The translations under genes and the position numbers were made by a program. DNA of 64,000 bases, taken from the NCBI GenBank assembly GCA_902793405.1, contig CADBDH010000026.1, positions 26,234 through 90,233 of the forward strand, read 5' to 3'. The notes below the pieces were generated by a model. The model saw only the letters and a program-made list of their open reading frames with translations. It was not told where the DNA came from and made no database searches. Below, one piece after another: positions 1-64,000 of this stretch. This stretch comes from an uncultured Bacteroidales bacterium (lineage in GTDB: Bacteria > Bacteroidota > Bacteroidia > Bacteroidales > Muribaculaceae). Position 1 is the first letter of the stretch. Each line of letters starts with the position of its first letter.

Positions 1-473
1 TGTCCCCATTGCGAGATGCAGTGGGCCTCGTCCACGGCAAAGAGGCAGATGCGCTGGGTGATGGAGGTGGACCAGCGGTCAATCTCGCTCAATAGTTTCT
101 CGGGCGAGATATAGAGCAGTTTGACCTTGCCTTGCATGAGCAGGTCCATTGTCTGACGGTTCTCGGCCTCGCTCTTCTCGCTGTTGAGGGCTAAGGCAGG
201 CACGCCGTTCTGTTGCAGCGCGTCGATCTGGTCGTTCATGAGTGCCAGCAGCGGGGAAATGACGATGGCAAAGCCGTCGTCGCTCATCAGTCCGGGAAGT
301 TGATAACAGATGGATTTGCCGCCGCCAGTGGGCATGAGTACGATGCTGTCGCCGCCGTCAAGGGTGTGGTCAATGATGTCCCACTGTTGGCCACGAAAAC
401 CGTCGTAGCCATAACAACTCCTCAACAACGCCAATGCATATTCCTGGCGAGTCAATCCGTGATAATCACTCAT
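1..473 (-). CDS. recQ: ATP-dependent DNA helicase RecQ, N-terminal part (cut by window edge)
   Basis: Partial gene: the first 157 codons are present, starting at ATG 473-471, and the rest lies beyond base 1. The conceptual protein begins MSDYHGLTRQEYAL and carries the SF2 helicase motif I MPTGGGKSICYQLP (about residues 51-64) and motif II DEAHCISQWG (about residues 147-156), which identify the RecQ family of 3'-5' DNA helicases acting in recombination and fork repair. It lies 60 bp downstream of the sugar transferase in the same direction, and most of that gap is a 7-bp repeat tract. A second, full-length RecQ is encoded at 44888-47065; the two differ clearly in sequence. Whether this copy has RQC and HRDC domains cannot be seen. 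Confidence 0.9.
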   Translation of the reverse strand, partial: MSDYHGLTRQEYALALLRSCYGYDGFRGQQWDIIDHTLDGGDSIVLMPTGGGKSICYQLPGLMSDDGFAIVISPLLALMNDQIDALQQNGVPALALNSEKSEAENRQTMDLLMQGKVKLLYISPEKLLSEIDRWSTSITQRICLFAVDEAHCISQWG

Positions 474-492
474 GATCAATCAACTAAAAATC

Positions 493-536
493 CAGAAACT
501 AAGGACTAGAAACTAAGGACTAGAAACTAGAAACTA
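493..536 (-). repeat. 7-bp-period tract of TAGTTTC/TAGTCCT units starting at a stop codon
   Basis: Read on the minus strand there are six consecutive 7-bp units: TAGTTTC, TAGTTTC, TAGTCCT, TAGTTTC, TAGTCCT, TAGTTTC. The TAG of the first unit is the stop codon of the sugar transferase gene. The same unit types occur at 55693-55741 after surA. Confidence 0.9.
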
Positions 537-1931
537 ATAAGCATTATCCTCGCCCTTGAGGGCGTTCCACACGGTTCGGAAAATGATTTTCAGGTCCATG
601 AAAAAGGTCCAGTTCTCGGCGTACCAGACGTCGTACTCGACACGCTTCTCCATCTGCCACAGCTCCTCGGTCTGTCCGCGGTAGCCTCGCACCTGAGCCC
701 ATCCGGTGATGCCTGGCTTGATGGTGTGTCGCAACATGTACTTGTCGATGAGTTCGCTGTAGAGCTCGGTCTGTGCCACCATGTGGGGGCGGGGACCCAC
801 GATGCTCATTTCGCCGCGCCACACATTATAGAACTGCGGCAGCTCGTCGATGCTGGTTCGGCGCAGGAAGTTGCCGAAGCGTGTTACACGCGGGTCGCCC
901 TTGGTGGCCTGGAGCGTGTCGCTGTCGGCATTGATGCGCATCGTGCGGAACTTGTAGCAGTCGAATGCCTGTCCGCGGTAGCCGGTGCGTTTCTGCACGA
1001 AGAAGATGGGACCTGGCGACGACAGCTTGATGCCGATGGCCACAGGGATGATGACCAGTGGCGACAGGATGAGTGCTATGGTCGACATCACCAGGTCGAA
1101 GGCGCGCTTGACGATGCGGTTGATGGGGTTTTTCAAGGGGTAGGGGTGGACGGCAAGAATGGGGATATCGCCCACCGACTGCAACTCGAACTGGCGAGTC
1201 ACCGTTCGCCCGAACTGCGGAACATAGTAGAAGTCGACCGCATTGTTGTCGGCAATGCGGATCATGCGCGACACGTTCTGGTTGTCCTCGATGTCGGGCA
1301 CGGCGCAGAACATCTCGTCGACCTGATGGGTCTTGACAAACTGCTCCACGTCGTCGAGGGTTCCCTGATAGGCCGCCGATGCCGAACGCGCCTTGGGGTT
1401 GTCGTCGAAAAATCCCACGATGTGGTAACCGTAGCCCATGTCGGCCAGCATCTCGTTGATGAGGCGCACACCCACGGTGCCGCCACCGATGACGATGACG
1501 CGCTTGAAGTTAAAGCCCCTGTTGCGGTACAGCTTGACAAACTGTCGTGAGATGACCCACCATGCCGCAAGCGCGACAAAGAAGATGATGTAGAACCACA
1601 ACAGGCGCTGCCACTGGGCGTCGGCATGTCCCAGAAACGTGGTGAGCGTGACGAAGATACCTGCATGGGTGAGCACCAGCTTGAGTGCCTGGCCGACGAC
1701 CTTCTCGGCATAGAAGACGCGGCGCTCATGCACATTGTTGTAGAAATACAGGCAGACCACCATCGCCACATTGAGCACTAGCCACACGGGCCTGGAATAC
1801 AGCTCATTGCCGGCGGGCAGGGCTTCGCGTTGCCAGTACATGGACGCGAAGAAGGCCAAGTTGACAATCAGCAGGTCGATGACGCTGAATATCCACTTGA
1901 CAAACTGGCCGTATCTGCCTTTGCTCTTCAT
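534..1931 (-). CDS. undecaprenyl-phosphate sugar phosphotransferase (WcaJ/polyprenyl glycosylphosphotransferase family)
   Basis: A 465-residue membrane enzyme expected to transfer a hexose-1-phosphate from a UDP-sugar to undecaprenyl phosphate, the first step of exopolysaccharide or capsule repeat assembly. Four hydrophobic segments lie in the first ~125 residues, followed by a CoA-binding-like Rossmann domain (VIVIGGGTVGVRL, about 146-157) and a C-terminal bacterial sugar transferase domain (from about 275, KRAFDLVMSTIAL). That domain holds the family signatures YKFRTM (about 326-331) and DELPQFYNVWRGEMSIVGPRP (about 362-382). The length fits full-length WcaJ/CpsE-type proteins. No other capsule genes flank it, so it is an orphan or lies at the edge of a locus outside the window. 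The sugar specificity (glucose or galactose) cannot be read from sequence. Confidence 0.88.
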   Translation of the reverse strand: MKSKGRYGQFVKWIFSVIDLLIVNLAFFASMYWQREALPAGNELYSRPVWLVLNVAMVVCLYFYNNVHERRVFYAEKVVGQALKLVLTHAGIFVTLTTFLGHADAQWQRLLWFYIIFFVALAAWWVISRQFVKLYRNRGFNFKRVIVIGGGTVGVRLINEMLADMGYGYHIVGFFDDNPKARSASAAYQGTLDDVEQFVKTHQVDEMFCAVPDIEDNQNVSRMIRIADNNAVDFYYVPQFGRTVTRQFELQSVGDIPILAVHPYPLKNPINRIVKRAFDLVMSTIALILSPLVIIPVAIGIKLSSPGPIFFVQKRTGYRGQAFDCYKFRTMRINADSDTLQATKGDPRVTRFGNFLRRTSIDELPQFYNVWRGEMSIVGPRPHMVAQTELYSELIDKYMLRHTIKPGITGWAQVRGYRGQTEELWQMEKRVEYDVWYAENWTFFMDLKIIFRTVWNALKGEDNAY

Positions 1932-2063
1932 TTAACGGTGAGATGGTGTTTTCGTTAATGGTTGTCTTAAAGTCAACAAACGACGGGGGAGCGGCAATTT
2001 TCACTCCCCAGTCGCTGTTATGGATGTGTCGATGGCAGTACCATGTCCACTGTGCGTGGTGGA

Positions 2064-4022
2064 TTAGGCGTTGTCCAGTTCTTTGATTTTCTGTTCGAGC
2101 TCAGCAATTTCCTCTTTGAGCTTGGCGATGCGGCGTTCCATTTCCTGGACGAGCGAGTTGCCGCTCTTGGTGTTGGCGGTCAGGAAGCCCATGTTGTTCT
2201 CGAAGGTCTTCAGTTCGCTCATGCGCTGCTCGTAGGTGCGCACCAGGCGGTCGCGCTCGCTCAGGTTGCGGTCGCCACCCGACTGACGCGGGCCACGTGA
2301 GCCGCCCTCGCCACGAGGACGTGAGCCACGCATGTTGAGCGTTTCAAACGCCTTGTCGACCAGTTCGCGGTACTGGGCGTAGATTTTGTCTTTCTCCTTG
2401 AAGGGCACGTGGCCGATCTCCTGCCAGCGGTCCATCAGGTCGCGAACGGTCTGGGCAGCATCCTCGGCAGCCTCCTCGATGGTGGCCTTGAGGTTGGCGA
2501 TGACTTCCTTCTTGGCCTTGAGGTTATCGTGCTCGACGGCGTGGACATTGACGTTCTGTTTCTTCTTCTCCTCGAAGAAGTGGTCACAGGCGGCAATGAA
2601 ACGTTTCCACACGTTGTCGCTGTATTTCTTCACTACGGGGCCGATGGTCTTCCACTCCTTCTGCATCTCGACGAACTTGTCAGTTGCCTCCTTCCAGTCG
2701 GTGGAGTCCATCAGGGCCTCGGCGCGCTCACACAGGTCAATCTTCTTGGCCAGGTTGGCGCTGAGTTCCTCCTTCATGGACTTGTAGAACTCGGCCTTTT
2801 TGGCGAAGAAGTCGTCGCATGATTTGCGGAAACGGGCAAACAGGGCGGCATTGGCCTTGCGTGAAGCGTAACCCAGCTTCTTCCAATCCTCTTGCAGGGC
2901 GATGATCTGCTTGGTCACCTCGTCCCACTGGGCATAGGTCTTGAGGTTGTCGGTCGAAATCTGCTCGATTTTCTCGCACAGTTCGGTCTTGGCATCGGCA
3001 TTCTCTTTCTCCTTGCTCTTGCGGTCTTCAAAGAAGGTCTGGTACTTCTTGTTGATGGCGCTGGATGCGGCCTTGAAGCGAGCCCAGAGCTCCTCGCGCA
3101 GTTCCTTGGCAACGGGGCCGATTTCGCGCCAGTTGTTGTGGAGCTCCTGCAGTTTCCTGAAGGCGGCCACGATGTCGGTCTCCTCGTCGAGGGCCTCGGC
3201 TTCCTCACACAGCTGCTGCTTCAACTCCAGGTTCTTCTTGAAGTCGTAGTCGCGCAGCTCCTTGTTCATCTTGAGCACGTCATAGAAACGCTCGGTGGCG
3301 CGCTGGAACTCTTTCCAGATGTCGGTGTCGGCAGTGGCGGGCACTTCGCCGGCGTCCTTGAACTCCTGCTGCAACTGCTTCACGCGGTTGAACTGGCGGT
3401 TGATGTTGTCGGGGTCGTTGGCAATCTCGTTGATGAGCGTGATGATCTGGCGCTTCTTTTCGAGATTGGCCTCACGGTTGGCCTCTTGGGCGGCATTATA
3501 TTCGGTGCGGCGTTCCTTGAGCACGTTGAGCAACTCCTTGAGGTTGTTCTCATCGGCATCCTCTTTGGGGGTGAAGTCACTCTCCTCGTTGCCGTTGGCA
3601 AGGAAGGCCTCTTTCTCCTGCGCTGTCTCCTCGCGGCGCAAGGCGAAGAAAGCAGCCTTGATGGCTTGCACTTCGTCCTTCACCTCCTCGATGGGACGGG
3701 CTGCAGCGGCGCGCATCAGGTCCACCAGCTCGCTCTTGGTCTTGCCGGCCAGGTCCAGTTTTGGTGCGGCCTCCTCGACGGCAGGCTCATCGTTTTTGGC
3801 CTCCTCGGCGACGGGCTCTTCGGCCTTGGGCTCCTCGGCGACAGGTTCTTCGGCCTTGGGCTCTTCAGCAACGGGTTCTTCAACTTTAACTTCTTCACTC
3901 ACAATTTCCTGGGGCTCGTTCTGGGCCTCAGTGCTCAAGATTTGATCCTTCTCGAGATTGTTCATCGATTCAGATTGTTCACGCGGTTCCATCATAATAA
4001 CAAGTTTTTGTTCAGGTTCCAT
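2064..4022 (-). CDS. DUF349 domain-containing coiled-coil protein
   Basis: A 652-residue, highly charged, predicted helical cytoplasmic protein made of repeated DUF349 modules (recurring W-x-x-I/L-G-x-V patterns such as WKTIGPVVKK and WQEIGHVPFKEKD). No signal peptide or membrane segment is seen. The first ~110 residues are low complexity with tandem VAEEPKAEEP units rich in Glu, Pro, Ala and Lys. The C-terminal ~60 residues look like a coiled coil (MERRIAKLKEEIAELEQKI). The start at 4022 fits the promoter at 4051-4080, about 30 bp upstream; internal Met codons (for example MNNLEKDQ) are alternatives. DUF349 proteins are conserved in Bacteroidota, but I know of no firm biochemical function for this form. 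Confidence 0.88.
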   Translation of the reverse strand: MEPEQKLVIMMEPREQSESMNNLEKDQILSTEAQNEPQEIVSEEVKVEEPVAEEPKAEEPVAEEPKAEEPVAEEAKNDEPAVEEAAPKLDLAGKTKSELVDLMRAAAARPIEEVKDEVQAIKAAFFALRREETAQEKEAFLANGNEESDFTPKEDADENNLKELLNVLKERRTEYNAAQEANREANLEKKRQIITLINEIANDPDNINRQFNRVKQLQQEFKDAGEVPATADTDIWKEFQRATERFYDVLKMNKELRDYDFKKNLELKQQLCEEAEALDEETDIVAAFRKLQELHNNWREIGPVAKELREELWARFKAASSAINKKYQTFFEDRKSKEKENADAKTELCEKIEQISTDNLKTYAQWDEVTKQIIALQEDWKKLGYASRKANAALFARFRKSCDDFFAKKAEFYKSMKEELSANLAKKIDLCERAEALMDSTDWKEATDKFVEMQKEWKTIGPVVKKYSDNVWKRFIAACDHFFEEKKKQNVNVHAVEHDNLKAKKEVIANLKATIEEAAEDAAQTVRDLMDRWQEIGHVPFKEKDKIYAQYRELVDKAFETLNMRGSRPRGEGGSRGPRQSGGDRNLSERDRLVRTYEQRMSELKTFENNMGFLTANTKSGNSLVQEMERRIAKLKEEIAELEQKIKELDNA

Positions 4023-4050
4023 TTGGCGCCTGATGTTAAATTACAAACCC

Positions 4051-4080
4051 CAAATTTAGGCATTTTTTCTCATCTGCAAA
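4051..4080 (-). promoter_or_regulatory. Bacteroidota-type promoter for the DUF349 gene
   Basis: On the minus strand TTTG (4080-4077) is followed after 18 bp by TAAATTTG (4058-4051), matching the TTTG / TAnnTTTG pattern of primary-sigma promoters in this phylum. The start codon at 4022 is about 28 bp downstream. Confidence 0.6.
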
Positions 4081-4121
4081 GCCATTTCCCCGTTTTTTTT
4101 CAATTTTTTCTGTTTTTTCAA

Positions 4122-4159
4122 TAAAAAAGGACTCACCGGCATTTTGCGCCGGTAAGCCC
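4122..4159 (-). terminator. Rho-independent terminator of the cyclophilin operon
   Basis: A 12-bp stem with two wobble pairs (GGACTCACCGGC at 4129-4140 against GCCGGTAAGCCC at 4148-4159) is followed on the minus strand by a TTTTTTA run (4128-4122). It lies just after the cyclophilin stop codon. Confidence 0.7.
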
Positions 4160-4190
4160 ATTTGTTTTGATTTGCAAGGAATTGAACGAC

Positions 4191-5051
4191 TTATTTCACG
4201 ATCGTAGCCTTGACAATCTTGATGTCGACGGTGGGTCGGTCCATTCGTCCAGTGGTCGTGTTCTGGATCTTGTCCACCACGTCCATGCCCGAAACGACCT
4301 CGCCAAAGACGGTGTACTGGCCGTCGAGGTGGGGCGTGCCGCCCACGCTGGTATAAGCGTCAATCTGCTCGTCGGTGAATTTGACTGCAACGTTGGCAGC
4401 TTCGGCCTCGGTCTGCTGGATGAGTTCGTTTTGCAAAGCTTGGAGGCCTGCAGTGTCCTGAGACTGCTGCAGCTGCTGGATCTTAGCGTTGTTCTCGGTC
4501 ACCAGACGGCGGAAGATGTCCTGCTTCTTCATGTCGGCCATACGCTTGGCCATCATGTTGAGCTCGTCGCTGCTGTAGATCTTGCCGGTGACGATGTAGA
4601 ACTGGCTGCCGCTGCTGCGGCGCTCGGGGTTGACCTGGTCGCCGGTACGGGCTGCTGCCAGCGCTCCACGCTTGTGGAAATACTTGGGATAAACAAACTC
4701 GGCCTCGATGGTGTAGCCGGGGTCGCCGTCGCCAAGGGTGGTCTCGGGACCGGCATTCTTGGAGTTGCCGTCACCCGTCTGGATCATGAAGTCCTTGATC
4801 ACGCGGTGAAAGAGCACACCGTCGTAGTAACCCTCCTTGACGAGCTTGATGAAGTTGTCGCGGTGTTGGGGTGTCTCGTTGTAAAGCTCGACGACGATGT
4901 CGCCCAGCGTTGTCTCGAGTTTAACTTTTGTCATTTTGCTATCGGCTTTTGTCTTTTTGGCTGCGCTGGCTGTACCCTCGGTGTTGCTTGCCGAGCACGA
5001 CATGAGCGTGAACGCAATCATCATGATGGAAAAAAAGAAATTCCTCTTCAT
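4191..5051 (-). CDS. cyclophilin-type peptidyl-prolyl cis-trans isomerase, lipoprotein
   Basis: A 286-residue predicted envelope lipoprotein: short hydrophobic leader ending in the lipobox LMSC with Cys19. The cyclophilin fold begins near residue 42 (KVKLETTLGDIVVELYNE) and includes the signature FHRVIKDFMIQTGDG and the closing segment FGEVVSGMDVVDKIQ. It catalyses proline isomerisation, presumably on proteins crossing or anchored in the envelope. An insert of about 80 residues, Gln/Ala-rich and probably helical (AKIQQLQQSQDTAGLQALQN), interrupts the fold; similar inserts are common in Bacteroidota cyclophilins. The upstream 124-residue unknown gene is co-directional with a 35-bp gap, suggesting one transcript. 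Confidence 0.92.
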   Translation of the reverse strand: MKRNFFFSIMMIAFTLMSCSASNTEGTASAAKKTKADSKMTKVKLETTLGDIVVELYNETPQHRDNFIKLVKEGYYDGVLFHRVIKDFMIQTGDGNSKNAGPETTLGDGDPGYTIEAEFVYPKYFHKRGALAAARTGDQVNPERRSSGSQFYIVTGKIYSSDELNMMAKRMADMKKQDIFRRLVTENNAKIQQLQQSQDTAGLQALQNELIQQTEAEAANVAVKFTDEQIDAYTSVGGTPHLDGQYTVFGEVVSGMDVVDKIQNTTTGRMDRPTVDIKIVKATIVK

Positions 5052-5086
5052 TTTTACTGTTATTGATGTTTCAGATAGTAACGGCT

Positions 5087-5461
5087 TTAGATTCCCACAG
5101 GATAGAGGCGCTTGTAGATGCGGCGGAAGTTGTCGTCGGTCTCGCTGAGCTCGGCAGCGCGCTCCTTGTAGTCGGCACCCCAGAGCGACGAGGCCAGGTA
5201 GGCCAGATAGACGTGGTCGCGGTCCTTGGCGATGGCGGCTTTGACGAGCAGGTCGATGCTCGAGGCATACTTGTCGCGGTCGATGGCGTTGAGGTAACGG
5301 GCGGTGCTCACGACAAATTGTCCGGTGCGGTCCTTGAGAATCATATTGTCCACCAGGGCGTTCATGTCCTTGTCGATATTGCCCATATTGTTGGCAATGT
5401 ATTCATAGGTCAACAGCCCGTTGGTGTCGGTGTCCAGTATTTTCTTGATTTCGTTGTCCAT
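5087..5461 (-). CDS. conserved small protein of unknown function
   Basis: A 124-residue soluble, acidic, mostly helical protein with no signal peptide and no catalytic motif that I recognise (starts MDNEIKKILDTDTNG, ends RRIYKRLYPVGI). It precedes the cyclophilin lipoprotein gene by 35 bp in the same direction, so the two are probably cotranscribed. A minus-strand TATCTTTG at 5500-5493, about 32 bp before the start codon, is a plausible -7 element for this pair. The frame is real by its Bacteroidales-like codon use and its tight spacing, but I can assign no role. Confidence 0.7.
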   Translation of the reverse strand: MDNEIKKILDTDTNGLLTYEYIANNMGNIDKDMNALVDNMILKDRTGQFVVSTARYLNAIDRDKYASSIDLLVKAAIAKDRDHVYLAYLASSLWGADYKERAAELSETDDNFRRIYKRLYPVGI

Positions 5462-5596
5462 TCTATTAATAATGTAGTTCGTTTACAAACGGCAAAGATA
5501 GTGCTTTTTTTCTACCTGTATTCTATTCGTGTGGAAAAATGTTCATGGCCTTCCAAAAAATCAGATTTCGGCTTCTACAAAACTAAAAAAATGTAG

Positions 5597-5604
5597 TAAC
5601 TTTG
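5597..5604 (+). promoter_or_regulatory. -7 element TAACTTTG upstream of the 5'-nucleotidase gene
   Basis: An exact TAnnTTTG match 40 bp before the start codon at 5644. No convincing TTTG -33 element is visible at the usual 19-21 bp spacing. Confidence 0.5.
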
Positions 5605-5643
5605 TCAGTTAATAGTAAACGACATTAAAACTACTGATAAACT

Positions 5644-7161
5644 ATGGCAAAAATCCGCAATTTCATGCTTCTGTGCCTGTGCGCGCTGGTGGTGGTTCCC
5701 GCCCTGCGTGCCGAGCATCTGTTGATTATCGCTGTTAACGACACCCATAGCCAGGTTGACCCGGCCAGTGACGGCATGGGTGGTGTGGCACGCCGCCGCG
5801 CCATTTATGACCAGCTGCGCGCCGCCAATCCCAACCATGTGCTCATCCATGCCGGCGATGCCGTTCAGGGCACGCTGTTCTTCTCGCTCTATCGCGGCGA
5901 GGTGGAGTATGCGCTGATGGATTCGCTGGGCTATGACGCGATTATCTTGGGTAACCATGAGTTTGACAACGGCATGGATGAGCTGGCCGAGCACTACCGC
6001 AACGTGGATGCCGTGAAGATGAGCGCCAACTATGACTTCAGCGCCACACCGCTCGACGGCCTGTTTCATCCCTACTGGATCAAGGCTGTGGGCGACAAGC
6101 GCGTGGCCTTCTTCGGCATCAATGTCAATCCTGCCGGACTGATTGCCGACATGAACTGTGAGGAACTGCGCTACCAGAACGCTCCCGACGTTGCCGATGC
6201 CACGGCCAGGTATCTGAAGGAGGTGCAGCATGTGGATTATGCCATCATGGTGTCGCACATCGGCTACAGCAGCTATGAGCCCAGCGAGCCCAACGACACG
6301 CTCATCATCAAGAACAGCCATTACATCGATATGGTCATCAGCTCACATTCCCACACGACCATCAAGCCCGGTGGCGGTTGGGACCGTGTCGCCAATGCCG
6401 ACGGCAAGATGATTCCCATCGGCCAGAACGGCAAGAGCGGCAAACTGGTGGCTACCTATGACCTGGACCTGGAAACGGGCGACATCGTTTACAGCCACAT
6501 CCCCGTTGATGCCAGCTGGGACGAGGCTGCCAGCCACTATACCGCCATGAACCAGTGGCTCGACCACTACCGTCACGGTGTGGACAGCATCATGAACAAC
6601 CCCGTGGGTACCAGTGCCCGCTTCATGAAGAACTCGAGTGCTGCTGCCCAGAACTGGGTGAGCGACGCTGCGATGGAAATCATCAAGGAACTCTCGGGAA
6701 TCAAGAATATCGACTGTGCCATCATGAACAAGGGCGGCATCCGCACCGATATGCCCAAGGGCACCGTTACCGAGGGCGTCATCGGCTCGATGTTCCCCTT
6801 TGACAATCGCTTTGTGGTGCTCGAGATGCCCGGCAATGAGCTCATCGAGAGCGTGAAGCTGATGTGCGGCCGCGGCGGCGACGCCGTGAGCAAGGAGCTG
6901 CGCGCCACCTATAATAAGAAAGGTGAGATGACCGGCGCCACCGTCAAGGGCAAGAAGATTGACCCCAATAAGACCTATATCGTTGCCACCATCGACTACC
7001 TGGCCAACGGCGGTGACTACATGACGCCGATGACCCGCTGCAAGCGCCTGTTTGTCGATGTGCAGAAGTATGGCAACCACATTCTTGATTATGTCAAGCG
7101 TCTGGAGGCCCAGGGCAAGATGATTGATGCCAAAGACGAGGTGAGAATCAAGCAAAAGTGA
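5644..7161 (+). CDS. secreted 5'-nucleotidase / metallophosphatase family protein
   Basis: A 505-residue exported hydrolase. Residues 1-23 form a signal peptide (LLCLCALVVVPALRAE). The metallophosphoesterase domain shows the dimetal motifs NDTHSQVD (about 32-39), GDAVQG (about 75-80), GNHEFDNG (about 106-113) and SHSHT (about 237-241). The C-terminal 5'-nucleotidase domain (about 310-490) has NKGGIRTDMPKG. UshA/YfkN-type enzymes of this architecture dephosphorylate nucleotides or related phosphoesters in the periplasm; the exact substrate here is unknown. The start is supported by the signal peptide and the upstream -7 box. The GH3 fusion gene follows after 32 bp in the same direction, so the two and the TlpA-like gene may form an operon for periplasmic salvage. 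Confidence 0.92.
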   Translation: MAKIRNFMLLCLCALVVVPALRAEHLLIIAVNDTHSQVDPASDGMGGVARRRAIYDQLRAANPNHVLIHAGDAVQGTLFFSLYRGEVEYALMDSLGYDAIILGNHEFDNGMDELAEHYRNVDAVKMSANYDFSATPLDGLFHPYWIKAVGDKRVAFFGINVNPAGLIADMNCEELRYQNAPDVADATARYLKEVQHVDYAIMVSHIGYSSYEPSEPNDTLIIKNSHYIDMVISSHSHTTIKPGGGWDRVANADGKMIPIGQNGKSGKLVATYDLDLETGDIVYSHIPVDASWDEAASHYTAMNQWLDHYRHGVDSIMNNPVGTSARFMKNSSAAAQNWVSDAAMEIIKELSGIKNIDCAIMNKGGIRTDMPKGTVTEGVIGSMFPFDNRFVVLEMPGNELIESVKLMCGRGGDAVSKELRATYNKKGEMTGATVKGKKIDPNKTYIVATIDYLANGGDYMTPMTRCKRLFVDVQKYGNHILDYVKRLEAQGKMIDAKDEVRIKQK

Positions 7162-7193
7162 ACGGCCTATAGAGCCCATAACAGTATAATAAA

Positions 7194-10100
7194 ATGACCA
7201 AATTCAAACGAATCCTTCTCTTAACGGTTGCCGTGGTGCTCACGTTGGGTGCGACGGGCCGTGAATCCACACGACTGCCCAACCTGTTCAATCAGGTGGA
7301 CCAGGTGGCGATGAACCGGTGGGTTGACAGCGTGTTCAACAGTCTGTCGCCCGAGGCGCGCATCGGCCAGCTGATCGTCGCTTCGGTGACACCGTCGGGC
7401 AACGATGCCACCCGTGAACTGGTGCGCCGGCTTGTCGTGCAGAACATGGTGGGCGGACTCATCTATGAGAACAGTTCCATGGCCGACCAGGCTGCTGTGA
7501 CCAACCTGGCACAGTCACTGGCCACCGTGCCGCTGATGATTACCATCGACGGCGAGTGGGGCCTGGGCATGAGGTTGAAGGAGGTGCCCAATTTCCAGCG
7601 CAACCTCATTCTGGGCGCGTTGGACAACGATATGCTGCTCTATGAGTACGGACGCGAAGTGGCGCGGCAATGCCGTCGCATGGGCATCCAGGTGAACTTT
7701 GCTCCAGTGCTCGATGTGAATGATAACCCGCTGAATCCCGTTATCGGTGACCGTTCCTTCGGCGAGAGCCCTGAACTGGTGGCCAGACATGCCATCGCCT
7801 TTGCACGTGGTCTGGAGGATGGCGGTGTGATGGCCGTGGGCAAGCATTTCCCCGGTCACGGCTCATCCAGCGAGGATTCGCACAAGACCCTGCCGGTCAT
7901 TAACAAGTCGCTGCAGGAAATCAACACATGCGAGCTGGTGCCGTTCCGCAAGTTTGTCGATGCCGGTTTGAGCGGTATTCTCACGGCGCACCTGCTGGTG
8001 CCGTCTATCGATGGCGGCAAGGCCCCCACAAGCCTGTCCAATGACTGCGTGGGCACGCTCTTGCGTAACGAGTTGGGTTTTGACGGTCTGATTTTCACCG
8101 ATGCGCTGAATATGAAGGGCGCGACCCAGATGCTGAAGGGTTCGGCCTGTGTCAACGCGTTGCTCGCGGGCAATGATGTGTTGCTCATGCCCGAGAATGT
8201 CGCTGACGAGATCGCCGCCATACAGCGTGCCGTGGCTAACGGCACCCTGAGCCAGCAGCTCGTCGATGAGCGTTGCAAGAAAATCCTGCGTTACAAATAT
8301 GCGCTCAACCTCACGAGCCCCCAACAGGTGAGCACGGCCAACCTGCTCAATGACGTCAACTCGCAGCGTGCGGCAGTGCTCAAGCGCCAGCTCACTGCCG
8401 GCAGCATCACCGTCATCAAGAATAATGACAATATCCTGCCTATCCACAACCTGCAGAGCCGTCGCATAGCCGTGGCCACTATCGGCAACGAGAACGGCAC
8501 GGCATCGACGTTCACGCGCCGCTGCGCCGACTATGCCCAAGTAAAGCGTTTCGACCTGGCCAAGGCCGGTTCGGCCAATGCCCTTGCCGAGCTGCTGCAC
8601 GATGGCCACTTCAACACCATCATTGTCGAGGTGGGCGAGGACAATGCCGACAACCGTGCAGCCCTCGATGTTGTGGTCAAGAAGTGCAAGAACGTGATTG
8701 TGACGCTCACCTGCAAGCCCTACGAAATCAAGAACTACGGCAGTGCCATCACTCACAAGCACGTCAAGGCCGTGGTGCTGACCTACCAGAACAATAGCCT
8801 GGCCGAGGACTATGCCGCACAGACCATCTTCGGCGGCAATGCTGCCGGCGGCAACTTGCCCGTCTCGTTGAGTTTCCAGGGCAAGAAGACCCGTTATGAT
8901 GCGGGTCACGGCATCCATTATGATGCCACCCGATTGGGCTATTCCATTCCTGCCGAGGTGGGTTTGGATAACCGTCTGACGGCACAAATCGACTCGGTGT
9001 GCCGCTTGGGTGTGCAGCAGCATGCATTCCCCGGCTGCCAGGTGATTGTGGCACGTCATGGCAAGGTGGTTTACAAGGGCTCATTCGGCACCATCGACTA
9101 CAGCAGCACGGTCAAGGTGGACGACAACACGCTGTTTGGCCTTGCATCGGTGTCTAAGGCTACCGGCACCATCAGCGGCGTGATGAAGGCCTTTGACGAC
9201 GGCAAGTTCCGTCTCGACGACAAGGCGAGCCAGTATATTCCCGGCCTGCGTGACGGCGACAAGGAGGACATCACCTTCCGCGACCTGCTGTATCACGAGA
9301 CGGGTATGCCTGCCTCGCTCGACATGTGGAAGATGATGATGGACCCCAACACCTATAGCGGATCCCTCATCGCGGGTGCCGAGGACGCCAACCATCCCAT
9401 CAAGGTGATGAGCGGCGCATGGGGACATAAAGACGCCAAATTGCGCACCGACATCCTCTCGACCCACAAGACCGACAAGTTCAACATTGCCATTGCCGAC
9501 GGCATCTGGGGCGGTCGTGTGACCTATGATTCGATCATGAACCGCATGTACCACGCCAAGCTGGGCAAGAAGAAATACCTGTACAGCTGCTGCAACTTCT
9601 CGCTGCTGGCCGATGCCGTGCAGCGCATGACGCACTCGCCGCTCAACTACTATGTGAACAACTACATCTTTGCGCCGCTGGGTGCCTATCACACGATGTA
9701 CCGTCCGCTGACCAAGTTCTCGCGCGACGAGATTGCCTTTACCGAGAAGGATACCTTCCTGCGTCGCCAGCACATCCATGGCTACGTCCACGACGAGTTG
9801 GCCGCCTTCTCGGGCGGTGTGCAGGGCAATGCTGGCCTGTTCAGTAATGCCAATGACCTGGCCAAGCTGTTCCAGATGTGGCTGAACGGCGGCACCTATG
9901 GCGGTGTGCGCCTGTTGAAGGCTTCGACGGTCGAGACTTTCACGACCCAGAAGAGCCCTAACAGCCACCGAGGCTTGGGCTTTGACAAACCGGTTGTGGG
10001 TAACCCTGACGCGAGCAATACCTGTGCCGAGGCCACGCCTGAGACCTTCGGTCACACGGGTTTCACGGGCACCTGCTTCTGGGTTGATCCCAAGAACGAC

Positions 10101-10217
10101 ATGTTTTACATCTTCCTGAGCAATCGTGTGAGCCCCACGCGCAACAACCCGAACTTTGGACGCATCAGCGCCCGCAGCCACATCCAGTCGCTTATCTATC
10201 GAGCCATCAAGGACTAA
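7194..10217 (+). CDS. GH3 beta-N-acetylhexosaminidase (NagZ-like) fused to a beta-lactamase-family serine hydrolase
   Basis: A 1007-residue exported two-enzyme fusion. After a signal peptide (LLLTVAVVLTLGATG) comes a GH3 domain (about 40-380) with the NagZ hallmark KHFPGHGSSSEDSH starting at residue 217, whose Asp-His pair is the acid/base site of GH3 N-acetylglucosaminidases. A GH3 C-terminal domain (about 390-580) follows. The C-terminal half (about 600-1007) is a class C beta-lactamase/PBP-like serine hydrolase with SVSK near residues 652-655, a YSCCNF segment in the Tyr-motif region, and HTGFTGT as the third motif. NagZ enzymes release GlcNAc from peptidoglycan fragments, and the second domain may act on D-amino acid or ester bonds. 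The fusion recurs in Bacteroidota. It sits 32 bp after the nucleotidase and 54 bp before the thioredoxin lipoprotein. Confidence 0.92.
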   Translation: MTKFKRILLLTVAVVLTLGATGRESTRLPNLFNQVDQVAMNRWVDSVFNSLSPEARIGQLIVASVTPSGNDATRELVRRLVVQNMVGGLIYENSSMADQAAVTNLAQSLATVPLMITIDGEWGLGMRLKEVPNFQRNLILGALDNDMLLYEYGREVARQCRRMGIQVNFAPVLDVNDNPLNPVIGDRSFGESPELVARHAIAFARGLEDGGVMAVGKHFPGHGSSSEDSHKTLPVINKSLQEINTCELVPFRKFVDAGLSGILTAHLLVPSIDGGKAPTSLSNDCVGTLLRNELGFDGLIFTDALNMKGATQMLKGSACVNALLAGNDVLLMPENVADEIAAIQRAVANGTLSQQLVDERCKKILRYKYALNLTSPQQVSTANLLNDVNSQRAAVLKRQLTAGSITVIKNNDNILPIHNLQSRRIAVATIGNENGTASTFTRRCADYAQVKRFDLAKAGSANALAELLHDGHFNTIIVEVGEDNADNRAALDVVVKKCKNVIVTLTCKPYEIKNYGSAITHKHVKAVVLTYQNNSLAEDYAAQTIFGGNAAGGNLPVSLSFQGKKTRYDAGHGIHYDATRLGYSIPAEVGLDNRLTAQIDSVCRLGVQQHAFPGCQVIVARHGKVVYKGSFGTIDYSSTVKVDDNTLFGLASVSKATGTISGVMKAFDDGKFRLDDKASQYIPGLRDGDKEDITFRDLLYHETGMPASLDMWKMMMDPNTYSGSLIAGAEDANHPIKVMSGAWGHKDAKLRTDILSTHKTDKFNIAIADGIWGGRVTYDSIMNRMYHAKLGKKKYLYSCCNFSLLADAVQRMTHSPLNYYVNNYIFAPLGAYHTMYRPLTKFSRDEIAFTEKDTFLRRQHIHGYVHDELAAFSGGVQGNAGLFSNANDLAKLFQMWLNGGTYGGVRLLKASTVETFTTQKSPNSHRGLGFDKPVVGNPDASNTCAEATPETFGHTGFTGTCFWVDPKNDMFYIFLSNRVSPTRNNPNFGRISARSHIQSLIYRAIKD

Positions 10218-10271
10218 ACTCTGGACCGGCTGGTTTTTATGGATTATCAATAACTAAAAGACGAGAATTAT

Positions 10272-11273
10272 ATGAAAAAGTTAGCATTTGTTTTTACCGC
10301 ATTGTTGCTGCTCGCATCGTGCAGCAAGGGCTACAAGTTGACGGTCACCATGCCTGATGACAGCAATAACGGCGAGACTGCCTTCTTGACCAACTATGAT
10401 ACGGGCGATACCGTCGCCACGGCCACCATCGAGAACGGTATGTGCACCTTTGAGGGCGAAGCCGGCAAGGGCTTCTTTGCACGCCTGTATGTGGGTGGCA
10501 ATCCTTACGGCTTTATCATTGAGCCGGGTGAGGTGAAACTGAATATTGCCGAGGGTACCGCCATCAGTCCGCTCAACGACAAGATGGCTGCCTGGAGCAA
10601 AGAGATGCAGAAAATTGCTGATGACACCACAGTGACCGAAGCCGAGAGCGATGCCCGCTATGCCGAGGGATTGTTGAAGTTCTATCAGGAGAACAAGGAC
10701 AATGCCATTGGACCTTGGGCCTTCTGCAACTACTTGATGTATAAGGACCTGAACGAGGCCGATATTGATGCGCTCGTGAAGGATGCTCCTGCCGAGTACG
10801 CTCAGTTGAAGCGTGTCGAGAAGGCCAAGAATGCCGCCCGTCAACTCACTGTCACCGCCGAGGGACAGAAGTTTACCGACTTTGAGGTCGTGGCCGAGGA
10901 TGGCGCCAAGCAGAAGCTGTCGGACTATGTGGGCAAGGGCAAGGTCGTTGTCGTTGACTACTGGGCCAGTTGGTGTCCTCCCTGCCGTGCCGAGATTCCC
11001 AAACTGCAGGCTTTGAAGGCCAAATATGGCGACAAGTTTGATGTGCTGGGCATTGCCGTGTGGGACAACCCTGACGATACCCGCAAGGCTATTGAGGAGC
11101 TCAAGATCACGTGGCCTGTTATCATCGGCACCCACAAGCTGACTGAGCCGACTGACCTGTACGGCATCAAGGGCATTCCCCATATCATCGTCTTTGGCCC
11201 CGACGGCACAATCCTGTCGCGCGGCTTGACGGGCGATGACCTGGCAAACAAGCTGGCCGAAGTGACGAAGTAA
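10272..11273 (+). CDS. TlpA/ResA-like thioredoxin lipoprotein with DUF4369 N-terminal domain
   Basis: A 333-residue predicted lipoprotein: leader MKKLAFVFTALLLLASC with lipobox LASC, Cys17. Residues about 20-115 fit the DUF4369 beta domain common in Bacteroidota. A helical linker follows, then a TlpA-type thioredoxin domain (about 195-333) with the active site WASWCPPCRAEIPKL near residue 235 and a cis-Pro loop GIKGIPHIIVFG. It would reduce or exchange disulfides in periplasmic substrates while anchored to a membrane. Its substrate is not evident. It is the last gene before a strong bidirectional terminator. Confidence 0.92.
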   Translation: MKKLAFVFTALLLLASCSKGYKLTVTMPDDSNNGETAFLTNYDTGDTVATATIENGMCTFEGEAGKGFFARLYVGGNPYGFIIEPGEVKLNIAEGTAISPLNDKMAAWSKEMQKIADDTTVTEAESDARYAEGLLKFYQENKDNAIGPWAFCNYLMYKDLNEADIDALVKDAPAEYAQLKRVEKAKNAARQLTVTAEGQKFTDFEVVAEDGAKQKLSDYVGKGKVVVVDYWASWCPPCRAEIPKLQALKAKYGDKFDVLGIAVWDNPDDTRKAIEELKITWPVIIGTHKLTEPTDLYGIKGIPHIIVFGPDGTILSRGLTGDDLANKLAEVTK

Positions 11274-11290
11274 TGGCTGTTGCCATACTG

Positions 11291-11311
11291 TTACGAGCTG
11301 GCAGCTCGTAA
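11291..11311 (+). other. stem-loop after the thioredoxin gene
   Basis: A perfect 9-bp stem (TTACGAGCT / AGCTCGTAA) with a 3-base loop, 17 bp after the stop codon. It may protect the 3' end or assist termination at 11352-11388. Confidence 0.5.
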
Positions 11312-11341
11312 TACTAAACAGAACTTCAATAACCTATTGCA

Positions 11342-11393
11342 ACAAAACAAAAACAAACGGTGGGGCCGGAATGGCTCCACCGCTTGTTTTGTT
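11342..11393. terminator. bidirectional Rho-independent terminator between convergent genes
   Basis: A long stem (11352-11367 with 11373-11388, one mismatch, one G-U pair) is flanked by an A-rich run on the left and a T-rich run on the right, so it can end transcription from both the thioredoxin gene and ppdK. Confidence 0.85.
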
Positions 11394-11410
11394 GATGTTG
11401 TGTCTTGTGC

Positions 11411-14013
<2,603 letters not shown>

Positions 14014-14071
14014 TTACTAAAGTTTTCTGTTGAATATAATTGCAATTATTATAAATTTCTTTTTTGCGGTG

Positions 14072-14079
14072 CAAAGGTA
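14072..14079 (-). promoter_or_regulatory. -7 element TACCTTTG for ppdK
   Basis: Exact TAnnTTTG on the minus strand, 58 bp upstream of the start codon at 14013. A -33 TTTG at normal spacing is not obvious. Confidence 0.5.
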
Positions 14080-14269
14080 ATGAATTTTGGACAAAATATA
14101 GCATTATTGACCTTAAAAAATGTATTTTTTATTCAGGACACTCAAAATGCTCATTTTATGTTACATTTTGCAAGAAAAAGTGTGGTCTGGCATGATGATT
14201 TTGCGCCATCCTGACGGTCATGCCAGGCTCGTCTGCGGCGAGATGCAGTTGGCACCGCTTTTCACGGCA

Positions 14270-14319
14270 CATAATAAAATAAAATGAGAGGACACCTCGG
14301 TGAATGGGCATCCTCTCAT
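14270..14319 (-). terminator. terminator downstream of the glycogen operon
   Basis: The stem ATGAGAGGA (14284-14292) / TCCTCTCAT (14311-14319) is followed on the minus strand by TTTATTTTATTAT, a weak but typical U-rich tail. Confidence 0.6.
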
Positions 14320-14342
14320 CATGAGATGTCAATGGCTGGCAA

Positions 14343-15836
14343 TTATGCCTTTTTTTCAGCGGGCTTCTTTGCTGCAGGCTTCTTGGCGGCGGGCTTTTTA
14401 GCCGCCGGCTTTTTGGCAGCGGGCTTTTTGGCAGCGGGCTTCTTGGCAGCCGGTTTTTTGGGAGCGGGTTTTTCCTCCTTGACGGGTTCGGGCTCCTTAA
14501 CGGGTTCCTCATCTACGGGGAAGTCGCCGGTTGTGTCCTGGACGATGTTGTTGCGCATCATCTCTACCTCGCGGTGCAGCTTCTCGATTTCCTGCTCCTG
14601 GTTGCGGATAGTGAGCAGCAGCGAGTTCAGCTCCTCGTTGTCGATGCTGGCGGGGTACTGCTCCTCGACGCGTGTCATGAAGTCGCTGAGGACGTTCATG
14701 TAGTTGGTGAACGCGGTGTAAGGCGAGTCATAGGGGCTGTAGTGGCTGTGTACCGAGCCATCGTCGTTGTGCTTGGTGGACATGTAGAAGAAGTGGTCGC
14801 TGGCCTGCAGATAGTTCCAGTCCTGCTTGATGCGGCGGTCGGTGCACAGGCGCACACGCTCACCGATGGAGTACAGCTTCCTGACGGCCTCCTGCTGCAG
14901 GGTGTTGCCCAACCATGCGCTGGTGTCGCGAGCCTCGTCGGTCCATGACATGGGGTAGGGCACGGCGAGTTCGGCCACGGGTTTGAACTTGGCAACCACC
15001 TCGCTGGGCGTCCAGAACTGGATGTCGCACTCGGCAGCGAAGCGGGGCAGGGCCTTCATGAACTCGAAGATGCCGCTCTCGCGCGGTTGCAACTCGCCAA
15101 AGGCGTCATAGTTCATGAACAGGTTAACCAACTGTTCCTCTTGCGGCAACTCGTTGATCCAGTGGATGTATTTGTCGGCGGTGAGGGGATAGGAGGCCCA
15201 CTCGGGATTGCTGAAGCGGAAGGAGATGTCGTCGCTGAGCTTGCCGTTCTTCAACATCAGTTTGAGCTTGGGTGCCGATGCACTGCTGTACAGGAAGTTG
15301 GGCGAGCGCCAACCCAGCACGTGCTTGGCGTCGGCGGTGATGGCGGCCTTGAAGCCCATGGAATAAACCATAGCGGCCACGTCGTCGTCATAGATGAGCT
15401 CGGTGTTGCGGAACACCTTGGGCTTTTGTCCGAAGAGCTGGAAGATTTTAGCGTCATGTGCCTTGACCTGTGCTACAAACTCGTCGGGGTCGTAGAGTGA
15501 CGACAGGCTGTGGGCATAGGTCTCGCTCAGGAACTCGACGCAGCCGGTTGCTGCCAGTTCCTTCATCGAGTCGATGAACTCGGGCACATACTGCTCCAAC
15601 TGCTCGAGTGCGGTGCCGCTGATGGAGAAGGCCACCTTGAACTTCTTGCCGTTTTCCTTGATCATGTCGAGCAGCATCTGGTTGGCGGGCAGATAAGACC
15701 GCTGTGCGATGCGCGTGATGATGTCGTCGTCGGCAAAATCATCGTAGTAATAGTGGTCGTTACCGATGTCAAAGAAACGGTAGTGTTTCAGACGGAACGG
15801 CTGATGAATCTGGAAATAAAAACAAATCGCTTTCAT
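14343..15836 (-). CDS. GH57 family alpha-amylase/4-alpha-glucanotransferase-like enzyme with a Lys/Ala/Pro repeat tail
   Basis: A 497-residue cytoplasmic enzyme. The GH57 signatures are visible: FQIHQPFR (about 8-15, conserved region 1), the nucleophile region FRNTELIY (about 142-149), and MNYDAFGE (about 245-252) with the catalytic Asp. GH57 members cleave or rearrange alpha-glucans, and in Bacteroidota this gene sits with glycogen synthase and debranching enzyme, so a role in glycogen turnover is inferred. After the catalytic region and a coiled-coil stretch (NSLLLTIRNQEQEIEKLHRE), the last ~60 residues are low complexity: an acidic PVKEPEPVKEEK segment, then about six AAKKP units ending in AEKKA. 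Such a basic tail resembles histone H1-like C-termini and is not part of the GH57 fold. The catalytic domain is complete. Confidence 0.9.
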   Translation of the reverse strand: MKAICFYFQIHQPFRLKHYRFFDIGNDHYYYDDFADDDIITRIAQRSYLPANQMLLDMIKENGKKFKVAFSISGTALEQLEQYVPEFIDSMKELAATGCVEFLSETYAHSLSSLYDPDEFVAQVKAHDAKIFQLFGQKPKVFRNTELIYDDDVAAMVYSMGFKAAITADAKHVLGWRSPNFLYSSASAPKLKLMLKNGKLSDDISFRFSNPEWASYPLTADKYIHWINELPQEEQLVNLFMNYDAFGELQPRESGIFEFMKALPRFAAECDIQFWTPSEVVAKFKPVAELAVPYPMSWTDEARDTSAWLGNTLQQEAVRKLYSIGERVRLCTDRRIKQDWNYLQASDHFFYMSTKHNDDGSVHSHYSPYDSPYTAFTNYMNVLSDFMTRVEEQYPASIDNEELNSLLLTIRNQEQEIEKLHREVEMMRNNIVQDTTGDFPVDEEPVKEPEPVKEEKPAPKKPAAKKPAAKKPAAKKPAAKKPAAKKPAAKKPAEKKA

Positions 15837-15841
15837 ATATC

Positions 15842-15876
15842 TTAGTTGTTAGTTTTTAGTTCTTAGTTTTTAGTTT
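15842..15876 (+). repeat. five TTAGNNN heptads upstream of the GH57 gene
   Basis: Consecutive units TTAGTTG, TTAGTTT, TTAGTTC, TTAGTTT, TTAGTTT with exact 7-bp period, directly before the GH57 start codon (minus gene starting at 15836). Confidence 0.9.
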
Positions 15877-15957
15877 CACTCGCTTTGCTCGTGCAAGGTG
15901 GGCTGCGCTTCAACAATCGAAAGCAAGCTTTCATTGTGTTCGGCTTGCACCACCTTT

Positions 15958-15980
15958 TTGTTGTTAGTTGTTAGTCGTTA
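15958..15980 (-). repeat. heptad tract starting at the stop codon of the glycogen synthase-like gene
   Basis: Minus strand: TAACGAC, TAACAAC, TAACAAC. The first TAA is the stop codon of the gene ending at 15978. Between this tract and the one at 15842 lie CTCGC/GCTCG words and an 8-bp-class hairpin (GAAAGCAAGCTTTC). Confidence 0.8.
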
Positions 15981-17240
15981 ACGGTTGATGAGGTTGCGGT
16001 AGATGTTGATGACCTTGGCACCGGCCTTGTCCCAGGTGATCTGGTTGACCTCGGCCAGTCCTTGGTCGCGCAACTCGTTATACATGGCGGGATACTTTAT
16101 GATGCTGTAGATGGCATCGGCCATGGCGTTAGTGTCCCAGTAGTCGATCTTGATGACGTTGTCGAGGATTTCGGCACAACCGCTCTGCTTGCTGATGATG
16201 GACGGCACGCCCATCTGCATGGCCTCGAGCGGCGAAATGCCGAAGGGCTCGCTCACCGACGGCATGATGTACACGTCGCTGGCCTTCAACATTTCATAAA
16301 CCTGCTTGCCCTTGAGGAAGCCGGTGAAATGGAAACGGTCGGCAATGTCGCGCTTGGCGGCCAGTCGAATCATCTTGTCCATCATGTCGCCACTGCCAGC
16401 CATCACAAACTGCACATCGTTCACCTTGTGCAGCACCTGAGCGGCGGCCTCGACAAAGTACTCGGGACCCTTCTGCATGGTGATGCGGCCTAGGAAGGTA
16501 ACGACCTTGTTCTGCTTGCCCGGCGGAATGGGCAGGTTGAGCAGTTCCTCGTTGAGGGGCTCCACGGCGTTGTGCACGGTGGTCACCTTGTCGGGGCTGA
16601 TGCCGTATTTCTCGATGACGGTGCGGCGCGTGAGGTTGCTCACGGTGATAATGTGGTCGGCGTGGTTCATGCCGTCCTTCTCGATGCTGAATACCGTGGG
16701 GTTGACATTGCCGCGTGAACGGTCAAAGTCGGTGGCGTGCACGTGGATAACCAGCGGCTTGCCCGTCACCTGCTTGGCGTGGATGCCGGCAGGGTAGGTG
16801 AGCCAGTCGTGGCTGTGGATGATGTCGCAATCCACCGTGCGTGCGATGACGCCCGCCACGATGCTGTAGTTGTTAATTTCCTCGAGCAGGTTCTCAGGGT
16901 AGCGGCCCGAGAACTCGATGCATCCCAGGTCGTTGGTGCTCATATAGTTGAAGTCGCCGTAGATGTGGTCTCGCAGGCGGTAGTAGAACTGCGGGTCCAT
17001 CACATTGCCGATGCGGCTCTGCACATAATCCAAGTTCACGTCGCGCCAAGCCACAGGCGTGCAGTTCGCGCCGATGATATTGGCAAAATCCTTAGGCTCG
17101 TCGCCCCAGGGCTTGGGGATGACAAAGGTGATGTCCATGTCCCCGTTCTCCCACATGCCCTTGGTGAGTCCGTAACTTGCTGTTCCCAGTCCTCCCAGGA
17201 TGTGGGGAGGGAACTCCCAGCCAAACATTAATGCTTTCAT
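15978..17240 (-). CDS. glycogen synthase-like glycosyltransferase (GT-B fold)
   Basis: A 420-residue glycosyltransferase of GT4/GT5 type. The N-terminus MKALMFGWEFPPHILGGLG carries the glycine-rich nucleotide-sugar loop typical of starch and glycogen synthases. The C-terminal half has the GT-B donor-site motif EPFGISPLEAMQMG (E-x7-E, about 333-346) preceded by FHFTGFLKGKQVYEMLKASD. It probably elongates alpha-1,4-glucan chains from UDP- or ADP-glucose. It lies between the debranching enzyme (14-bp gap upstream) and GH57, which supports a glycogen role. The stop codon opens the heptad tract at 15958-15980. Confidence 0.88.
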   Translation of the reverse strand: MKALMFGWEFPPHILGGLGTASYGLTKGMWENGDMDITFVIPKPWGDEPKDFANIIGANCTPVAWRDVNLDYVQSRIGNVMDPQFYYRLRDHIYGDFNYMSTNDLGCIEFSGRYPENLLEEINNYSIVAGVIARTVDCDIIHSHDWLTYPAGIHAKQVTGKPLVIHVHATDFDRSRGNVNPTVFSIEKDGMNHADHIITVSNLTRRTVIEKYGISPDKVTTVHNAVEPLNEELLNLPIPPGKQNKVVTFLGRITMQKGPEYFVEAAAQVLHKVNDVQFVMAGSGDMMDKMIRLAAKRDIADRFHFTGFLKGKQVYEMLKASDVYIMPSVSEPFGISPLEAMQMGVPSIISKQSGCAEILDNVIKIDYWDTNAMADAIYSIIKYPAMYNELRDQGLAEVNQITWDKAGAKVINIYRNLINR

Positions 17241-17254
17241 ATCTCTTGATAGGT

Positions 17255-19213
17255 TTATTCGTCAATGATGTGCAGGTTCTTGAAAGTGCGCAGCACGCGC
17301 AGGATGCCGCCCACGTTGGGGGCGAAGCTCACGGCACCGCGTCCAATGAAGGGCGGGTTGCCGTCATAGAGTTCGCTCAGTGAGCCGATGCATCCTTCCT
17401 TCATCTCGTCCTCGAAGCCAATCATCATCCTCTCGATGAAGGAGATGCTGTTCAGACCGAAGACGCGGATGTAGGCCTTGCTGTAGAAGTCCATCAGCCA
17501 GGGGCGAGCACTGCCGGCATAGTAAGCCGTCTGTCGCTCCTCGGGGGTGCCCAGATACCAGGGTATGTAACCATAGCTGTTGGGGCTCAAGGTGCGTAGG
17601 CCCTTGGGGGTGAGCAGCTCGCGGGTGGTGATGTCGAGCACGCGTTTGCGCTGGCGGCGGTCAAGCGGGCTGTAGTCGGTGGCGGCGGCGATGATCATGT
17701 TGGGTCGCACGCTCAGGTCGGTATAGCTGCCGTTCACATAGTCGTAGAGGTAGCCGTAGTCGGTCATGAACGTCTCGATGAAGGCGGGCTTGCACTTGTC
17801 GGCAATCTCGTTGCAACGTGCGACAAAGTCTTTTTCCTCTTCACGCTCACCGAAGAGTTCTTCGACTGCAAACCTGAGGGCGTTGTACCACAGGGCGTTG
17901 AACTCGACCAGATATCCCGTGCGCGGGATGAGTGGCGTGCCGTCGGGGTGGGTGCTGTTCATCCACGAGACGGGGCGCTTGGTGCCGTCGGTGGCAATCA
18001 GACCGTTGTCCTCCAGCTTGAGGTTGGGATGATGGCCGTCGGCAATGAAATTGATGAGGTCCTTGACCAGTTGGCCGTAGCGCTCGCGGGCGGCCTCGGC
18101 ATTCAGGTCGTGGGCATAGCGTTGCACGGCCCAAATGGCCCACAGGGGGATGTCGGGCAGGTCGAGACCGTCAAGATGCTTGTCGAGGGTGCCGTCGCGC
18201 ATCCAGTCGTAGAGGGCGCGCTGGGCGGTGTCCATGATGAGCTCGAAGTCCTGGCGGTGGTGAACTGACAGCGTGCAGCCCGGCAGGGCGATGAACTCGT
18301 CGCGGGCACGGATTTTGAACCAGGGATAGCCTGCCAGCAGGTAGTGTCCTTCCTTGTTGGTGATGTAGAACTGCTTGGCGCTGTTCTTCATGCAGTTGTA
18401 GAAACTCGTGCGCGGCGTGCGGGGCTTGATTTCGTCCTCATACATCTTGGTGAGGGTGCGGGTGTTTACCTCCTCGACGCCAGCCGAGAAGATGAGGGGC
18501 TCGCCCTTCTTGATCTCCACCTCGAAGTAGCCGGGCACATACAGGTCCTCGCTGTAGGGGATGCCGCGCTCCTGGTCCTTGGTATACTCGATGTTCTTGT
18601 ACCAGTGCGGGTCAAACACGAAGCGGGGCTTGTGGTTCATCTGCATGTAAAGTGTGGGATAGCCGTTGTACATGCAGGTGGCGATACCGTTGGCCACCTC
18701 CTGATATTCGCGGCTGGCGACGGCATTCTCGACACACAGGTCGTTGGCGTTGCGGAACGCCAGGAAGGGCCTGAACTGTAGCGTTGTCGCCGAGTGGGCA
18801 TCGACCAGCGTGTAGCGGATGAGGATGCGGTTCTCGTGGGTAATGAAGATTTTCTCCTTCTTGAGGATGACGCCACCCACGCGGTAGGTGGTGGTGGGCA
18901 CACGTTCACAGTCATATTCACGGATGTACTTGTGTCCGTTGGGGCTGTAGGTGTCGCCCTTATAGCGGTGCAGGCCCAGGTTGAAGGGTGCGCCGTGCTG
19001 GATAACGGTCTCGTCGAGCGAGGACAGCAGCACGTGATTGTTGTCGTCGAGCTCGGGAACTGGGATGACCAGCAAGCCGTGCTGCTTGCGGGTGTTGCAG
19101 CCAACGATGGTGGTGCAGTGGTAGGCACCCGACTGGTTGGTGCGCAGCATCTCCTTGGGCAGTGACTGCTCCAAGTTGATCATCAGGTTTTTGTCAAATT
19201 TTAGATAACTCAT
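17255..19213 (-). CDS. glycogen debranching enzyme (amylo-alpha-1,6-glucosidase)
   Basis: A 652-residue cytoplasmic protein. I place the start at ATG 19213 (MSYLKFDKNLMINLEQSLP), because the 33 residues further upstream in the open frame are low complexity and run back towards the lipid kinase gene. The N-terminal glycogen-debranching domain (about 15-230) includes NQSGAYHCTTIVGCNTRKQHGLL. The C-terminal (alpha/alpha)6 amylo-1,6-glucosidase domain (about 290-640) includes DLPLWAIWAVQRY-like DIPLWAIWAVQRY and the GH133-type segment LRTLSPNSYGYIPWYLGTPEER. It removes alpha-1,6 branches from glycogen. It is followed by the GT gene after 14 bp and preceded by the lipid kinase. Confidence 0.92.
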   Translation of the reverse strand: MSYLKFDKNLMINLEQSLPKEMLRTNQSGAYHCTTIVGCNTRKQHGLLVIPVPELDDNNHVLLSSLDETVIQHGAPFNLGLHRYKGDTYSPNGHKYIREYDCERVPTTTYRVGGVILKKEKIFITHENRILIRYTLVDAHSATTLQFRPFLAFRNANDLCVENAVASREYQEVANGIATCMYNGYPTLYMQMNHKPRFVFDPHWYKNIEYTKDQERGIPYSEDLYVPGYFEVEIKKGEPLIFSAGVEEVNTRTLTKMYEDEIKPRTPRTSFYNCMKNSAKQFYITNKEGHYLLAGYPWFKIRARDEFIALPGCTLSVHHRQDFELIMDTAQRALYDWMRDGTLDKHLDGLDLPDIPLWAIWAVQRYAHDLNAEAARERYGQLVKDLINFIADGHHPNLKLEDNGLIATDGTKRPVSWMNSTHPDGTPLIPRTGYLVEFNALWYNALRFAVEELFGEREEEKDFVARCNEIADKCKPAFIETFMTDYGYLYDYVNGSYTDLSVRPNMIIAAATDYSPLDRRQRKRVLDITTRELLTPKGLRTLSPNSYGYIPWYLGTPEERQTAYYAGSARPWLMDFYSKAYIRVFGLNSISFIERMMIGFEDEMKEGCIGSLSELYDGNPPFIGRGAVSFAPNVGGILRVLRTFKNLHIIDE

Positions 19214-19247
19214 TATTCTAGTAGTTAGTTTCTTTGGTTTCTTGTTG

Positions 19248-20156
19248 TCAGACGTCGTTGGGCAGTGATGACGGGGGCACCAGGATGTTGATGCCGCGGT
19301 TGATGTTTTCAACGACGATTCGCGCAGGCATCATCGTGGGGTCGCCATCGATGTGCAAGATGTCGTCGTGACGGCGCTCAATGACCACGCGCCTACCGCG
19401 ATAGATGCTCACGTGATGGTCATGGTCCAATTGCCGCAGGAACAGACGGGCTCCGATGAGCGGGCTCTGGATGATGTTGAACGGGTGCATCACCGTCACG
19501 TCGAGCAGGCCGTCCTGCATGGTGGCACGCGGCGCAATATAGGCGTTGTTGCCATATTGGGCCGCATTGCAGCAAGCGATGACAAAGGCTTTTTCCTGCA
19601 TCTTCTTGCCGTCGATGTCGATGATGTAATCTTGAGGTTTATACTTAATGTACTCGGACAATGCTGTCTTGATATAGGTGATGAAGCCGCGTGTGCCCTC
19701 GTTTGAGAACTTGTAGCTCACGGCGGCATCAAAGCCCATGCCGCATGTGCAGAAGAAAGGCTTGCCGTTGATGGTGCAGTAGTCAAACTTGCCTACCACG
19801 CCATCGTTGAGCACCTGCAGGGCCCGGCTGGCGTTCATCGATAGGCGCAGGTGACGTGCCAGTCCGTTGCCCGACCCGACGGGGACGATGGCCAGGGCTG
19901 TGTCGGTACCGCACAAGGCGCTACCCACCTCGTTGACCGTGCCGTCGCCGCCAATGGCGACCACCACATCGATGCCGTCGATGACGGCCTGTTGGGCAAT
20001 TTCGTTGGCATGGCCGGGGTATTCAGTCGCCATGATGCTCACGAGATTGCGCTCGTGGTCAACTACCGTGTCGATGAGTCGAGGTATCTTGTCTTTGTTG
20101 CCTGTTCCCGACACGGGGTTGATAATGGCGAGTATGTGCCTGCGTCTTTCTTCCAT
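19248..20156 (-). CDS. diacylglycerol kinase-family lipid kinase (YegS/DgkB-like)
   Basis: A 302-residue soluble kinase beginning MEERRRHILAIINPVSGTGNK. The catalytic-domain hallmark GGDGTVNEV (about 73-81) and the segment PVGSGNGLARHL (about 97-108) bind ATP and metal. It would phosphorylate diacylglycerol or a related lipid. I prefer ATG 20156 to the in-frame ATG at 20165, because the -7 box TATCTTTG (20169-20162) overlaps the latter; the transcript would then begin at or a few bases before the start codon. It heads the run of minus-strand genes down to GH57, with a 34-bp gap to the debranching gene. Confidence 0.88.
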   Translation of the reverse strand: MEERRRHILAIINPVSGTGNKDKIPRLIDTVVDHERNLVSIMATEYPGHANEIAQQAVIDGIDVVVAIGGDGTVNEVGSALCGTDTALAIVPVGSGNGLARHLRLSMNASRALQVLNDGVVGKFDYCTINGKPFFCTCGMGFDAAVSYKFSNEGTRGFITYIKTALSEYIKYKPQDYIIDIDGKKMQEKAFVIACCNAAQYGNNAYIAPRATMQDGLLDVTVMHPFNIIQSPLIGARLFLRQLDHDHHVSIYRGRRVVIERRHDDILHIDGDPTMMPARIVVENINRGINILVPPSSLPNDV

Positions 20157-20161
20157 TCCCT

Positions 20162-20169
20162 GCAAAGAT
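20162..20169 (-). promoter_or_regulatory. -7 element TATCTTTG overlapping the lipid kinase start
   Basis: Exact TAnnTTTG with the chosen start codon (20156) only 5 bp downstream, implying a very short or absent leader. No clear -33 TTTG is seen. Confidence 0.5.
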
Positions 20170-20190
20170 AATACTTTTTTGCGTCTTTTT

Positions 20191-20221
20191 TTTGAATTTC
20201 GCTATTTTTGAAATATTTTTG
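20191..20221 (+). promoter_or_regulatory. promoter for the DUF308-like/DUF3667 gene pair
   Basis: TTTG (20191-20194), 19-bp spacer, TATTTTTG (20214-20221), 45 bp before the start codon at 20266. A second TATTTTTG at 20203-20210 overlaps the spacer. Confidence 0.65.
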
Positions 20222-20265
20222 TGGAAAATTTATTAACAAGCAACGATTAACCCTTACAGAAACCA

Positions 20266-20877
20266 ATGAGAAAGGTCAGTATTAACCTGCTTACTAATGT
20301 GATTTTGCTGCTTTCGGGCATCATCCTTATCGTGTTTCACAACGTGCCCAACATTTTGATTTGGGGTTCCCGGGTGATGGGTGCAACCTTCATGTTGCCG
20401 GCTATTGCCTATCTGGTGATGGTTGCCGTGCGGCATTCCGATGCCCGCACCAGTACCGAATACATGGGTGTACTGCCTGCCGTGGGCGGCCTGTGCTTTG
20501 GCCTGGTGATGATGATCAAGGCGCATCTGTTCGACGAAATCCTGCAGTTGCTCATGGGCGTACTGCTGCTGGTGCTGGGCTTGTTCCACATCATCTATCT
20601 GATACTGTCCAAGAACAGCCTGAGCATCAAGGGCTGGTATTACATCTGCCCCCTGATAGTGGTCTTGTGCGGCGTGCTGTCGCTCATGGTGCCAGCCCTG
20701 CGCGAGAGTGTGTCCACTGTGGTGCTCATCACCGGCATTTGCCTGCTGCTGTTCAACTTCACCAGTCTGCAGGAATACCTTGCCGAGCGCCGTGTGCGCA
20801 ATGCTGCCACCCAACCGGCCGTTGAGCCTGCACCTGAGCCTGAAACTACACCTGCACCCATAAGCGACGATGTTTAG
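20266..20877 (+). CDS. six-helix membrane protein (DUF308/HdeD-like)
   Basis: A 203-residue integral membrane protein with six hydrophobic helices paired as hairpins (for example LLTNVILLLSGIILIVF, LLMGVLLLVLGLFHIIYL, VVLITGICLLLF), a layout like HdeD/DUF308 proteins. The last 30 residues are a Pro/Glu/Ala/Thr-rich cytoplasmic tail (EPAPEPETTPAP). No catalytic residues are evident. Its 3' end overlaps the DUF3667 gene by 8 bp, so the two are translationally coupled. The family assignment rests on topology and length, not on a diagnostic motif. Confidence 0.7.
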   Translation: MRKVSINLLTNVILLLSGIILIVFHNVPNILIWGSRVMGATFMLPAIAYLVMVAVRHSDARTSTEYMGVLPAVGGLCFGLVMMIKAHLFDEILQLLMGVLLLVLGLFHIIYLILSKNSLSIKGWYYICPLIVVLCGVLSLMVPALRESVSTVVLITGICLLLFNFTSLQEYLAERRVRNAATQPAVEPAPEPETTPAPISDDV

Positions 20878-21967
20878 TCTCAAGAAATTATACCGTCGTT
20901 TCAAGGCTTGGCAAGTTCATCCCGGCGATTATCCTGTGGCTGATGTGCCACGGTACTGCAACAATTGCGGATGTGAATACACAGGGAACTTTTGCCCCGT
21001 GTGCGGACAACGAGCCACTGCAGGCCGCGTCACGTGGAATGTGGTTCAACGTAGCGTGATGGATGTGTGGGGCCTGGGAGGCCGCTCGTTGCCTTACTCG
21101 TTGTGGCAGCTGATGTGGCGCCCGGGCTATTTCATCAGCGATTATATCAACGGCAAATGGCAGTCGAGTTTCCCGCCCGTCAAGATGCTTGTGCTCGTGG
21201 CGTTAATCCTGTATGTTGTCGGTAATGCCATCTTTCCTGAATACTGGGCGACACTTTTAGATTATGATGCTGAGGCTATCACGTCAACAGGATGGCAATA
21301 CTATTTTGATTTTGTGTCTCAATGGATCGGAAATCATATTGAGTGGTTGTACCTGTTTATCTTCTCGTTGCTGATACTTCCCACCTGGCTGGTGTTCAGG
21401 CACTCGCCGCGCAACCCCCGGCACACAATACCTCAAGGCTTCTTTATGCAGGTGTTCATGACAACGCAGTACTTTGTGTGGGTGTTCATCATCTCTACTT
21501 TTGTCAAGCTGGCTGGAATAGATTTGGGCTATGCTGCGGGAACTAGTGGCTTTGAGGATATAATGATAGAAAGTTCCTTATTGGTGATACCTGTTATTGT
21601 CGTTGTGAACTACAAGCAGGTGTTTGGCTACGGCTGGTGGGGCACCGTGTGGCGGGTGCTGTTGATGGTCTTGGTCATCGTGTTGTGTTTCTTCGCGATT
21701 GCTTTATGGTATAGTGTTGCTACAAAACCTGAATATGCGTCCAAAGTTGAAGAAGAGAAGTGGCTTCTCAGGATGCTAAGTGTGTTCTGCATTTCGTGTT
21801 CTGGTCTGATGTTATCGGTGGCCGACGTTATTAACCGCAAGTTGTGGCGAGAGCGAGGGCGGCTGCGAGCGATGGCTTTACCGCTGCTGTTCCTCGTGTC
21901 GTTCATCATCGTCGGCATCGCTATGGAGGTAATTAGACCAGGTGTCTTGTTGAAAATGATTAGCTAA
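20870..21967 (+). CDS. DUF3667 family membrane protein with zinc-ribbon-like N-terminus
   Basis: A 365-residue protein. Residues about 24-45 contain paired cysteines CNNCGCEYTGNFCPVCGQ, a zinc-ribbon-like module typical of DUF3667. A conserved amphipathic region follows (RSLPYSLWQLMWRPGYFISDYI), then about five transmembrane helices (for example MLVLVALILYVVGNAIF, WLYLFIFSLLILPTWLVF, LLMVLVIVLCFFAIALWY). The family is common in Bacteroidota and has no known function. It overlaps the upstream membrane protein gene by 8 bp. Confidence 0.85.
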   Translation: MFSLKKLYRRFKAWQVHPGDYPVADVPRYCNNCGCEYTGNFCPVCGQRATAGRVTWNVVQRSVMDVWGLGGRSLPYSLWQLMWRPGYFISDYINGKWQSSFPPVKMLVLVALILYVVGNAIFPEYWATLLDYDAEAITSTGWQYYFDFVSQWIGNHIEWLYLFIFSLLILPTWLVFRHSPRNPRHTIPQGFFMQVFMTTQYFVWVFIISTFVKLAGIDLGYAAGTSGFEDIMIESSLLVIPVIVVVNYKQVFGYGWWGTVWRVLLMVLVIVLCFFAIALWYSVATKPEYASKVEEEKWLLRMLSVFCISCSGLMLSVADVINRKLWRERGRLRAMALPLLFLVSFIIVGIAMEVIRPGVLLKMIS

Positions 21968-22011
21968 GACATAAATTGTTAACTGATTTCGACTGGCTGT
22001 GCGATATAACA

Positions 22012-22051
22012 AGCGACGCGCCCTCCGTTTTGACGGGAAGGGCGCGTCGCT
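22012..22051. terminator. GC-rich stem-loop between DUF3667 and rpmE2
   Basis: A perfect 13-bp stem (AGCGACGCGCCCT / AGGGCGCGTCGCT) with a 14-base loop. It has no good U-tract on either side, so intrinsic termination is uncertain. Confidence 0.5.
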
Positions 22052-22067
22052 GTGTCTTGTAGAACCT

Positions 22068-22085
22068 GCCGTGAGCGCTCACGGC
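22068..22085. repeat. 18-bp perfect palindrome downstream of rpmE2
   Basis: GCCGTGAGCGCTCACGGC reads identically on both strands. It sits 20 bp after the L31 stop codon, next to the stem-loop at 22012-22051. Confidence 0.6.
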
Positions 22086-22105
22086 GGTGATGCTGTGTTG
22101 TCTTC

Positions 22106-22360
22106 TTATTTCTTCTTGCGGTTGCCGTAGCGCTGCATGAACTTGTCCACGCGACCTGCGGTGTCGACGAGCTTCTGCTTGCCGGTGAAGAAGGGGTGCG
22201 AGGTGTTGGTGATCTCGAGCTTTACCAGGGGATAGGTGGTGCCGTCAATCTCAATGGTCTCCTTGGTGTTCACCGTGCTGCGGGTGATGAAGACCTCCTC
22301 GTTAGACATGTCCTTGAAAGCAACCTCGCGATAGTTGCTGGGATGGATATCTTTCTTCAT
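22106..22360 (-). CDS. rpmE2: 50S ribosomal protein L31 type B
   Basis: An 84-residue ribosomal protein ([19 protein letters not shown]... ending [20 protein letters not shown]). The typical L31 core [11 protein letters not shown] is present. The four-cysteine zinc site of type A L31 is absent, which marks the zinc-independent type B paralogue. It is a single-gene unit with TACCTTTG (22447-22440) as a candidate -7 element about 80 bp upstream and two hairpin structures downstream. No second L31 gene is seen in the window, so this may be the only one. Confidence 0.95.
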
Positions 22361-22439
22361 TTCTCTAGATATATCTTTAAAATGTTAAACTTACAAACTT
22401 TTTGGCGGTGGTAAACGCCTCATTTTCTGTAATGGCGTG

Positions 22440-22447
22440 CAAAGGTA
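22440..22447 (-). promoter_or_regulatory. -7 element TACCTTTG for rpmE2
   Basis: Exact TAnnTTTG on the minus strand, leaving a leader of about 75 bases to the L31 start codon. Confidence 0.5.
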
Positions 22448-22494
22448 CGTCGATTTTTTGAACTGGGAAAATTTTTTCGCTCTTTTTTTGATTT

Positions 22495-23952
22495 TCAATG
22501 GTTTTTCCAGAACGAGGGCGAGAAAATGACCAGAAAGGTGAATATCTCGAGACGGCCCATGAGCATTAGCCCCGAGAGAATCCATTTGACCAGTGGCGGT
22601 AGGATGCTCCATGACATCGTCGGGCCGATTTCCAGGCCCAGTGTGGGCCCCACGTTGCTGCCGCAGCTCAGGGCGATGGTGATGGAGTTGGTGCTGTCCA
22701 TACCGGCGAGAATCATGATGAAATAGGCGATGAAGCACAGGGTGATGTAGGCGATGAAGAAGGCCAGCAAGGTGATTTGGCTCGGAGAGTGGACCGACGT
22801 GTTGTTGACCTTGACGGGCAGGAGCGCTTTGGGGTGAACCATGCGTCGAACCTCGTTGCGCAGGATTTTCAGCGCGATGACCCCTCGGGCACACTTGAAG
22901 CCGCTGGCCGTGCTGCCGGCACATCCGCCAAAGAACATGCACAGGCTCAGTACTACCCAGGTGATGTGGTGCCACTGGGCGGCATCCTCGTTGAACATGC
23001 CCGTTGTGGTGACGAACGATACCACCTGGAACAGGGCGTAACGGATGGCGTCGCTCACCGTGTAGTGGTTGTAGCGCAAGAGGAAATAGACAATGACCGC
23101 AGTAGCCGCCAGCGTCAGTGCCGTGTAGAAACGGAACTCGGCATTCTTAAGCAACTGCTTGACCTTGCCCTGGAACAGGCTGGCATAGAGCAAAGCGAAG
23201 CTCACGCCCGAAAGGAACATGAACACGATGGCGGTGTAGTCGATGGCTGCATTGTTGAAGTAGCCCGTGCTGGCATCGTGGGTGGCAAAGCCGCCAGTCG
23301 CCGTCACCGTCATGGCGTAGTTCACGGCGTCGAACGGGCTCATGCCGAAGATGAAGAATAATAAGGCGCACACGACCGTCAACAGCAGATAGACGCCCCA
23401 CAGGGCTTTGGCCGTGGTTGTCAGGCGCGGATGCATTTTGCTCTTGATGGGCCCGGTGGCCTCGGCGGCAAAGATCTTGATTGAGCCGCCCACAAACGAC
23501 GGGATGATGGCAATGGTGAAGAACACGATTCCCAGGCCGCCAATCCACTGCGTCAACGAGCGCCAGAAGAGGATGCCATGGGGCAGGCCTTCGACCTGAT
23601 CGATGATGGTGGCCCCGGTTGTCGTCAAGCCCGACATCGTCTCGAAGAAGGCATCGGTCACATGGTCGATGTATCCGCCAATGAGGAACGGCAGCATGCC
23701 AAAGGCGGCGAATGCGATCCACACAATCGTCACCAGCAGATAGGCGTCGCGGCGGCCCAGCGTGTTGGTCGCATGGCGCCCCGTGAGCCTCAAAGCCGTG
23801 CCGACCAGTGCGGTGATGCCCACCGTGAGCGCAAACGCCGTGATATCGCTCTCCCTGTGCCACAGGGCCAAAATCAGTCCCAGTGACATGAACGCGGCCT
23901 CAATCCACAGCAGCGTGCCCAGAATTTTGCAAATCAATCGCTTGTTGAACAT
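22495..23952 (-). CDS. trkH: Trk potassium uptake channel subunit TrkH
   Basis: A 485-residue inner-membrane protein with about ten hydrophobic helices. The four pore-loop repeats of the KtrB/TrkH superfamily are recognisable: TTTGATIID, TATGGFATHD, TTTGMFNED and SCGSNVGPTLG, whose glycines line the K+ selectivity filter. It would import K+ when gated by TrkA. It starts 11 bp after the trkA stop codon, so the two form an operon. Length and topology are normal for the family. Confidence 0.94.
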   Translation of the reverse strand: MFNKRLICKILGTLLWIEAAFMSLGLILALWHRESDITAFALTVGITALVGTALRLTGRHATNTLGRRDAYLLVTIVWIAFAAFGMLPFLIGGYIDHVTDAFFETMSGLTTTGATIIDQVEGLPHGILFWRSLTQWIGGLGIVFFTIAIIPSFVGGSIKIFAAEATGPIKSKMHPRLTTTAKALWGVYLLLTVVCALLFFIFGMSPFDAVNYAMTVTATGGFATHDASTGYFNNAAIDYTAIVFMFLSGVSFALLYASLFQGKVKQLLKNAEFRFYTALTLAATAVIVYFLLRYNHYTVSDAIRYALFQVVSFVTTTGMFNEDAAQWHHITWVVLSLCMFFGGCAGSTASGFKCARGVIALKILRNEVRRMVHPKALLPVKVNNTSVHSPSQITLLAFFIAYITLCFIAYFIMILAGMDSTNSITIALSCGSNVGPTLGLEIGPTMSWSILPPLVKWILSGLMLMGRLEIFTFLVIFSPSFWKNH

Positions 23953-23963
23953 GGCGGTAAGAA

Positions 23964-25310
23964 TCAGATGAAAAATTTCTCGATGCGGCTGATGTCGGTC
24001 CCGTGGCAGAAGACTACAACGATGTCGCCCGGCAGGATTTGTGTCTCGCCATTGACCAGAATGCCCTTGCCGTCACGAACCAATCCGCCCAATTCGGCCT
24101 CGCGCGGGAAATCCAGTTCACGCACCTTCTTGCGTGTGATGCGTGACCCGGCACGGGCGGTGAACTCGGCGACGTCGGCATTGACGGTCATCAGGTTGCG
24201 CATGTTGCGCACATCCCCGTTGAGCAGCAGCTGGTAGATATAGCTGGCCGTAAGGGCCTGTTTGTTGATGATGGTCCCGATGTCCACGTTGCCGGCAATG
24301 TCCATGTAGTCCATGTTCTCGATCATGGCGATGGTCTTGCGCACTCCCAGCTGCTTGGCGGTGAGGCAAGCCAGGATATTGGCCTCGGCGTTGCCGGTCA
24401 GTGCGACAAACGCTTGTGCCGCCTTGATGTTCTCTTCCATCAGGTTGGCTACCGATCGGCCGTCGGCATTGATGATCATCACGCGGCTGGTGTCTACCAG
24501 GTCGATAAGTTCCTCGCAGCGGCGCGGGTCGCTCTCAAAGATTTTGGCCTTCACGTCATGGGGCAGCATGTTGACCACCCTGACGGCAGTCTTGCCGCCG
24601 CCCACGATGAATAAGTCTTTCACGTCGGGGTAGTTGTCCTTGCCCATGATGACCCTCATGTTGGGTACATAATCGCGGGTGGTCATGAAATAGACGAAGT
24701 CGCCTGCCATGAGCATGTCGTCGCCCGATGGCATGATGGTCGAGGAGCCGCGCTTGATGGCGACCACGTGGTAGGGCGAATCGGGCTTGAAGATTTCCTT
24801 GAACGGCTGGTTCAGGATTTTGCAGGACTCGCGCACCTTGATGCCCAACAGGGTGAGCAGGCCGCCGTGCACCTCCCAGCGCTGACGTGCCCAAGTGAGT
24901 TTCAGGCCGTTCACTATGTCAAGCGCCGCCAGGTTGTCGGGATAGATGATGGATGAGATGCCAGCCGCCTTGAAGGCGTCGGTGATCTGCGGGTCGATGA
25001 ACTCGGCGTTCTCGACTTTGGCCACGGTCTGGCGTGCGCCCATCGATTTGGCCAGCACACACAGGCTTAAATTCAGGTTCTCGTCGCGAGTAACCGCAAT
25101 GAACAGGTCGGCATGGTTCACGCCGGCATCCTTAAGCGCCTGGATGGGCGTGTTGGACGATGAATGCAAGGTCATGAGGTCGCTGTCGGCCTGGATGCGT
25201 TCGAGCTTTTCCTCATCCTCATCGATGATGACGATGTCCTGCTTGATTTTGGAGAACAGATCGGCCAGATGGGCTCCGATGGCTCCCGCTCCGATGATAA
25301 TGACCTTCAT
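23964..25310 (-). CDS. trkA: Trk system regulatory subunit TrkA
   Basis: A 448-residue cytoplasmic peripheral protein made of two RCK units. The first begins MKVIIIGAGAIGAHLADLFS, a glycine-rich NAD(H)-binding Rossmann motif, with acidic IIDEDEEKLERIQ. The second begins near residue 231 (LFIVGGGKTAVRVVNML). Each is followed by a TrkA_C/RCK_C domain (ending LPGDIVVVFCHGTDISRIEKFF). It binds nucleotides and gates TrkH. It lies directly upstream of trkH. A minus-strand TACCTTTG at 25375-25368 is a plausible -7 element about 58 bp before the start codon. Confidence 0.94.
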   Translation of the reverse strand: MKVIIIGAGAIGAHLADLFSKIKQDIVIIDEDEEKLERIQADSDLMTLHSSSNTPIQALKDAGVNHADLFIAVTRDENLNLSLCVLAKSMGARQTVAKVENAEFIDPQITDAFKAAGISSIIYPDNLAALDIVNGLKLTWARQRWEVHGGLLTLLGIKVRESCKILNQPFKEIFKPDSPYHVVAIKRGSSTIMPSGDDMLMAGDFVYFMTTRDYVPNMRVIMGKDNYPDVKDLFIVGGGKTAVRVVNMLPHDVKAKIFESDPRRCEELIDLVDTSRVMIINADGRSVANLMEENIKAAQAFVALTGNAEANILACLTAKQLGVRKTIAMIENMDYMDIAGNVDIGTIINKQALTASYIYQLLLNGDVRNMRNLMTVNADVAEFTARAGSRITRKKVRELDFPREAELGGLVRDGKGILVNGETQILPGDIVVVFCHGTDISRIEKFFI

Positions 25311-25367
25311 AGCTTTCTGAATTGAGGTTAGGGTTTGTTGAACCGGTTACATGATGCTGATTGCGGG

Positions 25368-25375
25368 CAAAGGTA
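25368..25375 (-). promoter_or_regulatory. -7 element TACCTTTG for trkAH
   Basis: Exact TAnnTTTG on the minus strand ahead of trkA. The -33 element is not clear. Confidence 0.45.
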
Positions 25376-25511
25376 TAAAAATATTCCAAGGCAATGCGTT
25401 AAGGCGTCGTTTTTTGTCCCCGGTTACGCTTTTTTAACTGGTTTTGTGTAGGCTAGTCATGGCCTTTTTGAGTTTGTGGAACGAATTGTAAATAAGAAAA
25501 TTGGAATTGAC

Positions 25512-25543
25512 TTGGTGTAGTAATAAAAAAATAACTACCTTTG
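25512..25543 (+). promoter_or_regulatory. promoter for the CpsB-like phosphatase
   Basis: TTG (25512-25514), 21-bp spacer, TACCTTTG (25536-25543), 35 bp before the start codon. Confidence 0.6.
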
Positions 25544-25577
25544 CAGGCTATTTTATAGATGAAGATTTATACAAGAT

Positions 25578-26318
25578 ATGTTTGGCAAACTATTCAAGCG
25601 CAATAAAGAACAGGTAAAACTCTTCTACAACACCGATGTGCATTGCCACATCCTGCCGGGCGTGGACCATGGTTCTCAGTCGGTGGAGCAGTCGTTGGAG
25701 ATGCTGCACGCCGAGATGGAGATGGGAATCTCACGGGTCATCCTGACGTCTCATGTGACGGCTTTGACTTTCGAGAACACTCGCGAAACGCTCATGGACG
25801 CTTTCATGACCCTGAAGGATGCCGTGACCGATGCCGGTATTGACATCGATTTGTATCTGAGTGCAGAATACCGCATGGACGAGTACTTTGACAAGGAGTA
25901 TGCCGCCGACCATCTGATTCCGATGCCTGGCAATCACGTGCTGCTGGAGAACTCGTTCCAACAGGAACTGATGAACCTTGACGAACTGCTGTTTGACATG
26001 CAGGTGAAAGGTTACAAGACCATCCTGGCTCACCCCGAACGCTACACCTACTACTCACGCCGTCGCAAACGTTATGAGCAGCTGCACAACGCCGGTGCCC
26101 GCTTCCAGGTCAATATCCTGTCGTTCACGGGCTACTTTGGCGAAGAAGCGCGCGACAGCGCCCTGTGGTTCGCTCACAATGGCATGATTGATTACTTGGG
26201 CAGCGATATGCACAATGTGAAGCACGCCCACATTATCATGGACTACCTCAACTCCAAGGAGTGGAAGAAACTGGCTCCGGAACTCGAGCAGACGGTGAAG
26301 AATGACATGATTCTCTAA
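25578..26318 (+). CDS. CpsB/YwqE-type PHP-domain protein-tyrosine phosphatase
   Basis: A 246-residue cytoplasmic metal-dependent phosphatase. The PHP-type motif DVHCHILPGVDHGS (about 20-33) gives the first metal ligands; further ligands are in LTSHVT (about 56-61), ILAHPERYTYY (about 154-164) and YLGSDMHN (about 212-219). In Gram-positive and Bacteroidota relatives this enzyme dephosphorylates the tyrosine-rich tail of a BY-kinase controlling capsule export. No Wzc or Wza gene is adjacent here, so the partner must be elsewhere. The upstream promoter and the strong terminator at 26359-26396 indicate a monocistronic unit. Confidence 0.85.
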   Translation: MFGKLFKRNKEQVKLFYNTDVHCHILPGVDHGSQSVEQSLEMLHAEMEMGISRVILTSHVTALTFENTRETLMDAFMTLKDAVTDAGIDIDLYLSAEYRMDEYFDKEYAADHLIPMPGNHVLLENSFQQELMNLDELLFDMQVKGYKTILAHPERYTYYSRRRKRYEQLHNAGARFQVNILSFTGYFGEEARDSALWFAHNGMIDYLGSDMHNVKHAHIIMDYLNSKEWKKLAPELEQTVKNDMIL

Positions 26319-26351
26319 CCGGCGTTAGCTCTAGAGAGGACGCTTGACAAT

Positions 26352-26403
26352 AAAAAGATGGACCCCAAAAGTCAAGTTAAAGACTTTTGGGGTCCACTTT
26401 TAG
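26352..26403. terminator. strong bidirectional terminator
   Basis: A perfect 15-bp stem (TGGACCCCAAAAGTC, 26359-26373, with its complement at 26382-26396) flanked by an A-rich left side and a T-rich right side. It separates the convergent phosphatase and acyltransferase genes. Confidence 0.85.
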
Positions 26404-26415
26404 TTTATTGTTGCT

Positions 26416-26460
26416 AACTGGACCAGCTGGACATACTGGACGGGCTGGACTAGCTGGATG
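26416..26460 (-). repeat. 9-bp-period TCCAG tandem repeat after the acyltransferase stop
   Basis: On the minus strand, five 9-bp units of the form NNTCCAGNN follow the stop codon by 2 bp (CATCCAGCT, AGTCCAGCC, CGTCCAGTA, TGTCCAGCT, GGTCCAGTT). Confidence 0.75.
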
Positions 26461-26462
26461 GG

Positions 26463-27197
26463 TTATTGGGGGACGGGGTCGCGCATGTCGGCGGGGAGGT
26501 CATGCTGGATGATCTCGCGGCACTGGTGGCTGACCTTGACGATGTCGTTGCCGCCCTGGTGCTGGATGGGCTCATGGAAGGTGAGGGTGATGGTGCCCGG
26601 GGTGACGTTGAAGGTGCTGCGGGGCATCACCTTGTAGCTGCCGTCGATGGTGATGGGCACGACGGGCAAGCCAAATTCAAGCGCCAGCTTGAAGGCACCG
26701 TTCTTGAAGGGACCCATGAGACCGGTGTCGGTGCGACGACCCTCGGGGAAGACGACAATCGACATGCCGCCGTGGAGTTTCTTCTTGGCGGCTGCCATGG
26801 TGTCGCGCAGGCCCTTTGGCGTGTGTGTATCCACCAGGATGTGGCCCGCCATGCGGCAAGCGGTGCCGATGATGGGGATGTTGGTGATGCCCTTGCGCAT
26901 CATCCACTTGAAGTTGTGCCCAAGAAAGCCGTAGATGGAAAAGATGTCATAGGCACCCTGATGGTTGGCTACAAACACGTAGCTCGTCTCGTGGTCAATG
27001 AGCTCGCGTCCCACGACGCGCACGCGCACCAAGTGTATCCAGCACCACACTCTGGCCCACCACTTGGCCGGGAAATATCCCCAATAGTCCTGGTTGAACA
27101 GGCAGCCAACGATGGTAATCAATGCGGTGATGATGCTGTACACCAACATGATGGGTGATGCGATGCACCATTGATATATGCGGTACAAGTAGATCAT
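26463..27197 (-). CDS. 1-acyl-sn-glycerol-3-phosphate acyltransferase (PlsC-like)
   Basis: A 244-residue membrane-associated acyltransferase. After N-terminal hydrophobic helices (MLVYSIITALITIVGCLF) come the LPLAT motifs: NHQGAYD (motif I, about 78-84, catalytic His-x4-Asp), a KWMMRKGITNIPIIG region (motif II) and FPEGRRTDTG (motif III, about 149-158). It would transfer an acyl chain to the sn-2 position of lysophosphatidic acid, or to a related lysolipid, in phospholipid synthesis. It is convergent with the phosphatase gene and separated from rprY upstream by about 100 bp with a hairpin. Confidence 0.9.
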   Translation of the reverse strand: MIYLYRIYQWCIASPIMLVYSIITALITIVGCLFNQDYWGYFPAKWWARVWCWIHLVRVRVVGRELIDHETSYVFVANHQGAYDIFSIYGFLGHNFKWMMRKGITNIPIIGTACRMAGHILVDTHTPKGLRDTMAAAKKKLHGGMSIVVFPEGRRTDTGLMGPFKNGAFKLALEFGLPVVPITIDGSYKVMPRSTFNVTPGTITLTFHEPIQHQGGNDIVKVSHQCREIIQHDLPADMRDPVPQ

Positions 27198-27244
27198 GGT
27201 CGATAGACTAATGATAGATGGTGAGAGAATGTCAATCTAATCCT

Positions 27245-27274
27245 TGCCCCAGGATTAATCTCAATCCTGGGGCA
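27245..27274. terminator. stem-loop after rprY
   Basis: A perfect 12-bp stem (TGCCCCAGGATT / AATCCTGGGGCA) with a 6-base loop, 23 bp after the rprY stop. It lacks a clear U-tract, so it may stabilise mRNA as much as terminate. Confidence 0.5.
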
Positions 27275-27296
27275 GAATCATTTAAGGTGTTGTGAA

Positions 27297-28007
27297 TCAG
27301 TTGGCGTCGGTGTCCACCTCGGGGGCTATGAGCTTATAGCCCTTGCCGTGGATGTTGATGATCTCGATAGTGGGATCGTCTTTGAGCTTCTTGCGCAGCT
27401 TGGTGATGTACACGTCCATCGAGCGGGCGTTGAAGTAGTTGTCATCGATCCAGATGGTCTTGAGTGCGAAGTTGCGCTCCAGAATCTCGTTCATGTGTGC
27501 ACACAACAGGCTGAGCAGTTCGCTCTCCTTGGTGGTGAGGTTGTCGCTCTTGTCGTCGGTGAACAGTACTTGGCGCTGGGTGTCGAAGGTGAACTTGCCG
27601 ATCTTGTAAACGGTCACTTCTTTGCCCTTCTTGCCCTTGACGCGGCGCAGGATGGCCTCGATGCGCATCACGAGCTCCTCCATCGAGAAGGGCTTGGTGA
27701 TATAGTCGTCGGCACCGATCTTGAAGCCTTCGAGGATGTCCTCCTTGAGGGCCTTGGCGGTGAGGAAAATGATGGGCACGTCGCTGTTGATGGCGCGGAT
27801 TTCCTGTGCCAGCTGGTATCCATCCTTCTTGGGCATCATCACGTCGAGCAGGCAGATGTCATACTTGCCCTTGAGGAAAGCCTTGTAACCTGCTTCTCCG
27901 TCGGCAAACAGTTCGGCCTTGAAGCCCTTATCCTCGAGGTACTCACGAGTGAGGGTTCCCAGATTCTCGTCGTCCTCGCATAACAGAATTCTCAGTTTGT
28001 CTTCCAT
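27297..28007 (-). CDS. rprY: two-component response regulator RprY (OmpR family)
   Basis: A 236-residue DNA-binding regulator; start at ATG 28007 (MEDKLRILLCEDDENLG), since the longer open frame overlaps the kinase gene with low-complexity sequence. The receiver domain has the acidic pair EDD (about 11-13), the phosphoacceptor in LLDVMMPKKDG (about 52-62) and the switch Lys in ITKPF. The C-terminal winged helix ends RSMDVYITKLRKKLKDD...GKGYKL. It follows the kinase gene by 13 bp, so the pair is one operon. It corresponds to RprY of Bacteroides fragilis, originally linked to antibiotic-related phenotypes; the targets here are unknown. Confidence 0.9.
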   Translation of the reverse strand: MEDKLRILLCEDDENLGTLTREYLEDKGFKAELFADGEAGYKAFLKGKYDICLLDVMMPKKDGYQLAQEIRAINSDVPIIFLTAKALKEDILEGFKIGADDYITKPFSMEELVMRIEAILRRVKGKKGKEVTVYKIGKFTFDTQRQVLFTDDKSDNLTTKESELLSLLCAHMNEILERNFALKTIWIDDNYFNARSMDVYITKLRKKLKDDPTIEIINIHGKGYKLIAPEVDTDAN

Positions 28008-28020
28008 AATTGTCTTTCTT

Positions 28021-29520
28021 TTATTTGTATAGTGGTAATGTGATAATGAATTTCGATCCGTGGTTGACCTCGCTCTCGGCGCTGATGCTGCCGCCGAAGA
28101 GCTCAATCATCTTTTGTACATAGGCCAGTCCCAGTCCAAAGCCCTTCACGTCGTGACGGTTGCCGGTGGAAACGCGGTAGAACTTCTCGAAAATCTTCTT
28201 CAGGTCCTCACGTTTCATGCCGATGCCGTTGTCCTGCACGGTGATTTGGATGTGGTCCTCGTCGGGGTTGACGGTTGTGACCACGAGTTCGGGCGGCACG
28301 TCCTCGCGGCGGTACTTGACGGCATTGTCAAGCAGGTTGAAGATAACGTTGGTGAAGTGCATGCGGTCCACGTTGATGATGGGATCCTCGGCATCGAGGT
28401 TGGCATCAATCTTCCCGCCATATTTCTCCACCTTGAGTTTGAACGTGTTGATGACGCTGTAGATGCTGGCATTGGCGTCCTCTTCCTCGAGACGCATGGT
28501 GGCGTTCTTGCGGTCGAACAGCGAGAGTTGCAGCACCTTCTCGACCTGGAAACGCAGTCGCTTGGTCTCGTCGTTGATGACGCCCGAGACGTGCTTGAGC
28601 ATTTCGGGGCTCTTGCGCACACTGTCATCGTTGAGCATCTGAGCGGCAATCGAGATGGACGAGATGGGTGTCTTGAACTCGTGCGTCATGTTGTTGATGA
28701 AGTCGTTTTTGATCTCGCTCAGCTTCTTTTGCCTGAAGGCCACTGTGATGGTATACAAGAACACACCCAGCAGTAGGAAGGTGAATGCCAGCGAGGGTAC
28801 GAGGAACTTCACCGACGAGAAGATGTAGTCGCTCTTGGTGGGGAACATGACGTTCAGCGTGTTCTGCTTGCTCTTCGGGTCATTGGGGAAAAGCACCAGG
28901 CTGTAAACGTCCTGCTGCGACATTGGGGAGTAGCCGCTGGTCTTATAGACGACACCGTTGGTGCGGTTCACGATCGCGAACTCGAAGGGTAGCGTCAGAC
29001 CGTTAAATTCCAGTTCCGACCGCAGGTAGCTATCTACGGTCAAACTGTCGGCGCGCTCCTGGATGGGGCGGTCGCTGGAATGGTTCAGAATTGTAAGAAT
29101 CACCTCGTAGAGGAGGCTCTTCTGGTACAGGAATTGTCCCCTGAGGATTTCCTGCTTGCGCTGGTAGCTGTCGTTCAGGTCCTTGAGCGTGTTGCGGTTG
29201 GCGGGGCGCAGGTTGGCGGGATCCTCGGTGTTGAGGGTCGTGTCGATAGTGGCCTCGTGCCGGTCGGTGAAGCTGAAGCTGTTCTGGCTGATGCCCGAGT
29301 AGGTCTGCTCGGCCTCGGCCAGGTCCATGTCCAGGAAATATTTGGTCTCGTTCTGTTCCAGCATGGTGGAGACGCTGTAGAGGCTGCGCTTGACAATCTC
29401 GCTGAACTGGCTGTTGCGCATGCCCACCATCTTTTCAAGATACATGATCTGCATGGCGAGCAGTCCCAGCAGGGCTATCGCCATTACAACCGTCAATATC
29501 CATATCGTCGATCTCTTCAT
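28021..29520 (-). CDS. rprX: two-component sensor histidine kinase RprX
   Basis: A 499-residue membrane kinase; start at ATG 29520 (MKRSTIWILTVVMAIALLG) because it begins directly at the first transmembrane helix. A periplasmic sensor region (about 30-230) is followed by a second helix (LVPSLAFTFLLLGVFLYTI, about 240-260). The HisKA domain has the phosphoacceptor in MTHEFKTPISSIS. The HATPase domain shows NLLDNAVKYR (N box), VQDNGIGM (G1) and GFGLGLAYV (G2). It phosphorylates RprY, encoded 13 bp downstream. The promoter at 29564-29594 is a full match to the phylum consensus. Confidence 0.9.
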   Translation of the reverse strand: MKRSTIWILTVVMAIALLGLLAMQIMYLEKMVGMRNSQFSEIVKRSLYSVSTMLEQNETKYFLDMDLAEAEQTYSGISQNSFSFTDRHEATIDTTLNTEDPANLRPANRNTLKDLNDSYQRKQEILRGQFLYQKSLLYEVILTILNHSSDRPIQERADSLTVDSYLRSELEFNGLTLPFEFAIVNRTNGVVYKTSGYSPMSQQDVYSLVLFPNDPKSKQNTLNVMFPTKSDYIFSSVKFLVPSLAFTFLLLGVFLYTITVAFRQKKLSEIKNDFINNMTHEFKTPISSISIAAQMLNDDSVRKSPEMLKHVSGVINDETKRLRFQVEKVLQLSLFDRKNATMRLEEEDANASIYSVINTFKLKVEKYGGKIDANLDAEDPIINVDRMHFTNVIFNLLDNAVKYRREDVPPELVVTTVNPDEDHIQITVQDNGIGMKREDLKKIFEKFYRVSTGNRHDVKGFGLGLAYVQKMIELFGGSISAESEVNHGSKFIITLPLYK

Positions 29521-29563
29521 GAGAGTATTGTCCTTTCTGTCTTGTTGTTTTAACAATCAACGG

Positions 29564-29594
29564 CAAAATTAACACTTTATTGTGAAAAACCAAA
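29564..29594 (-). promoter_or_regulatory. promoter for rprXY
   Basis: Minus strand TTTG (29594-29591), 19-bp spacer, TAATTTTG (29571-29564), about 44 bp before the rprX start codon. Confidence 0.7.
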
Positions 29595-29662
29595 ATATTT
29601 TGTCGCTTTTTGTGGAAAAATTTGGCCCTAAATGTTAAAACGCCCCTTTTTTCAACCAAATA

Positions 29663-29707
29663 GAACAACAAAAATAATGGGCGGCCCGATGCGGGTCGCC
29701 CATTATT
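29663..29707 (-). terminator. terminator of the EF-G2 gene
   Basis: A 16-bp stem with one G-U pair (29673-29688 with 29692-29707) and a 3-base loop, followed on the minus strand by TTTTGTTGTTC. It lies 22 bp after the EF-G2 stop codon. Confidence 0.8.
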
Positions 29708-29729
29708 ATATAATGTGTGGAACGGGGGA

Positions 29730-31877
29730 TTAATCCTCGTCCTGCTTGCTCTCCTCGTACTCCTTGAGCAACTGAGCCTGCACGTCGGCGGGCACGAGCT
29801 CGTAGCTCGAGAACTTCATGTTGAACGAAGCGCGGCCACCCGAGATGGAGCTCAGGGCAGTGCTGTAGTTCGACATCTCCTTCAAGGGGATGCGAGCCTT
29901 AACGCGCTCCATGCCATTGGCGCTCGACATATCCATCATGATGCCGCGGCGGCCCTGGAGGTCGCTCTGAACACCACCCATGCAATCGCCGGGCAACAGG
30001 ATTTCGACGTCATAGACGGGCTCGAGAACCTTGGGGTTAGCATCGCGGAAAGCGGTCGAGAAGGCGTTGCGTGCAGCGAGACGGAACGAGATTTCGTTAC
30101 TGTCTACCGGGTGCATCTTACCATCGTAGATGCAGACGCGAACGTCGCGAGCGTAGCTACCGGTCAAGGGACCCTGCTCCATGCGGTCCATGATACCCTT
30201 GACGATAGCGGGGATGAAGCGAGCATCGATGGCACCACCAACGATACAGTTGTAGACAACCAGCATACCGCCCCATTCCATGGGGATTTCCTGCTTGTCC
30301 TTGATGTTCATCTTGTACTCCTGGTTACCGAACTTGTAGGTGTCGGGCTCAGGCATACCCTCGCGATAGGGCTCGACGATCAGGTGAACCTCACCGAACT
30401 GGCCGCTACCACCCGACTGCTTCTTGTGACGATAGTCGGCACGTGCAGCCTTGGTAATGGTCTCGCGGTAGGGAATGCGGGGCTCCTGATACTCGATCTG
30501 GATCTTATCGTTGTTCTCGATGTTCCACTTGAGGGTGCGCAGGTGGAATTCGCCCTGACCCGAAACGATGGTCTGGCGCAACTCCTTGCTCTGCTCAATC
30601 AACAGCGTGGGATCCTCCTCGTGCATGCGGTTGAGGACGGCACCCAGCTTCTCGGTCTCGCTCTCGTTAAGGGCCTTGATGGCGCGCTGATACTTGGGAG
30701 CGGGATACTCGATGAAGTCAAAGATGTGCTCGCAGCCCTTCTCGTTGAGGGTGTTGCCGCAGCGCACGTCTTTCAGCTTCACGGCTGCACCGATGTCACC
30801 AGCGTGGAGCTCATCGATAGCAGTCTTGTTCTGGCCACAAACCACGTTGATCTGGGCAAGACGCTCCTTGCTGCCGCGGTTCATGTTAGTCAGGTCGGCA
30901 CCAGCCTTGAGGGTACCGCTCATTACCTTGAAGTAGGAAACCTCACCGATGTGGGACTCTACCGAGGTCTTGAAGAAGTAAATGCTAACGGGGCCGTTCT
31001 CGTCGTAGGGAACCTCGTCGCCGTTATTGTTCTTGGGTGCGGGCATATCGGTCACGTCGGGAACGATAATGCTCATGATCTCGAGCATGCGGTCGGTGCC
31101 GATGTTGTTCTCGGCGCTAACCAGCACAACGGGGAAGATGCTGCGGTCTACCATACCCAGGCGGATACCCTTGATGGCCTCCTCCTCGGTCAGGGTCATC
31201 TCATCGAGGAACTTCATCATCAGCTCCTCATCGTTCTCGGCTGCCATCTCGAGCAGAGCCATGCGGTACTCCTCGGCCTTGTCGGCGTGTGCACCGTCGA
31301 TGTCGCTGGCGGTAGCCTTGCCACCGTCCTTGGGCCAGGTGTACTGCTTCATGGCCAGCACGTCAACAACGCTGTTGAAGCCGGGGCCTGCATTCACGGG
31401 GAACTGGAGGGCTACAACCTTGTTGCCGTAGGTCTCGCGCAGCTGGTTATATACATTGTCAAAGTCGCACTTCTCGTCTTCGAGGCGGTTGATGACAAAC
31501 ATGAGGGGCTTGCCAATGCGCTCCACGGTGCGGAAGTTGTTCTGGGTACCTACCTCGACACCATTGCGTCCGTCCACTACCAGCGCGGCAGTGTCGGTAA
31601 CGCTCAAAGCGGTTACAGCATTGCCCACGAAGTCGTCACTACCCGGGCAGTCAAAGAAGTTGAGCTTCTTGCCGTTCTTCTCAGCGTAGAAAACGGTAGA
31701 GGAAACAGAGTAGCCATACTCTTTCTCAACGGGGGTGTTGTCGCTCACGGTGTTACCGGCATCGACGGTGCCCCTGCGGCTGATTGTGCCGCCCTCAAGG
31801 AGGATAGACTCGGTGAGAGTGGTCTTGCCAGCGCCCTTGCCACCGACGAGAGAGATGTAATTGATATTTAGTTTGCT
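29730..31877 (-). CDS. fusA2: EF-G paralogue (EF-G2 type); no standard start codon visible
   Basis: A translation factor of about 715 residues with all EF-G domains. The Bacteroides EF-G2 family, which supports slow translocation without GTP hydrolysis during starvation, is the closest match I know. The G motifs are altered: GGKGAGKTT at residues 12-20 instead of GHVDHGKTT, DCPGSDD instead of DxPGH, and NRLEDE instead of NKxD. The open frame encoding the P-loop runs up to an in-frame TAA at 31895-31893, but between there and GTG 31748 it has no ATG, GTG or TTG. GTG 31748 would delete the P-loop. I draw the start at codon AGC 31877, where homologues would have Met (followed by KLNINYISLVGG); near-cognate ATC codons at 31865 and 31856 are alternatives. 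Transcription from TAATTTTG (31895-31888) would begin about 5-10 bp upstream of this point. Confidence 0.85.
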   Translation of the reverse strand, partial: SKLNINYISLVGGKGAGKTTLTESILLEGGTISRRGTVDAGNTVSDNTPVEKEYGYSVSSTVFYAEKNGKKLNFFDCPGSDDFVGNAVTALSVTDTAALVVDGRNGVEVGTQNNFRTVERIGKPLMFVINRLEDEKCDFDNVYNQLRETYGNKVVALQFPVNAGPGFNSVVDVLAMKQYTWPKDGGKATASDIDGAHADKAEEYRMALLEMAAENDEELMMKFLDEMTLTEEEAIKGIRLGMVDRSIFPVVLVSAENNIGTDRMLEIMSIIVPDVTDMPAPKNNNGDEVPYDENGPVSIYFFKTSVESHIGEVSYFKVMSGTLKAGADLTNMNRGSKERLAQINVVCGQNKTAIDELHAGDIGAAVKLKDVRCGNTLNEKGCEHIFDFIEYPAPKYQRAIKALNESETEKLGAVLNRMHEEDPTLLIEQSKELRQTIVSGQGEFHLRTLKWNIENNDKIQIEYQEPRIPYRETITKAARADYRHKKQSGGSGQFGEVHLIVEPYREGMPEPDTYKFGNQEYKMNIKDKQEIPMEWGGMLVVYNCIVGGAIDARFIPAIVKGIMDRMEQGPLTGSYARDVRVCIYDGKMHPVDSNEISFRLAARNAFSTAFRDANPKVLEPVYDVEILLPGDCMGGVQSDLQGRRGIMMDMSSANGMERVKARIPLKEMSNYSTALSSISGGRASFNMKFSSYELVPADVQAQLLKEYEESKQDED

Positions 31878-31885
31878 AAACGGCC

Positions 31886-31906
31886 TGCAAAATTAGTCAT
31901 TTTTGC
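31886..31906 (-). promoter_or_regulatory. operator-like dyad containing the fusA2 -7 element
   Basis: The 20-bp dyad GCAAAA-N8-TTTTGC overlaps minus-strand TAATTTTG (31895-31888). A TTG at 31918-31916 is 20 bp upstream as the -33 element. It is an exact inverted copy of 31948-31968. Confidence 0.65.
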
Positions 31907-31947
31907 GCTGAATTACAACATTATTAAAAAGAAAATTTTCAACAAGG

Positions 31948-31968
31948 GCAAAAATGACTAATTTTGCA
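31948..31968 (+). promoter_or_regulatory. operator-like dyad containing the hemW -7 element
   Basis: The identical 21-bp sequence in the opposite orientation. It contains TAATTTTG (31959-31966) 24 bp before the hemW start, with a weak TTTC (31937-31940) as -33. The two copies flank 41 bp. Confidence 0.65.
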
Positions 31969-31989
31969 ACGTCAAAGACGTGATGAAAG

Positions 31990-33129
31990 ATGGCCGGAGT
32001 GTATGTCCATATCCCCTTTTGCGCAAGCCGCTGCAGCTACTGTGACTTCTTTTCCACGCTGGAAATGAAGGGCTCAGGCTCCGCCTATGTCGATGCGGTT
32101 GTGGCCGAGGCCACCATGCGGTGTCATGAGCTGCGTGGCGAGCGGTTGCGCACCCTGTATCTGGGCGGCGGCACGCCGTCGCAGTTGCCGCTGCCGTTGC
32201 TGGAACGGCTGGTCAAGGGATTGAAGGGGGTGCTGGAGCTGGAACATGTCGAGGAATTTACCGTCGAGGCCAATCCCGACGATGTCACTGCCGAATGGTG
32301 TGCGGCGTTGCGTCCGCTGGGCGTGAACCGCGTGAGCATGGGCGTACAGAGCTTTGAGGACAACATCCTGCGGGCCATCGGCCGGCGCCACAATGCCAGC
32401 CAAGTTGCCCAGGCGATGGGAAACCTGCATGCTGCCGGCATAACCAACGTCAGCATCGACCTCATCTACGGCCTGCCGGGGCAGACGCTAGAATCGTGGA
32501 CCCGCACTGTGGAGCAGGCCATCGCGTTGAGTCCCCAGCACATCTCGGCCTACGGATTGACCTATGAACCGGGCACACGGTTGTGGCACCAGCGCGAGCG
32601 GGGTGAGGTGATTGAGGTGCCCGAGGAGGATTGCATCGGGATGTATCGAGTGCTCGTCAGACTGTTGCAAGGCGCTGGCTTTGAGCATTATGAGATTTCC
32701 AATTTTGCTTTGCCGGGTTACCATTCCCGCCACAATTCCTCGTATTGGGACGAGACGCCCTATCTGGGCCTTGGGGCCGCCGCACACAGCTATGACGGCA
32801 GCATCAGGCGCAGCAACCCGTGTGACATGCACGAGTACATCAGCCGCATCGCTTCGGGCGAGACGGCGTGCGAGCAAGAGGAGATGACGCGCTGGGAACG
32901 CTATGACGAGCGCGTGATGCTCGGGCTCAGGACCGCGGCCGGTGTCGATGCCGAGCGGTTGCGTGAGGACTTCGGCGACGCGGCCTGGACGCATTTCAGC
33001 CGTGAAATCCAGCGCCATCTTGATGCCGGCAACGTGAGGTTGGATGGCGCTTCCCGCTACGTGCTCACGGCCGAAGGCATCCTGGTGAGTGACAGCGTGA
33101 TGCGTGACGTGATGTGGGATGATGATTAG
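31990..33129 (+). CDS. hemW: radical SAM heme chaperone HemW (coproporphyrinogen III oxidase-like)
   Basis: A 379-residue cytoplasmic radical SAM protein. The cluster motif CASRCSYCDFF gives Cys11, Cys15 and Cys18 (C-x3-C-x2-C), directly followed by Phe rather than the extra Cys of HemN oxidases, as in HemW. Further family segments are LYLGGGTPSQLP (about 57-68), GVQSFED, and IDLIYGLPGQT. The C-terminal HemN_C domain (about 300-375) is complete. HemW binds heme and delivers it to target proteins. It is divergent from fusA2 and shares the paired dyads. The leader is short (about 17-20 bases). Confidence 0.92.
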   Translation: MAGVYVHIPFCASRCSYCDFFSTLEMKGSGSAYVDAVVAEATMRCHELRGERLRTLYLGGGTPSQLPLPLLERLVKGLKGVLELEHVEEFTVEANPDDVTAEWCAALRPLGVNRVSMGVQSFEDNILRAIGRRHNASQVAQAMGNLHAAGITNVSIDLIYGLPGQTLESWTRTVEQAIALSPQHISAYGLTYEPGTRLWHQRERGEVIEVPEEDCIGMYRVLVRLLQGAGFEHYEISNFALPGYHSRHNSSYWDETPYLGLGAAAHSYDGSIRRSNPCDMHEYISRIASGETACEQEEMTRWERYDERVMLGLRTAAGVDAERLREDFGDAAWTHFSREIQRHLDAGNVRLDGASRYVLTAEGILVSDSVMRDVMWDDD

Positions 33130-33171
33130 CCCGATACCACTGCCCGCCAATGAAGAAAAAACCATGCGCCG

Positions 33172-33202
33172 TTGCCAGCATGGATTATTTATACTATTTT
33201 TG
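33172..33202 (+). promoter_or_regulatory. promoter for the GT-C-like membrane protein
   Basis: TTG (33172-33174), 20-bp spacer, TATTTTTG (33195-33202), 42 bp before the start codon. Confidence 0.6.
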
Positions 33203-33243
33203 CACATCGGGACATCCCCGTGTAGAGAAAACCAAGCATTGCA

Positions 33244-34464
33244 ATGAAGATTACATCACTGGAAAACCGACTCATTGAGCTCATCGATAAGCACCGCCAT
33301 GTGTTGTTGCTGGCCGTACTTTTTGTACTTGGCGCAGCCATCCGTTGGGCGGGCCGCTATTTCATCTCTGAAGACTTGGAAAACAGTTTGATTCCATGGT
33401 TCAATACCATCAAGGATAACGGCGGCCTGGCAGCATTGTCGGCTCAGGTGGGCAATTACGGCCTCCTGTATCAGACGCTCATTTCGTTGATGACTTATCT
33501 GCCTATCCCCGCCGTGGTTCAGTACAAGCTGCTCTCGTGCGTGTTTGACGTCGCGCTGGCCCTGATGGCCGGAAAAATCTACCATGAGGAGCGCATGAGG
33601 AGCCTGGCGGATGCGCCCGATGCCGTCGATAAGTCGCTGACATCCAAGGTGAGGTTGCAGTCCTGGTTCTTTGCCGCACTGGTTTGGGTATTGCCCACCG
33701 TGATGATGAATTCGTCGTATTGGGGCCAATGCGACTCGATGTATGGCTTCTTCTGCCTGGCCACGCTCTACACGTTGCGCCGCGGCACTTTCGTCAAGGC
33801 GTTTGTGTTCCTTGGCCTTGCCTTCAGCTGCAAGCTGCAGACCGTGTTTATTGTGCCGATTATTGGTGTCTATTATCTGATTAGCAGACGGTTCAGCTTG
33901 GTGTGGGTGCTGCTGTCGGTTGTAGTGATGTGGCTGACGGGAATTGTCGCTTTTGGCTTTGGCCGCAGTCTGCTGGATCCGATCCTGATTTATACCGACC
34001 AGGTGGGCCATTACCGCCAGTTGTACATGAATTTCCCCAGCATGTGGATGCTGGTGGGCGAAGACTACTGGGCGATGCGCTGGTTTGCCGTTTTGTTCAC
34101 ATTGATGGTGCTGGCCACCGGCTTGTGGTATTGCTTGAACCACAAATCGACCGTGTTGTCACGCGAGCGTTTTTATACCGTGGCCGTGTGGTTCATGTGG
34201 TCGATGCTGCTGTTCCTGCCCAGCATGCATGACCGTTATGGCTATATCCTGGACATCGTCCTGCTGATGTTGGGCTGTCTGGACCGCCGTTTCCTCAAGT
34301 ATGCTTTCGTCACGATTTTCCTGAGCCTGTTCACCTACGGCATCTACCTGTTTGGCGACAGAGGTAACGGATATGCTTGGGAAGCAGCGATTTATCTAGT
34401 CACTTACCTGCACTTCACGTGGACGCTTGTCGGGGATGTCAAGCGTGAAGAATCGTTGAGCTGA
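33244..34464 (+). CDS. polytopic membrane protein, probable GT-C-fold glycosyltransferase
   Basis: A 406-residue integral membrane protein with about ten helices. The first helix (LLLAVLFVLGAAIRWAGRYF) is followed by a long loop carrying an acidic pair (SEDLENSLIPWFNTI), the layout of GT-C lipid-linked-sugar glycosyltransferases, in which a loop Asp/Glu is catalytic. A second conserved-looking stretch is MMNSSYWGQCDSMYGFFCLATLY, resembling mannosyltransferase/GT87-like proteins. The donor and acceptor are unknown. It stands alone behind its own promoter and is convergent with the AlkD-like gene. Confidence 0.65.
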   Translation: MKITSLENRLIELIDKHRHVLLLAVLFVLGAAIRWAGRYFISEDLENSLIPWFNTIKDNGGLAALSAQVGNYGLLYQTLISLMTYLPIPAVVQYKLLSCVFDVALALMAGKIYHEERMRSLADAPDAVDKSLTSKVRLQSWFFAALVWVLPTVMMNSSYWGQCDSMYGFFCLATLYTLRRGTFVKAFVFLGLAFSCKLQTVFIVPIIGVYYLISRRFSLVWVLLSVVVMWLTGIVAFGFGRSLLDPILIYTDQVGHYRQLYMNFPSMWMLVGEDYWAMRWFAVLFTLMVLATGLWYCLNHKSTVLSRERFYTVAVWFMWSMLLFLPSMHDRYGYILDIVLLMLGCLDRRFLKYAFVTIFLSLFTYGIYLFGDRGNGYAWEAAIYLVTYLHFTWTLVGDVKREESLS

Positions 34465-34521
34465 CGTGTGCCCAATGATATCTGCCGGAGACTGCGTCAT
34501 CATCCTTTCGTTGTATCTTAA

Positions 34522-34601
34522 TCGGCCTTACGGCCGAGAAATTAAACAAAACTCGTATAAAATCTATTGAAATTTTGTTTGATTTCTCGAGCGAAGCTCG
34601 A
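34522..34601. repeat. nested inverted repeats between convergent genes
   Basis: Three dyads occur in 80 bp: TCGGCC-TTAC-GGCCGA (34522-34537), a 16-bp arm pair with one mismatch (34536-34551 with 34573-34588), and TCGAGC-GAA-GCTCGA (34587-34601). The middle one is T-rich on its 3' side on both strands and may terminate both flanking genes. Confidence 0.65.
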
Positions 34602-34654
34602 TCTATAATTATAGGCGATGATGATGCCCCAGTCTATATTCACTTAATTGATGA

Positions 34655-35227
34655 TTAGAATTCTTCCAGCACATCGCGCAGCAACGCGGTGAGCGGAGGT
34701 TGTGCCTGTGCAGCCTCGGCCTCGACGATGGACTTGAGTGCCGGGGTGGCTTGCGTCTTGCCCGTCAGCAGCAGGTTGAGCAGCAGGCGGTAGCCAGTGT
34801 ACTTGACCATGGCTTGGTCCTGGGCGATGAGCTGGCGGAACAAGGCGTCGGCCTCGGGCAGGTTGCGCAACAACTTGTGGCACAGGTTGTCGGCGACCTC
34901 GGCCGTCTCGACGCTCTTGCACCAGTCGAGGGCTTCGTCGAGCGACATCAGCGGGGCGGGATAGAGCATGGGTGCTGCCAGGCGGCACTCGCGCGACTTG
35001 GTGTCGTTCCACAGTTCCTGTGCCAGAGCCTGCAACTGCTGCGCGTCGTTGCCCAGGGCCTCGCGGGTGCGTCCCGTGATGGCCATGACGTCGGCCAGCA
35101 GACAACCCATGATGATGGTGTGCGGGTCACCGGCATTTCTCAGTTTGTCGGCAACGATGCCGTTGCGAAAGGCAAAAAACTCCTTCCTTATATCCCTTGC
35201 TGCGTTATTGTCCATATTTGTATTCAT
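34655..35227 (-). CDS. AlkD-like / DNA alkylation repair-family small protein (tentative)
   Basis: A 190-residue soluble, all-helical protein (starts MNTNMDNNAARDIRKEFFAFRNG). The N-terminal FFAFRNGIVADKLRNAG and the following ALAQELWNDTKSRECRLAAPMLYP resemble the HEAT-like repeats of AlkD/AlkC-related proteins, where a pattern of helix pairs with W-x-D/S-x-x-R-E-x-R occurs. No catalytic site can be proven, and the ~190-residue length is somewhat short for AlkD. It is adjacent to uvrA in the same direction (52-bp gap), which fits a DNA repair context. Start alternatives are MNTNMDNN or the internal MDNN. Confidence 0.5.
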   Translation of the reverse strand: MNTNMDNNAARDIRKEFFAFRNGIVADKLRNAGDPHTIIMGCLLADVMAITGRTREALGNDAQQLQALAQELWNDTKSRECRLAAPMLYPAPLMSLDEALDWCKSVETAEVADNLCHKLLRNLPEADALFRQLIAQDQAMVKYTGYRLLLNLLLTGKTQATPALKSIVEAEAAQAQPPLTALLRDVLEEF

Positions 35228-35279
35228 CGATGATAAAACTCTATGCTGCTTAGCGGATTGGCGTCGAGGAATGGGGCGC

Positions 35280-38084
35280 TTATTTCTTCAGCTTCGGGGC
35301 CAGGAAACGCGCCGTGTAGCTCTCCTTGCACTTGGCGACCTCCTCGGGGGTGCCGGTCACGACGATGTTGCCGCCCTGGTCACCGCCCTCGGGTCCCAGG
35401 TCGATGATGTGGTCGGCGCACTTGATGACGTCCAGGTTGTGCTCGATGATGACCACCGTGTGGCCGTTGCCGATGAGCTGGTCGAAGGATTTCATCAGCG
35501 TGTTGATGTCGTGGAAGTGCAGACCCGTCGTGGGCTCGTCGAAGATGAACATCGTGTTGCCCTGGCGCTCGCCGCTCAGGTAATAAGCCAGCTTGACGCG
35601 CTGGTTCTCGCCGCCCGAGAGGGTGGACGATGACTGTCCCAGCTTGATGTAGCCCAGTCCCACGTCCTGCAACGGCTTGAGGCGCCGCACAATCTTGTGC
35701 TCGTTGTAGGTGCTCGACTCGTTGAAGAACTCGATGGCCTGGTTCACCGTCATGTCGAGGATGTCGCTGATGGTCTTGTCGCGGAAGGTGACGTCCAGCG
35801 CATTGCGGGAGAAGCGCTTGCCGTGGCAGGCCTCGCAGGTGAGGGTGATGTCGGCCATGAACTGCATCTCGATGGTGATGGTGCCCTCGCCCTTGCACTC
35901 CTCGCAGCGCCCGCCCGGCGAGTTGAACGAGAAGAAGCTGCTGTTGTAGCCCATCTGCTTGGACAGCTGCTGCTGGGCGAAGAGCTGGCGGATCTCGTCA
36001 AAAGCCTTCAGGTAGGTCGCCGGGTTGCTGCGTGTGCTCTTGCCTATGGGTCCCTGGTCGATGAATTCCACGGCCTGCAGACGGCTCAAGTCGCCGCCGA
36101 TGCTGTTGTGGCTGCCAGGCACCTCGGCCGTCTGGTCATAGTTGCGTGCCAGGGCAGGGTAGAGGATCTTGCCCACCAGGGTCGATTTGCCCGAACCGCT
36201 CACGCCGGTGACCACGGTCATCACACCCAGCGGGAACTTGACATCGATGTTCTTGAGGTTGTTGTGGGTCGCCCCTTTCACCTCGATGTATTGGCTCCAC
36301 TTGCGGCGCTGCTTGGGCAACGGGATGGAGAGGTCGCCGGTGAGGTACCGGGCAGTATAGCTGTCGGGCGCGTCGGCCAGTTGGCTGACGGGGCCCTGAT
36401 AGGTGATGCGTCCGCCGTTGCGTCCCGCCTCGGGACCCACGTCGATGAGGTAGTCGGCACTGCGGATGATGTCCTCGTCATGCTCGACCACAACCACCGT
36501 GTTGCCCAGCTGCTGCAGCATGCGCAGCACGTGTATCAGGCGGTGGGTGTCGCGCGGGTGCAGGCCGATGGAGGGTTCGTCAAGGATATAGACCGAGCCC
36601 ACCAGCGAACTGCCCAGCGCCGTGGCCAGGTTGATGCGCTGGCTCTCGCCGCCCGACAGGGTCGCCGACAAGCGGTCGAGAGTCAAATATCCCACGCCCA
36701 CCTCGCACAGGTAGTCGAGGCGGCTGTTGATCTCCACGAGCAGGCGCTTGGCAATCATGGCATCGGTCTCGTCGAGCGTGAGCTGCTTGAACCACTGCGA
36801 CAGCTCCTGGACGGGCATGCGCACCAGCTGGCTGATGGTCATGCCGCCCACCTTGACGTAGCCCGCTTGGGGCTTGAGGCGGGTGCCGTGGCACACGGGG
36901 CATACAGTCTTGCCGCGGTAACGTGCCAGCAGCACGCGGAACTGGATAGCGTAGGACTTGCTCTTGACCCACTCAAAGAAACCGTCGATGCCCGGCCAGG
37001 CCCCGTCGCCGGTGCCGTGCCACAGCAGGTCGATCTGTTCTTGGGTGAGTTCGTGATATGGTTTGTGGATGGGGAAATCGTGGCTTGCGGCAACATGGAT
37101 GAATTCGCGTTTCCACTCGCTCATCACCTGCCCTCGCCAGCACATCACCGCATCGTCATAGACCGAGCGACTCCGGTCGGGAATGACCAGGCTCTCGTCA
37201 ATGCCGATCACGCTGCCAAAGCCCTCGCACGTTGGGCAGGCTCCCAGCGGATTGTTGAAGTTGAACATCAGGTCGCTGGGCTCCTCGAAGGTCATCCCGT
37301 CCAACTCAAAGCGCTTGGAGAAGCGGTGCTCGACCGTTGACCCGTCTTGTTGCCACACCACAACGATGCACTCGTCCTTGCCCTCGTAGAAAGCCGTCTG
37401 CAGCGAGTCGAGCAGGCGCATCTCGTCGTCGCGGATGTGTGTCACTGCCAGGCGGTCTATGAGCAGGCGGTAGTCGGCAGCGTCGAGTTCGCCGTCGGCA
37501 GCTATCACTTGGGAGATGTCCACAAACTTGCCGTCGCGGGTCATCAGCCTGGAGTAGCCGCCCTTGACCAGGATGTCGAGCTGCGTGCGCAGGTCGCGTC
37601 CCTCGGGCACGATGACCTCGGTGAGCAGTGCCAGGCGGGTGCCGTCGGGGTAGGTGTTGATGGTGTCGATGACATCGTTGGCGGTATGCTTTTTCACCAA
37701 ATTTCCCGACACGGGCGAGAACGTCTTGCCCACGCGGGCAAACAGCAGGCGCAGGTAGTCATAGACCTCGGTGCTGGTGCCGACGGTGCTGCGCGAGTTG
37801 CGCGTCACGGTGCGCTGCTCGACGGCAATGGCAGGCGGCAGGCCGTAGATGAAGTCGCAGTCGGGCTTGGTCATGCGTCCCATGAACTGGCGCGCATAGG
37901 ACGAGAGACTCTCGACATAGCGGCGCTGCCCCTCGGCATAGAGGGTGTCGAAGGCGAGCGACGACTTGCCGCTGCCCGACAGGCCCGTCACGACAACGAA
38001 TTTGCCGCGCGGAATCGCCACGTCAACGTTCTTGAGGTTGTTGACGCGGGCCCCCTTGATGATGATTTCTCCTGCTGTAGCCAT
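35280..38084 (-). CDS. uvrA: excinuclease ABC subunit A
   Basis: A 934-residue DNA damage-recognition ATPase of nucleotide excision repair. It has two ABC modules: Walker [20 protein letters not shown] (about 34-52) and [19 protein letters not shown] in the second half. ABC signatures are [16 protein letters not shown] and [17 protein letters not shown]. Zinc-module cysteines are visible in [15 protein letters not shown], the [11 protein letters not shown] region and CEECKGEGT...CEACHGKRF. The length and domain order match bacterial UvrA (about 940 residues). A consensus promoter lies at 38104-38135. Confidence 0.97.
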
Positions 38085-38103
38085 TTTGCGTGAATTGAGC
38101 CCG

Positions 38104-38135
38104 CAAAGGTACGACTTTTTCGCGAGAAAACCAAA
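38104..38135 (-). promoter_or_regulatory. promoter for uvrA
   Basis: Minus strand TTTG (38135-38132), 20-bp spacer, TACCTTTG (38111-38104), 20 bp before the start codon. No LexA-type palindrome is evident. Confidence 0.7.
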
Positions 38136-38136
38136 C

Positions 38137-38330
38137 TCCGCGCTCTTGGCCTCACGCTAAGTTTTTCAAACAACTTAAACAAATAATGGGTTAAACAACA
38201 AGTACAACTTTTTTGTTTTGGGCTTCCATACTCTTTGGCCTGCGGCGCTAATGCGAATTACGAGAATTAAACTAATGGCATCCGCGTTCTTTTTTAAGTG
38301 TCTGCGGATTAAACGGGTTAAGGTGCGGTT
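38137..38330 (+). repeat. diverged copy of the 62.4-kb tandem repeat plus a family-B element
   Basis: Contains GGCCTCACGCTAAGTTTTTC, then TGGGTTAAACAACAAG and ACAACTTTTTTGTTTTGGGC, then GCGAATTACGAGAATTAAAC and TAATGGCATCCGCGTTCTTT, in the same order as the repeat units at 62377-62760. This is most of the 477-bp gap before the YtxH cluster; 38331-38500 shows nothing I recognise. Confidence 0.8.
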
Positions 38331-38501
38331 CCTTCCTGACAATAGGATGCGATGCCTGTTGTGGGAGTTGCTTTTCTTTTTTATGGAGGTACAGAAAGAT
38401 GCGAATTTGATGCTGTTGTCATGGTTTTTTTCAGAAAAATTTGCCCGAATGAAAAAGAAAGTGTAATTTTATAGCCGAAATCTAGCAATGTGTCACTAAA
38501 G

Positions 38502-38517
38502 TGGCATGATTATTGCA
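38502..38517 (+). promoter_or_regulatory. sigma-54 (RpoN)-type -24/-12 promoter for the YtxH cluster
   Basis: TGGCATGATTATTGCA matches the sigma-54 consensus TGGCACG-N4-TTGCA with GG and GC exactly 10 bp apart, 51 bp before the first ytxH-like start codon. No TAnnTTTG box is seen there. Confidence 0.65.
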
Positions 38518-38567
38518 AGTAGAGGCATTACTAAGACATTATTAATTATTTAATTAGCTTATTAGAT

Positions 38568-38774
38568 ATGAAACCGATTAACATTGTTATGGCAGTAGTG
38601 GGTGGCGCCATCGCCGGCGCTGCAGTGGGTTTGTTGTTCGCACCGGAGAAGGGTGACGACACCCGTAAGCGCATCGCTGATGCCCTGCGCGAACAAGGCG
38701 TGAAGCTGAAAGGCTCAAAACTCGACAACCTGGTGGATGACATTGCCGAGGTTGTAAAAGACAAGATTGATTAA
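38568..38774 (+). CDS. YtxH domain-containing small membrane protein (first copy)
   Basis: A 68-residue protein with one N-terminal glycine-rich helix (IVMAVVGGAIAGAAVGLLFAP) followed by the YtxH hallmark LFAPEKGDDTRKRI and a charged helix. YtxH-like proteins are small, membrane-tethered and often stress-induced; their biochemical role is unknown. It begins a cluster of four co-directional genes behind the sigma-54-type site. It shares about half its residues with the next gene, so the two are probably tandem duplicates. Confidence 0.85.
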   Translation: MKPINIVMAVVGGAIAGAAVGLLFAPEKGDDTRKRIADALREQGVKLKGSKLDNLVDDIAEVVKDKID

Positions 38775-38802
38775 TAACCATATCAAATAAATTGTAATAG
38801 CA

Positions 38803-39000
38803 ATGAGAGGATTAAGCTTATTATACGCATTCCTGGGTGGCGCACTGGTAGGTGCTTCGGCCGCTATCCTGTTTGCTCCCGAAAAGGGTTCGGACCTGCG
38901 TAGCCGCATCAAGGAGATGTTGAAGAAGAACGGCATCGACTTCAGCGACGACGAGGTTGAGCAACTGGTGAAGCAGATCAGCGCCCAGATCGAGGACTGA
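38803..39000 (+). CDS. YtxH domain-containing small membrane protein (second copy)
   Basis: A 65-residue paralogue of the preceding gene (28-bp gap): helix LYAFLGGALVGASAAILFAP, then the shared LFAPEKGSDLRSRIKEML and an acidic C-terminus (DDEVEQLVKQISAQIED). Both lack a signal peptide cleavage site and would be anchored by the N-terminal helix. The conserved APEKG turn marks the family. The function is not known; the pairing suggests that they may work as a heteromer (inference). Confidence 0.85.
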   Translation: MRGLSLLYAFLGGALVGASAAILFAPEKGSDLRSRIKEMLKKNGIDFSDDEVEQLVKQISAQIED

Positions 39001-39290
39001 CAAAATTTCACGCACACTGACAGGCGGCTGTGTCATTATTTATGACTCGGTGAGTTGACCGTGCTGGCGCAAGGGAAATTAAACAAATTTTACAAAATTA
39101 AAATAAGTGCATTCTTGTCGTGTTTTAATTTAAATTTGGAGAATTTCCCGCCCTAAGGGCGGTTAACCTTCCGGCAACGTATGATGGCGCAGCCCCCTGG
39201 CAGCGGGTGTGATGTGTAGCGGTCATTCGTTTATCACTAATCCCAAATCTCTAATCCTCAAGGCCGCAAGGGGCGGTCTTGGTCCAAGTT

Positions 39291-39641
39291 ATGAACGAGA
39301 TAGATTATAAGAAACTGTTTGCCGAGGCGCGCCGTTATTTCTCGACGGAGTGGGACTATACCAAGCTCACCGCTGTCGAGAAGATGGCCGTGTTGCTGTC
39401 GGCGATAGCATTTGTCGCTGTGGTGATCATTTTGGCCACGTTTGTGGTGCACCATCTGTTCACGGCATTGATTGGTGTGCTGGCATCGGCACTGGGTTGT
39501 GCTTGGGGCGCTCACCTGATTGCCGCTGGCATCCTGCTGGTGGTGATGCTGGTGGTCTTTGCCTTCAAGCGTCAACTGATTGTGGACCCTGTGGCCCGCT
39601 TTGTGAGCAAACTGTTTTTAAAACCCGAGGACAATGAGTAA
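39291..39641 (+). CDS. phage holin-superfamily-like membrane protein (non-phage context)
   Basis: A 116-residue protein; I start at ATG 39291 (MNEIDYKKLFAEARRYFSTEW), four codons inside the longest frame. Two hydrophobic helices (AVLLSAIAFVAVVIILATFVV and HLIAAGILLVVMLVVFAF) are separated by a short loop, and the C-terminus is charged. This two-helix layout is that of the Phage_holin_3_6/Holin-X group, which in Bacteroidota is usually chromosomal and sits beside YtxH genes. It overlaps the next gene by 8 bp. A 290-bp gap with a possible -7 box TAAATTTG (39131-39138) separates it from the YtxH pair. Confidence 0.7.
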   Translation: MNEIDYKKLFAEARRYFSTEWDYTKLTAVEKMAVLLSAIAFVAVVIILATFVVHHLFTALIGVLASALGCAWGAHLIAAGILLVVMLVVFAFKRQLIVDPVARFVSKLFLKPEDNE

Positions 39642-39972
39642 CAGCACCGTAAACGATACGTCCACTACTGGCACAACGCAACAGCAGCTGCCGGTGGCCA
39701 CGCCAGACGCCCCCGACAGCTGGCGCGGCATGACGCTGGAGGAACTGCGCCGTGCCCGTGGCAAGGCCCTGGTGCGTCGCGAGGTAGAACGTGCGACCAT
39801 ACAATATAATATTGATGGCATCAAGAGCAACGTGGCTACCAATGGCGTGCGGGCGCTGATGTTCAGTCCCGGCACCGTCAGCCACCTGAAGACCATGGAC
39901 TATGTGCTGCTGGGCTTCAGACTCACGCGCTGGCTTATGGACCTGCGCGGTAACCGTCGTCGCCGTCGATGA
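39634..39972 (+). CDS. small hypothetical protein of the YtxH/holin cluster
   Basis: A 112-residue, basic, soluble protein with a low-complexity Thr/Gln/Pro N-terminus (about 1-28) and a charged helical part (GMTLEELRRARGKALVRREVERATI). It ends in RGNRRRRR. It has no signal peptide and no clear transmembrane helix, although the segment YVLLGFRLTRWLM is moderately hydrophobic. It overlaps the holin-like gene by 8 bp, so it is translationally coupled to it. The Arg-rich end might contact membrane lipid heads or nucleic acid; this is inference only. Confidence 0.7.
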   Translation: MSNSTVNDTSTTGTTQQQLPVATPDAPDSWRGMTLEELRRARGKALVRREVERATIQYNIDGIKSNVATNGVRALMFSPGTVSHLKTMDYVLLGFRLTRWLMDLRGNRRRRR

Positions 39973-40048
39973 CGGCCAAAAAAAGTCAAAAAAACCGCTG
40001 AAAAGTCACTTTTTTCAGAAAAAATGTTTTTGTTTTTTTGATTTTATC

Positions 40049-40056
40049 TATATTTG
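40049..40056 (+). promoter_or_regulatory. -7 element TATATTTG for the sigma factor gene
   Basis: Exact TAnnTTTG, leaving a leader of about 115 bases before the start codon at 40176. No TTTG is found at ideal spacing (nearest TTTG, 40029-40032, 16 bp). Confidence 0.5.
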
Positions 40057-40175
40057 CAGCCCGAAATCTGCTGATTTCACACGAGAGAGTATATAACTTT
40101 AAATGATAATAAATAACTAAAAACAGACTGCCTATCGACAAACATTACTCATTATTGACCAAAAATATATAAGTA

Positions 40176-40766
40176 ATGAAGTTATACAATGACAAGAGCG
40201 ATGATCAACTCATCACGCTGTATGTCGATGGCAAGAACGAGGCCTTTGATGAGCTCCTGGAGCGTCACAAGGACCGTGTCTTCATGTATATATACCACTC
40301 GGTAAAGAACGAGGAGTTGGCCAACGACCTCTTCCAGGATACCTTTGTCAAGGCAATCACCACGATTAAGCAGGGACGTTACGTCGAGAACGGCCACTTT
40401 GCCGCATGGGTGACCCGCATTGCCCACAACCTGATCATCGACTACTTCCGCCAGGTGAAGAATGAGAACCTGCAGTCGACCGACGATACCGACATCAACA
40501 TCCTTAACCGCAAGGAGCTGTCGGAGTCGACCATCGAGGAGAACCTGGTGACCTCGCAGATTCACAGCGATGTTCGCCGCCTGATCAGGACGCTGCCCGA
40601 GAGCCAGCGCGAGGTGCTCGTGATGCGTTACTACAAGAACATGAGCTTTAAGGAAATCGCCGACACCACCGGCGTGAGCATCAACACGGCGCTGGGCCGC
40701 ATGCGCTATGCGATCCTGAACATGCGTCGCATTGCCGAGGAGCATAATATTGCGCTGACGCTTTGA
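40176..40766 (+). CDS. RNA polymerase sigma-70 family factor (ECF-like)
   Basis: A 196-residue transcription factor with only regions sigma2 and sigma4. Region 2 is at about 23-95 (LLERHKDRVFMYIYHSVKNE...ANDLFQDTFVKAI, then AAWVTRIAHNLIIDYFRQ). Region 4 is at about 130-185 (LRTLPESQREVLVMRYYKNMSFKEIADTTGVSINTALGR reduced: the helix-turn-helix is FKEIADTTGVSINTALGRM). No anti-sigma gene follows, so it belongs to the stand-alone Bacteroidota ECF-like group. The stop codon TGA is part of a TGATGCTCGCT repeat word. Confidence 0.9.
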   Translation: MKLYNDKSDDQLITLYVDGKNEAFDELLERHKDRVFMYIYHSVKNEELANDLFQDTFVKAITTIKQGRYVENGHFAAWVTRIAHNLIIDYFRQVKNENLQSTDDTDINILNRKELSESTIEENLVTSQIHSDVRRLIRTLPESQREVLVMRYYKNMSFKEIADTTGVSINTALGRMRYAILNMRRIAEEHNIALTL

Positions 40767-40914
40767 TGCTCGCTTGCGCGAGCAGCTTAGAGCTTAGGGC
40801 TTAGAGCTTAGGGAGTTTTTAACGCGGATTACGCGAATTGAACGAAGTTATCTGCACTTGCTCGCAGTTTAGGCATTAGAGTTTAGGGAGGCATCCGCTT
40901 TGATGCTCGCTTGC
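40764..40914 (+). repeat. modular intergenic element after the sigma factor gene
   Basis: In order: TGA stop + TGCTCGC with hairpin GCTCGC-TTGC-GCGAGC (40768-40783), four TTAGNNN units (40787-40814), GGATTACGCGAATTGAAC (from 40824), three more TTAGNNN units (40869-40889), GGCATCCGC (40890-40898), and TGATGCTCGCTTGCTCG. This fills the first half of the 350-bp gap before tig; the rest holds the tig promoter. Confidence 0.8.
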
Positions 40915-41035
40915 TCGGGCAGGTTTAAGCTCAGATATTGGGATAATCAATCGGGTTTTTATTTGGCGTGACGCATGGGGGACGACTGTTATGGGGTTCC
41001 CTTTTTTTCTTTTTGGGTAAATTTCGGCGGGAAAT

Positions 41036-41066
41036 TTTGTGTATCGGGCGAAAAGTAGTACCTTTG
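41036..41066 (+). promoter_or_regulatory. promoter for tig
   Basis: TTTG (41036-41039), 19-bp spacer, TACCTTTG (41059-41066), 51 bp before the start codon at 41117. A full consensus match. Confidence 0.75.
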
Positions 41067-41116
41067 CACCCGCTTTTGAGAGAACTAAACATTTAATAGA
41101 CAATACAAACCAAGTA

Positions 41117-42487
41117 ATGAACGTAAGTTTTGAACAGATTGATGCGGTGAACGGCATGCTCACCGTTGACATTAAGAGAGAAGATTTTGCTGCTGATGTA
41201 AACAAGGAAGTGGCACAGATGGGCGTTCGCCACCCGCTGAAGGGTTTCCGCCCCGGTAAGGCCCCCAAGAGCCTGTTGATGAAGTTTTACGGTGCTAGCG
41301 TGACTGCCGATGTTATTGACCGCATGGTTGGCCGCGCAGTGTATGACTACATTCGCGAGAACAAGCTGCAGGTGCTGGGTGAGCCCCTGCCCAACGAGGA
41401 CACCAAGGTGGATATCATGAAGGACGAAGAGATGTCGTTCAAGTATGATCTGGGTCTGGCCCCCACCATCGAGCTCAAGCTGAACAAGCGCATCAATGTG
41501 CCCTATTACAATATTGAAGTGACCGACCAGATGGTTGATGACGCTATTGCTCACGACCGCAAGCGCCTGGGTACCCTCGTTGACGGCGAGGTGAGCGACA
41601 AGGAGTCGATGCTGCGCGGCTCGATGATCGAGCTCGACGAGCAGGGCAACGACAAGGAGAACGGCATCAAGGTGGAGCGCACCGTGATTTCGCCGCGCTA
41701 CATGGTCGATGAGGATGAGGCCGCCAAGTTTGTCGGCGTCAAGGTGGGTGACACGTTCACCTTCAATCCCCACAAGGCCAACAACGGCAACATCGCCGAG
41801 CTGGCTGCCATGTTGAACGTGGACCGCGCCGCTGCCGACGTGAAGAGCGACTTCCGCGTGACCATCGAGGAGATCAAGGTCAACAAGGAGGCCGAGATGA
41901 ACGAGGAGTTCTTCAAGGGCGTGCTGGGTACCGAGACCGAGGTCAAGGACGAGGCTGCCTTCCGCGAGGCCGTTCGCGAGATGATCGCTCGCGCCAATGT
42001 CCCCGAGAGCAACTACCGCTTCACCGTTGACGCTCAGCGCATCCTCACCGAGAAGGCCGGCGACCTGCAGTTGCCCGAGGAGTTCCTGAAGCGTTTCCTG
42101 AAGGTGCGTCGCGCCCAGGAGAACAAGGAGAATGCCGAGATTACCGACGAGGAGGCTCAGAACATGTTCAAGCAGCTGCGTTGGCAACTGGTTAAGGATC
42201 ACCTGGCTCAGGCTCTGGAGATCAAGGTGGAGAAGGAAGACATCGACACCGCTGCCTTCATCTTTGCCCAGCAGCAGCTGTCGCAGTATGGCATCTATAA
42301 CGCTCCCGAGGACCTGGTTAAGCAGCAGGCCGAGCGTTTCATGCAGGATGAGCGCGCCCGCGACGCCATCCAGGAGCATGCCATCGACAACAAGTTCTAT
42401 GCCGCTGTCAAGGAGGCCGTTAAGGTCAACGAGAAGACCATCAGCGTCGAGGACTTCCGCAAGCTCTACGAGAAGGACGAGAAGTAA
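41117..42487 (+). CDS. tig: trigger factor (ribosome-associated chaperone/PPIase)
   Basis: A 456-residue cytoplasmic chaperone; start at ATG 41117 (MNVSFEQIDAVNGMLTV) since the promoter lies inside the longer frame. The N-terminal ribosome-binding domain has the signature loop GFRPGKAPKSLLMKFYG (about 39-55, GFRxGK). The middle region (about 150-235) is an FKBP-like domain that is degenerate, as is common in Bacteroidota. A long helical C-terminal chaperone domain follows. It precedes clpP and clpX in the conserved tig-clpP-clpX order, with its own terminator at 42511-42544. Confidence 0.93.
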   Translation: MNVSFEQIDAVNGMLTVDIKREDFAADVNKEVAQMGVRHPLKGFRPGKAPKSLLMKFYGASVTADVIDRMVGRAVYDYIRENKLQVLGEPLPNEDTKVDIMKDEEMSFKYDLGLAPTIELKLNKRINVPYYNIEVTDQMVDDAIAHDRKRLGTLVDGEVSDKESMLRGSMIELDEQGNDKENGIKVERTVISPRYMVDEDEAAKFVGVKVGDTFTFNPHKANNGNIAELAAMLNVDRAAADVKSDFRVTIEEIKVNKEAEMNEEFFKGVLGTETEVKDEAAFREAVREMIARANVPESNYRFTVDAQRILTEKAGDLQLPEEFLKRFLKVRRAQENKENAEITDEEAQNMFKQLRWQLVKDHLAQALEIKVEKEDIDTAAFIFAQQQLSQYGIYNAPEDLVKQQAERFMQDERARDAIQEHAIDNKFYAAVKEAVKVNEKTISVEDFRKLYEKDEK

Positions 42488-42510
42488 TTGTCACTTCATT
42501 ATGATTCAGG

Positions 42511-42544
42511 GCAGGATCGGCGAGTGCGCCGGTCCTGCTTTTTT
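42511..42544 (+). terminator. Rho-independent terminator of tig
   Basis: A 12-bp stem with one wobble pair (GCAGGATCGGCG / CGCCGGTCCTGC), 4-base loop, followed by TTTTTT. Confidence 0.9.
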
Positions 42545-42554
42545 ACTCTTACGT

Positions 42555-42625
42555 GTCGGCGGATATTATGTCGGCGAATTTTTCTGTCGGCGAATTAATC
42601 GAATTAAACTAATGGCATCCGCGCT
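42555..42625 (+). repeat. family-B intergenic repeat with three GTCGGCG words
   Basis: GTCGGCG occurs at 42555, 42570 and 42586; the last continues AATTAATCGAATTAAACTAA and TGGCATCCGCGCTC. It occupies the centre of the 342-bp gap between tig and clpP; 42630-42780 shows no further feature except a T-rich stretch. Confidence 0.75.
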
Positions 42626-42792
42626 CTTTATTTTGATGTCGCTATAGGTTTGCACTTGGGATTGGAGGGGGTGGGACGGCAGGTTTATTATTGCTTTTTT
42701 TATTTGGCTGACAAAATGTCGGTTGGCGCGGTTTTTGTGTCTAGTCAAGAAAAATATTTCCCCAAGATGACATGGGATTGAGAAAAAAATAG

Positions 42793-42800
42793 TATCTTTG
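42793..42800 (+). promoter_or_regulatory. -7 element TATCTTTG for clpP
   Basis: Exact TAnnTTTG, 29 bp before the start codon at 42830. The -33 element is unclear. Confidence 0.55.
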
Positions 42801-42829
42801 AACAAAAATTTAATTTAACTACAAGATTT

Positions 42830-43540
42830 ATGGAAAACGATTTCAGAAAATTTGCTGTACACCACCTTGGAATGAACGGTTTGGCACTCGACCAGTTTGC
42901 CGCTAGTGTGTCCAATAACTATATCTCGCCCACCATTATGGAGGAGCGCAAGCTGAATGTGACCCAGCTTGACGTGTTTTCGCGCTTGATGATGGACCGC
43001 ATCATCTTTATGGGCACCCAGGTCGATGACTACAGCGCCAATGTCGTGCAGGCCCAGCTGCTCTATCTCGACAGCTCGGACCCCGGCAAGGACATCTCGC
43101 TGTACATCAACTCACCTGGCGGCTCGGTATATGCCGGCCTGGGCATCTATGACACGATGCAGTTTATCCAGAGTGACGTGTCGACTATCTGCACCGGTAT
43201 GGCTGCCTCGATGGCTGCCGTGCTGCTTGTCGCTGGCCAAAAGGACAAACGCTTTGCCCTGAAGCACAGCCGTGTGATGATTCACCAGCCGATGGGCGGC
43301 ATCAGCGGCCAGGCATCGGATATCGAGATTACTTCGCGTGAGATTCTCAAGCTCAAGCAGGAGCTCTACACCATCATCAGCGAACACTCGGGCCAGCCTT
43401 ATGACAAGGTGTATGCCGACAGTGACCGTGACTACTGGATGACCGCTGCCGAGGCCAAGGACTATGGTATGATTGACAGGGTGCTTGTCCGCGAGAAACC
43501 CGCAACCGAGGAATCTGCTGCCGAGAAACCCGCTGAGTAA
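42830..43540 (+). CDS. clpP: ATP-dependent Clp protease proteolytic subunit
   Basis: A 236-residue serine peptidase forming the tetradecameric chamber that works with ClpX. The catalytic Ser lies in CTGMAASMAAVLL (about 122-134), the His in KHSRVMIHQPMGG (about 145-157), and the Asp in the following handle region. The substrate-positioning INSPGGSVYAGLGIYD is present. The C-terminal tail is Glu/Ala-rich (ATEESAAEKPAE), longer than in E. coli. clpX starts 9 bp downstream, so the two are an operon. Confidence 0.96.
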   Translation: MENDFRKFAVHHLGMNGLALDQFAASVSNNYISPTIMEERKLNVTQLDVFSRLMMDRIIFMGTQVDDYSANVVQAQLLYLDSSDPGKDISLYINSPGGSVYAGLGIYDTMQFIQSDVSTICTGMAASMAAVLLVAGQKDKRFALKHSRVMIHQPMGGISGQASDIEITSREILKLKQELYTIISEHSGQPYDKVYADSDRDYWMTAAEAKDYGMIDRVLVREKPATEESAAEKPAE

Positions 43541-43549
43541 TATAAAAGA

Positions 43550-44791
43550 ATGGCGAAGAAGAAAGATTCGACACTGTATTGCAGTTTTTGTGGTCGCAGT
43601 AACCGTGAGGTCGAGCTGATGTTGCCGGGCATGAACGGCTGCATCTGCAACGATTGTGCCGAACGGGCTGTGGAACTCTCGCGTGAGTACCTCAACAAGA
43701 TGTCGTCGTCGATGCTCCCCGACCTGGATATGGAAACCCTGCCCAAGCCCGAGGAGATCAAGGCCTATCTCGACCAGTACGTCATCGGTCAGGAGACCGC
43801 CAAGCGCTACCTGTCGGTGGCCGTGTATAACCACTACAAGCGCCTGAACCAGAAGCGTGACGACGATATTGACATCGAGAAGAGCAACATCATCATCGTG
43901 GGACCAACCGGCACCGGCAAGACGCTGCTGGCCAAGACCATCGCGCGGATGCTGAAGGTGCCCTTTGCCATCGTCGACGCCACGGTGCTGACCGAGGCCG
44001 GCTATGTGGGCGAGGACATCGAGAGCCTGCTGACCCGACTGCTGGCGGCCTGTGACTATAATGTCGCCGAGGCCGAGCGAGGCATCGTGTTCATCGATGA
44101 GATTGACAAAATCGCCCGCAAGGGTGACAACCCCTCGATTACCCGCGACGTGAGCGGCGAGGGCGTGCAGCAGGGACTGTTGAAGCTGCTCGAGGGGTCG
44201 GTGGTGAATGTGCCGCCCCAGGGTGGCCGCAAGCACCCCGAGCAGAAGATGATTGCCGTTGACACAAAGAATATCCTGTTCATTTGCGGCGGTGCCTTCG
44301 AGGGCATTGAGCGCAAGATCGCCCAGCGCCTCAACACCCACGTTGTGGGCTTTGGCGCCAACAACCATGTGAGCAAGGCCGACCGCGACAAGCTGTTGCA
44401 CTTTGTGGCCCCGCAGGACCTGCGCAGCTATGGCCTGATTCCCGAAATCATCGGCCGTCTGCCCATCCTCACCAACCTGGAGCCGCTGGACCGCGACGCC
44501 CTGTTGCGCATCCTCACCGAGCCCAAGAACGCCATCGTGCGGCAGTACAAGAAACTGCTCGAAATGGACGGCGTGGAACTCGTCATCGATGACGACGTGC
44601 TGGGCTTTATCGTTGACAAGTCGATAGAGTACAAGCTTGGTGCCCGCGGCCTGAGGAGCCTGTTCGAGACCATCATGATCGATGTCATGTACCAGGCCCC
44701 GTCGCTCGAAGAGAAACGCTATGTGCTGACGCGAGAATTTGCCGAGCGGCAGTTGTCAAAGTCAAATTTTGAACTATTGTCTAAGAGCTGA
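43550..44791 (+). CDS. clpX: ATP-dependent Clp protease ATP-binding subunit ClpX
   Basis: A 413-residue AAA+ unfoldase. The N-terminal zinc-binding domain has CSFCGRSNREVELMLPG and CICNDCAE (four Cys). The AAA+ module has Walker A GPTGTGKTLLAKTIA (about 121-135), Walker B VFIDEIDKIARK (about 183-194), the RPQDL-like ClpP-facing region and sensor 2 in LGARGLRSLFE. It recognises and unfolds substrates for ClpP, encoded directly upstream. recQ follows after about 96 bp with its own promoter. Confidence 0.97.
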   Translation: MAKKKDSTLYCSFCGRSNREVELMLPGMNGCICNDCAERAVELSREYLNKMSSSMLPDLDMETLPKPEEIKAYLDQYVIGQETAKRYLSVAVYNHYKRLNQKRDDDIDIEKSNIIIVGPTGTGKTLLAKTIARMLKVPFAIVDATVLTEAGYVGEDIESLLTRLLAACDYNVAEAERGIVFIDEIDKIARKGDNPSITRDVSGEGVQQGLLKLLEGSVVNVPPQGGRKHPEQKMIAVDTKNILFICGGAFEGIERKIAQRLNTHVVGFGANNHVSKADRDKLLHFVAPQDLRSYGLIPEIIGRLPILTNLEPLDRDALLRILTEPKNAIVRQYKKLLEMDGVELVIDDDVLGFIVDKSIEYKLGARGLRSLFETIMIDVMYQAPSLEEKRYVLTREFAERQLSKSNFELLSKS

Positions 44792-44827
44792 TTAAACAGC
44801 GATACAAATTATTTTCCCTAAAAATTA

Positions 44828-44858
44828 TTGCCCAGTTCACAAAATAGTTCTATATTTG
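44828..44858 (+). promoter_or_regulatory. promoter for recQ (second copy)
   Basis: TTG (44828-44830), 20-bp spacer, TATATTTG (44851-44858), 29 bp before the start codon. Confidence 0.7.
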
Positions 44859-44887
44859 TGAAATCATTGTAACCCAAACCTTGAATT

Positions 44888-47065
44888 ATGGCCAAAAACA
44901 GTAAGTTGACATCGGCACTGAAGGAATACTTCGGCTTTGAGACATTTAAAGGCAACCAGGAAGCGATTATCGAGAATCTGCTTGCTGAGCATGACACGTT
45001 TGTTTTGATGCCCACAGGCGGCGGCAAATCATTGTGTTACCAGTTGCCGGCTCGCCTCATGGAAGGCACAGCCATCGTTATATCGCCGCTGATTGCCCTC
45101 ATGAAGAATCAGGTCGATGCCATGCGCAGCTACAGCGAGGAGGACGGCATCGCCCACTTCCTGAACTCGTCGCTTACCAAGCAGGCCATCGAGGAGGTGA
45201 AGACAGATGTGCGCTCGGGCCGCACCAAGCTGCTGTATGTAGCACCCGAGTCGCTCACCAAGGAGGACAATGTGGCATTTCTGAAGGATGTCCCCATTTC
45301 GTTCTATGCCATCGACGAGGCGCACTGTATCTCGGAGTGGGGTCATGACTTCCGCCCCGAGTACCGCAATATCCGTCCGATCATCAACCGCATTGGCGTG
45401 CGCCCGATTATCGCCCTGACGGCGACTGCCACGCCCAAGGTGCAGCATGATATCCAGAAGAACCTTGGCATGACCGATGCCGCCGTGTTCAAGTCATCGT
45501 TCAACAGGCCCAACCTCTATTATGAGGTGCGTCCCAAGACCAAGGATGTGGATCGCGAGATCATCAAGTTCATCAAGGCCAACGAGGGCAAATCGGGCAT
45601 CATCTATTGCCTGAGCCGCAAGAAGGTGGAGGAACTGGCCGAGGTGCTGAGGCTGAACGACATCAAGGCGTTGCCCTACCATGCGGGTATGGAGAGCGCC
45701 GTGCGCAGCAACAACCAGGATGCCTTCCTGAGCGAGGATGTTGACGTGATTGTCGCCACGATCGCCTTCGGTATGGGTATCGACAAACCCGACGTGAGGT
45801 TCGTTATCCACTACGATATCCCCAAGAGCCTTGAGGGCTACTACCAGGAGACCGGCCGCGCCGGCCGTGACGGCGGTGAGGGCAAGTGCGTGACCTTCTA
45901 TTCGCGCAAGGACCTTGACAAGCTGGAGAAATTCATGCAAGGCAAGCCCATTGCCGAGCAGGAGATCGGCAAGCAGCTGCTGCTCGAGACGCGCGATTAT
46001 GCCGAGTCGTCGGTGTGCCGCCGCCGCTCGCTGCTGCACTACTTCGGCGAGAGCTATGAGCAGGAGAACTGCGGAAACTGCGACAACTGCATCAAGCCCA
46101 AGAAGCGGGTAGAGGCCAGCGAGGAGCTGCGTGCCGCTATCGAAACCATCATCACGCTGCGTGAGCGCTTCAAGCCCGAATACATTGCCCACGTGATGAT
46201 GGGTGATGCCACTGCCGAGATCCAGGGCTACAAACACAATGAACTGGACGTGTTTGGCTGTGCCGAGAGCCGTGACGAGAAGTTCCTGATGGCCGTCATC
46301 CGCCAGGGTGTGTTTGCCGATTACCTCTCGAAGGATATCGAAAATTATGGCGTCATCAAGGTTACCAAGGAGGGCAGGAGTTTCCTCAAGAGCCGTGAGA
46401 AATTCTGGATTGTCGAGGACAACGAATATACCGAGATGCTTGACGAGGAACTGCGCGGCGGAGGCAGCGGTGCTGTCGATGCCGAGCTGTTCAGCATCCT
46501 CAAGGACCTGCGCCGCAAGATAGCCAAGCAGCACGGGCTTCCCACCTATGTCATCTTCCAGGAGCCGTCGCTCGACGCAATGGCGACGACCTATCCCATT
46601 ACCCTGGACGAGTTGCAGAACATTCCCGGTGTGGGTCCCGGCAAGGCCAAACGCTACGGACAGGAGTTCATCGAGCTCATCAAGAAATATGTTGAAGAGA
46701 ACGAGATCGAGCGACCCGAGGACATGCGCGTGCGCACGGTAGCCAACAAGAGCAAGCTCAAAGTCGAAATCATCACTGCCATTGACCGAAAAGTGCCCCT
46801 CGACGCGCTTGCCGAGAGCAAAGACCTGGAGATGGAGGAACTGCTCGACGAGCTCGAGGCCATCGTTTACAGCGGAACCAAAATCAACGTGTCCTATTAC
46901 ATCGACGAGGCCATTGACTCGGATATCGAGGACGACATCTTTGAATACTTCAAGGAGAGCGACACCGACAACATCGAGAAGGCCATGGAGGAACTGGGCG
47001 ATGATTACACCGAGGAGGAAATCCGCCTGGTGCGCATCAAGTTCCTGAGCGAGATGGGCAATTAA
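44888..47065 (+). CDS. recQ: ATP-dependent DNA helicase RecQ (full length)
   Basis: A 725-residue SF2 helicase. Motif I is MPTGGGKSLCYQLPA (about 41-55), motif II DEAHCISEWGHDFRPEYR (about 143-160), and motif VI YQETGRAGRDG (about 318-328). The RecQ zinc site is formed by CRRRSLLHYFG and CGNCDNC. A winged-helix RQC region follows, then an HRDC domain (about 530-605, FSILKDLRRKIAKQHGLPTY). An acidic C-terminal extension of about 100 residues (ending IRLVRIKFLSEMGN) is typical of the Bacteroidota form. It acts in recombinational repair. Its position after clpX is conserved in the phylum. Confidence 0.95.
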   Translation: MAKNSKLTSALKEYFGFETFKGNQEAIIENLLAEHDTFVLMPTGGGKSLCYQLPARLMEGTAIVISPLIALMKNQVDAMRSYSEEDGIAHFLNSSLTKQAIEEVKTDVRSGRTKLLYVAPESLTKEDNVAFLKDVPISFYAIDEAHCISEWGHDFRPEYRNIRPIINRIGVRPIIALTATATPKVQHDIQKNLGMTDAAVFKSSFNRPNLYYEVRPKTKDVDREIIKFIKANEGKSGIIYCLSRKKVEELAEVLRLNDIKALPYHAGMESAVRSNNQDAFLSEDVDVIVATIAFGMGIDKPDVRFVIHYDIPKSLEGYYQETGRAGRDGGEGKCVTFYSRKDLDKLEKFMQGKPIAEQEIGKQLLLETRDYAESSVCRRRSLLHYFGESYEQENCGNCDNCIKPKKRVEASEELRAAIETIITLRERFKPEYIAHVMMGDATAEIQGYKHNELDVFGCAESRDEKFLMAVIRQGVFADYLSKDIENYGVIKVTKEGRSFLKSREKFWIVEDNEYTEMLDEELRGGGSGAVDAELFSILKDLRRKIAKQHGLPTYVIFQEPSLDAMATTYPITLDELQNIPGVGPGKAKRYGQEFIELIKKYVEENEIERPEDMRVRTVANKSKLKVEIITAIDRKVPLDALAESKDLEMEELLDELEAIVYSGTKINVSYYIDEAIDSDIEDDIFEYFKESDTDNIEKAMEELGDDYTEEEIRLVRIKFLSEMGN

Positions 47066-47083
47066 GCAAATTACTTTTTAAGG

Positions 47084-47120
47084 ATTAGCCGCTATGGACC
47101 TGATGCCCATAGTGGCTAAT
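47084..47120 (+). terminator. stem-loop terminator after recQ
   Basis: A 14-bp stem with one G-U pair (ATTAGCCGCTATGG / CCATAGTGGCTAAT) and 9-base loop, followed by TTGGTAT. It is 18 bp after the stop codon; the U-tract is weak. Confidence 0.6.
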
Positions 47121-47250
47121 TTGGTATAGTGGCATTCAGGAAAGCTTAAAACTTGACATAAATATAATATTTAGGTCGCGATTGCGTTATCATCATATAT
47201 AACATCACTGGTGTCCTGATTTAATTAGGAAATGATAAAGATGTGCCTCT

Positions 47251-47302
47251 TAACCCTGCGGGGCTAATGCGAATTTCACGAATTCAACTAATTTGATGCT
47301 AG
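47251..47302 (+). repeat. family-B intergenic repeat before the FISUMP lipoprotein
   Basis: CTGCGGGGCTAATGCGAATT then TCACGAATTCAACTAATTTG and GATGC closely parallels 38240-38284 (CTGCGGCGCTAATGCGAATT). It ends 10 bp before the start codon. Confidence 0.7.
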
Positions 47303-47312
47303 TATTTTATTT

Positions 47313-48023
47313 ATGAAGAAGGTTTTTTTGTTATTGGCTATTGCATTGCTTTTCGTTTTCAATTCATGTAAAGACGATAATAAAGATGAGCCGTTACCCG
47401 ATAATCACGAATATGTAGACCTGGGCCTGCCTAGCGGCACGTTGTGGGCGACTTGTAACATCGGTGCCGATAGTCCCGAGGAATTCGGCGACTACTTCGC
47501 CTGGGGCGAGACCACTCCTAAGGGCAACTACCAGTGGAACAACTATAAGTGGCATAGCTCGGATAATAATAACTGGTTAGATGAGCTGGCAAAGTATTGG
47601 GCCGGCGAGGATTACGGCACGCCTGATGGCAAGTGTGAACTGGATCCGGAAGATGATGCCGCTACTGTGAACTGGGGACCAGGTTGGCGCATGCCGACGT
47701 TAGGGCAGTTGCAAGAGCTAGTGTCGGAGTGCGAATGGCAGTGGGTTAAGCAGAACGGTGTGTATGGCAGACTGCTCACCGGTCCCAACGGTAAAACTCT
47801 GTTTTTGCCTGCTGCGGGCGGTTATTCGACTAGTCCGTTTAACGAGGGCATATGCTGCTATTACTGGTCACGAACGCTCTGTTCCCCCGATCAACTCGTC
47901 CTCGAAGCGGCCGGTTCGCACGAAGCTTATATCCTGTTCGCTAATTCGTGGCGCAAATTAGTGTGGTATGACGGCCGTTACGACGGCTTGACCGTGCGTG
48001 CCGTTTGCGCCCGTAAGAAATAA
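47313..48023 (+). CDS. FISUMP-domain lipoprotein
   Basis: A 236-residue predicted lipoprotein: leader MKKVFLLLAIALLFVFNSC with Cys19. The mature part begins VDLGLPSGTLWATCNIGA (about 36-53), the hallmark of the Fibrobacter succinogenes major paralogous domain found in many Bacteroidota surface proteins. It continues with FGDYFAWGET, GWRMPTLGQLQELVSEC and ends DGLTVRAVCARK, all family features. Its function is unknown; surface binding is often assumed without proof. A 42-bp perfect palindrome follows the gene. The A/T-richer codons at its 5' end and the adjacent repeat may mean recent acquisition (inference). Confidence 0.85.
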   Translation: MKKVFLLLAIALLFVFNSCKDDNKDEPLPDNHEYVDLGLPSGTLWATCNIGADSPEEFGDYFAWGETTPKGNYQWNNYKWHSSDNNNWLDELAKYWAGEDYGTPDGKCELDPEDDAATVNWGPGWRMPTLGQLQELVSECEWQWVKQNGVYGRLLTGPNGKTLFLPAAGGYSTSPFNEGICCYYWSRTLCSPDQLVLEAAGSHEAYILFANSWRKLVWYDGRYDGLTVRAVCARKK

Positions 48024-48056
48024 CACGCGCCTATACGATACTTATATATTCAAGGT

Positions 48057-48098
48057 CAAAGCGGTTGATTTGCCACATGTGGCAAATCAACCGCTTTG
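48057..48098. repeat. 42-bp perfect palindrome
   Basis: Arm CAAAGCGGTTGATTTGCCAC plus A is followed without a spacer by its exact reverse complement. A smaller hairpin (ATGGCAAC / GTTGCCAT, 48107-48127) follows. Together they probably end the FISUMP transcript, but no U-tract is present. Confidence 0.85.
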
Positions 48099-48183
48099 CA
48101 ACAGGCATGGCAACTGGCCGTTGCCATATGATTAAAATTGCTGAAATAGAAGAGAAGGTGACGTGGTTGTCGGAGAAAATGTC

Positions 48184-48191
48184 TATCTTTG
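48184..48191 (+). promoter_or_regulatory. -7 element TATCTTTG for the SGNH hydrolase
   Basis: Exact TAnnTTTG, 31 bp before ATG 48223. It supports that start rather than the longer frame from 48163. Confidence 0.55.
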
Positions 48192-48222
48192 TATTGAATT
48201 TAATCATATAATCCTCCTTAAT

Positions 48223-48894
48223 ATGAAGAAGATACTGCTTTTAGTTGCGCTGATTCCGCTGTTTGTGTGTGCACAGAATCGCCCTCGCGTTTCCATCTTG
48301 GGTGACTCTTACTCGACTTTTCAAGGGTATATTCCTGAGGGTAACGAGGCATGGTACTATACCCCAGTCGACACTTCAAGAACCGATGTAGAGAATGTGA
48401 CCCAGACCTGGTGGTGGCAGGTCATCAATCAGGCAGGCTGCCTCATCGAGAAAAACGATTCCTACAGCGGTGCAACGGTCAGCTATCACGGCTACGATAA
48501 TCAGGACTATAGCGCCAGGGCGTTTGTCACCCGATTGCCGCGCCTTGGCAGCCCTGATGTGATTTTCATCTTTGGCGGTACCAACGATGACTGGTCGGGG
48601 GCTGAATTGGGTGAGTATAAATATGATAATTTTACCCGCTCCGACCTCTTTACCTATCGTCCCGCATTGGCTAACCTGTTCCAGCAGGCCAAGGAGAGGT
48701 ATCCTAATGTGAAGATTTTCTTTCTTATCAATGACGTATTGTCAAAAGAATTGAAGGAGTCGACCATCATTATCTGTAACCATTACGACATTCCATATAT
48801 CGAGTTCAAAGACATTGACAAAAAACTTCGACATCCCACGATAAAAGGAATGAAGGCAATGGCCCAGCAAGTTTTGGACTATCTCAACAAGTAG
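48223..48894 (+). CDS. secreted SGNH/GDSL-family hydrolase-like protein
   Basis: A 223-residue exported protein; start at ATG 48223, which begins a signal peptide (MKKILLLVALIPLFVCAQ). The catalytic Ser block is VSILGDSYSTFQG (about 23-35) and the Asn block is IFGGTNDDWSGAE (about 110-122), the core of SGNH esterases. The C-terminal region RHPTIKGMKAMAQQVLDYL carries the candidate catalytic His. It probably removes ester groups from glycans or lipids in the periplasm. The substrate is unknown. It is a single gene behind its own -7 box. Confidence 0.85.
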   Translation: MKKILLLVALIPLFVCAQNRPRVSILGDSYSTFQGYIPEGNEAWYYTPVDTSRTDVENVTQTWWWQVINQAGCLIEKNDSYSGATVSYHGYDNQDYSARAFVTRLPRLGSPDVIFIFGGTNDDWSGAELGEYKYDNFTRSDLFTYRPALANLFQQAKERYPNVKIFFLINDVLSKELKESTIIICNHYDIPYIEFKDIDKKLRHPTIKGMKAMAQQVLDYLNK

Positions 48895-49110
48895 CGAGAT
48901 TATTGTCGCAGGTATTTCCCGGGCGGGGGCCATTACGGGCATTTGTTATGACACACCGGCACTGCCTTTTGTCTGTCCTTTTTTGCCTGCCTGTGGAGCG
49001 TGACGGCAAAAAAAAGTGGGTGGGAAATATAATTTTTCTCATGCGCGTGCGTTATACTCTTATATTTAGAATGAAAAAACGTAAAATATAGATTCAAACC
49101 AACCTAAGAA

Positions 49111-51036
49111 ATGAAAGCAAAACTTTGGATTTCTTCGTTGTTGTTGGGAACTGCGATTCTCGCCGTGGCTAAAGGTGGGGATCCTGTCCTGATGACTATT
49201 AACGGTAAGGACATCAAACTCTCGGAGTTTGAGTACCTGTATAACAAGAACAATCAGCAGCAAGTCGAGAAGGAGACCCTCGAACAGTACGTCGATCGTT
49301 TTGTCCTCTACAAGCAGAAGGTGGCCGATGCCGAGGCGGCCGGAATAGATACCACCGAGCTCTTCATCAAGGAGTTTGAAGGCTACCAGAAGGACCTTGC
49401 AGCCCCCTTCATGACTGCCGACACGACCTATCTGTGGGATATGGTCAATGAGTCCTATAACCGTTACAAGAAAGAAATCGATATTGACCACTTCATGCTT
49501 CCCGTGGGCGCTAACGATGCCGAGAACGCTCCGCGCCTGGCCATGATGGACAGCATTCGCACCTGCATCCTCAACGGCGAGAAATGGGAGGATCTGGTCA
49601 GCCGTTACTCCAGCGACCCGTCCAAGCAGCGCAATAATGGCCACTACGGTTTTGTTTCGTCGGGCATGTTCCCCTATGACTTCGAGAACGTGCTTTACAA
49701 CACTCCCGTTGGCACGATTTCGCAACCGTTTGTCACCCAGTATGGTGTTCACATGATTCGCGTTAACCAGGTGCGTGACCGCAACGACGTGCACGCCAAG
49801 CATATCCTGAAGCTCTTCCCCCAGCATGCTACCGAGGAGCAGAAGGCCGAATGCAAGGCAAAGATTGATTCCATCTATGCCCTGCTCCAGGCCGGTGCCG
49901 AATTTGAGAAGCTGGCGATGGCCGAGTCGATGGACGGTACCGCCAAGCGTGGCGGCGACCTGGGCTGGTTTGGCCGCGGAAAGATGGTTCAGCCCTTTGA
50001 GGACATCGCGTTCAGCCTTGCCGATGGCGCCATCAGCGAGCCGTTTGCCACCCAGTATGGCTACCACATCATCAAGAAAGTCGAGCATGGTGTTCCCTCG
50101 TTGAAAGCGTTGCGTCCCGCCATCGAGCAGGTGCTCAAGCGTGACGGCCGTCTGGACATGGTCGAGAAGCGCCGCCTCGATGACATGAAGGCCAAGTACA
50201 ACTATCGTCTCGATCCCGGCTTTGAGGACATGATCACCAAGGCCCTGAATGTGACCGGAGCATGTGACTCGGCATTTGTCAGCCAGGCCATCAAGGGTGT
50301 CAAGACCCCGCTTTTCACCTATGGTAACAAAGAATCGGTTCCCGTTAAGGCCCTGTTGGGTCAGTTGAATCCCAAGGCTCCGGTTGCCGGCGTTGATAAA
50401 GCCAAAGATTATATCATGTCGAAGGTGAATGTCCTTGCCGAGAAGGCTCTCAGCGACTATGACGCCCGTGAGCTCGTCAAGAACAATCCCGAGTACCGCA
50501 ACCTGCTGAACGAGTATCGTGACGGCATGCTGCTGTTCGAAATCAGCAACCGCCGCGTGTGGAAGGCTGCCAGCCGCGACACCGTGGGCCTGGAGCAGTA
50601 CTATGCCGCAAACCGCAGCAAGTACCTTTGGGACGAGCCCCACTTCAAGGGTATCATCCTGAGCGCCAAGAGCGACAGCGTGCTCAACCTCGTCAAGGCC
50701 GACCTCAACAAGTTTGGTGCCGACACACTGACCGATGCCCTGCACAACAAGTACGGCAACGACATCCGCATGGAGCGCATGGTGGTCAAGAAGGGCGACA
50801 ACCCCTATGCCGACTACCTGGCATTCCACGAGGGCGACAAGCCCGAGCGTAAGGGCTTCCCCGAGTTCATGATTATCGAGGGCGGCATCATCGACCAGCC
50901 CCAGGAGATGGCCGACGTGCGCGGTGCCGTGACCAGCGATTACCAGGATGTGCTCGAGCAGCGCTGGAAAGAGGAACTGGCCAAGAAGTATCCCGCCAAG
51001 ATCAACAAGAAAGTTCTCAAGAAGGTGAAGCGATAA
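49111..51036 (+). CDS. periplasmic parvulin-type peptidyl-prolyl isomerase (PpiC-like), two rotamase domains
   Basis: A 641-residue exported folding factor. After the signal peptide ([18 protein letters not shown]) come a SurA-like helical N-domain (about 30-130) and two parvulin domains. The first is near 130-225 (DHFMLP...[22 protein letters not shown]...[14 protein letters not shown]) and the second near 228-330 (AKHILKLFP...[19 protein letters not shown]...[14 protein letters not shown]). A ~300-residue C-terminal helical region follows. It would chaperone outer-membrane proteins. It heads a run of envelope genes (M16 peptidase, SurA, OstA). A terminator at 51069-51115 separates it from the M16 gene. 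Confidence 0.9.
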
Positions 51037-51068
51037 TCCTGCCTGTGTAACAGGACAAATCTATCATA

Positions 51069-51115
51069 AGGGGCTTGCCATGACGTGAAAAACAGTTAAG
51101 GCAGGCCTCTTTTTT
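51069..51115 (+). terminator. Rho-independent terminator after ppiC-like gene
   Basis: An 11-bp stem with two wobble pairs (51069-51079 with 51100-51110), 20-base loop, followed by TTTTT. Confidence 0.65.
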
Positions 51116-51180
51116 GACTTATCAATGCCTCGTTGCGACGACGGCATAACACTCGTGAAACGATAAAACGGTAAAGAATA

Positions 51181-54069
51181 ATGAAAAGGAATCTGTTGAC
51201 TATTGCGATGAGCACCCTGCTGGCGCTCGTGTCGACTGCTGCCCCTGCCACGGCATTGCAGGTGCAGGAGTTTGTGTTGAACAACGGCATGAAGGTGTGG
51301 GTGAATGTGGACCACAGCCAGCCCAAGGTCTTTGGCGCCGTGGTTGTGAATGCCGGCGCCGTCGATTGCCCCAACACGGGCATCGCCCATTACTTTGAGC
51401 ACATCATGTTCAAGGGCACCGACGAGCTGGGCACCGTGGACTATGCCGCCGAGAAGGTCTATCTCGATTCCATCTCGATGAAGTATGACGAACTGGCACT
51501 CACCAGCGATGCCTCGCGCCGCAAGGCCATCCAGCAAGACATCAACCGCCTGAATGTCGCCGCATCGGCGTTCGCCATCCCCAACGAGTTCAACCGCTTG
51601 ACCACGATGTGTGGCGGCACCGAGCTGAATGCGGGCACGTCCTATGACTTCACTTTCTATCACAACACGTTCATGCCCCAGTACATCGAGCGCTGGTGTG
51701 AACTCAACAGTCACCGCTTTATCCATCCGGTCTTCCGCCTGTTCCAAGGCGAGTTGGAAACCGTGTATGAGGAGAAGAACATGTACAGCGACGACCCTGC
51801 GTCGATGATGCTCGAGCAGATCACCAGCAAGTTCCTTGCAGGCACGCCCTATGCCTATCCCATCGTGGGCAGCACCGAGAACCTGAAGAATCCTAAACTC
51901 TCGGAGATGGAGGCGTTTTACAAGAAATATTATGTAGCCTCCAATATGGGTCTGATTCTGTCGGGCGACATCCGTGTCGATGACCTGAAGCCCCTGCTGG
52001 AACGCACCTTTGGCCGTCTGGAAAGCGGCGTGAAGCCCGTGCGCGAGAAGATTGTCGCTCCAGCTATCCAGGGACAGCCTGTCGAGAAGTTCCTGTTCCC
52101 CATGCCCATCATCGGTATGAGTGCCATGCTGTTCCGCGGCCCGTCGGAGTATGATGCCGACGCACCGGCCCTGAAGGTGGCCATGTCGCTGCTGAGCAAC
52201 GATAACAAGACTGGTCTGCTCGATGAGTTGACCAACAAAAACCGCGTCTATGTATCGTTGGCGCAGCACATGGGCTTCAACCAGACCGGATTGCTCATGA
52301 TAGCGGTGGTTCCCAAACTGTTTTGCAAGGTCAAAACCGCCGAGAACCTGTGTCTGGACCAGCTGGGCAAACTGCTCATGGGCGAGTTTACCGACGAACA
52401 GCTGCAGGCCGTCAAGCGGATGATGGTGTATGAAAACGAGTCGTCGCTCGAGACCATCGGCAAGCGCAGTGAGGAGATGGTGGCAGCCATGTCGTCGGGC
52501 CTGTCGTGGGGCGATTACATGAAGCAGAAAAATGCCGTTGCCGACGTCACCCGCGATGACGTCATCAAGGCGGCCCGCAAGTATTTTACCGAAGATTTTT
52601 ACCGTTTCCACAAGAAAAACGGCCGTGTGAAGGCTGAGCAGATTGCCAAGCCCGAGTATACGCCCGTCAAACCCAAGCACAGCGATGATGAGTCGGCTTT
52701 TGCCCGTCATCTGGGCACCATCGATGCCGGCCAGACGCCCCAGCTGCGCTACGTTGATTTTGATAAGGACGTGGTCAAGACGCCTCTTGCCGGCGGCAAC
52801 CGTCTGTATTCCACCACCAATCTCCTGAACGATAACTTCTCGATGATCATCAACTTCCACAAGGGCACGATGCAGGACAAACTTCTTGATGCCGCTGCCG
52901 ACTATGTGGGAGAATTGGGTACCGATTCACTCGATGTCAAGGCCCTGGGTTCGGCTATGCAGGCGCTGGGTGCCAAGCTGCAGATTGTTGCCGACGAGCA
53001 GTCCACCGTGATGGTTCTGCATGGTGAGGACAGCCAGCTGGAGCCCACATTGGACCTGGTGAACCACTTCCTGGAGCACATGAAGGCCGACAAGGAAAAA
53101 CTTGACGATGTCAAGGACGCGGCTGGACCCTCTGAGAAATCCTTCTGGGACGAGAGCGAAGAGGTGTTTGCGGCCCTCGCCAGCAAGGTGATGCATGGCG
53201 ACCGTTCCTCTTTCCTGACCCGCCTGACCGCCAAGGAAATGAAGAAGACCCGTCCAGAGCAGCTCATCGCGTCGTTCAAGCAGCTGTATGACTGCCGTTA
53301 CGACGTGAGCTATACCGGAACCAGAGATGGTGCACAGGTGGCCCAGGCCATCAAGGAGCACCTGCCGCAACTGGCCGGCGTTCAGGAAAACGCCATGCAG
53401 GAGATTCCCTTACAGGCACCCCAGCAGCCCACGGTGTATCTGTTTGACATGCCGTCGTCGCGCCAGACCATTGTGGGCGCTTATCTGCCGCTGGCCGATG
53501 TGACCAGCGACCGTGACCGCGCCCGTTTGCAGATGTGGGGTGAATACTTCGGCGGCGACATGTCGTCGGTGCTCTTCCAGGAGGTGAGGGAATTCCGCTC
53601 GATGGCCTATGCTGCCCAGGGTGTTGCCATGACGCCCCAGCTGGCGCGTTCCACGACGCCCAGCGGCTATATGGCTTTGGTCGCCACGCAGGCCGACAAG
53701 ACGATGCAGGTCATCGGTTTGCTCGACACCCTTTTTAACGACATGCCCGTAAACAAGGGTAATATGCCACTGGCCAAGCTGAACCTTGCCAATGAGATCA
53801 ACAATTCTTATCCCACCTTCCGCGGCATGCCGCTGATCGTGTCGCTGTCGGAGCGCATTGGCTATACACGCGACGCCAACATGGTATTGGGCGAGCAGCT
53901 GTCCACATTGGGCGACGAGGAGATACTGAAGTTCTATCAGGAACGCATCCAGGGCAAGCCCTACCAGCTGATGATTGTGGGCAACGTCAAGAAACTCGAC
54001 CTCAAGGCGCTGGCCCGCTACGGCACCATCGTCAAGGTCAAGAAAGACGAAATCTACAAGACGAAGTGA
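51181..54069 (+). CDS. exported M16-family (insulinase-like) zinc metallopeptidase
   Basis: A 962-residue exported protease. The signal peptide is MKRNLLTIAMSTLLALVSTAAPATA. The inverted zinc motif HYFEH (HxxEH, in IAHYFEHIMFKGTDE, about residues 63-77) is intact, and the third ligand Glu lies in ELETVYEEKNM about 75 residues later. The protein has the expected two homologous halves of ~450 residues; the second half lacks the zinc motif and forms the other side of the clamshell (regions VYLFDMPSSRQTIVGAYLPL and FREVRSMAY-like EVREFRSMAY). It probably degrades short peptides in the periplasm. The TGA stop is part of a TGATGCTCGCT repeat word. Confidence 0.93.
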   Translation: MKRNLLTIAMSTLLALVSTAAPATALQVQEFVLNNGMKVWVNVDHSQPKVFGAVVVNAGAVDCPNTGIAHYFEHIMFKGTDELGTVDYAAEKVYLDSISMKYDELALTSDASRRKAIQQDINRLNVAASAFAIPNEFNRLTTMCGGTELNAGTSYDFTFYHNTFMPQYIERWCELNSHRFIHPVFRLFQGELETVYEEKNMYSDDPASMMLEQITSKFLAGTPYAYPIVGSTENLKNPKLSEMEAFYKKYYVASNMGLILSGDIRVDDLKPLLERTFGRLESGVKPVREKIVAPAIQGQPVEKFLFPMPIIGMSAMLFRGPSEYDADAPALKVAMSLLSNDNKTGLLDELTNKNRVYVSLAQHMGFNQTGLLMIAVVPKLFCKVKTAENLCLDQLGKLLMGEFTDEQLQAVKRMMVYENESSLETIGKRSEEMVAAMSSGLSWGDYMKQKNAVADVTRDDVIKAARKYFTEDFYRFHKKNGRVKAEQIAKPEYTPVKPKHSDDESAFARHLGTIDAGQTPQLRYVDFDKDVVKTPLAGGNRLYSTTNLLNDNFSMIINFHKGTMQDKLLDAAADYVGELGTDSLDVKALGSAMQALGAKLQIVADEQSTVMVLHGEDSQLEPTLDLVNHFLEHMKADKEKLDDVKDAAGPSEKSFWDESEEVFAALASKVMHGDRSSFLTRLTAKEMKKTRPEQLIASFKQLYDCRYDVSYTGTRDGAQVAQAIKEHLPQLAGVQENAMQEIPLQAPQQPTVYLFDMPSSRQTIVGAYLPLADVTSDRDRARLQMWGEYFGGDMSSVLFQEVREFRSMAYAAQGVAMTPQLARSTTPSGYMALVATQADKTMQVIGLLDTLFNDMPVNKGNMPLAKLNLANEINNSYPTFRGMPLIVSLSERIGYTRDANMVLGEQLSTLGDEEILKFYQERIQGKPYQLMIVGNVKKLDLKALARYGTIVKVKKDEIYKTK

Positions 54070-54146
54070 TGCTCGCTGCGCTCGCAAATTAGAGATTAGA
54101 GATTAGTGATTAGTGATTAGTGATTAGGGATTAGGGGGGCATCCGC
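54067..54146 (+). repeat. modular element: stop codon, GCTCGC words, TTAGNNN heptads, GGCATCCGC
   Basis: The TGA stop of the M16 gene is followed by TGCTCGCTGCGCTCGC, AAA, then seven 7-bp units (54089-54137: TTAGAGA x2, TTAGTGA x3, TTAGGGA, TTAGGGG), then GGCATCCGC (54138-54146). 54170-54210 adds an imperfect GCGTCCGCA / TGCGGATGC dyad. Confidence 0.9.
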
Positions 54147-54277
54147 GGTGATGCTTGCTGGTTAGTGAATAGGCGTCCGCATTCTTGTTGAGAGGGAGTG
54201 CGGATGCGTTGTTGTGGCTGTTGTTTGAAAAGCTTGGCGGTTTGGGTTGGCATTTAACAAACATTTTGGGAATTCAT

Positions 54278-54308
54278 TTTGTGCTGCGGGGGAATTTGAG
54301 TAATTTCG
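54278..54308 (+). promoter_or_regulatory. promoter for surA
   Basis: TTTG (54278-54281), 19-bp spacer, TAATTTCG (54301-54308; 7 of 8 match). It fixes transcription start near 54313 and so favours GTG 54340 as the start codon. Confidence 0.6.
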
Positions 54309-54339
54309 CAGTTTGAAACTAACAAAAACGATTATAGAA

Positions 54340-55695
54340 GTGAAATTGAGATTTTTAAACGCGTTGGCGCTTGCGTTTGTGGCGCTTGCGGCGATGGCAC
54401 AAAACAATGTGGCCGAGGAAGTTGCATGGGTAATCGGTGACGAGCCCATCTTCAAGAGTGATATCGAGGAACAATACCAGCAGGCAATTTATGAGCGCGT
54501 TGCCATCGACGGCAACCCCTATTGCGTCATCCCCGAGCAGATGGCGCTGGACAAGCTGTTCCTGGACCAGGCGCGCATTGACACGGTCGAGGTGCAGGCC
54601 TCATCGATCAGTGCCGAGGTGGAGAACCGCATCAACTTCTTTATCGCCAACCTGGGCAGCAAGGAAAAGGTGGAGGAATACTTCCGCATGCCGCTGCCGC
54701 GATTGCGTGAGAAACTGAACGAGGTCTATAGTGACCAGTATTGCATCCAGCAGGTGCAGAACGAATTGACCAAGAATGTCAAGGCCACTCCTGCCGATGT
54801 GCAGAAGTTCTACAATAGCCTTTCGAAGGACTCGTTGCCCTATATCCCCATGCAGGTCGAGGCGCAGATCATCACCATCAATCCCGTGATTCCGCAGCAG
54901 GAGATTGACGAGGTGAAGTCGCGATTGCGCGACTATGCCCAGCAGGTGAACACCGGCGAACGTGAGTTCTCGACGCTGGCCATCCTCTACAGTGAGGACC
55001 AGGCTACGGCAGTGTATGGCGGCGAAACGGGTTTCCAGAGCCGTTCGGTGCTGTTGCCCGAGTATGCCACGGCAGCGTTTAACCTGAGCGACAGCCGCCG
55101 CGTGAGCAACATCGTCGAGACCGACGACGGTTTCCACATCATCCAGCTCATCGAGAAGCGTGGCGACCGCATCAACACGCGTCACATCCTGTTGCGTCCC
55201 AAGGTGAGCGACAAGGACCTGACCGACGCCCTGGTGCGTCTGGACAGCGTGCGCGCCGACATCAGTGCCGGCAAGAAGACGTTTGACGAGATGGCACTGT
55301 TTATCTCGCAGGATAAGGACTCCCGCAACAACAACGGCCACATGCTCAACGAGAAGACACACAGCAGCCGCTTTGAGATGGCCGACCTGCCTGCCGAGGT
55401 GGGTAAGAAGGTGAGCCTGATGCAGCCTGGCGACATCAGTGAGCCCTTTGTGATGATCAACCCCAAGACACGCCGTGAGCAGGTTGCCATCGTCAAACTG
55501 GTGAAGCGCATCGATGGCCACAAGGCTGACCTGGCCGAGGACTTCATGATCATCAAGGACATGTGTGAGGCCAACGCCAAGGAGAAGATCATCCATGACT
55601 GGGTGGTCGAGAAGCAGAAGAAGGTGTATGTCTACATCGAGGAGGGCTGGCGCGACTGTGACTTCAAGTATGACTGGCTGAAGAAGGGGAAGTAG
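54340..55695 (+). CDS. surA: SurA-like periplasmic peptidyl-prolyl isomerase
   Basis: A 451-residue exported chaperone; I choose GTG 54340 (reads VKLRFLNALALAFVALAAMAQ, a good signal peptide) over TTG 54313, which would lie at the transcription start. The SurA N-domain has EEVAWVIGDEPIFKSDIEEQ (about 26-45). Two parvulin domains follow: first near 170-275 (FSTLAILYSEDQATAVYGGETGF), second near 285-390 (TRHILLRPKVSDKD and FDEMALFISQDKDSRNNNGHM). It escorts outer-membrane beta-barrel proteins. It lies upstream of the OstA-like gene, a conserved neighbour. Its TAG stop is the first unit of a heptad tract. Confidence 0.88.
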   Translation: MKLRFLNALALAFVALAAMAQNNVAEEVAWVIGDEPIFKSDIEEQYQQAIYERVAIDGNPYCVIPEQMALDKLFLDQARIDTVEVQASSISAEVENRINFFIANLGSKEKVEEYFRMPLPRLREKLNEVYSDQYCIQQVQNELTKNVKATPADVQKFYNSLSKDSLPYIPMQVEAQIITINPVIPQQEIDEVKSRLRDYAQQVNTGEREFSTLAILYSEDQATAVYGGETGFQSRSVLLPEYATAAFNLSDSRRVSNIVETDDGFHIIQLIEKRGDRINTRHILLRPKVSDKDLTDALVRLDSVRADISAGKKTFDEMALFISQDKDSRNNNGHMLNEKTHSSRFEMADLPAEVGKKVSLMQPGDISEPFVMINPKTRREQVAIVKLVKRIDGHKADLAEDFMIIKDMCEANAKEKIIHDWVVEKQKKVYVYIEEGWRDCDFKYDWLKKGK

Positions 55696-55741
55696 TTTCT
55701 AGTTTCTAGTCCCTAGTTTCTAGTTTCTAGTTGTTAGTCCT
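55693..55741 (+). repeat. TAGTTTC heptad tract starting at the surA stop codon
   Basis: Seven units with exact 7-bp period: TAGTTTC, TAGTTTC, TAGTCCC, TAGTTTC, TAGTTTC, TAGTTGT, TAGTCCT. It is followed by two TATTAGG-like units (55753-55765). The first TAG is the stop codon. Confidence 0.9.
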
Positions 55742-55774
55742 AATTTTTTAGGTATTAGGTATTAAGTTATAGAG

Positions 55775-57640
55775 ATGGGCTTGGTCGATAGACAGAAAAG
55801 CAGCGGCTCACGATGGCGGCACGTCATTGTGGCCTCGTGCCTGATGGCGCTACTCATGTCGCCGGTGGTGTGGGCCCAGAATCCCACGCGCGCGGTGAAG
55901 CAACGCCTGTCGACGCAACACATCAAGAAACTTCCTGCCCCCACCAATCCGCAACCGGCACAGGCCGCCCGCAAGGGGGCGAAAGGGCCTACCGTGTCGC
56001 GCATCACCCCGCAGATTCCCAAGGCCAACCGCAACCAGTCGAACAAGGTGTTCCTGGAGAATGCCGACCTGCTCACGGCCAACGAGAACATCAGCCGTGA
56101 CTACCAGGTGCTCAAAGGCAACGTGCGCTTCAGGCGAGGCGACATGTACATGTTCTGCGACAGCGCCTACTTCTATGCCGAGACGAGTTCGCTCGACGCC
56201 TTTGGCCACGTGCGCATGACGCAGGGCGATACCCTGTGGGTGTATAGCGACGTGCTGCACTACTACGGCGACCAGGGCGTTGCCGAGCTGCGCAACAACG
56301 TGCGTCTGGAGAACCGCAGCACCACGCTGCTGACCGACGCGCTGGACTATGAAATCAACAGCAATGTGGGCTATTACTTTGACGGTGGCACCATCGTCGA
56401 TAACCGCAACAATACCGAGCTGCGGTCGAAGTACGGGCGCTACGAGCTCGACACCAAGCAGGCCGAGTTCTCGCGTGACGTCCACCTGGTTAATGACCGC
56501 TACGAGATGTTTACCGAGCTGCTCGACTACAACACGCAGACGCACTTTGCCCACATCACCAGCGAGACGCTCATCGTGAGCGACAGCAACACCATCAACA
56601 CGACCAACGGCTGGTACAACACCAGCGCCGACGACGCTACCCTGTATGAGCGCTCGCTCATCACCGCCAAGGACGGCAAGACCCTGCTGGGCGACACGGT
56701 TTATTACAACCGCAAGCGCAACTTTGGCGAGGCACGCGGCAATGTTGTCATCACCGATCCCAGCAACAAGGTGATTTTGGACGGCGACTACGGCTATCAC
56801 GACGATAACGCCCATTACAGCTATGTGACCCGCCGGGCAAGGGCCCGCGAGTTCTCGCAGAAGGATACCATCTATCTTCACGCCGACACGCTGTGCACGC
56901 TCATCAACCATGTGGTGAACGACTCGGTGAACGATTCGGTGCGCGTGCTGCGTGCTTTCAACCAGGTAAGGTTCTACCGCAGCGACGTGCAGGGCATCTG
57001 TGACTCGCTGCAGCTGAGCGAGGCCGACACCATCATCAACATGTACCGTCATGCGGTGGTGTGGAACCAGGAGCGGCAGATCTTTGGTGACGAAATCAAT
57101 GTGCACCTCAACGACAGCGCCGCCGACTGGGCTACGCTGCCTACCGGCGGACTGATGGCCGAGCACCTGGGTGAAATCTACTATGACCAGTTGAGCGGCA
57201 AGAAGATGAAGGCCTGGTTCGAGGAAAAGGAACTCAGGCGGCTCGACGTGGACGGTAACGTGCAGGTCATCATGTTCCCGCAGGAAAAAGACTCGACCTA
57301 TAACAAGATGGTCAATGCCGAGTCCAGCTATATGCGGCTGAACCTCAAGCCCAAACAGGAGGTGGACCGCATCACCATGTGGCCCGAGGTAACGGGCAAG
57401 GTAACCCCGTTGTATCTGGCCAAGCGCTCCGACATGTACCTGCCGCAGTTCAAGTGGTATGACGAGGTGAGACCCAAGTCGCCCGATGACATCTATGACG
57501 TGAGCGATGAGCTCAAGCAGCTCATTCAGGGCATCGAGGGTGGCACGCGCCGCCGCTCGGGCAGCAATGTCACTGCCCCCGAGACCATTGTCCAGCCCGC
57601 GCCCGATGTGAAGAACCTTCAAAGAATTGACGTGCCATGA
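55775..57640 (+). CDS. OstA/LptA-like lipopolysaccharide transport protein
   Basis: A 621-residue exported protein. A basic N-terminus precedes the signal sequence (VIVASCLMALLMSPVVWAQ, ending near residue 37). From about 85 it has repeated OstA/LptA beta-jellyroll strands with the recurring pattern of a short motif plus Y/F and D/N (NADLLTANENISRDYQVLKG, MYMFCDSAYFYAETSSLDAFG, TLLTDALDYEINSNVGYYFDGG). Such proteins form the periplasmic bridge carrying LPS to LptD. It is about three times the length of E. coli LptA, as is usual in Bacteroidota. Its stop overlaps the mutL start (ATGA), so the two are coupled. Confidence 0.85.
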   Translation: MGLVDRQKSSGSRWRHVIVASCLMALLMSPVVWAQNPTRAVKQRLSTQHIKKLPAPTNPQPAQAARKGAKGPTVSRITPQIPKANRNQSNKVFLENADLLTANENISRDYQVLKGNVRFRRGDMYMFCDSAYFYAETSSLDAFGHVRMTQGDTLWVYSDVLHYYGDQGVAELRNNVRLENRSTTLLTDALDYEINSNVGYYFDGGTIVDNRNNTELRSKYGRYELDTKQAEFSRDVHLVNDRYEMFTELLDYNTQTHFAHITSETLIVSDSNTINTTNGWYNTSADDATLYERSLITAKDGKTLLGDTVYYNRKRNFGEARGNVVITDPSNKVILDGDYGYHDDNAHYSYVTRRARAREFSQKDTIYLHADTLCTLINHVVNDSVNDSVRVLRAFNQVRFYRSDVQGICDSLQLSEADTIINMYRHAVVWNQERQIFGDEINVHLNDSAADWATLPTGGLMAEHLGEIYYDQLSGKKMKAWFEEKELRRLDVDGNVQVIMFPQEKDSTYNKMVNAESSYMRLNLKPKQEVDRITMWPEVTGKVTPLYLAKRSDMYLPQFKWYDEVRPKSPDDIYDVSDELKQLIQGIEGGTRRRSGSNVTAPETIVQPAPDVKNLQRIDVP

Positions 57641-59508
57641 GTGATGTGATCAAACTATTGCCCGATTCTGTCGCCAACCAGATTGCCGCCGGCGAGGTGA
57701 TTCAGCGTCCCGCCAGCGTCATCAAGGAGCTGGTGGAGAATGCCATCGACGCCCAGGCAACCCACATCCAGATCATCCTCAAGGACGCGGGCCGCACCCT
57801 GATCCAAATCATTGATGACGGGGTGGGGATGAGCGAGACCGACGCCCGTCTGGCCTTTGAACGCCACAGCACGAGCAAGATTCGCTGTGCTGATGACCTG
57901 TTCACGCTGCACACGATGGGCTTTCGCGGCGAGGCGCTGGCATCGATTGCCGCCATCTCGCAGGTGGAACTGCGTACCCGTCGCCACGACGCCCAGCTGG
58001 GCACGCGACTGCTCATCAACGCGTCGCAGTGCGAGCTCCAGGAACCCGATATGTGTCCCGTGGGCAGCAACTTCATGGTCAAGAACATCTTCTTTAACGT
58101 GCCCGCTCGCCGCAAGTTCTTGAAATCCAACCAGGTGGAGTTGAGCAACATCGTCAAGGAATTTGAGAAACTGGCGCTGGTCAACAACGAGGTGGAGTTC
58201 ACGCTCATCCACAATGATAATGTGATGTACAAGCTGATGCAGGGCACCTTCCGCCAGCGCATTGCCGCCCTGATGGGCAACAACATGGACCAGCAGCTGC
58301 TGCCGGTGACCATCGACACGTCGATGGTCAAGGTGCAAGGCTACATCGGCAAGCCCGAGAATGCCCGCAAGCGCAACGCCCTGCAGTTCATGTTTGTCAA
58401 CGGGCGATATATGCGTCACCCCTATTTCCACAAGGCAGTGATGTCGGCCTACGAGCAACTCATCCCCGAGGGAGAGCAGCCCAACTACTTCCTGCGTTTC
58501 ACCGTCGAGCCCGAGTCCATCGACGTGAACATCCATCCCACCAAGACCGAGATCAAATTTGAGGACGAGATGCCCATTTGGCAGATCCTTGCCGCCGGCG
58601 TGAAAGAGACGCTGGGACGCTTCAGCGAGGTGCCTGCCATCGATTTCAACACGAAGGACGCTCCCGAGATTCCCGCCTACAGCAGTCATGTCGAGGTGCA
58701 TAACCCCGAGATTGCCGTTGACACGTCTTACAATCCCTTCAAGAACCAGGACAACAAGCCCTCTGGCGGCCAACCGAGACACCATGTGTCCGATAACCGC
58801 CCGATGAGCAACTGGGACGAGCTGTTTGCCAATTTCGAGCGCAAGAAACGCGAGGGACTGGAGCAGCAAGGCGCCGATGCGCCGACCGATGAAACAAGCG
58901 TGTCGCAAGGCGAAACTTTCCAGCAGCCCGTCCTGCCGATGGGCGACGTGCAATCGGTTTACCTGCAGCTTAAAGGGCACTACATCCTGTCGCCCGCCAA
59001 ATCGGGCCTGATGGTCATCGACCAGCACCGCGCCCACGTGCGCATTCTGTTCGACCGCTACATCGGGCGCCTGCACGCGGGAAATCTGTCGTCCCAGGCC
59101 ATCCTCTTCCCCGAGGTGCTGCATCTGAGCGCCGCCCAAAGCGTGGCGCTGCAGGAGCTGCTGCCCGAGATGGAGCAGATGGGTTTCCAACTGGCCAGCC
59201 TGGGCGGTAACGACTGGGCCATCAACGCCATCCCTGCCGGCATCGAGGGCGTGGACCCTGTGGCCATGGTGCAGCAGATTCTCGAATCGGTCGATCATGG
59301 CGGCATGCCCGTCAAGCGTCGCATCATGGAGCACCTGTCGCTCACGGTGGCCCGCTCGGCAGCGATACCCGTTGGCCGCACGCTCCAGCAAGAGGAGATG
59401 GAGGTGCTTGTCGCCGACTTGCTGCGCCTGCCCGAGCCCAACTACACCCCTGACGGAAAGACCATCATCACGGTCATTCCCATGGAGCAAATCTCTAAAT
59501 TGTTTTAA
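57637..59508 (+). CDS. mutL: DNA mismatch repair protein MutL
   Basis: A 623-residue mismatch repair coordinator. The GHKL ATPase domain shows AAGEVIQRPASVIKELVENA (about 18-37), DDGVGM (motif II) and GFRGEALASI (motif III). The transducer domain has NGRYMRHPYFHKAV and HPTKTEIKFEDE. A Pro/Gln-rich linker (about 355-430) precedes the C-terminal dimerisation domain. The endonuclease motif DQHA-x2-E-x4-E of many bacterial MutLs is here DQHRAHVRILF starting at D462, without the first Glu, and the later CPHGRP metal motif is replaced by YTPDGKT. The nicking activity is therefore doubtful. It is coupled to the OstA-like gene by an ATGA overlap. Confidence 0.95.
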   Translation: MSDVIKLLPDSVANQIAAGEVIQRPASVIKELVENAIDAQATHIQIILKDAGRTLIQIIDDGVGMSETDARLAFERHSTSKIRCADDLFTLHTMGFRGEALASIAAISQVELRTRRHDAQLGTRLLINASQCELQEPDMCPVGSNFMVKNIFFNVPARRKFLKSNQVELSNIVKEFEKLALVNNEVEFTLIHNDNVMYKLMQGTFRQRIAALMGNNMDQQLLPVTIDTSMVKVQGYIGKPENARKRNALQFMFVNGRYMRHPYFHKAVMSAYEQLIPEGEQPNYFLRFTVEPESIDVNIHPTKTEIKFEDEMPIWQILAAGVKETLGRFSEVPAIDFNTKDAPEIPAYSSHVEVHNPEIAVDTSYNPFKNQDNKPSGGQPRHHVSDNRPMSNWDELFANFERKKREGLEQQGADAPTDETSVSQGETFQQPVLPMGDVQSVYLQLKGHYILSPAKSGLMVIDQHRAHVRILFDRYIGRLHAGNLSSQAILFPEVLHLSAAQSVALQELLPEMEQMGFQLASLGGNDWAINAIPAGIEGVDPVAMVQQILESVDHGGMPVKRRIMEHLSLTVARSAAIPVGRTLQQEEMEVLVADLLRLPEPNYTPDGKTIITVIPMEQISKLF

Positions 59509-59510
59509 TC

Positions 59511-60326
59511 ATGTTTGACGCCTACCGAATTACTCAAGATACTGACCTATATAATCTCCACACCCACACCCAATTCTGTGACGGGCACGCTCCCATGGAG
59601 GAGTTTGTGACCGAGGCCATGGCCCAGGGTTTTACCCATCTGGGCTTTACCCCTCATTCGCCCGTCTCGGTCGAGAGCCCCGTGAACATGACGCGCGAGC
59701 AGGTGCAGGAATATTTCGACGAGATGAAGCGCCTGCGTCGAGCCTATGGCGACAAAATCCACCTGTACACCTCGATGGAGATTGACTATTTGAGCGTGGG
59801 TGACGGCCCAGCCGACGACTACTTCAAGCAGTTGCCGCTGGATTACCGCATCGGGTCGGTGCATTTCATCCCTGCCATCAACGACCCCGACGTGATGGTG
59901 GATATCGACGGCAAGTTCCAGGGTTTCAAGGAGCGCATGGGCAAGTACTTTGACTGCGACATCGAGTATGTGGTCAAGACTTTCTATTCCCAGATGATGG
60001 CCATGGTCGAGGAGGGAGGATTTGATATTGTAGGGCACATGGACAAAATCGGTTTCAACGCCAGCGAGTATCGTGAAGGCATTGACGAGGAGCCGTGGTA
60101 TGACAAGCTGGTCATCGACCTGTTTGAGAACATCATGGACCACCACCTGGTCATCGAAATCAATACCAAGGCGTGGCTGCAGCGCAACAGGTTTTATCCC
60201 AACCTGAAGTACTTCGGTATGCTCAAGCGCTTTAACGCCCCTGTGGTGGTCAACAGCGACGCCCACTATCCCACACTGCTCAACAGCGGCCGCATGGAGG
60301 CCCTCAAACTCCTCAACGTGCTGTAA
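59511..60326 (+). CDS. PHP-domain histidinol-phosphatase-like protein
   Basis: A 271-residue cytoplasmic metal-dependent phosphatase. The first PHP motif is YNLHTHTQFCDGHAPMEEFV (about 17-36), with metal-binding HxH. Other ligands are in HLGFTPHSP (about 43-51), the Glu of TSMEIDYL (about 85-92), IGSVHFI, DIVGHMDKIG and VVNSDAHYP (about 246-254). This is the HisJ/HisK (HisPPase) layout: hydrolysis of L-histidinol phosphate to histidinol. No other his gene is adjacent, so another substrate cannot be excluded. It starts 2 bp after the mutL stop codon, suggesting cotranscription. Confidence 0.87.
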   Translation: MFDAYRITQDTDLYNLHTHTQFCDGHAPMEEFVTEAMAQGFTHLGFTPHSPVSVESPVNMTREQVQEYFDEMKRLRRAYGDKIHLYTSMEIDYLSVGDGPADDYFKQLPLDYRIGSVHFIPAINDPDVMVDIDGKFQGFKERMGKYFDCDIEYVVKTFYSQMMAMVEEGGFDIVGHMDKIGFNASEYREGIDEEPWYDKLVIDLFENIMDHHLVIEINTKAWLQRNRFYPNLKYFGMLKRFNAPVVVNSDAHYPTLLNSGRMEALKLLNVL

Positions 60327-60346
60327 ATAACCAAATTCCAAGAGAT

Positions 60347-61531
60347 ATGAAAACGAGAATCAATGTTAAGGTATGGGCACTGGTCATGCTGATTGCCGCA
60401 TTGCTGCCCACAGTGATGAAAGCCCAGGATTTCACCAATAAGGATACCCTGCGTTATGTTGATGCGATGCATTATCGCCTGATCAACTGGGCTTTTGACC
60501 GCACGTTGAAGTCGCGCATCCCTCTGGAATTCTATGGCAATGTGCGCTCCACCTTGTGGGACCGTGCCAGCTGCACCAGCGGCAAGGCCATCCGTTTTGC
60601 CACCAACTCCACGGCCGTTGCCGTGCGCTATAACCTGTTGACCAACATGCACATGATGCACATGGCCGACACGGGCATCAAGGGCACAGACCTCTACATC
60701 TGGGACAAGGATACCGAGAGTTGGCAGTTTGTGAACTGCAACCGCCCCGTGCGCATCGACAACGATATCCGTCCTCGCCAGGACTCCATCCAGAGCAAGG
60801 TGTATGTGGACCGGCTCGACGGCAAGATGCACGAGTACATGATTTACCTGCCGCTCTATGACGGCGTGCGCTGGATAGAGATCGGCGTGGACAGCAGTGC
60901 CGTAATCATGCAGCCCATGCTCGACTCGCCACGTGAGGGCAAGAAGTTCATCTTCTACGGCACGAGCATCATGCAGGGTGGTTGCGCCTGCCGTCCCGGC
61001 ATGGTGGCCACCAGCATCATCCAGCGCGACCTGGATGTGGAGTGTGTCAACCTGGGCTTCAGCGGCGAGGGTAAGATGGACTCCTGCATGGCACAGGCGA
61101 TGGCGAGGATTCCTGACGTTGCCGCCTACATCCTGGACCCCATCCCCAACTGCACCAAGGACATGTGCGACACGGTAACCTACGGCTTTGTCAATCTCCT
61201 GCGCACGCTGCGCCCCGAGGTGCCCATCTTTATGGTCGAGGGTCAGATGTACAGCTATGCCAAGTACAGCGCCTTTTACAGCGAGTACCTGCCGGCCAAG
61301 AACAACGAATACCACAAGAATTACCTGAAGCTGAAACAAGATAACCCCAATAACCTGTACTACATCACCTGCAAAGACCTCTACGGCCCCAACAACGAGG
61401 GTACCGTTGACGGCATCCACCTGACCGACATAGGCTTCTGGTGGTATGCCCAAAAGCTGGAACCCTACCTGCGCGCGGTGCTTGACGGCACCCCCATCCC
61501 GCAGGAACCCGGCGTGGACGACCCTAGGTGA
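60347..61531 (+). CDS. secreted SGNH hydrolase with N-terminal accessory domain
   Basis: A 394-residue exported esterase-like protein. The signal peptide is VWALVMLIAALLPTVMKAQ. Residues about 40-180 form a beta-rich N-terminal domain (WAFDRTLKSRIPLEFY, VAVRYNLLTN). The SGNH domain (about 195-385) has the nucleophile in FYGTSIMQGGCACRPGM (about 203-219), the Gly block in VNLGFSGEGKMD, and the catalytic pair in DGIHLTDIG (about 364-372, D-x2-H). It is presumably a carbohydrate esterase acting on acetylated glycans. The gene lies 20 bp after the PHP phosphatase gene in the same direction. Confidence 0.88.
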   Translation: MKTRINVKVWALVMLIAALLPTVMKAQDFTNKDTLRYVDAMHYRLINWAFDRTLKSRIPLEFYGNVRSTLWDRASCTSGKAIRFATNSTAVAVRYNLLTNMHMMHMADTGIKGTDLYIWDKDTESWQFVNCNRPVRIDNDIRPRQDSIQSKVYVDRLDGKMHEYMIYLPLYDGVRWIEIGVDSSAVIMQPMLDSPREGKKFIFYGTSIMQGGCACRPGMVATSIIQRDLDVECVNLGFSGEGKMDSCMAQAMARIPDVAAYILDPIPNCTKDMCDTVTYGFVNLLRTLRPEVPIFMVEGQMYSYAKYSAFYSEYLPAKNNEYHKNYLKLKQDNPNNLYYITCKDLYGPNNEGTVDGIHLTDIGFWWYAQKLEPYLRAVLDGTPIPQEPGVDDPR

Positions 61532-61535
61532 CTTA

Positions 61536-61677
61536 GAATTACGAATTACGCGAATTGAACTAATTGTTAATCAGTGTATTTGCGTAATTCATGGTTTATT
61601 TAGAAAAGAGTCAATTAGGGGAATTTGCAATAATGAGAGTGCGGATGCCAAATTTGTGAAATTCGCGTAATTTGTAG
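61536..61677. repeat. pair of family-B words in inverted orientation
   Basis: GAATTACGAATTACGCGAAT plus TGAACTAATTG (61536-61566) is mirrored by the reversed form (GTGCGGATGCC ... TTCGCGTAATT, 61634-61673). The arms are similar but imperfect; between them is AT-rich sequence. Confidence 0.65.
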
Positions 61678-61689
61678 TTTATTAAGAAA

Positions 61690-62343
61690 ATGAAAACCAG
61701 GAAGAGCCATTACATACAAGACCTTATACTTGAGGGCGAACACGAGCATCAAGACTTCAAATACCAGATTACCGATGCCCGAAAGATTGCCCGCTCGATA
61801 GCCGCCTTTGCCAACAACAGCGGTGGCCACCTGCTCATCGGCGTGAAGGACAACGGCAACATTGCCGGCGTGCGCAGCGAGGAGGAAATCTACATGATCG
61901 AGACCGCTGCCCAGATGTATTGCCGCCCCGAGCAGCATGTGACCTTCAAAGTGTTCAACATCAACGGTAAGTCGGTGGTCAAGGCTGATATCGCTGAGGC
62001 TGACGAGAAGCCCGTTGAAGCCCCTGACGACAACGGCAACTGGCACGTCTATTACCGTGTGGCCGACGAGAATATGCTGGCCAGCCGCCTGCACGAGCGC
62101 ATCATGAGCGCCGAGACGGCCATCGAAGAAACACGCACCGCCGAGACCATCAGCTACAGCGAACGCGAGCAGGTGCTGCTCGACTACCTGCGCAACCACG
62201 GGGGCATCACCCTCGAAGGCTACATGAAACTTGCTCATATCAGCGAAGAAACCGCTACTAAGATCGTCGTCGCCCTTCACAGCATGGGCGTACTCTCGCT
62301 GCAATACCACGACGGCAAGTGCCTGATCGTTGGCGCTTCTTGA
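61690..62343 (+). CDS. AlbA_2/Schlafen-like putative nucleic-acid-binding protein
   Basis: A 217-residue soluble protein. Residues about 8-125 fit the AlbA_2 (divergent AAA-4, Schlafen-like) domain: EGEHEHQDFKYQI (the E-x-x-x-x-D/E-F-K entry motif), IARSIAAFANNSGGHLLIGV (about 35-54) and GVRSEEEIYMIETAA. A linker and a C-terminal winged-helix-like part (about 155-215, LLDYLRNHGGITLEGYMKLAH) follow. Relatives are variously annotated as transcriptional regulators or RNA-binding proteins; the function here is unknown. It stands alone between two repeat-rich gaps. Confidence 0.8.
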   Translation: MKTRKSHYIQDLILEGEHEHQDFKYQITDARKIARSIAAFANNSGGHLLIGVKDNGNIAGVRSEEEIYMIETAAQMYCRPEQHVTFKVFNINGKSVVKADIAEADEKPVEAPDDNGNWHVYYRVADENMLASRLHERIMSAETAIEETRTAETISYSEREQVLLDYLRNHGGITLEGYMKLAHISEETATKIVVALHSMGVLSLQYHDGKCLIVGAS

Positions 62344-62800
62344 CACTGCTCCTGCCCTCACGCTAAGACTTTATATGTCGGCGAATTAAACTAATTGGCA
62401 TCCGCGCATTTGGGCCTCACGCTAAGACGCGAAGTCGCTAAGTTTTTTCAAACAACTGGAACAACAGACATTGGGTTAAACAACAAGAACAACTTTTTTG
62501 TTTGGGCATCCGCGTTCTTTGGCCTTACGCTAAGGCTTTCATGTCGGCGAATTAAGCGAATTATACTAATTGGCATCCGCGCACACTTGGGCCTCACGCT
62601 AAGACGCGAAGTCGCTAAGTTTTTTCAAACAACCTTAACAACAGACATTGGGTTAAACAACAAGAACAACTTTTTTTGTTTGGGCATCTGCGTTCTTGGG
62701 CCTTACGCTAAGACTTTATTTGTCGGCGAATTAAACGAATTAAACTGATTGGCATTCGCGTACTTTGGCCTCACGCTGAGTTTTTTTCGAACGGCTGAAA
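62344..62800 (+). repeat. 177-bp tandem repeat block in a 579-bp intergenic region
   Basis: GGGCCTCACGCTAAGACGCG starts at 62412 and again at 62589 (177 bp apart) and each copy runs through AGTCGCTAAGTTTTTTCAAA, ACAACAGACATTGGGTTAAA and AACAACAAGAACAACTT to a GTCGGCGAATTA...GGCATCCGCG word. GTCGGCG words are at 62377, 62543 and 62722. A partial third copy (CCTCACGCTGAGTTTTTTTC) follows at 62768. A 117-codon open frame across it only reflects the repeat. One further diverged copy is at 38137-38284. Confidence 0.9.
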
Positions 62801-62851
62801 CAACTTTTTTGGGGTTTTGGTGTGTGCGCTCGTTTTGTGGGAGTTTATGGT

Positions 62852-62895
62852 ATAATAAAAAGGAAACCGCTGGAGTGTGAGTACTCCGGCGGTTT
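62852..62895 (-). terminator. terminator of the DUF3127 gene
   Basis: A 13-bp stem with one wobble pair (62864-62876 with 62883-62895) and 6-base loop, followed on the minus strand by CCTTTTTATTAT. Confidence 0.85.
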
Positions 62896-62922
62896 TCTTT
62901 GTTATTAGTCGTTTGTCGTTCC

Positions 62923-63336
62923 TTAGAAGGGCAGGTCGTCACCAGCGCCACCCTGGTCGAACGTGTTGTCGACGGGAGGAGGTGCGGGCATGCCCTCGGG
63001 TGCGGGGGCGGGAGCGGGAGCACCGGCAGCAGGGGGATAGGGCGCAGGTGCTGCAGCAGCCATGTTGGGGTCTTCCTTCATGGCCTTGAAGCCGCGGATG
63101 TCGGTGTACCAGCGGCCATTGAACTCGCGGCTCTCGATGTCGTAGCTCAGCGTGATCACGTCGCCCACCTCGAGGGGGAACTGGTCAGCCCTGTCGCCAA
63201 AGAAGTCGAACTTCACCTTCTTGGGGTAGCTGTCGAGGGTCTCGAGGACATATTCCTGTTTCTTCCACTGGTTGCCAGCTTTGGAAACGCCGCCCACGGG
63301 TTCCATCTTCTGGATGATTTTACCTTTGATGTCCAT
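62923..63336 (-). CDS. DUF3127 family protein, OB-fold/SSB-like
   Basis: A 137-residue soluble protein. Residues 1-90 form the DUF3127 domain (MDIKGKIIQKMEPVGGVSKA, WKKQEYVLETLD, DFFGDRADQF, VGDVITLSYDIESREFNGRW), a beta-rich pattern like single-strand-binding OB folds. A flexible Ala/Pro-rich linker (about 95-125) follows, and the protein ends GGAGDDLPF. This DD-L-P-F end closely resembles the acidic C-terminal tip (DDDIPF) by which bacterial SSB recruits repair and replication enzymes. The function is not established; an SSB paralogue role is inferred. It is terminated by the strong hairpin at 62852-62895. Confidence 0.85.
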   Translation of the reverse strand: MDIKGKIIQKMEPVGGVSKAGNQWKKQEYVLETLDSYPKKVKFDFFGDRADQFPLEVGDVITLSYDIESREFNGRWYTDIRGFKAMKEDPNMAAAAPAPYPPAAGAPAPAPAPEGMPAPPPVDNTFDQGGAGDDLPF

Positions 63337-63350
63337 TTCTTGTTATATAG

Positions 63351-63385
63351 TTTAGTGTTTAGAGTTTAGTGTTTAGGGTCTAGTT
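63351..63385 (+). repeat. TTTAGNG heptads upstream of the DUF3127 gene
   Basis: Five 7-bp units: TTTAGTG, TTTAGAG, TTTAGTG, TTTAGGG, TCTAGTT, starting 15 bp upstream of the start codon of the minus-strand gene. Confidence 0.85.
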
Positions 63386-63393
63386 TCAAAATG

Positions 63394-63459
63394 ATGGCGG
63401 ATGCCTCTCTAAACTCTAACCACTAAACTCTAACCTGCGAGCAAAGCTCGCATGAATTA
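63394..63459 (-). repeat. modular element after the PepD stop codon
   Basis: On the minus strand: TAA stop (63459-63457), then hairpin GCGAGC-TTT-GCTCGC (63451-63437), then TTAG heptads AGGTTAG, AGTTTAG, TGGTTAG, AGTTTAG (63436-63409), then GAGGCATCCGCC. Same order as after the M16 gene. Confidence 0.85.
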
Positions 63460-64000
63460 CTTGCTCTCCTCGGCAATGACCTTGAGGATGTTCTGCACTT
63501 GCTTCCATGCCTTCTCCACGGCGGGGATGTGGCAGCGCTCGGCGGGCGAGTGCACGTCACGCAGCGTGGGACCGAAGGAGATCATCTCCATGTCGGGACG
63601 GGCCTTGAGGAACAGACCGCACTCCAGACCAGCGTGGATAGCACGAACCTCGGGACGAACGCCGAAGAGCTTCTCCCACGAATCCTTGGCTACTGAGAGC
63701 AGGTGGCTGTCGCTGATGGGCTCCCAACCCTGGTAGCCGCCCTCGCTGATGATTTCGTCGGCACCAGCCATGCGGAAGACGGTCTCGCACCTGTGGGTCA
63801 GGTCATACTTGCCGCTCTCAACCGATGAGCGGTGGAACATCTCGACAACAATCTGGTTGCCCTCGCGCATCTTGACGCTGGCGAGGTTGGTCGAGGTCTC
63901 GACGAGGCCGGGAATCTCCATGCTCATGGCGTCGATGCCGTGAGGAGCCACGTAAACGGCATTGACAACGCGGCGGGCGGTGTCGGTGTCGATGATGGTC
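63457..64000 (-). CDS. pepD: aminoacyl-histidine dipeptidase PepD, C-terminal part (cut by window edge)
   Basis: Partial gene: the last ~180 codons are present and the frame stays open to base 64000. The segment IHAGLECGLFLKARPDMEMISFGPTLRDVHSP (shown in two parts: AIHAGLECGLF and DMEMISFGPTLRDVHSPAER) is the M20C/PepD signature, whose Glu and His bind the second zinc ion. PepD hydrolyses Xaa-His dipeptides such as carnosine and other short peptides in the cytoplasm. The upstream segment VVNAVYVAPHGIDAMSMEIPGLVETSTNLA is the dimerisation lid region. The gene is followed by a modular repeat element that begins at its stop codon. Confidence 0.9.
   Translation of the reverse strand, partial: TIIDTDTARRVVNAVYVAPHGIDAMSMEIPGLVETSTNLASVKMREGNQIVVEMFHRSSVESGKYDLTHRCETVFRMAGADEIISEGGYQGWEPISDSHLLSVAKDSWEKLFGVRPEVRAIHAGLECGLFLKARPDMEMISFGPTLRDVHSPAERCHIPAVEKAWKQVQNILKVIAEESK

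Follow-up and report, generated by a model that had tools for sequence, protein, structure and literature searches.

Tandem heptad arrays at gene edges in an uncultured rumen Bacteroidales genus: a module behind three genes as one form of a possible dispersed repeat

The window analyzed in this study, a 64,000-bp stretch of contig CADBDH010000026.1 of an uncultured Bacteroidales bacterium (assembly GCA_902793405.1), contains three genes that are followed by GCTCGC words, a run of seven-base units with TTAG cores and the word GGCATCCGC. An earlier sequence-only reading had described these modules, and they were found where it had placed them, in the same order and in the sense orientation. The first gene (51181-54069, plus strand) encodes an M16 peptidase (Pfam PF05193/PF00675). 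Its stop codon (54067-54069) is followed by (i) GCTCGC..GCTCGC arms (54070-54086, words at 54071 and 54080), (ii) a sense heptad array of the dialect TTAG[ATG]GA with seven TTAG cores, located 19 nt past the stop (54089-54134), and (iii) the 3' word GGCATCCGC (54138-54146). Folding predicts a long stable hairpin downstream of the array (54168-54213), which would be the likelier terminator stem of the M16 gene.

The second gene (40176-40766, plus strand; stop codon at 40764-40766) encodes an ECF-type sigma factor. A perfect predicted hairpin, TGCTCGC..GCGAGCA (40767-40784), abuts a first sense array of the dialect TTAG[AG]GC (40787-40811). The heptads and the word of the supposed single module are both present here, but there are two arrays, and GGCATCCGC (40890-40898) follows only the second (40869-40886), which is preceded by a lone GCTCGC. 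When the whole site was folded as one RNA, nothing special was observed (z -0.20). The third gene, previously named pepD, is an M20 peptidase fragment on the minus strand, whose Pfam match lies below the cut-off. Its stop codon (63457-63459), a predicted hairpin TGCGAGC..GCTCGCA (63436-63452) abutting the array, the sense array itself (63409-63433) and GGCATCCGC (63397-63405) all lie on the minus strand. A facing array (63352-63383, plus strand) precedes the neighboring gene in antisense and pairs, upon folding, with array 63409-63433 into a long hairpin (z -6.75 for 63349-63459).

The observation behind the sequence-only reading was thus real, and several of its details had to be corrected. 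The GCTCGC words, presented as a shared module, are hairpin arms at the sigma factor and pepD sites; at the M16 site they form a direct repeat, with which such a stem is impossible. The claim that the stop codons are part of a shared word, TGATGCTCGCT, did not hold: the identical string also occurs after GGCATCCGC at the sigma factor site (40901-40911, plus strand), as the head of a further partial unit, and tandem units in the related species G021 are joined as GGCATCCGC-ATT[AG]ATGCTCGC. TGATGCTCGCT is therefore the head of a repeat unit lying flush with the stop. Nor is the trio typical. The three-part module does exist, but it represents a minority: arms, heptads and word are directly joined at 6 places in 855.5 kb of the source genome, compared with 83 arrays. 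A search of the window with Rfam covariance models gave no matches at the gathering threshold.

For the wider survey, an array was defined as at least three YTAGNNN units (fewer than three YTAG cores were counted as absence), and where matches on the two strands overlapped, only the longest was kept. This yielded 218 arrays from five samples (G000 discovery, G000 held-out, G009, G032 and G021), which come from four species within a single uncultured rumen genus of the Bacteroidales. Those of the compared genomes whose records carry titles are metagenome assemblies, the others being drafts or single contigs, and genes were called with a custom script, their start sites being uncertain. In the sampled DNA (N runs included) there are 1264 fourfold 4-mer repeats of period 7, compared with 14-176 at the other periods from 5 to 12, and the pattern (TTAGNNN)x4 has 311 overlapping matches in the source genome, where its reversed form has 33, so both exceed what chance would give. 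YTAG accounts for 320 of the 334 middle cores, while TCAG appears once between YTAG cores, and TTAA and TTGA are absent. The triplet GGG is present in 93 of 980 units (45 commonest unit types) and in none of the family B units (TTAGTTN).

The arrays are located in intergenic gaps in 208 of the 218 cases; the three arrays within called genes and the seven at sample edges were left out of the gap statistics. Gaps between divergent genes contain 7 arrays, compared with the 46.7 expected by length. The 5' edge of sense arrays between co-directional genes is the one nearer to a gene in 81 of 84 cases, and it lies at the stop codon (median distance 4 nt); position and orientation are thus strongly non-random, contrary to the outcome that would have refuted the sequence-only reading. 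In convergent gaps the 5' edge is the nearer one in 21 of the 29 sense arrays. Anchoring of antisense arrays to the start of the following gene is weak (5' edge nearer in 53 of 88 between co-directional genes, p 0.07). The two array families differ in strand. Between co-directional genes, family B is antisense in 71 cases and sense in 5, and 17 of the 96 family A arrays are antisense, a proportion that, like the weak anchoring of antisense arrays, counts against the dispersed-repeat explanation discussed below. This split, defined on the discovery sample, holds in held-out G000 (p 1.6e-4), G009 (p 0.0019) and G021 (p 1e-11); G032 contains one family B array (p 0.27). One family B array of the window (15842-15873, plus strand) is antisense to its flanking minus-strand genes, and two are exceptions to the rule, namely a sense array overlapping a gene end (499-537, minus strand) and a family B/CTAG array located in sense 3 nt past a stop (55699-55737, plus strand). 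Heptads with a different core, GATTNNN, behave similarly in G108: among the matches listed, 11 of 15 loci have the sense orientation and in each of these the 5' edge is the one closer to a gene, an arrangement seen in one of the 4 antisense loci.

A stem-loop abuts 26 of the 48 sense arrays that begin 13 nt or more beyond the stop (a single G021 gene, followed by tandem units, accounts for 4 of the 26), compared with 151 of 5175 control positions; the remaining 22 of these 48 have no such stem. The gap between the stem and the first core is usually 2 nt, and the hairpin sequences vary from site to site. The GCTCGC arms are one instance of this arrangement, in which the abutting stem-loop is probably the gene's own terminator stem.

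The word is found on one side of the arrays. In the 855.5 kb of the source genome, GCATCCGC lies within 30 nt 3' of 15 of the 83 arrays (its reverse complement in 3 of 83), and on the 5' side it was found in neither orientation (0 of 83). Heptads followed by GCATCCGC give 832 matches in 40 of 101 genomes of the genus, compared with 4 for the reversed pattern, so the modules do not occur independently at chance frequency, the other outcome that would have refuted the sequence-only reading. The combination is nearly restricted to the genus, being found in one of 392 genomes elsewhere in the order (3 for the reversed pattern there). In array-rich genomes (n=23) the median number of GGCATCCGC copies is 148, compared with 14 for its reverse, and this number tracks the array matches (rho 0.75; for the reverse, rho -0.05). 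Several features of the word count against the dispersed-repeat explanation: (i) most arrays lack it, (ii) the array-rich genomes G027 and G087 have no match to array plus word, (iii) words are numerous but arrays scarce or lacking in G002, G025, G117, G120 and G121, and (iv) of the 90 copies of GCATCCGC located in gaps of the four species sampled, only 32 are preceded by heptads.

Copy number is patchy, with (TTAGNNN)x4 matches ranging from 0 to 469 between species of the genus; 20 of the 101 species have no match, many of these assemblies being incomplete. Among the gaps shared by G000 and G021, 12 have an array in both species, 7 in G000 only, none in G021 only and 75 in neither, some of the G021 gaps scored as absent containing degenerate heptads. 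G021 therefore keeps arrays in 12 of the 19 array-bearing shared gaps, sometimes as a different dialect; a kept place with a changed dialect is seen at orthologous gaps C1 74992, C6 6958 and M16. These kept places would also be expected under selection, which counts against a dispersed repeat. More distant species pairs keep 1/5, 1/4, 3/12, 0/4 and 1/5 of array-bearing shared gaps, none of these values being significant.

With about even confidence, we regard the module as one form of a non-autonomous repeat that is dispersed over gene edges in this genus. The range of match numbers and the low sharing among more distant species make a dispersed element the better of the two readings originally offered, the other being a selected 3'-UTR module; the original interpretation of the three sites is partly supported. 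The body of the repeat is a run of YTAGNNN units that, behind genes, begins where a functional sequence ends, either at the stop codon or directly against the base of a stem-loop, and a minority of runs finish in the fixed word GGCATCCGC. Its TTAG strand usually points away from the abutted gene, so that arrays following a gene are sense and those preceding one are mostly antisense. Copies may have spread via recombination or a borrowed enzyme; array matches correlate weakly with Y1_Tnp and not with RVT_1, which counts against the explanation. Slippage, together with conversion between arrays, may later have added, removed and rewritten units. The repeat could be near neutral, tolerated where neither gene nor promoter is broken, and it is probably not essential.

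A rather unlikely alternative is that the arrays are plain simple-sequence repeats, produced by slipped-strand DNA synthesis at gene edges with no copying between sites. The dominance of period 7 and the varying unit number at orthologous arrays fit this view, and in the accessible text of Rehm 2015 (PMC4692102) unrelated heptads follow this strand rule too, polymerase slippage being cited for units of 7 nt. Slippage would not, however, produce GGCATCCGC, which among the matches listed follows heptads of several dialects, and identical units and 25-mers recur at many loci.

It is unlikely that stem-loop and heptads together form a selected module that makes or protects the transcript end. The hairpin abutment is consistent with such a role, as is hairpin C3 115497, whose pairing, read by eye, is kept in G021 despite one two-sided and two one-sided changes; moreover, some M16 orthologs carry a hairpin-plus-T-run in place of the array (by eye, plain terminators). 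Against this, 65 of 113 sense arrays start at most 12 nt from the stop, too close for a stem to fit in between, and convergent gaps are not enriched in arrays (29, compared with 25.8 expected). The heptads appear to provide no U-tract, the 8 nt after strong 3' stems containing on average 3.9 T without an array (122 stems) and 2.7 T with one (only 3 cases). The species without a match and the occurrence of similar heptads in antisense before genes also make this module less likely.

We consider it doubtful that heptads are written by a process that senses the strand and proceeds 5' to 3', away from the ends of expressed units. Its start points would be the stop codon and the base of the terminator hairpin, positions at which the 3' ends of trimmed or terminated RNAs would be expected, and on the 5' side an antisense run would begin at a cDNA-like 3' end. 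Since the rule is common to unrelated heptads (YTAGNNN and GATTNNN here, GGGNATC in published work), placement would belong to the process and not to the repeat.

It is very unlikely that the module is a passenger of a Y1 (HUH, RAYT/IS200-like) transposase, with hairpin and short word serving as a REP-like target or end. Y1_Tnp matches occur in 92 of the 101 genomes, including all 23 with at least 100 array matches, compared with 30 of 36 with 5 or fewer. The correlation with array matches is weak (rho 0.20, p 0.04; 0.29 in the 70 genomes at least 85% complete) and picks out no copying enzyme, G070 (91% completeness) combines 95 array matches with no Y1_Tnp match, and the hairpin sequences differ between sites.

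Also very unlikely is a frame-independent translation stop insulating neighboring genes, although with a YTAG every 7 nt any reading frame does meet a stop codon within 21 nt. In G000, G009 and G032, TAG is the stop codon of 24 of the 47 genes that have a sense array no more than 12 nt away (15 of the 24 being the array's own TAG, partly by definition), compared with 161 of 1209 genes overall. The absence of the stop-keeping cores TTAA and TTGA speaks against this function, and against selection for any stop, and the GGGNATC heptads of other bacteria, as read from the unit, have the same placement without containing stops.

The remaining candidates were rejected. UUAG is an RRM motif, but RRM_1 is matched in 2 of 14 control genomes and not in G000; telomerase- or RT-written repeats are disfavored by the lack of an RVT_1 match in G000 and of a positive correlation in the genus (rho -0.10). 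If arrays had invaded in one direction only, toward the 5' side, the 3' edge should be the more decayed one and CTAG and TTAG should show a polar order. Neither was observed: near-core heptads lie one step beyond the 5' edge in 65 of 208 arrays and beyond the 3' edge in 44 of 208, and CTAG precedes TTAG in 12 family A arrays and follows it in 7 (family B, 16 and 18; 3 ties). The scarcity of GGG units argues against G-quadruplexes as the cause.

Several known systems resemble the repeat. REP/BIME palindromes with their RAYT transposases place hairpins behind genes in many dispersed copies. Both features, as well as Y1-type transposase genes, are found here, but the hairpin sequences vary between sites, and what is repeated is the heptad run with its word. 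As with an intrinsic terminator, a stem-loop lies behind the gene in the 26 of 48 more distant sense arrays. According to the accessible text of MacGregor 2015 (PMC4679880), Beggiatoaceae, Cyanobacteria and some Bacteroidetes carry TAACTGA direct repeats in their gaps, and most of those in the Guaymas genome are forward copies preceding start codons; neither a 3'-end family nor a 3' word was found in that text. Family B shares their strand sense, TTAGTTN being the reverse complement of NAACTAA. The TAACTGA unit, in contrast, is fixed, and the core of its reverse complement (TCAGTTA) is the one seen only once among our middle cores.

The closest relatives are the heptads GGGNATC and GGGGA(C/T)T of Xanthomonas and Nostoc. 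As described in the accessible text of Rehm 2015 (PMC4692102), they are mostly intergenic, lie within 50 bp of the stop on the sense strand (some overlapping it) or, on the antisense strand, ahead of an ORF, and are under-represented between divergent genes; most occupy corresponding gaps in related species while differing in length and sequence. They are G-rich and form G-quadruplexes in vitro, four units being preferred, and paired inverted repeats are mentioned. The tandem 7-nt units described here share the intergenic location, the strand rule and the rarity in divergent gaps, closeness to the start being weak. Gene-edge heptads are therefore not new in kind, and the statement that no named family has this layout stands only for the hairpin abutment and the 3' word, neither of which was found in the accessible text of Rehm 2015 or, for gene-edge heptads, in the accessible parts of the literature searched. 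These two features, together with the YTAG core and a G-tract content too low for quadruplexes in most units, distinguish our arrays from the known heptads. Gene-edge heptads in distant phyla have earlier been read as G-quadruplexes or binding sites; the same strand and edge rule in units mostly unable to form quadruplexes weakens the quadruplex reading of placement. The shared rule points to a common generating process or constraint, and a single genus whose match numbers start at zero and reach several hundred, with a fixed 3' word and switches of dialect at orthologous gaps, makes the process testable in close strains.

The components described by the sequence-only reading, i.e. a stop codon followed by GCTCGC arms, heptads (seven-base units YTAGNNN, with the core YTAG) and a 3′ word, are present at all three of its sites: behind the genes for an M16 peptidase (54067-54146) and an ECF-type sigma factor (40764-40898), and at the pepD site (63459-63394, minus strand), where the array lies behind a gene for an M20 peptidase fragment (its Pfam match stays below the cut-off). 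Beyond the arrays, the genes that come next encode a PPIC rotamase, trigger factor and a DUF3127 protein. Three details required correction: (i) the sigma factor site contains two arrays instead of a single module, (ii) the GC arms of the M16 site form a direct repeat without a hairpin, and (iii) TGATGCTCGCT, previously considered a stop-codon word, heads a repeat unit; it is found again behind GGCATCCGC (40901-40911), and in G021, another species of the same genus, it links tandem units. No Rfam family reached its gathering score in the window. One gap (63349-63459) contains facing sense and antisense arrays, predicted to fold into a single long RNA hairpin (z -6.75).

Non-redundant arrays with at least three YTAG cores (n=218) were collected from a discovery set of 464 kb (20 stretches of 20 kb plus the window), a held-out set of 391.5 kb of the same genome (G000), and samples of the species G009 (400 kb), G032 (400 kb) and G021 (798 kb). 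Genes were called with our own script (coding fraction 0.84-0.86); 208 arrays are located in gaps, 3 inside called genes and 7 at sample edges. Fourfold 4-mer repeats of the sampled DNA are concentrated at period 7 (1264; next period 176), and (TTAGNNN)x4 has 311 matches in the 3.19 Mb genome, overlapping ones included, versus 33 for the reversed pattern. The discovery set served to define two families, B (YTAGT[TC]N) and, for every other array, A. Between co-directional genes, family A is mostly sense (79 sense, 17 antisense) and family B mostly antisense (5 and 71, respectively). The held-out set, G009 and G021 each show this split significantly; G032, with a single B array, does not. Convergent gaps are not enriched (29 A and 0 B arrays versus 25.8 expected by length), and divergent gaps contain 7 arrays (3 A, 4 B) versus 46.7 expected.

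Sense arrays are anchored at gene ends by their 5′ edge. In 81 of 84 sense arrays between co-directional genes, this edge lies closer to a gene than the 3′ edge does (median 4 nt from the stop codon versus 103 nt to the next gene), and the same holds for 21 of 29 arrays of convergent gaps; antisense arrays between co-directional genes show no clear anchoring (53/88, p 0.07). A same-strand gene flanks 113 arrays on their 5′ side; the distance from its stop codon to the array is at most 12 nt for 65 of them, including 22 that overlap the stop. In G000, G009 and G032, TAG terminates 24 of the 47 genes with an array at this distance (161 of 1209 overall), and in 15 cases it is the array's own TAG. 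Genome G108 of the genus has one (TTAGNNN)x4 match versus 113 of GATTNNN x4. The first 30 places listed for the latter represent 15 distinct arrays: 11 sense, all with the 5′ edge nearer a gene, and 4 antisense, with this edge nearer in 1; stems score at least 7 at 2 of these 15 loci and 6.3 at 2 more. Since these arrays follow the same rule, placement is not tied to TTAG.

A stem lies directly ahead of 26 of the 48 sense arrays that start 13 nt or more past the stop codon, compared with 151 of 5175 control positions behind array-free genes; 22 lack such a stem. The 26 cases are not fully independent, as 4 of them belong to a tandem series of units behind the G021 M16 gene. The stem sequence varies between sites, and the spacing to the first core is most often two bases (GT, GA, GC or GG). 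The GCTCGC words are thus a particular case of an array-abutting stem-loop. Inspection by eye of the stem at G000 locus C3 115497 and its G021 counterpart revealed changes that preserve pairing, one of them two-sided and two one-sided. Among the 101 genus genomes, 15 contain heptads in the GC-hairpin form (control matches 0). Among 26 M16 orthologs, G021 has the module, 24 have none within 260 nt (some of these carry, as judged by eye, hairpin-plus-T-run sequences at that place), and the 3′ end of L170 is unreadable. GCTCGC arms precede G000 arrays at 11 places, as 5 inverted and 6 direct pairs, as if one arm flips.

The word GCATCCGC was found within 30 nt 3′ of 15/83 arrays in G000, 10/79 in G021, 5/34 in G009 and 2/22 in G032 (reverse complement: 3, 0, 4 and 1, respectively); neither orientation occurs on the 5′ side of any of the 218 arrays. 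A search pattern of two heptads plus GCATCCGC no more than 8 nt further on matches 832 times across 40 of the 101 genus genomes (reversed pattern 4), with several dialects, i.e. unit variants, among the matches listed; outside the genus there is one match in 1 of 392 genomes of the order (reversed pattern 3). This constant 3′ word speaks against slippage alone as the origin of the arrays. The four sampled species contain 90 copies of GCATCCGC in gaps. Heptads precede 32 of these, a second type of AT-rich array (CGAATTAAA..TAATT) 12 and a further AT-rich run 2, and the script recognised nothing ahead of the remaining 44; the word is thus common to more than one intergenic repeat. It is at times an inverted pair approximately 20-60 nt apart (G000 C3 75016-75091; window 54139 and 54200), REP-like in look, which could form its own stem. 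GGCATCCGC has a median of 148 copies in the 23 array-rich genomes (reverse 14), and 29 in the 20 genomes without an array match (reverse 16). It is also abundant (93-141 copies) in the genus members G002, G025, G117, G120 and G121, where TTAG arrays are few or absent. A 177-bp tandem repeat (about 2.2 copies) lies in a convergent gap (62381-62777) and contains CGAATTAAACTAATT, GGCATCCGC and a CGCTAAG-type run; GGCATCCGC therefore also follows other intergenic repeats.

Comparison of G000 and G021 (164 reciprocal best hits, median protein identity 91.5%) yielded 94 common gaps: 12 with arrays in both, 7 in G000 only, 0 in G021 only and 75 in neither. "Absent" is partly threshold-dependent, because the G021 array is merely degenerate at C3 115497 and some B sites. 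Orthologous arrays keep place and strand and differ in their units. The dialect changed from TTAG.GT to TTAG.GC at C1 74992, from TTAGGAG to TTAG.GA at C6 6958 and from TTAG.GA to TTAG.GT behind the M16 gene; it is unchanged at C3 149023, and at C4 76755 the two species have identical arrays. B arrays remain B in most common gaps. More distant species pairs have few arrays in common.

Matches to (TTAGNNN)x4 range from 0 to 469 per genome (median 11) among the 101 genus genomes, with none in 20 and at least 100 in 23. Absence from one in five species speaks against an essential module. Neither the number of Y1 transposase genes nor that of reverse transcriptase genes accounts for the repeat. 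We give about an even chance to a dispersed, non-autonomous repeat, which would be copied between sites and tolerated at gene edges, its units then being rewritten through slippage and conversion.

Gene-edge heptads are known in kind. The GGGNATC heptads of Xanthomonas and Nostoc (Rehm et al. 2015, PMC4692102) follow the same gene-edge and strand rule as the YTAG arrays; in two related species the majority share their flanking genes and vary in length and sequence, and the authors could not identify a role in gene regulation. TAACTGA heptads precede start codons in Beggiatoaceae, and others occur in Cyanobacteria and some Bacteroidetes (MacGregor 2015, PMC4679880). As far as the literature searched shows, the YTAG heptads of this genus, their split into 3′-side and 5′-side dialects, the stem-loops abutting the arrays and the constant 3′ word are new.
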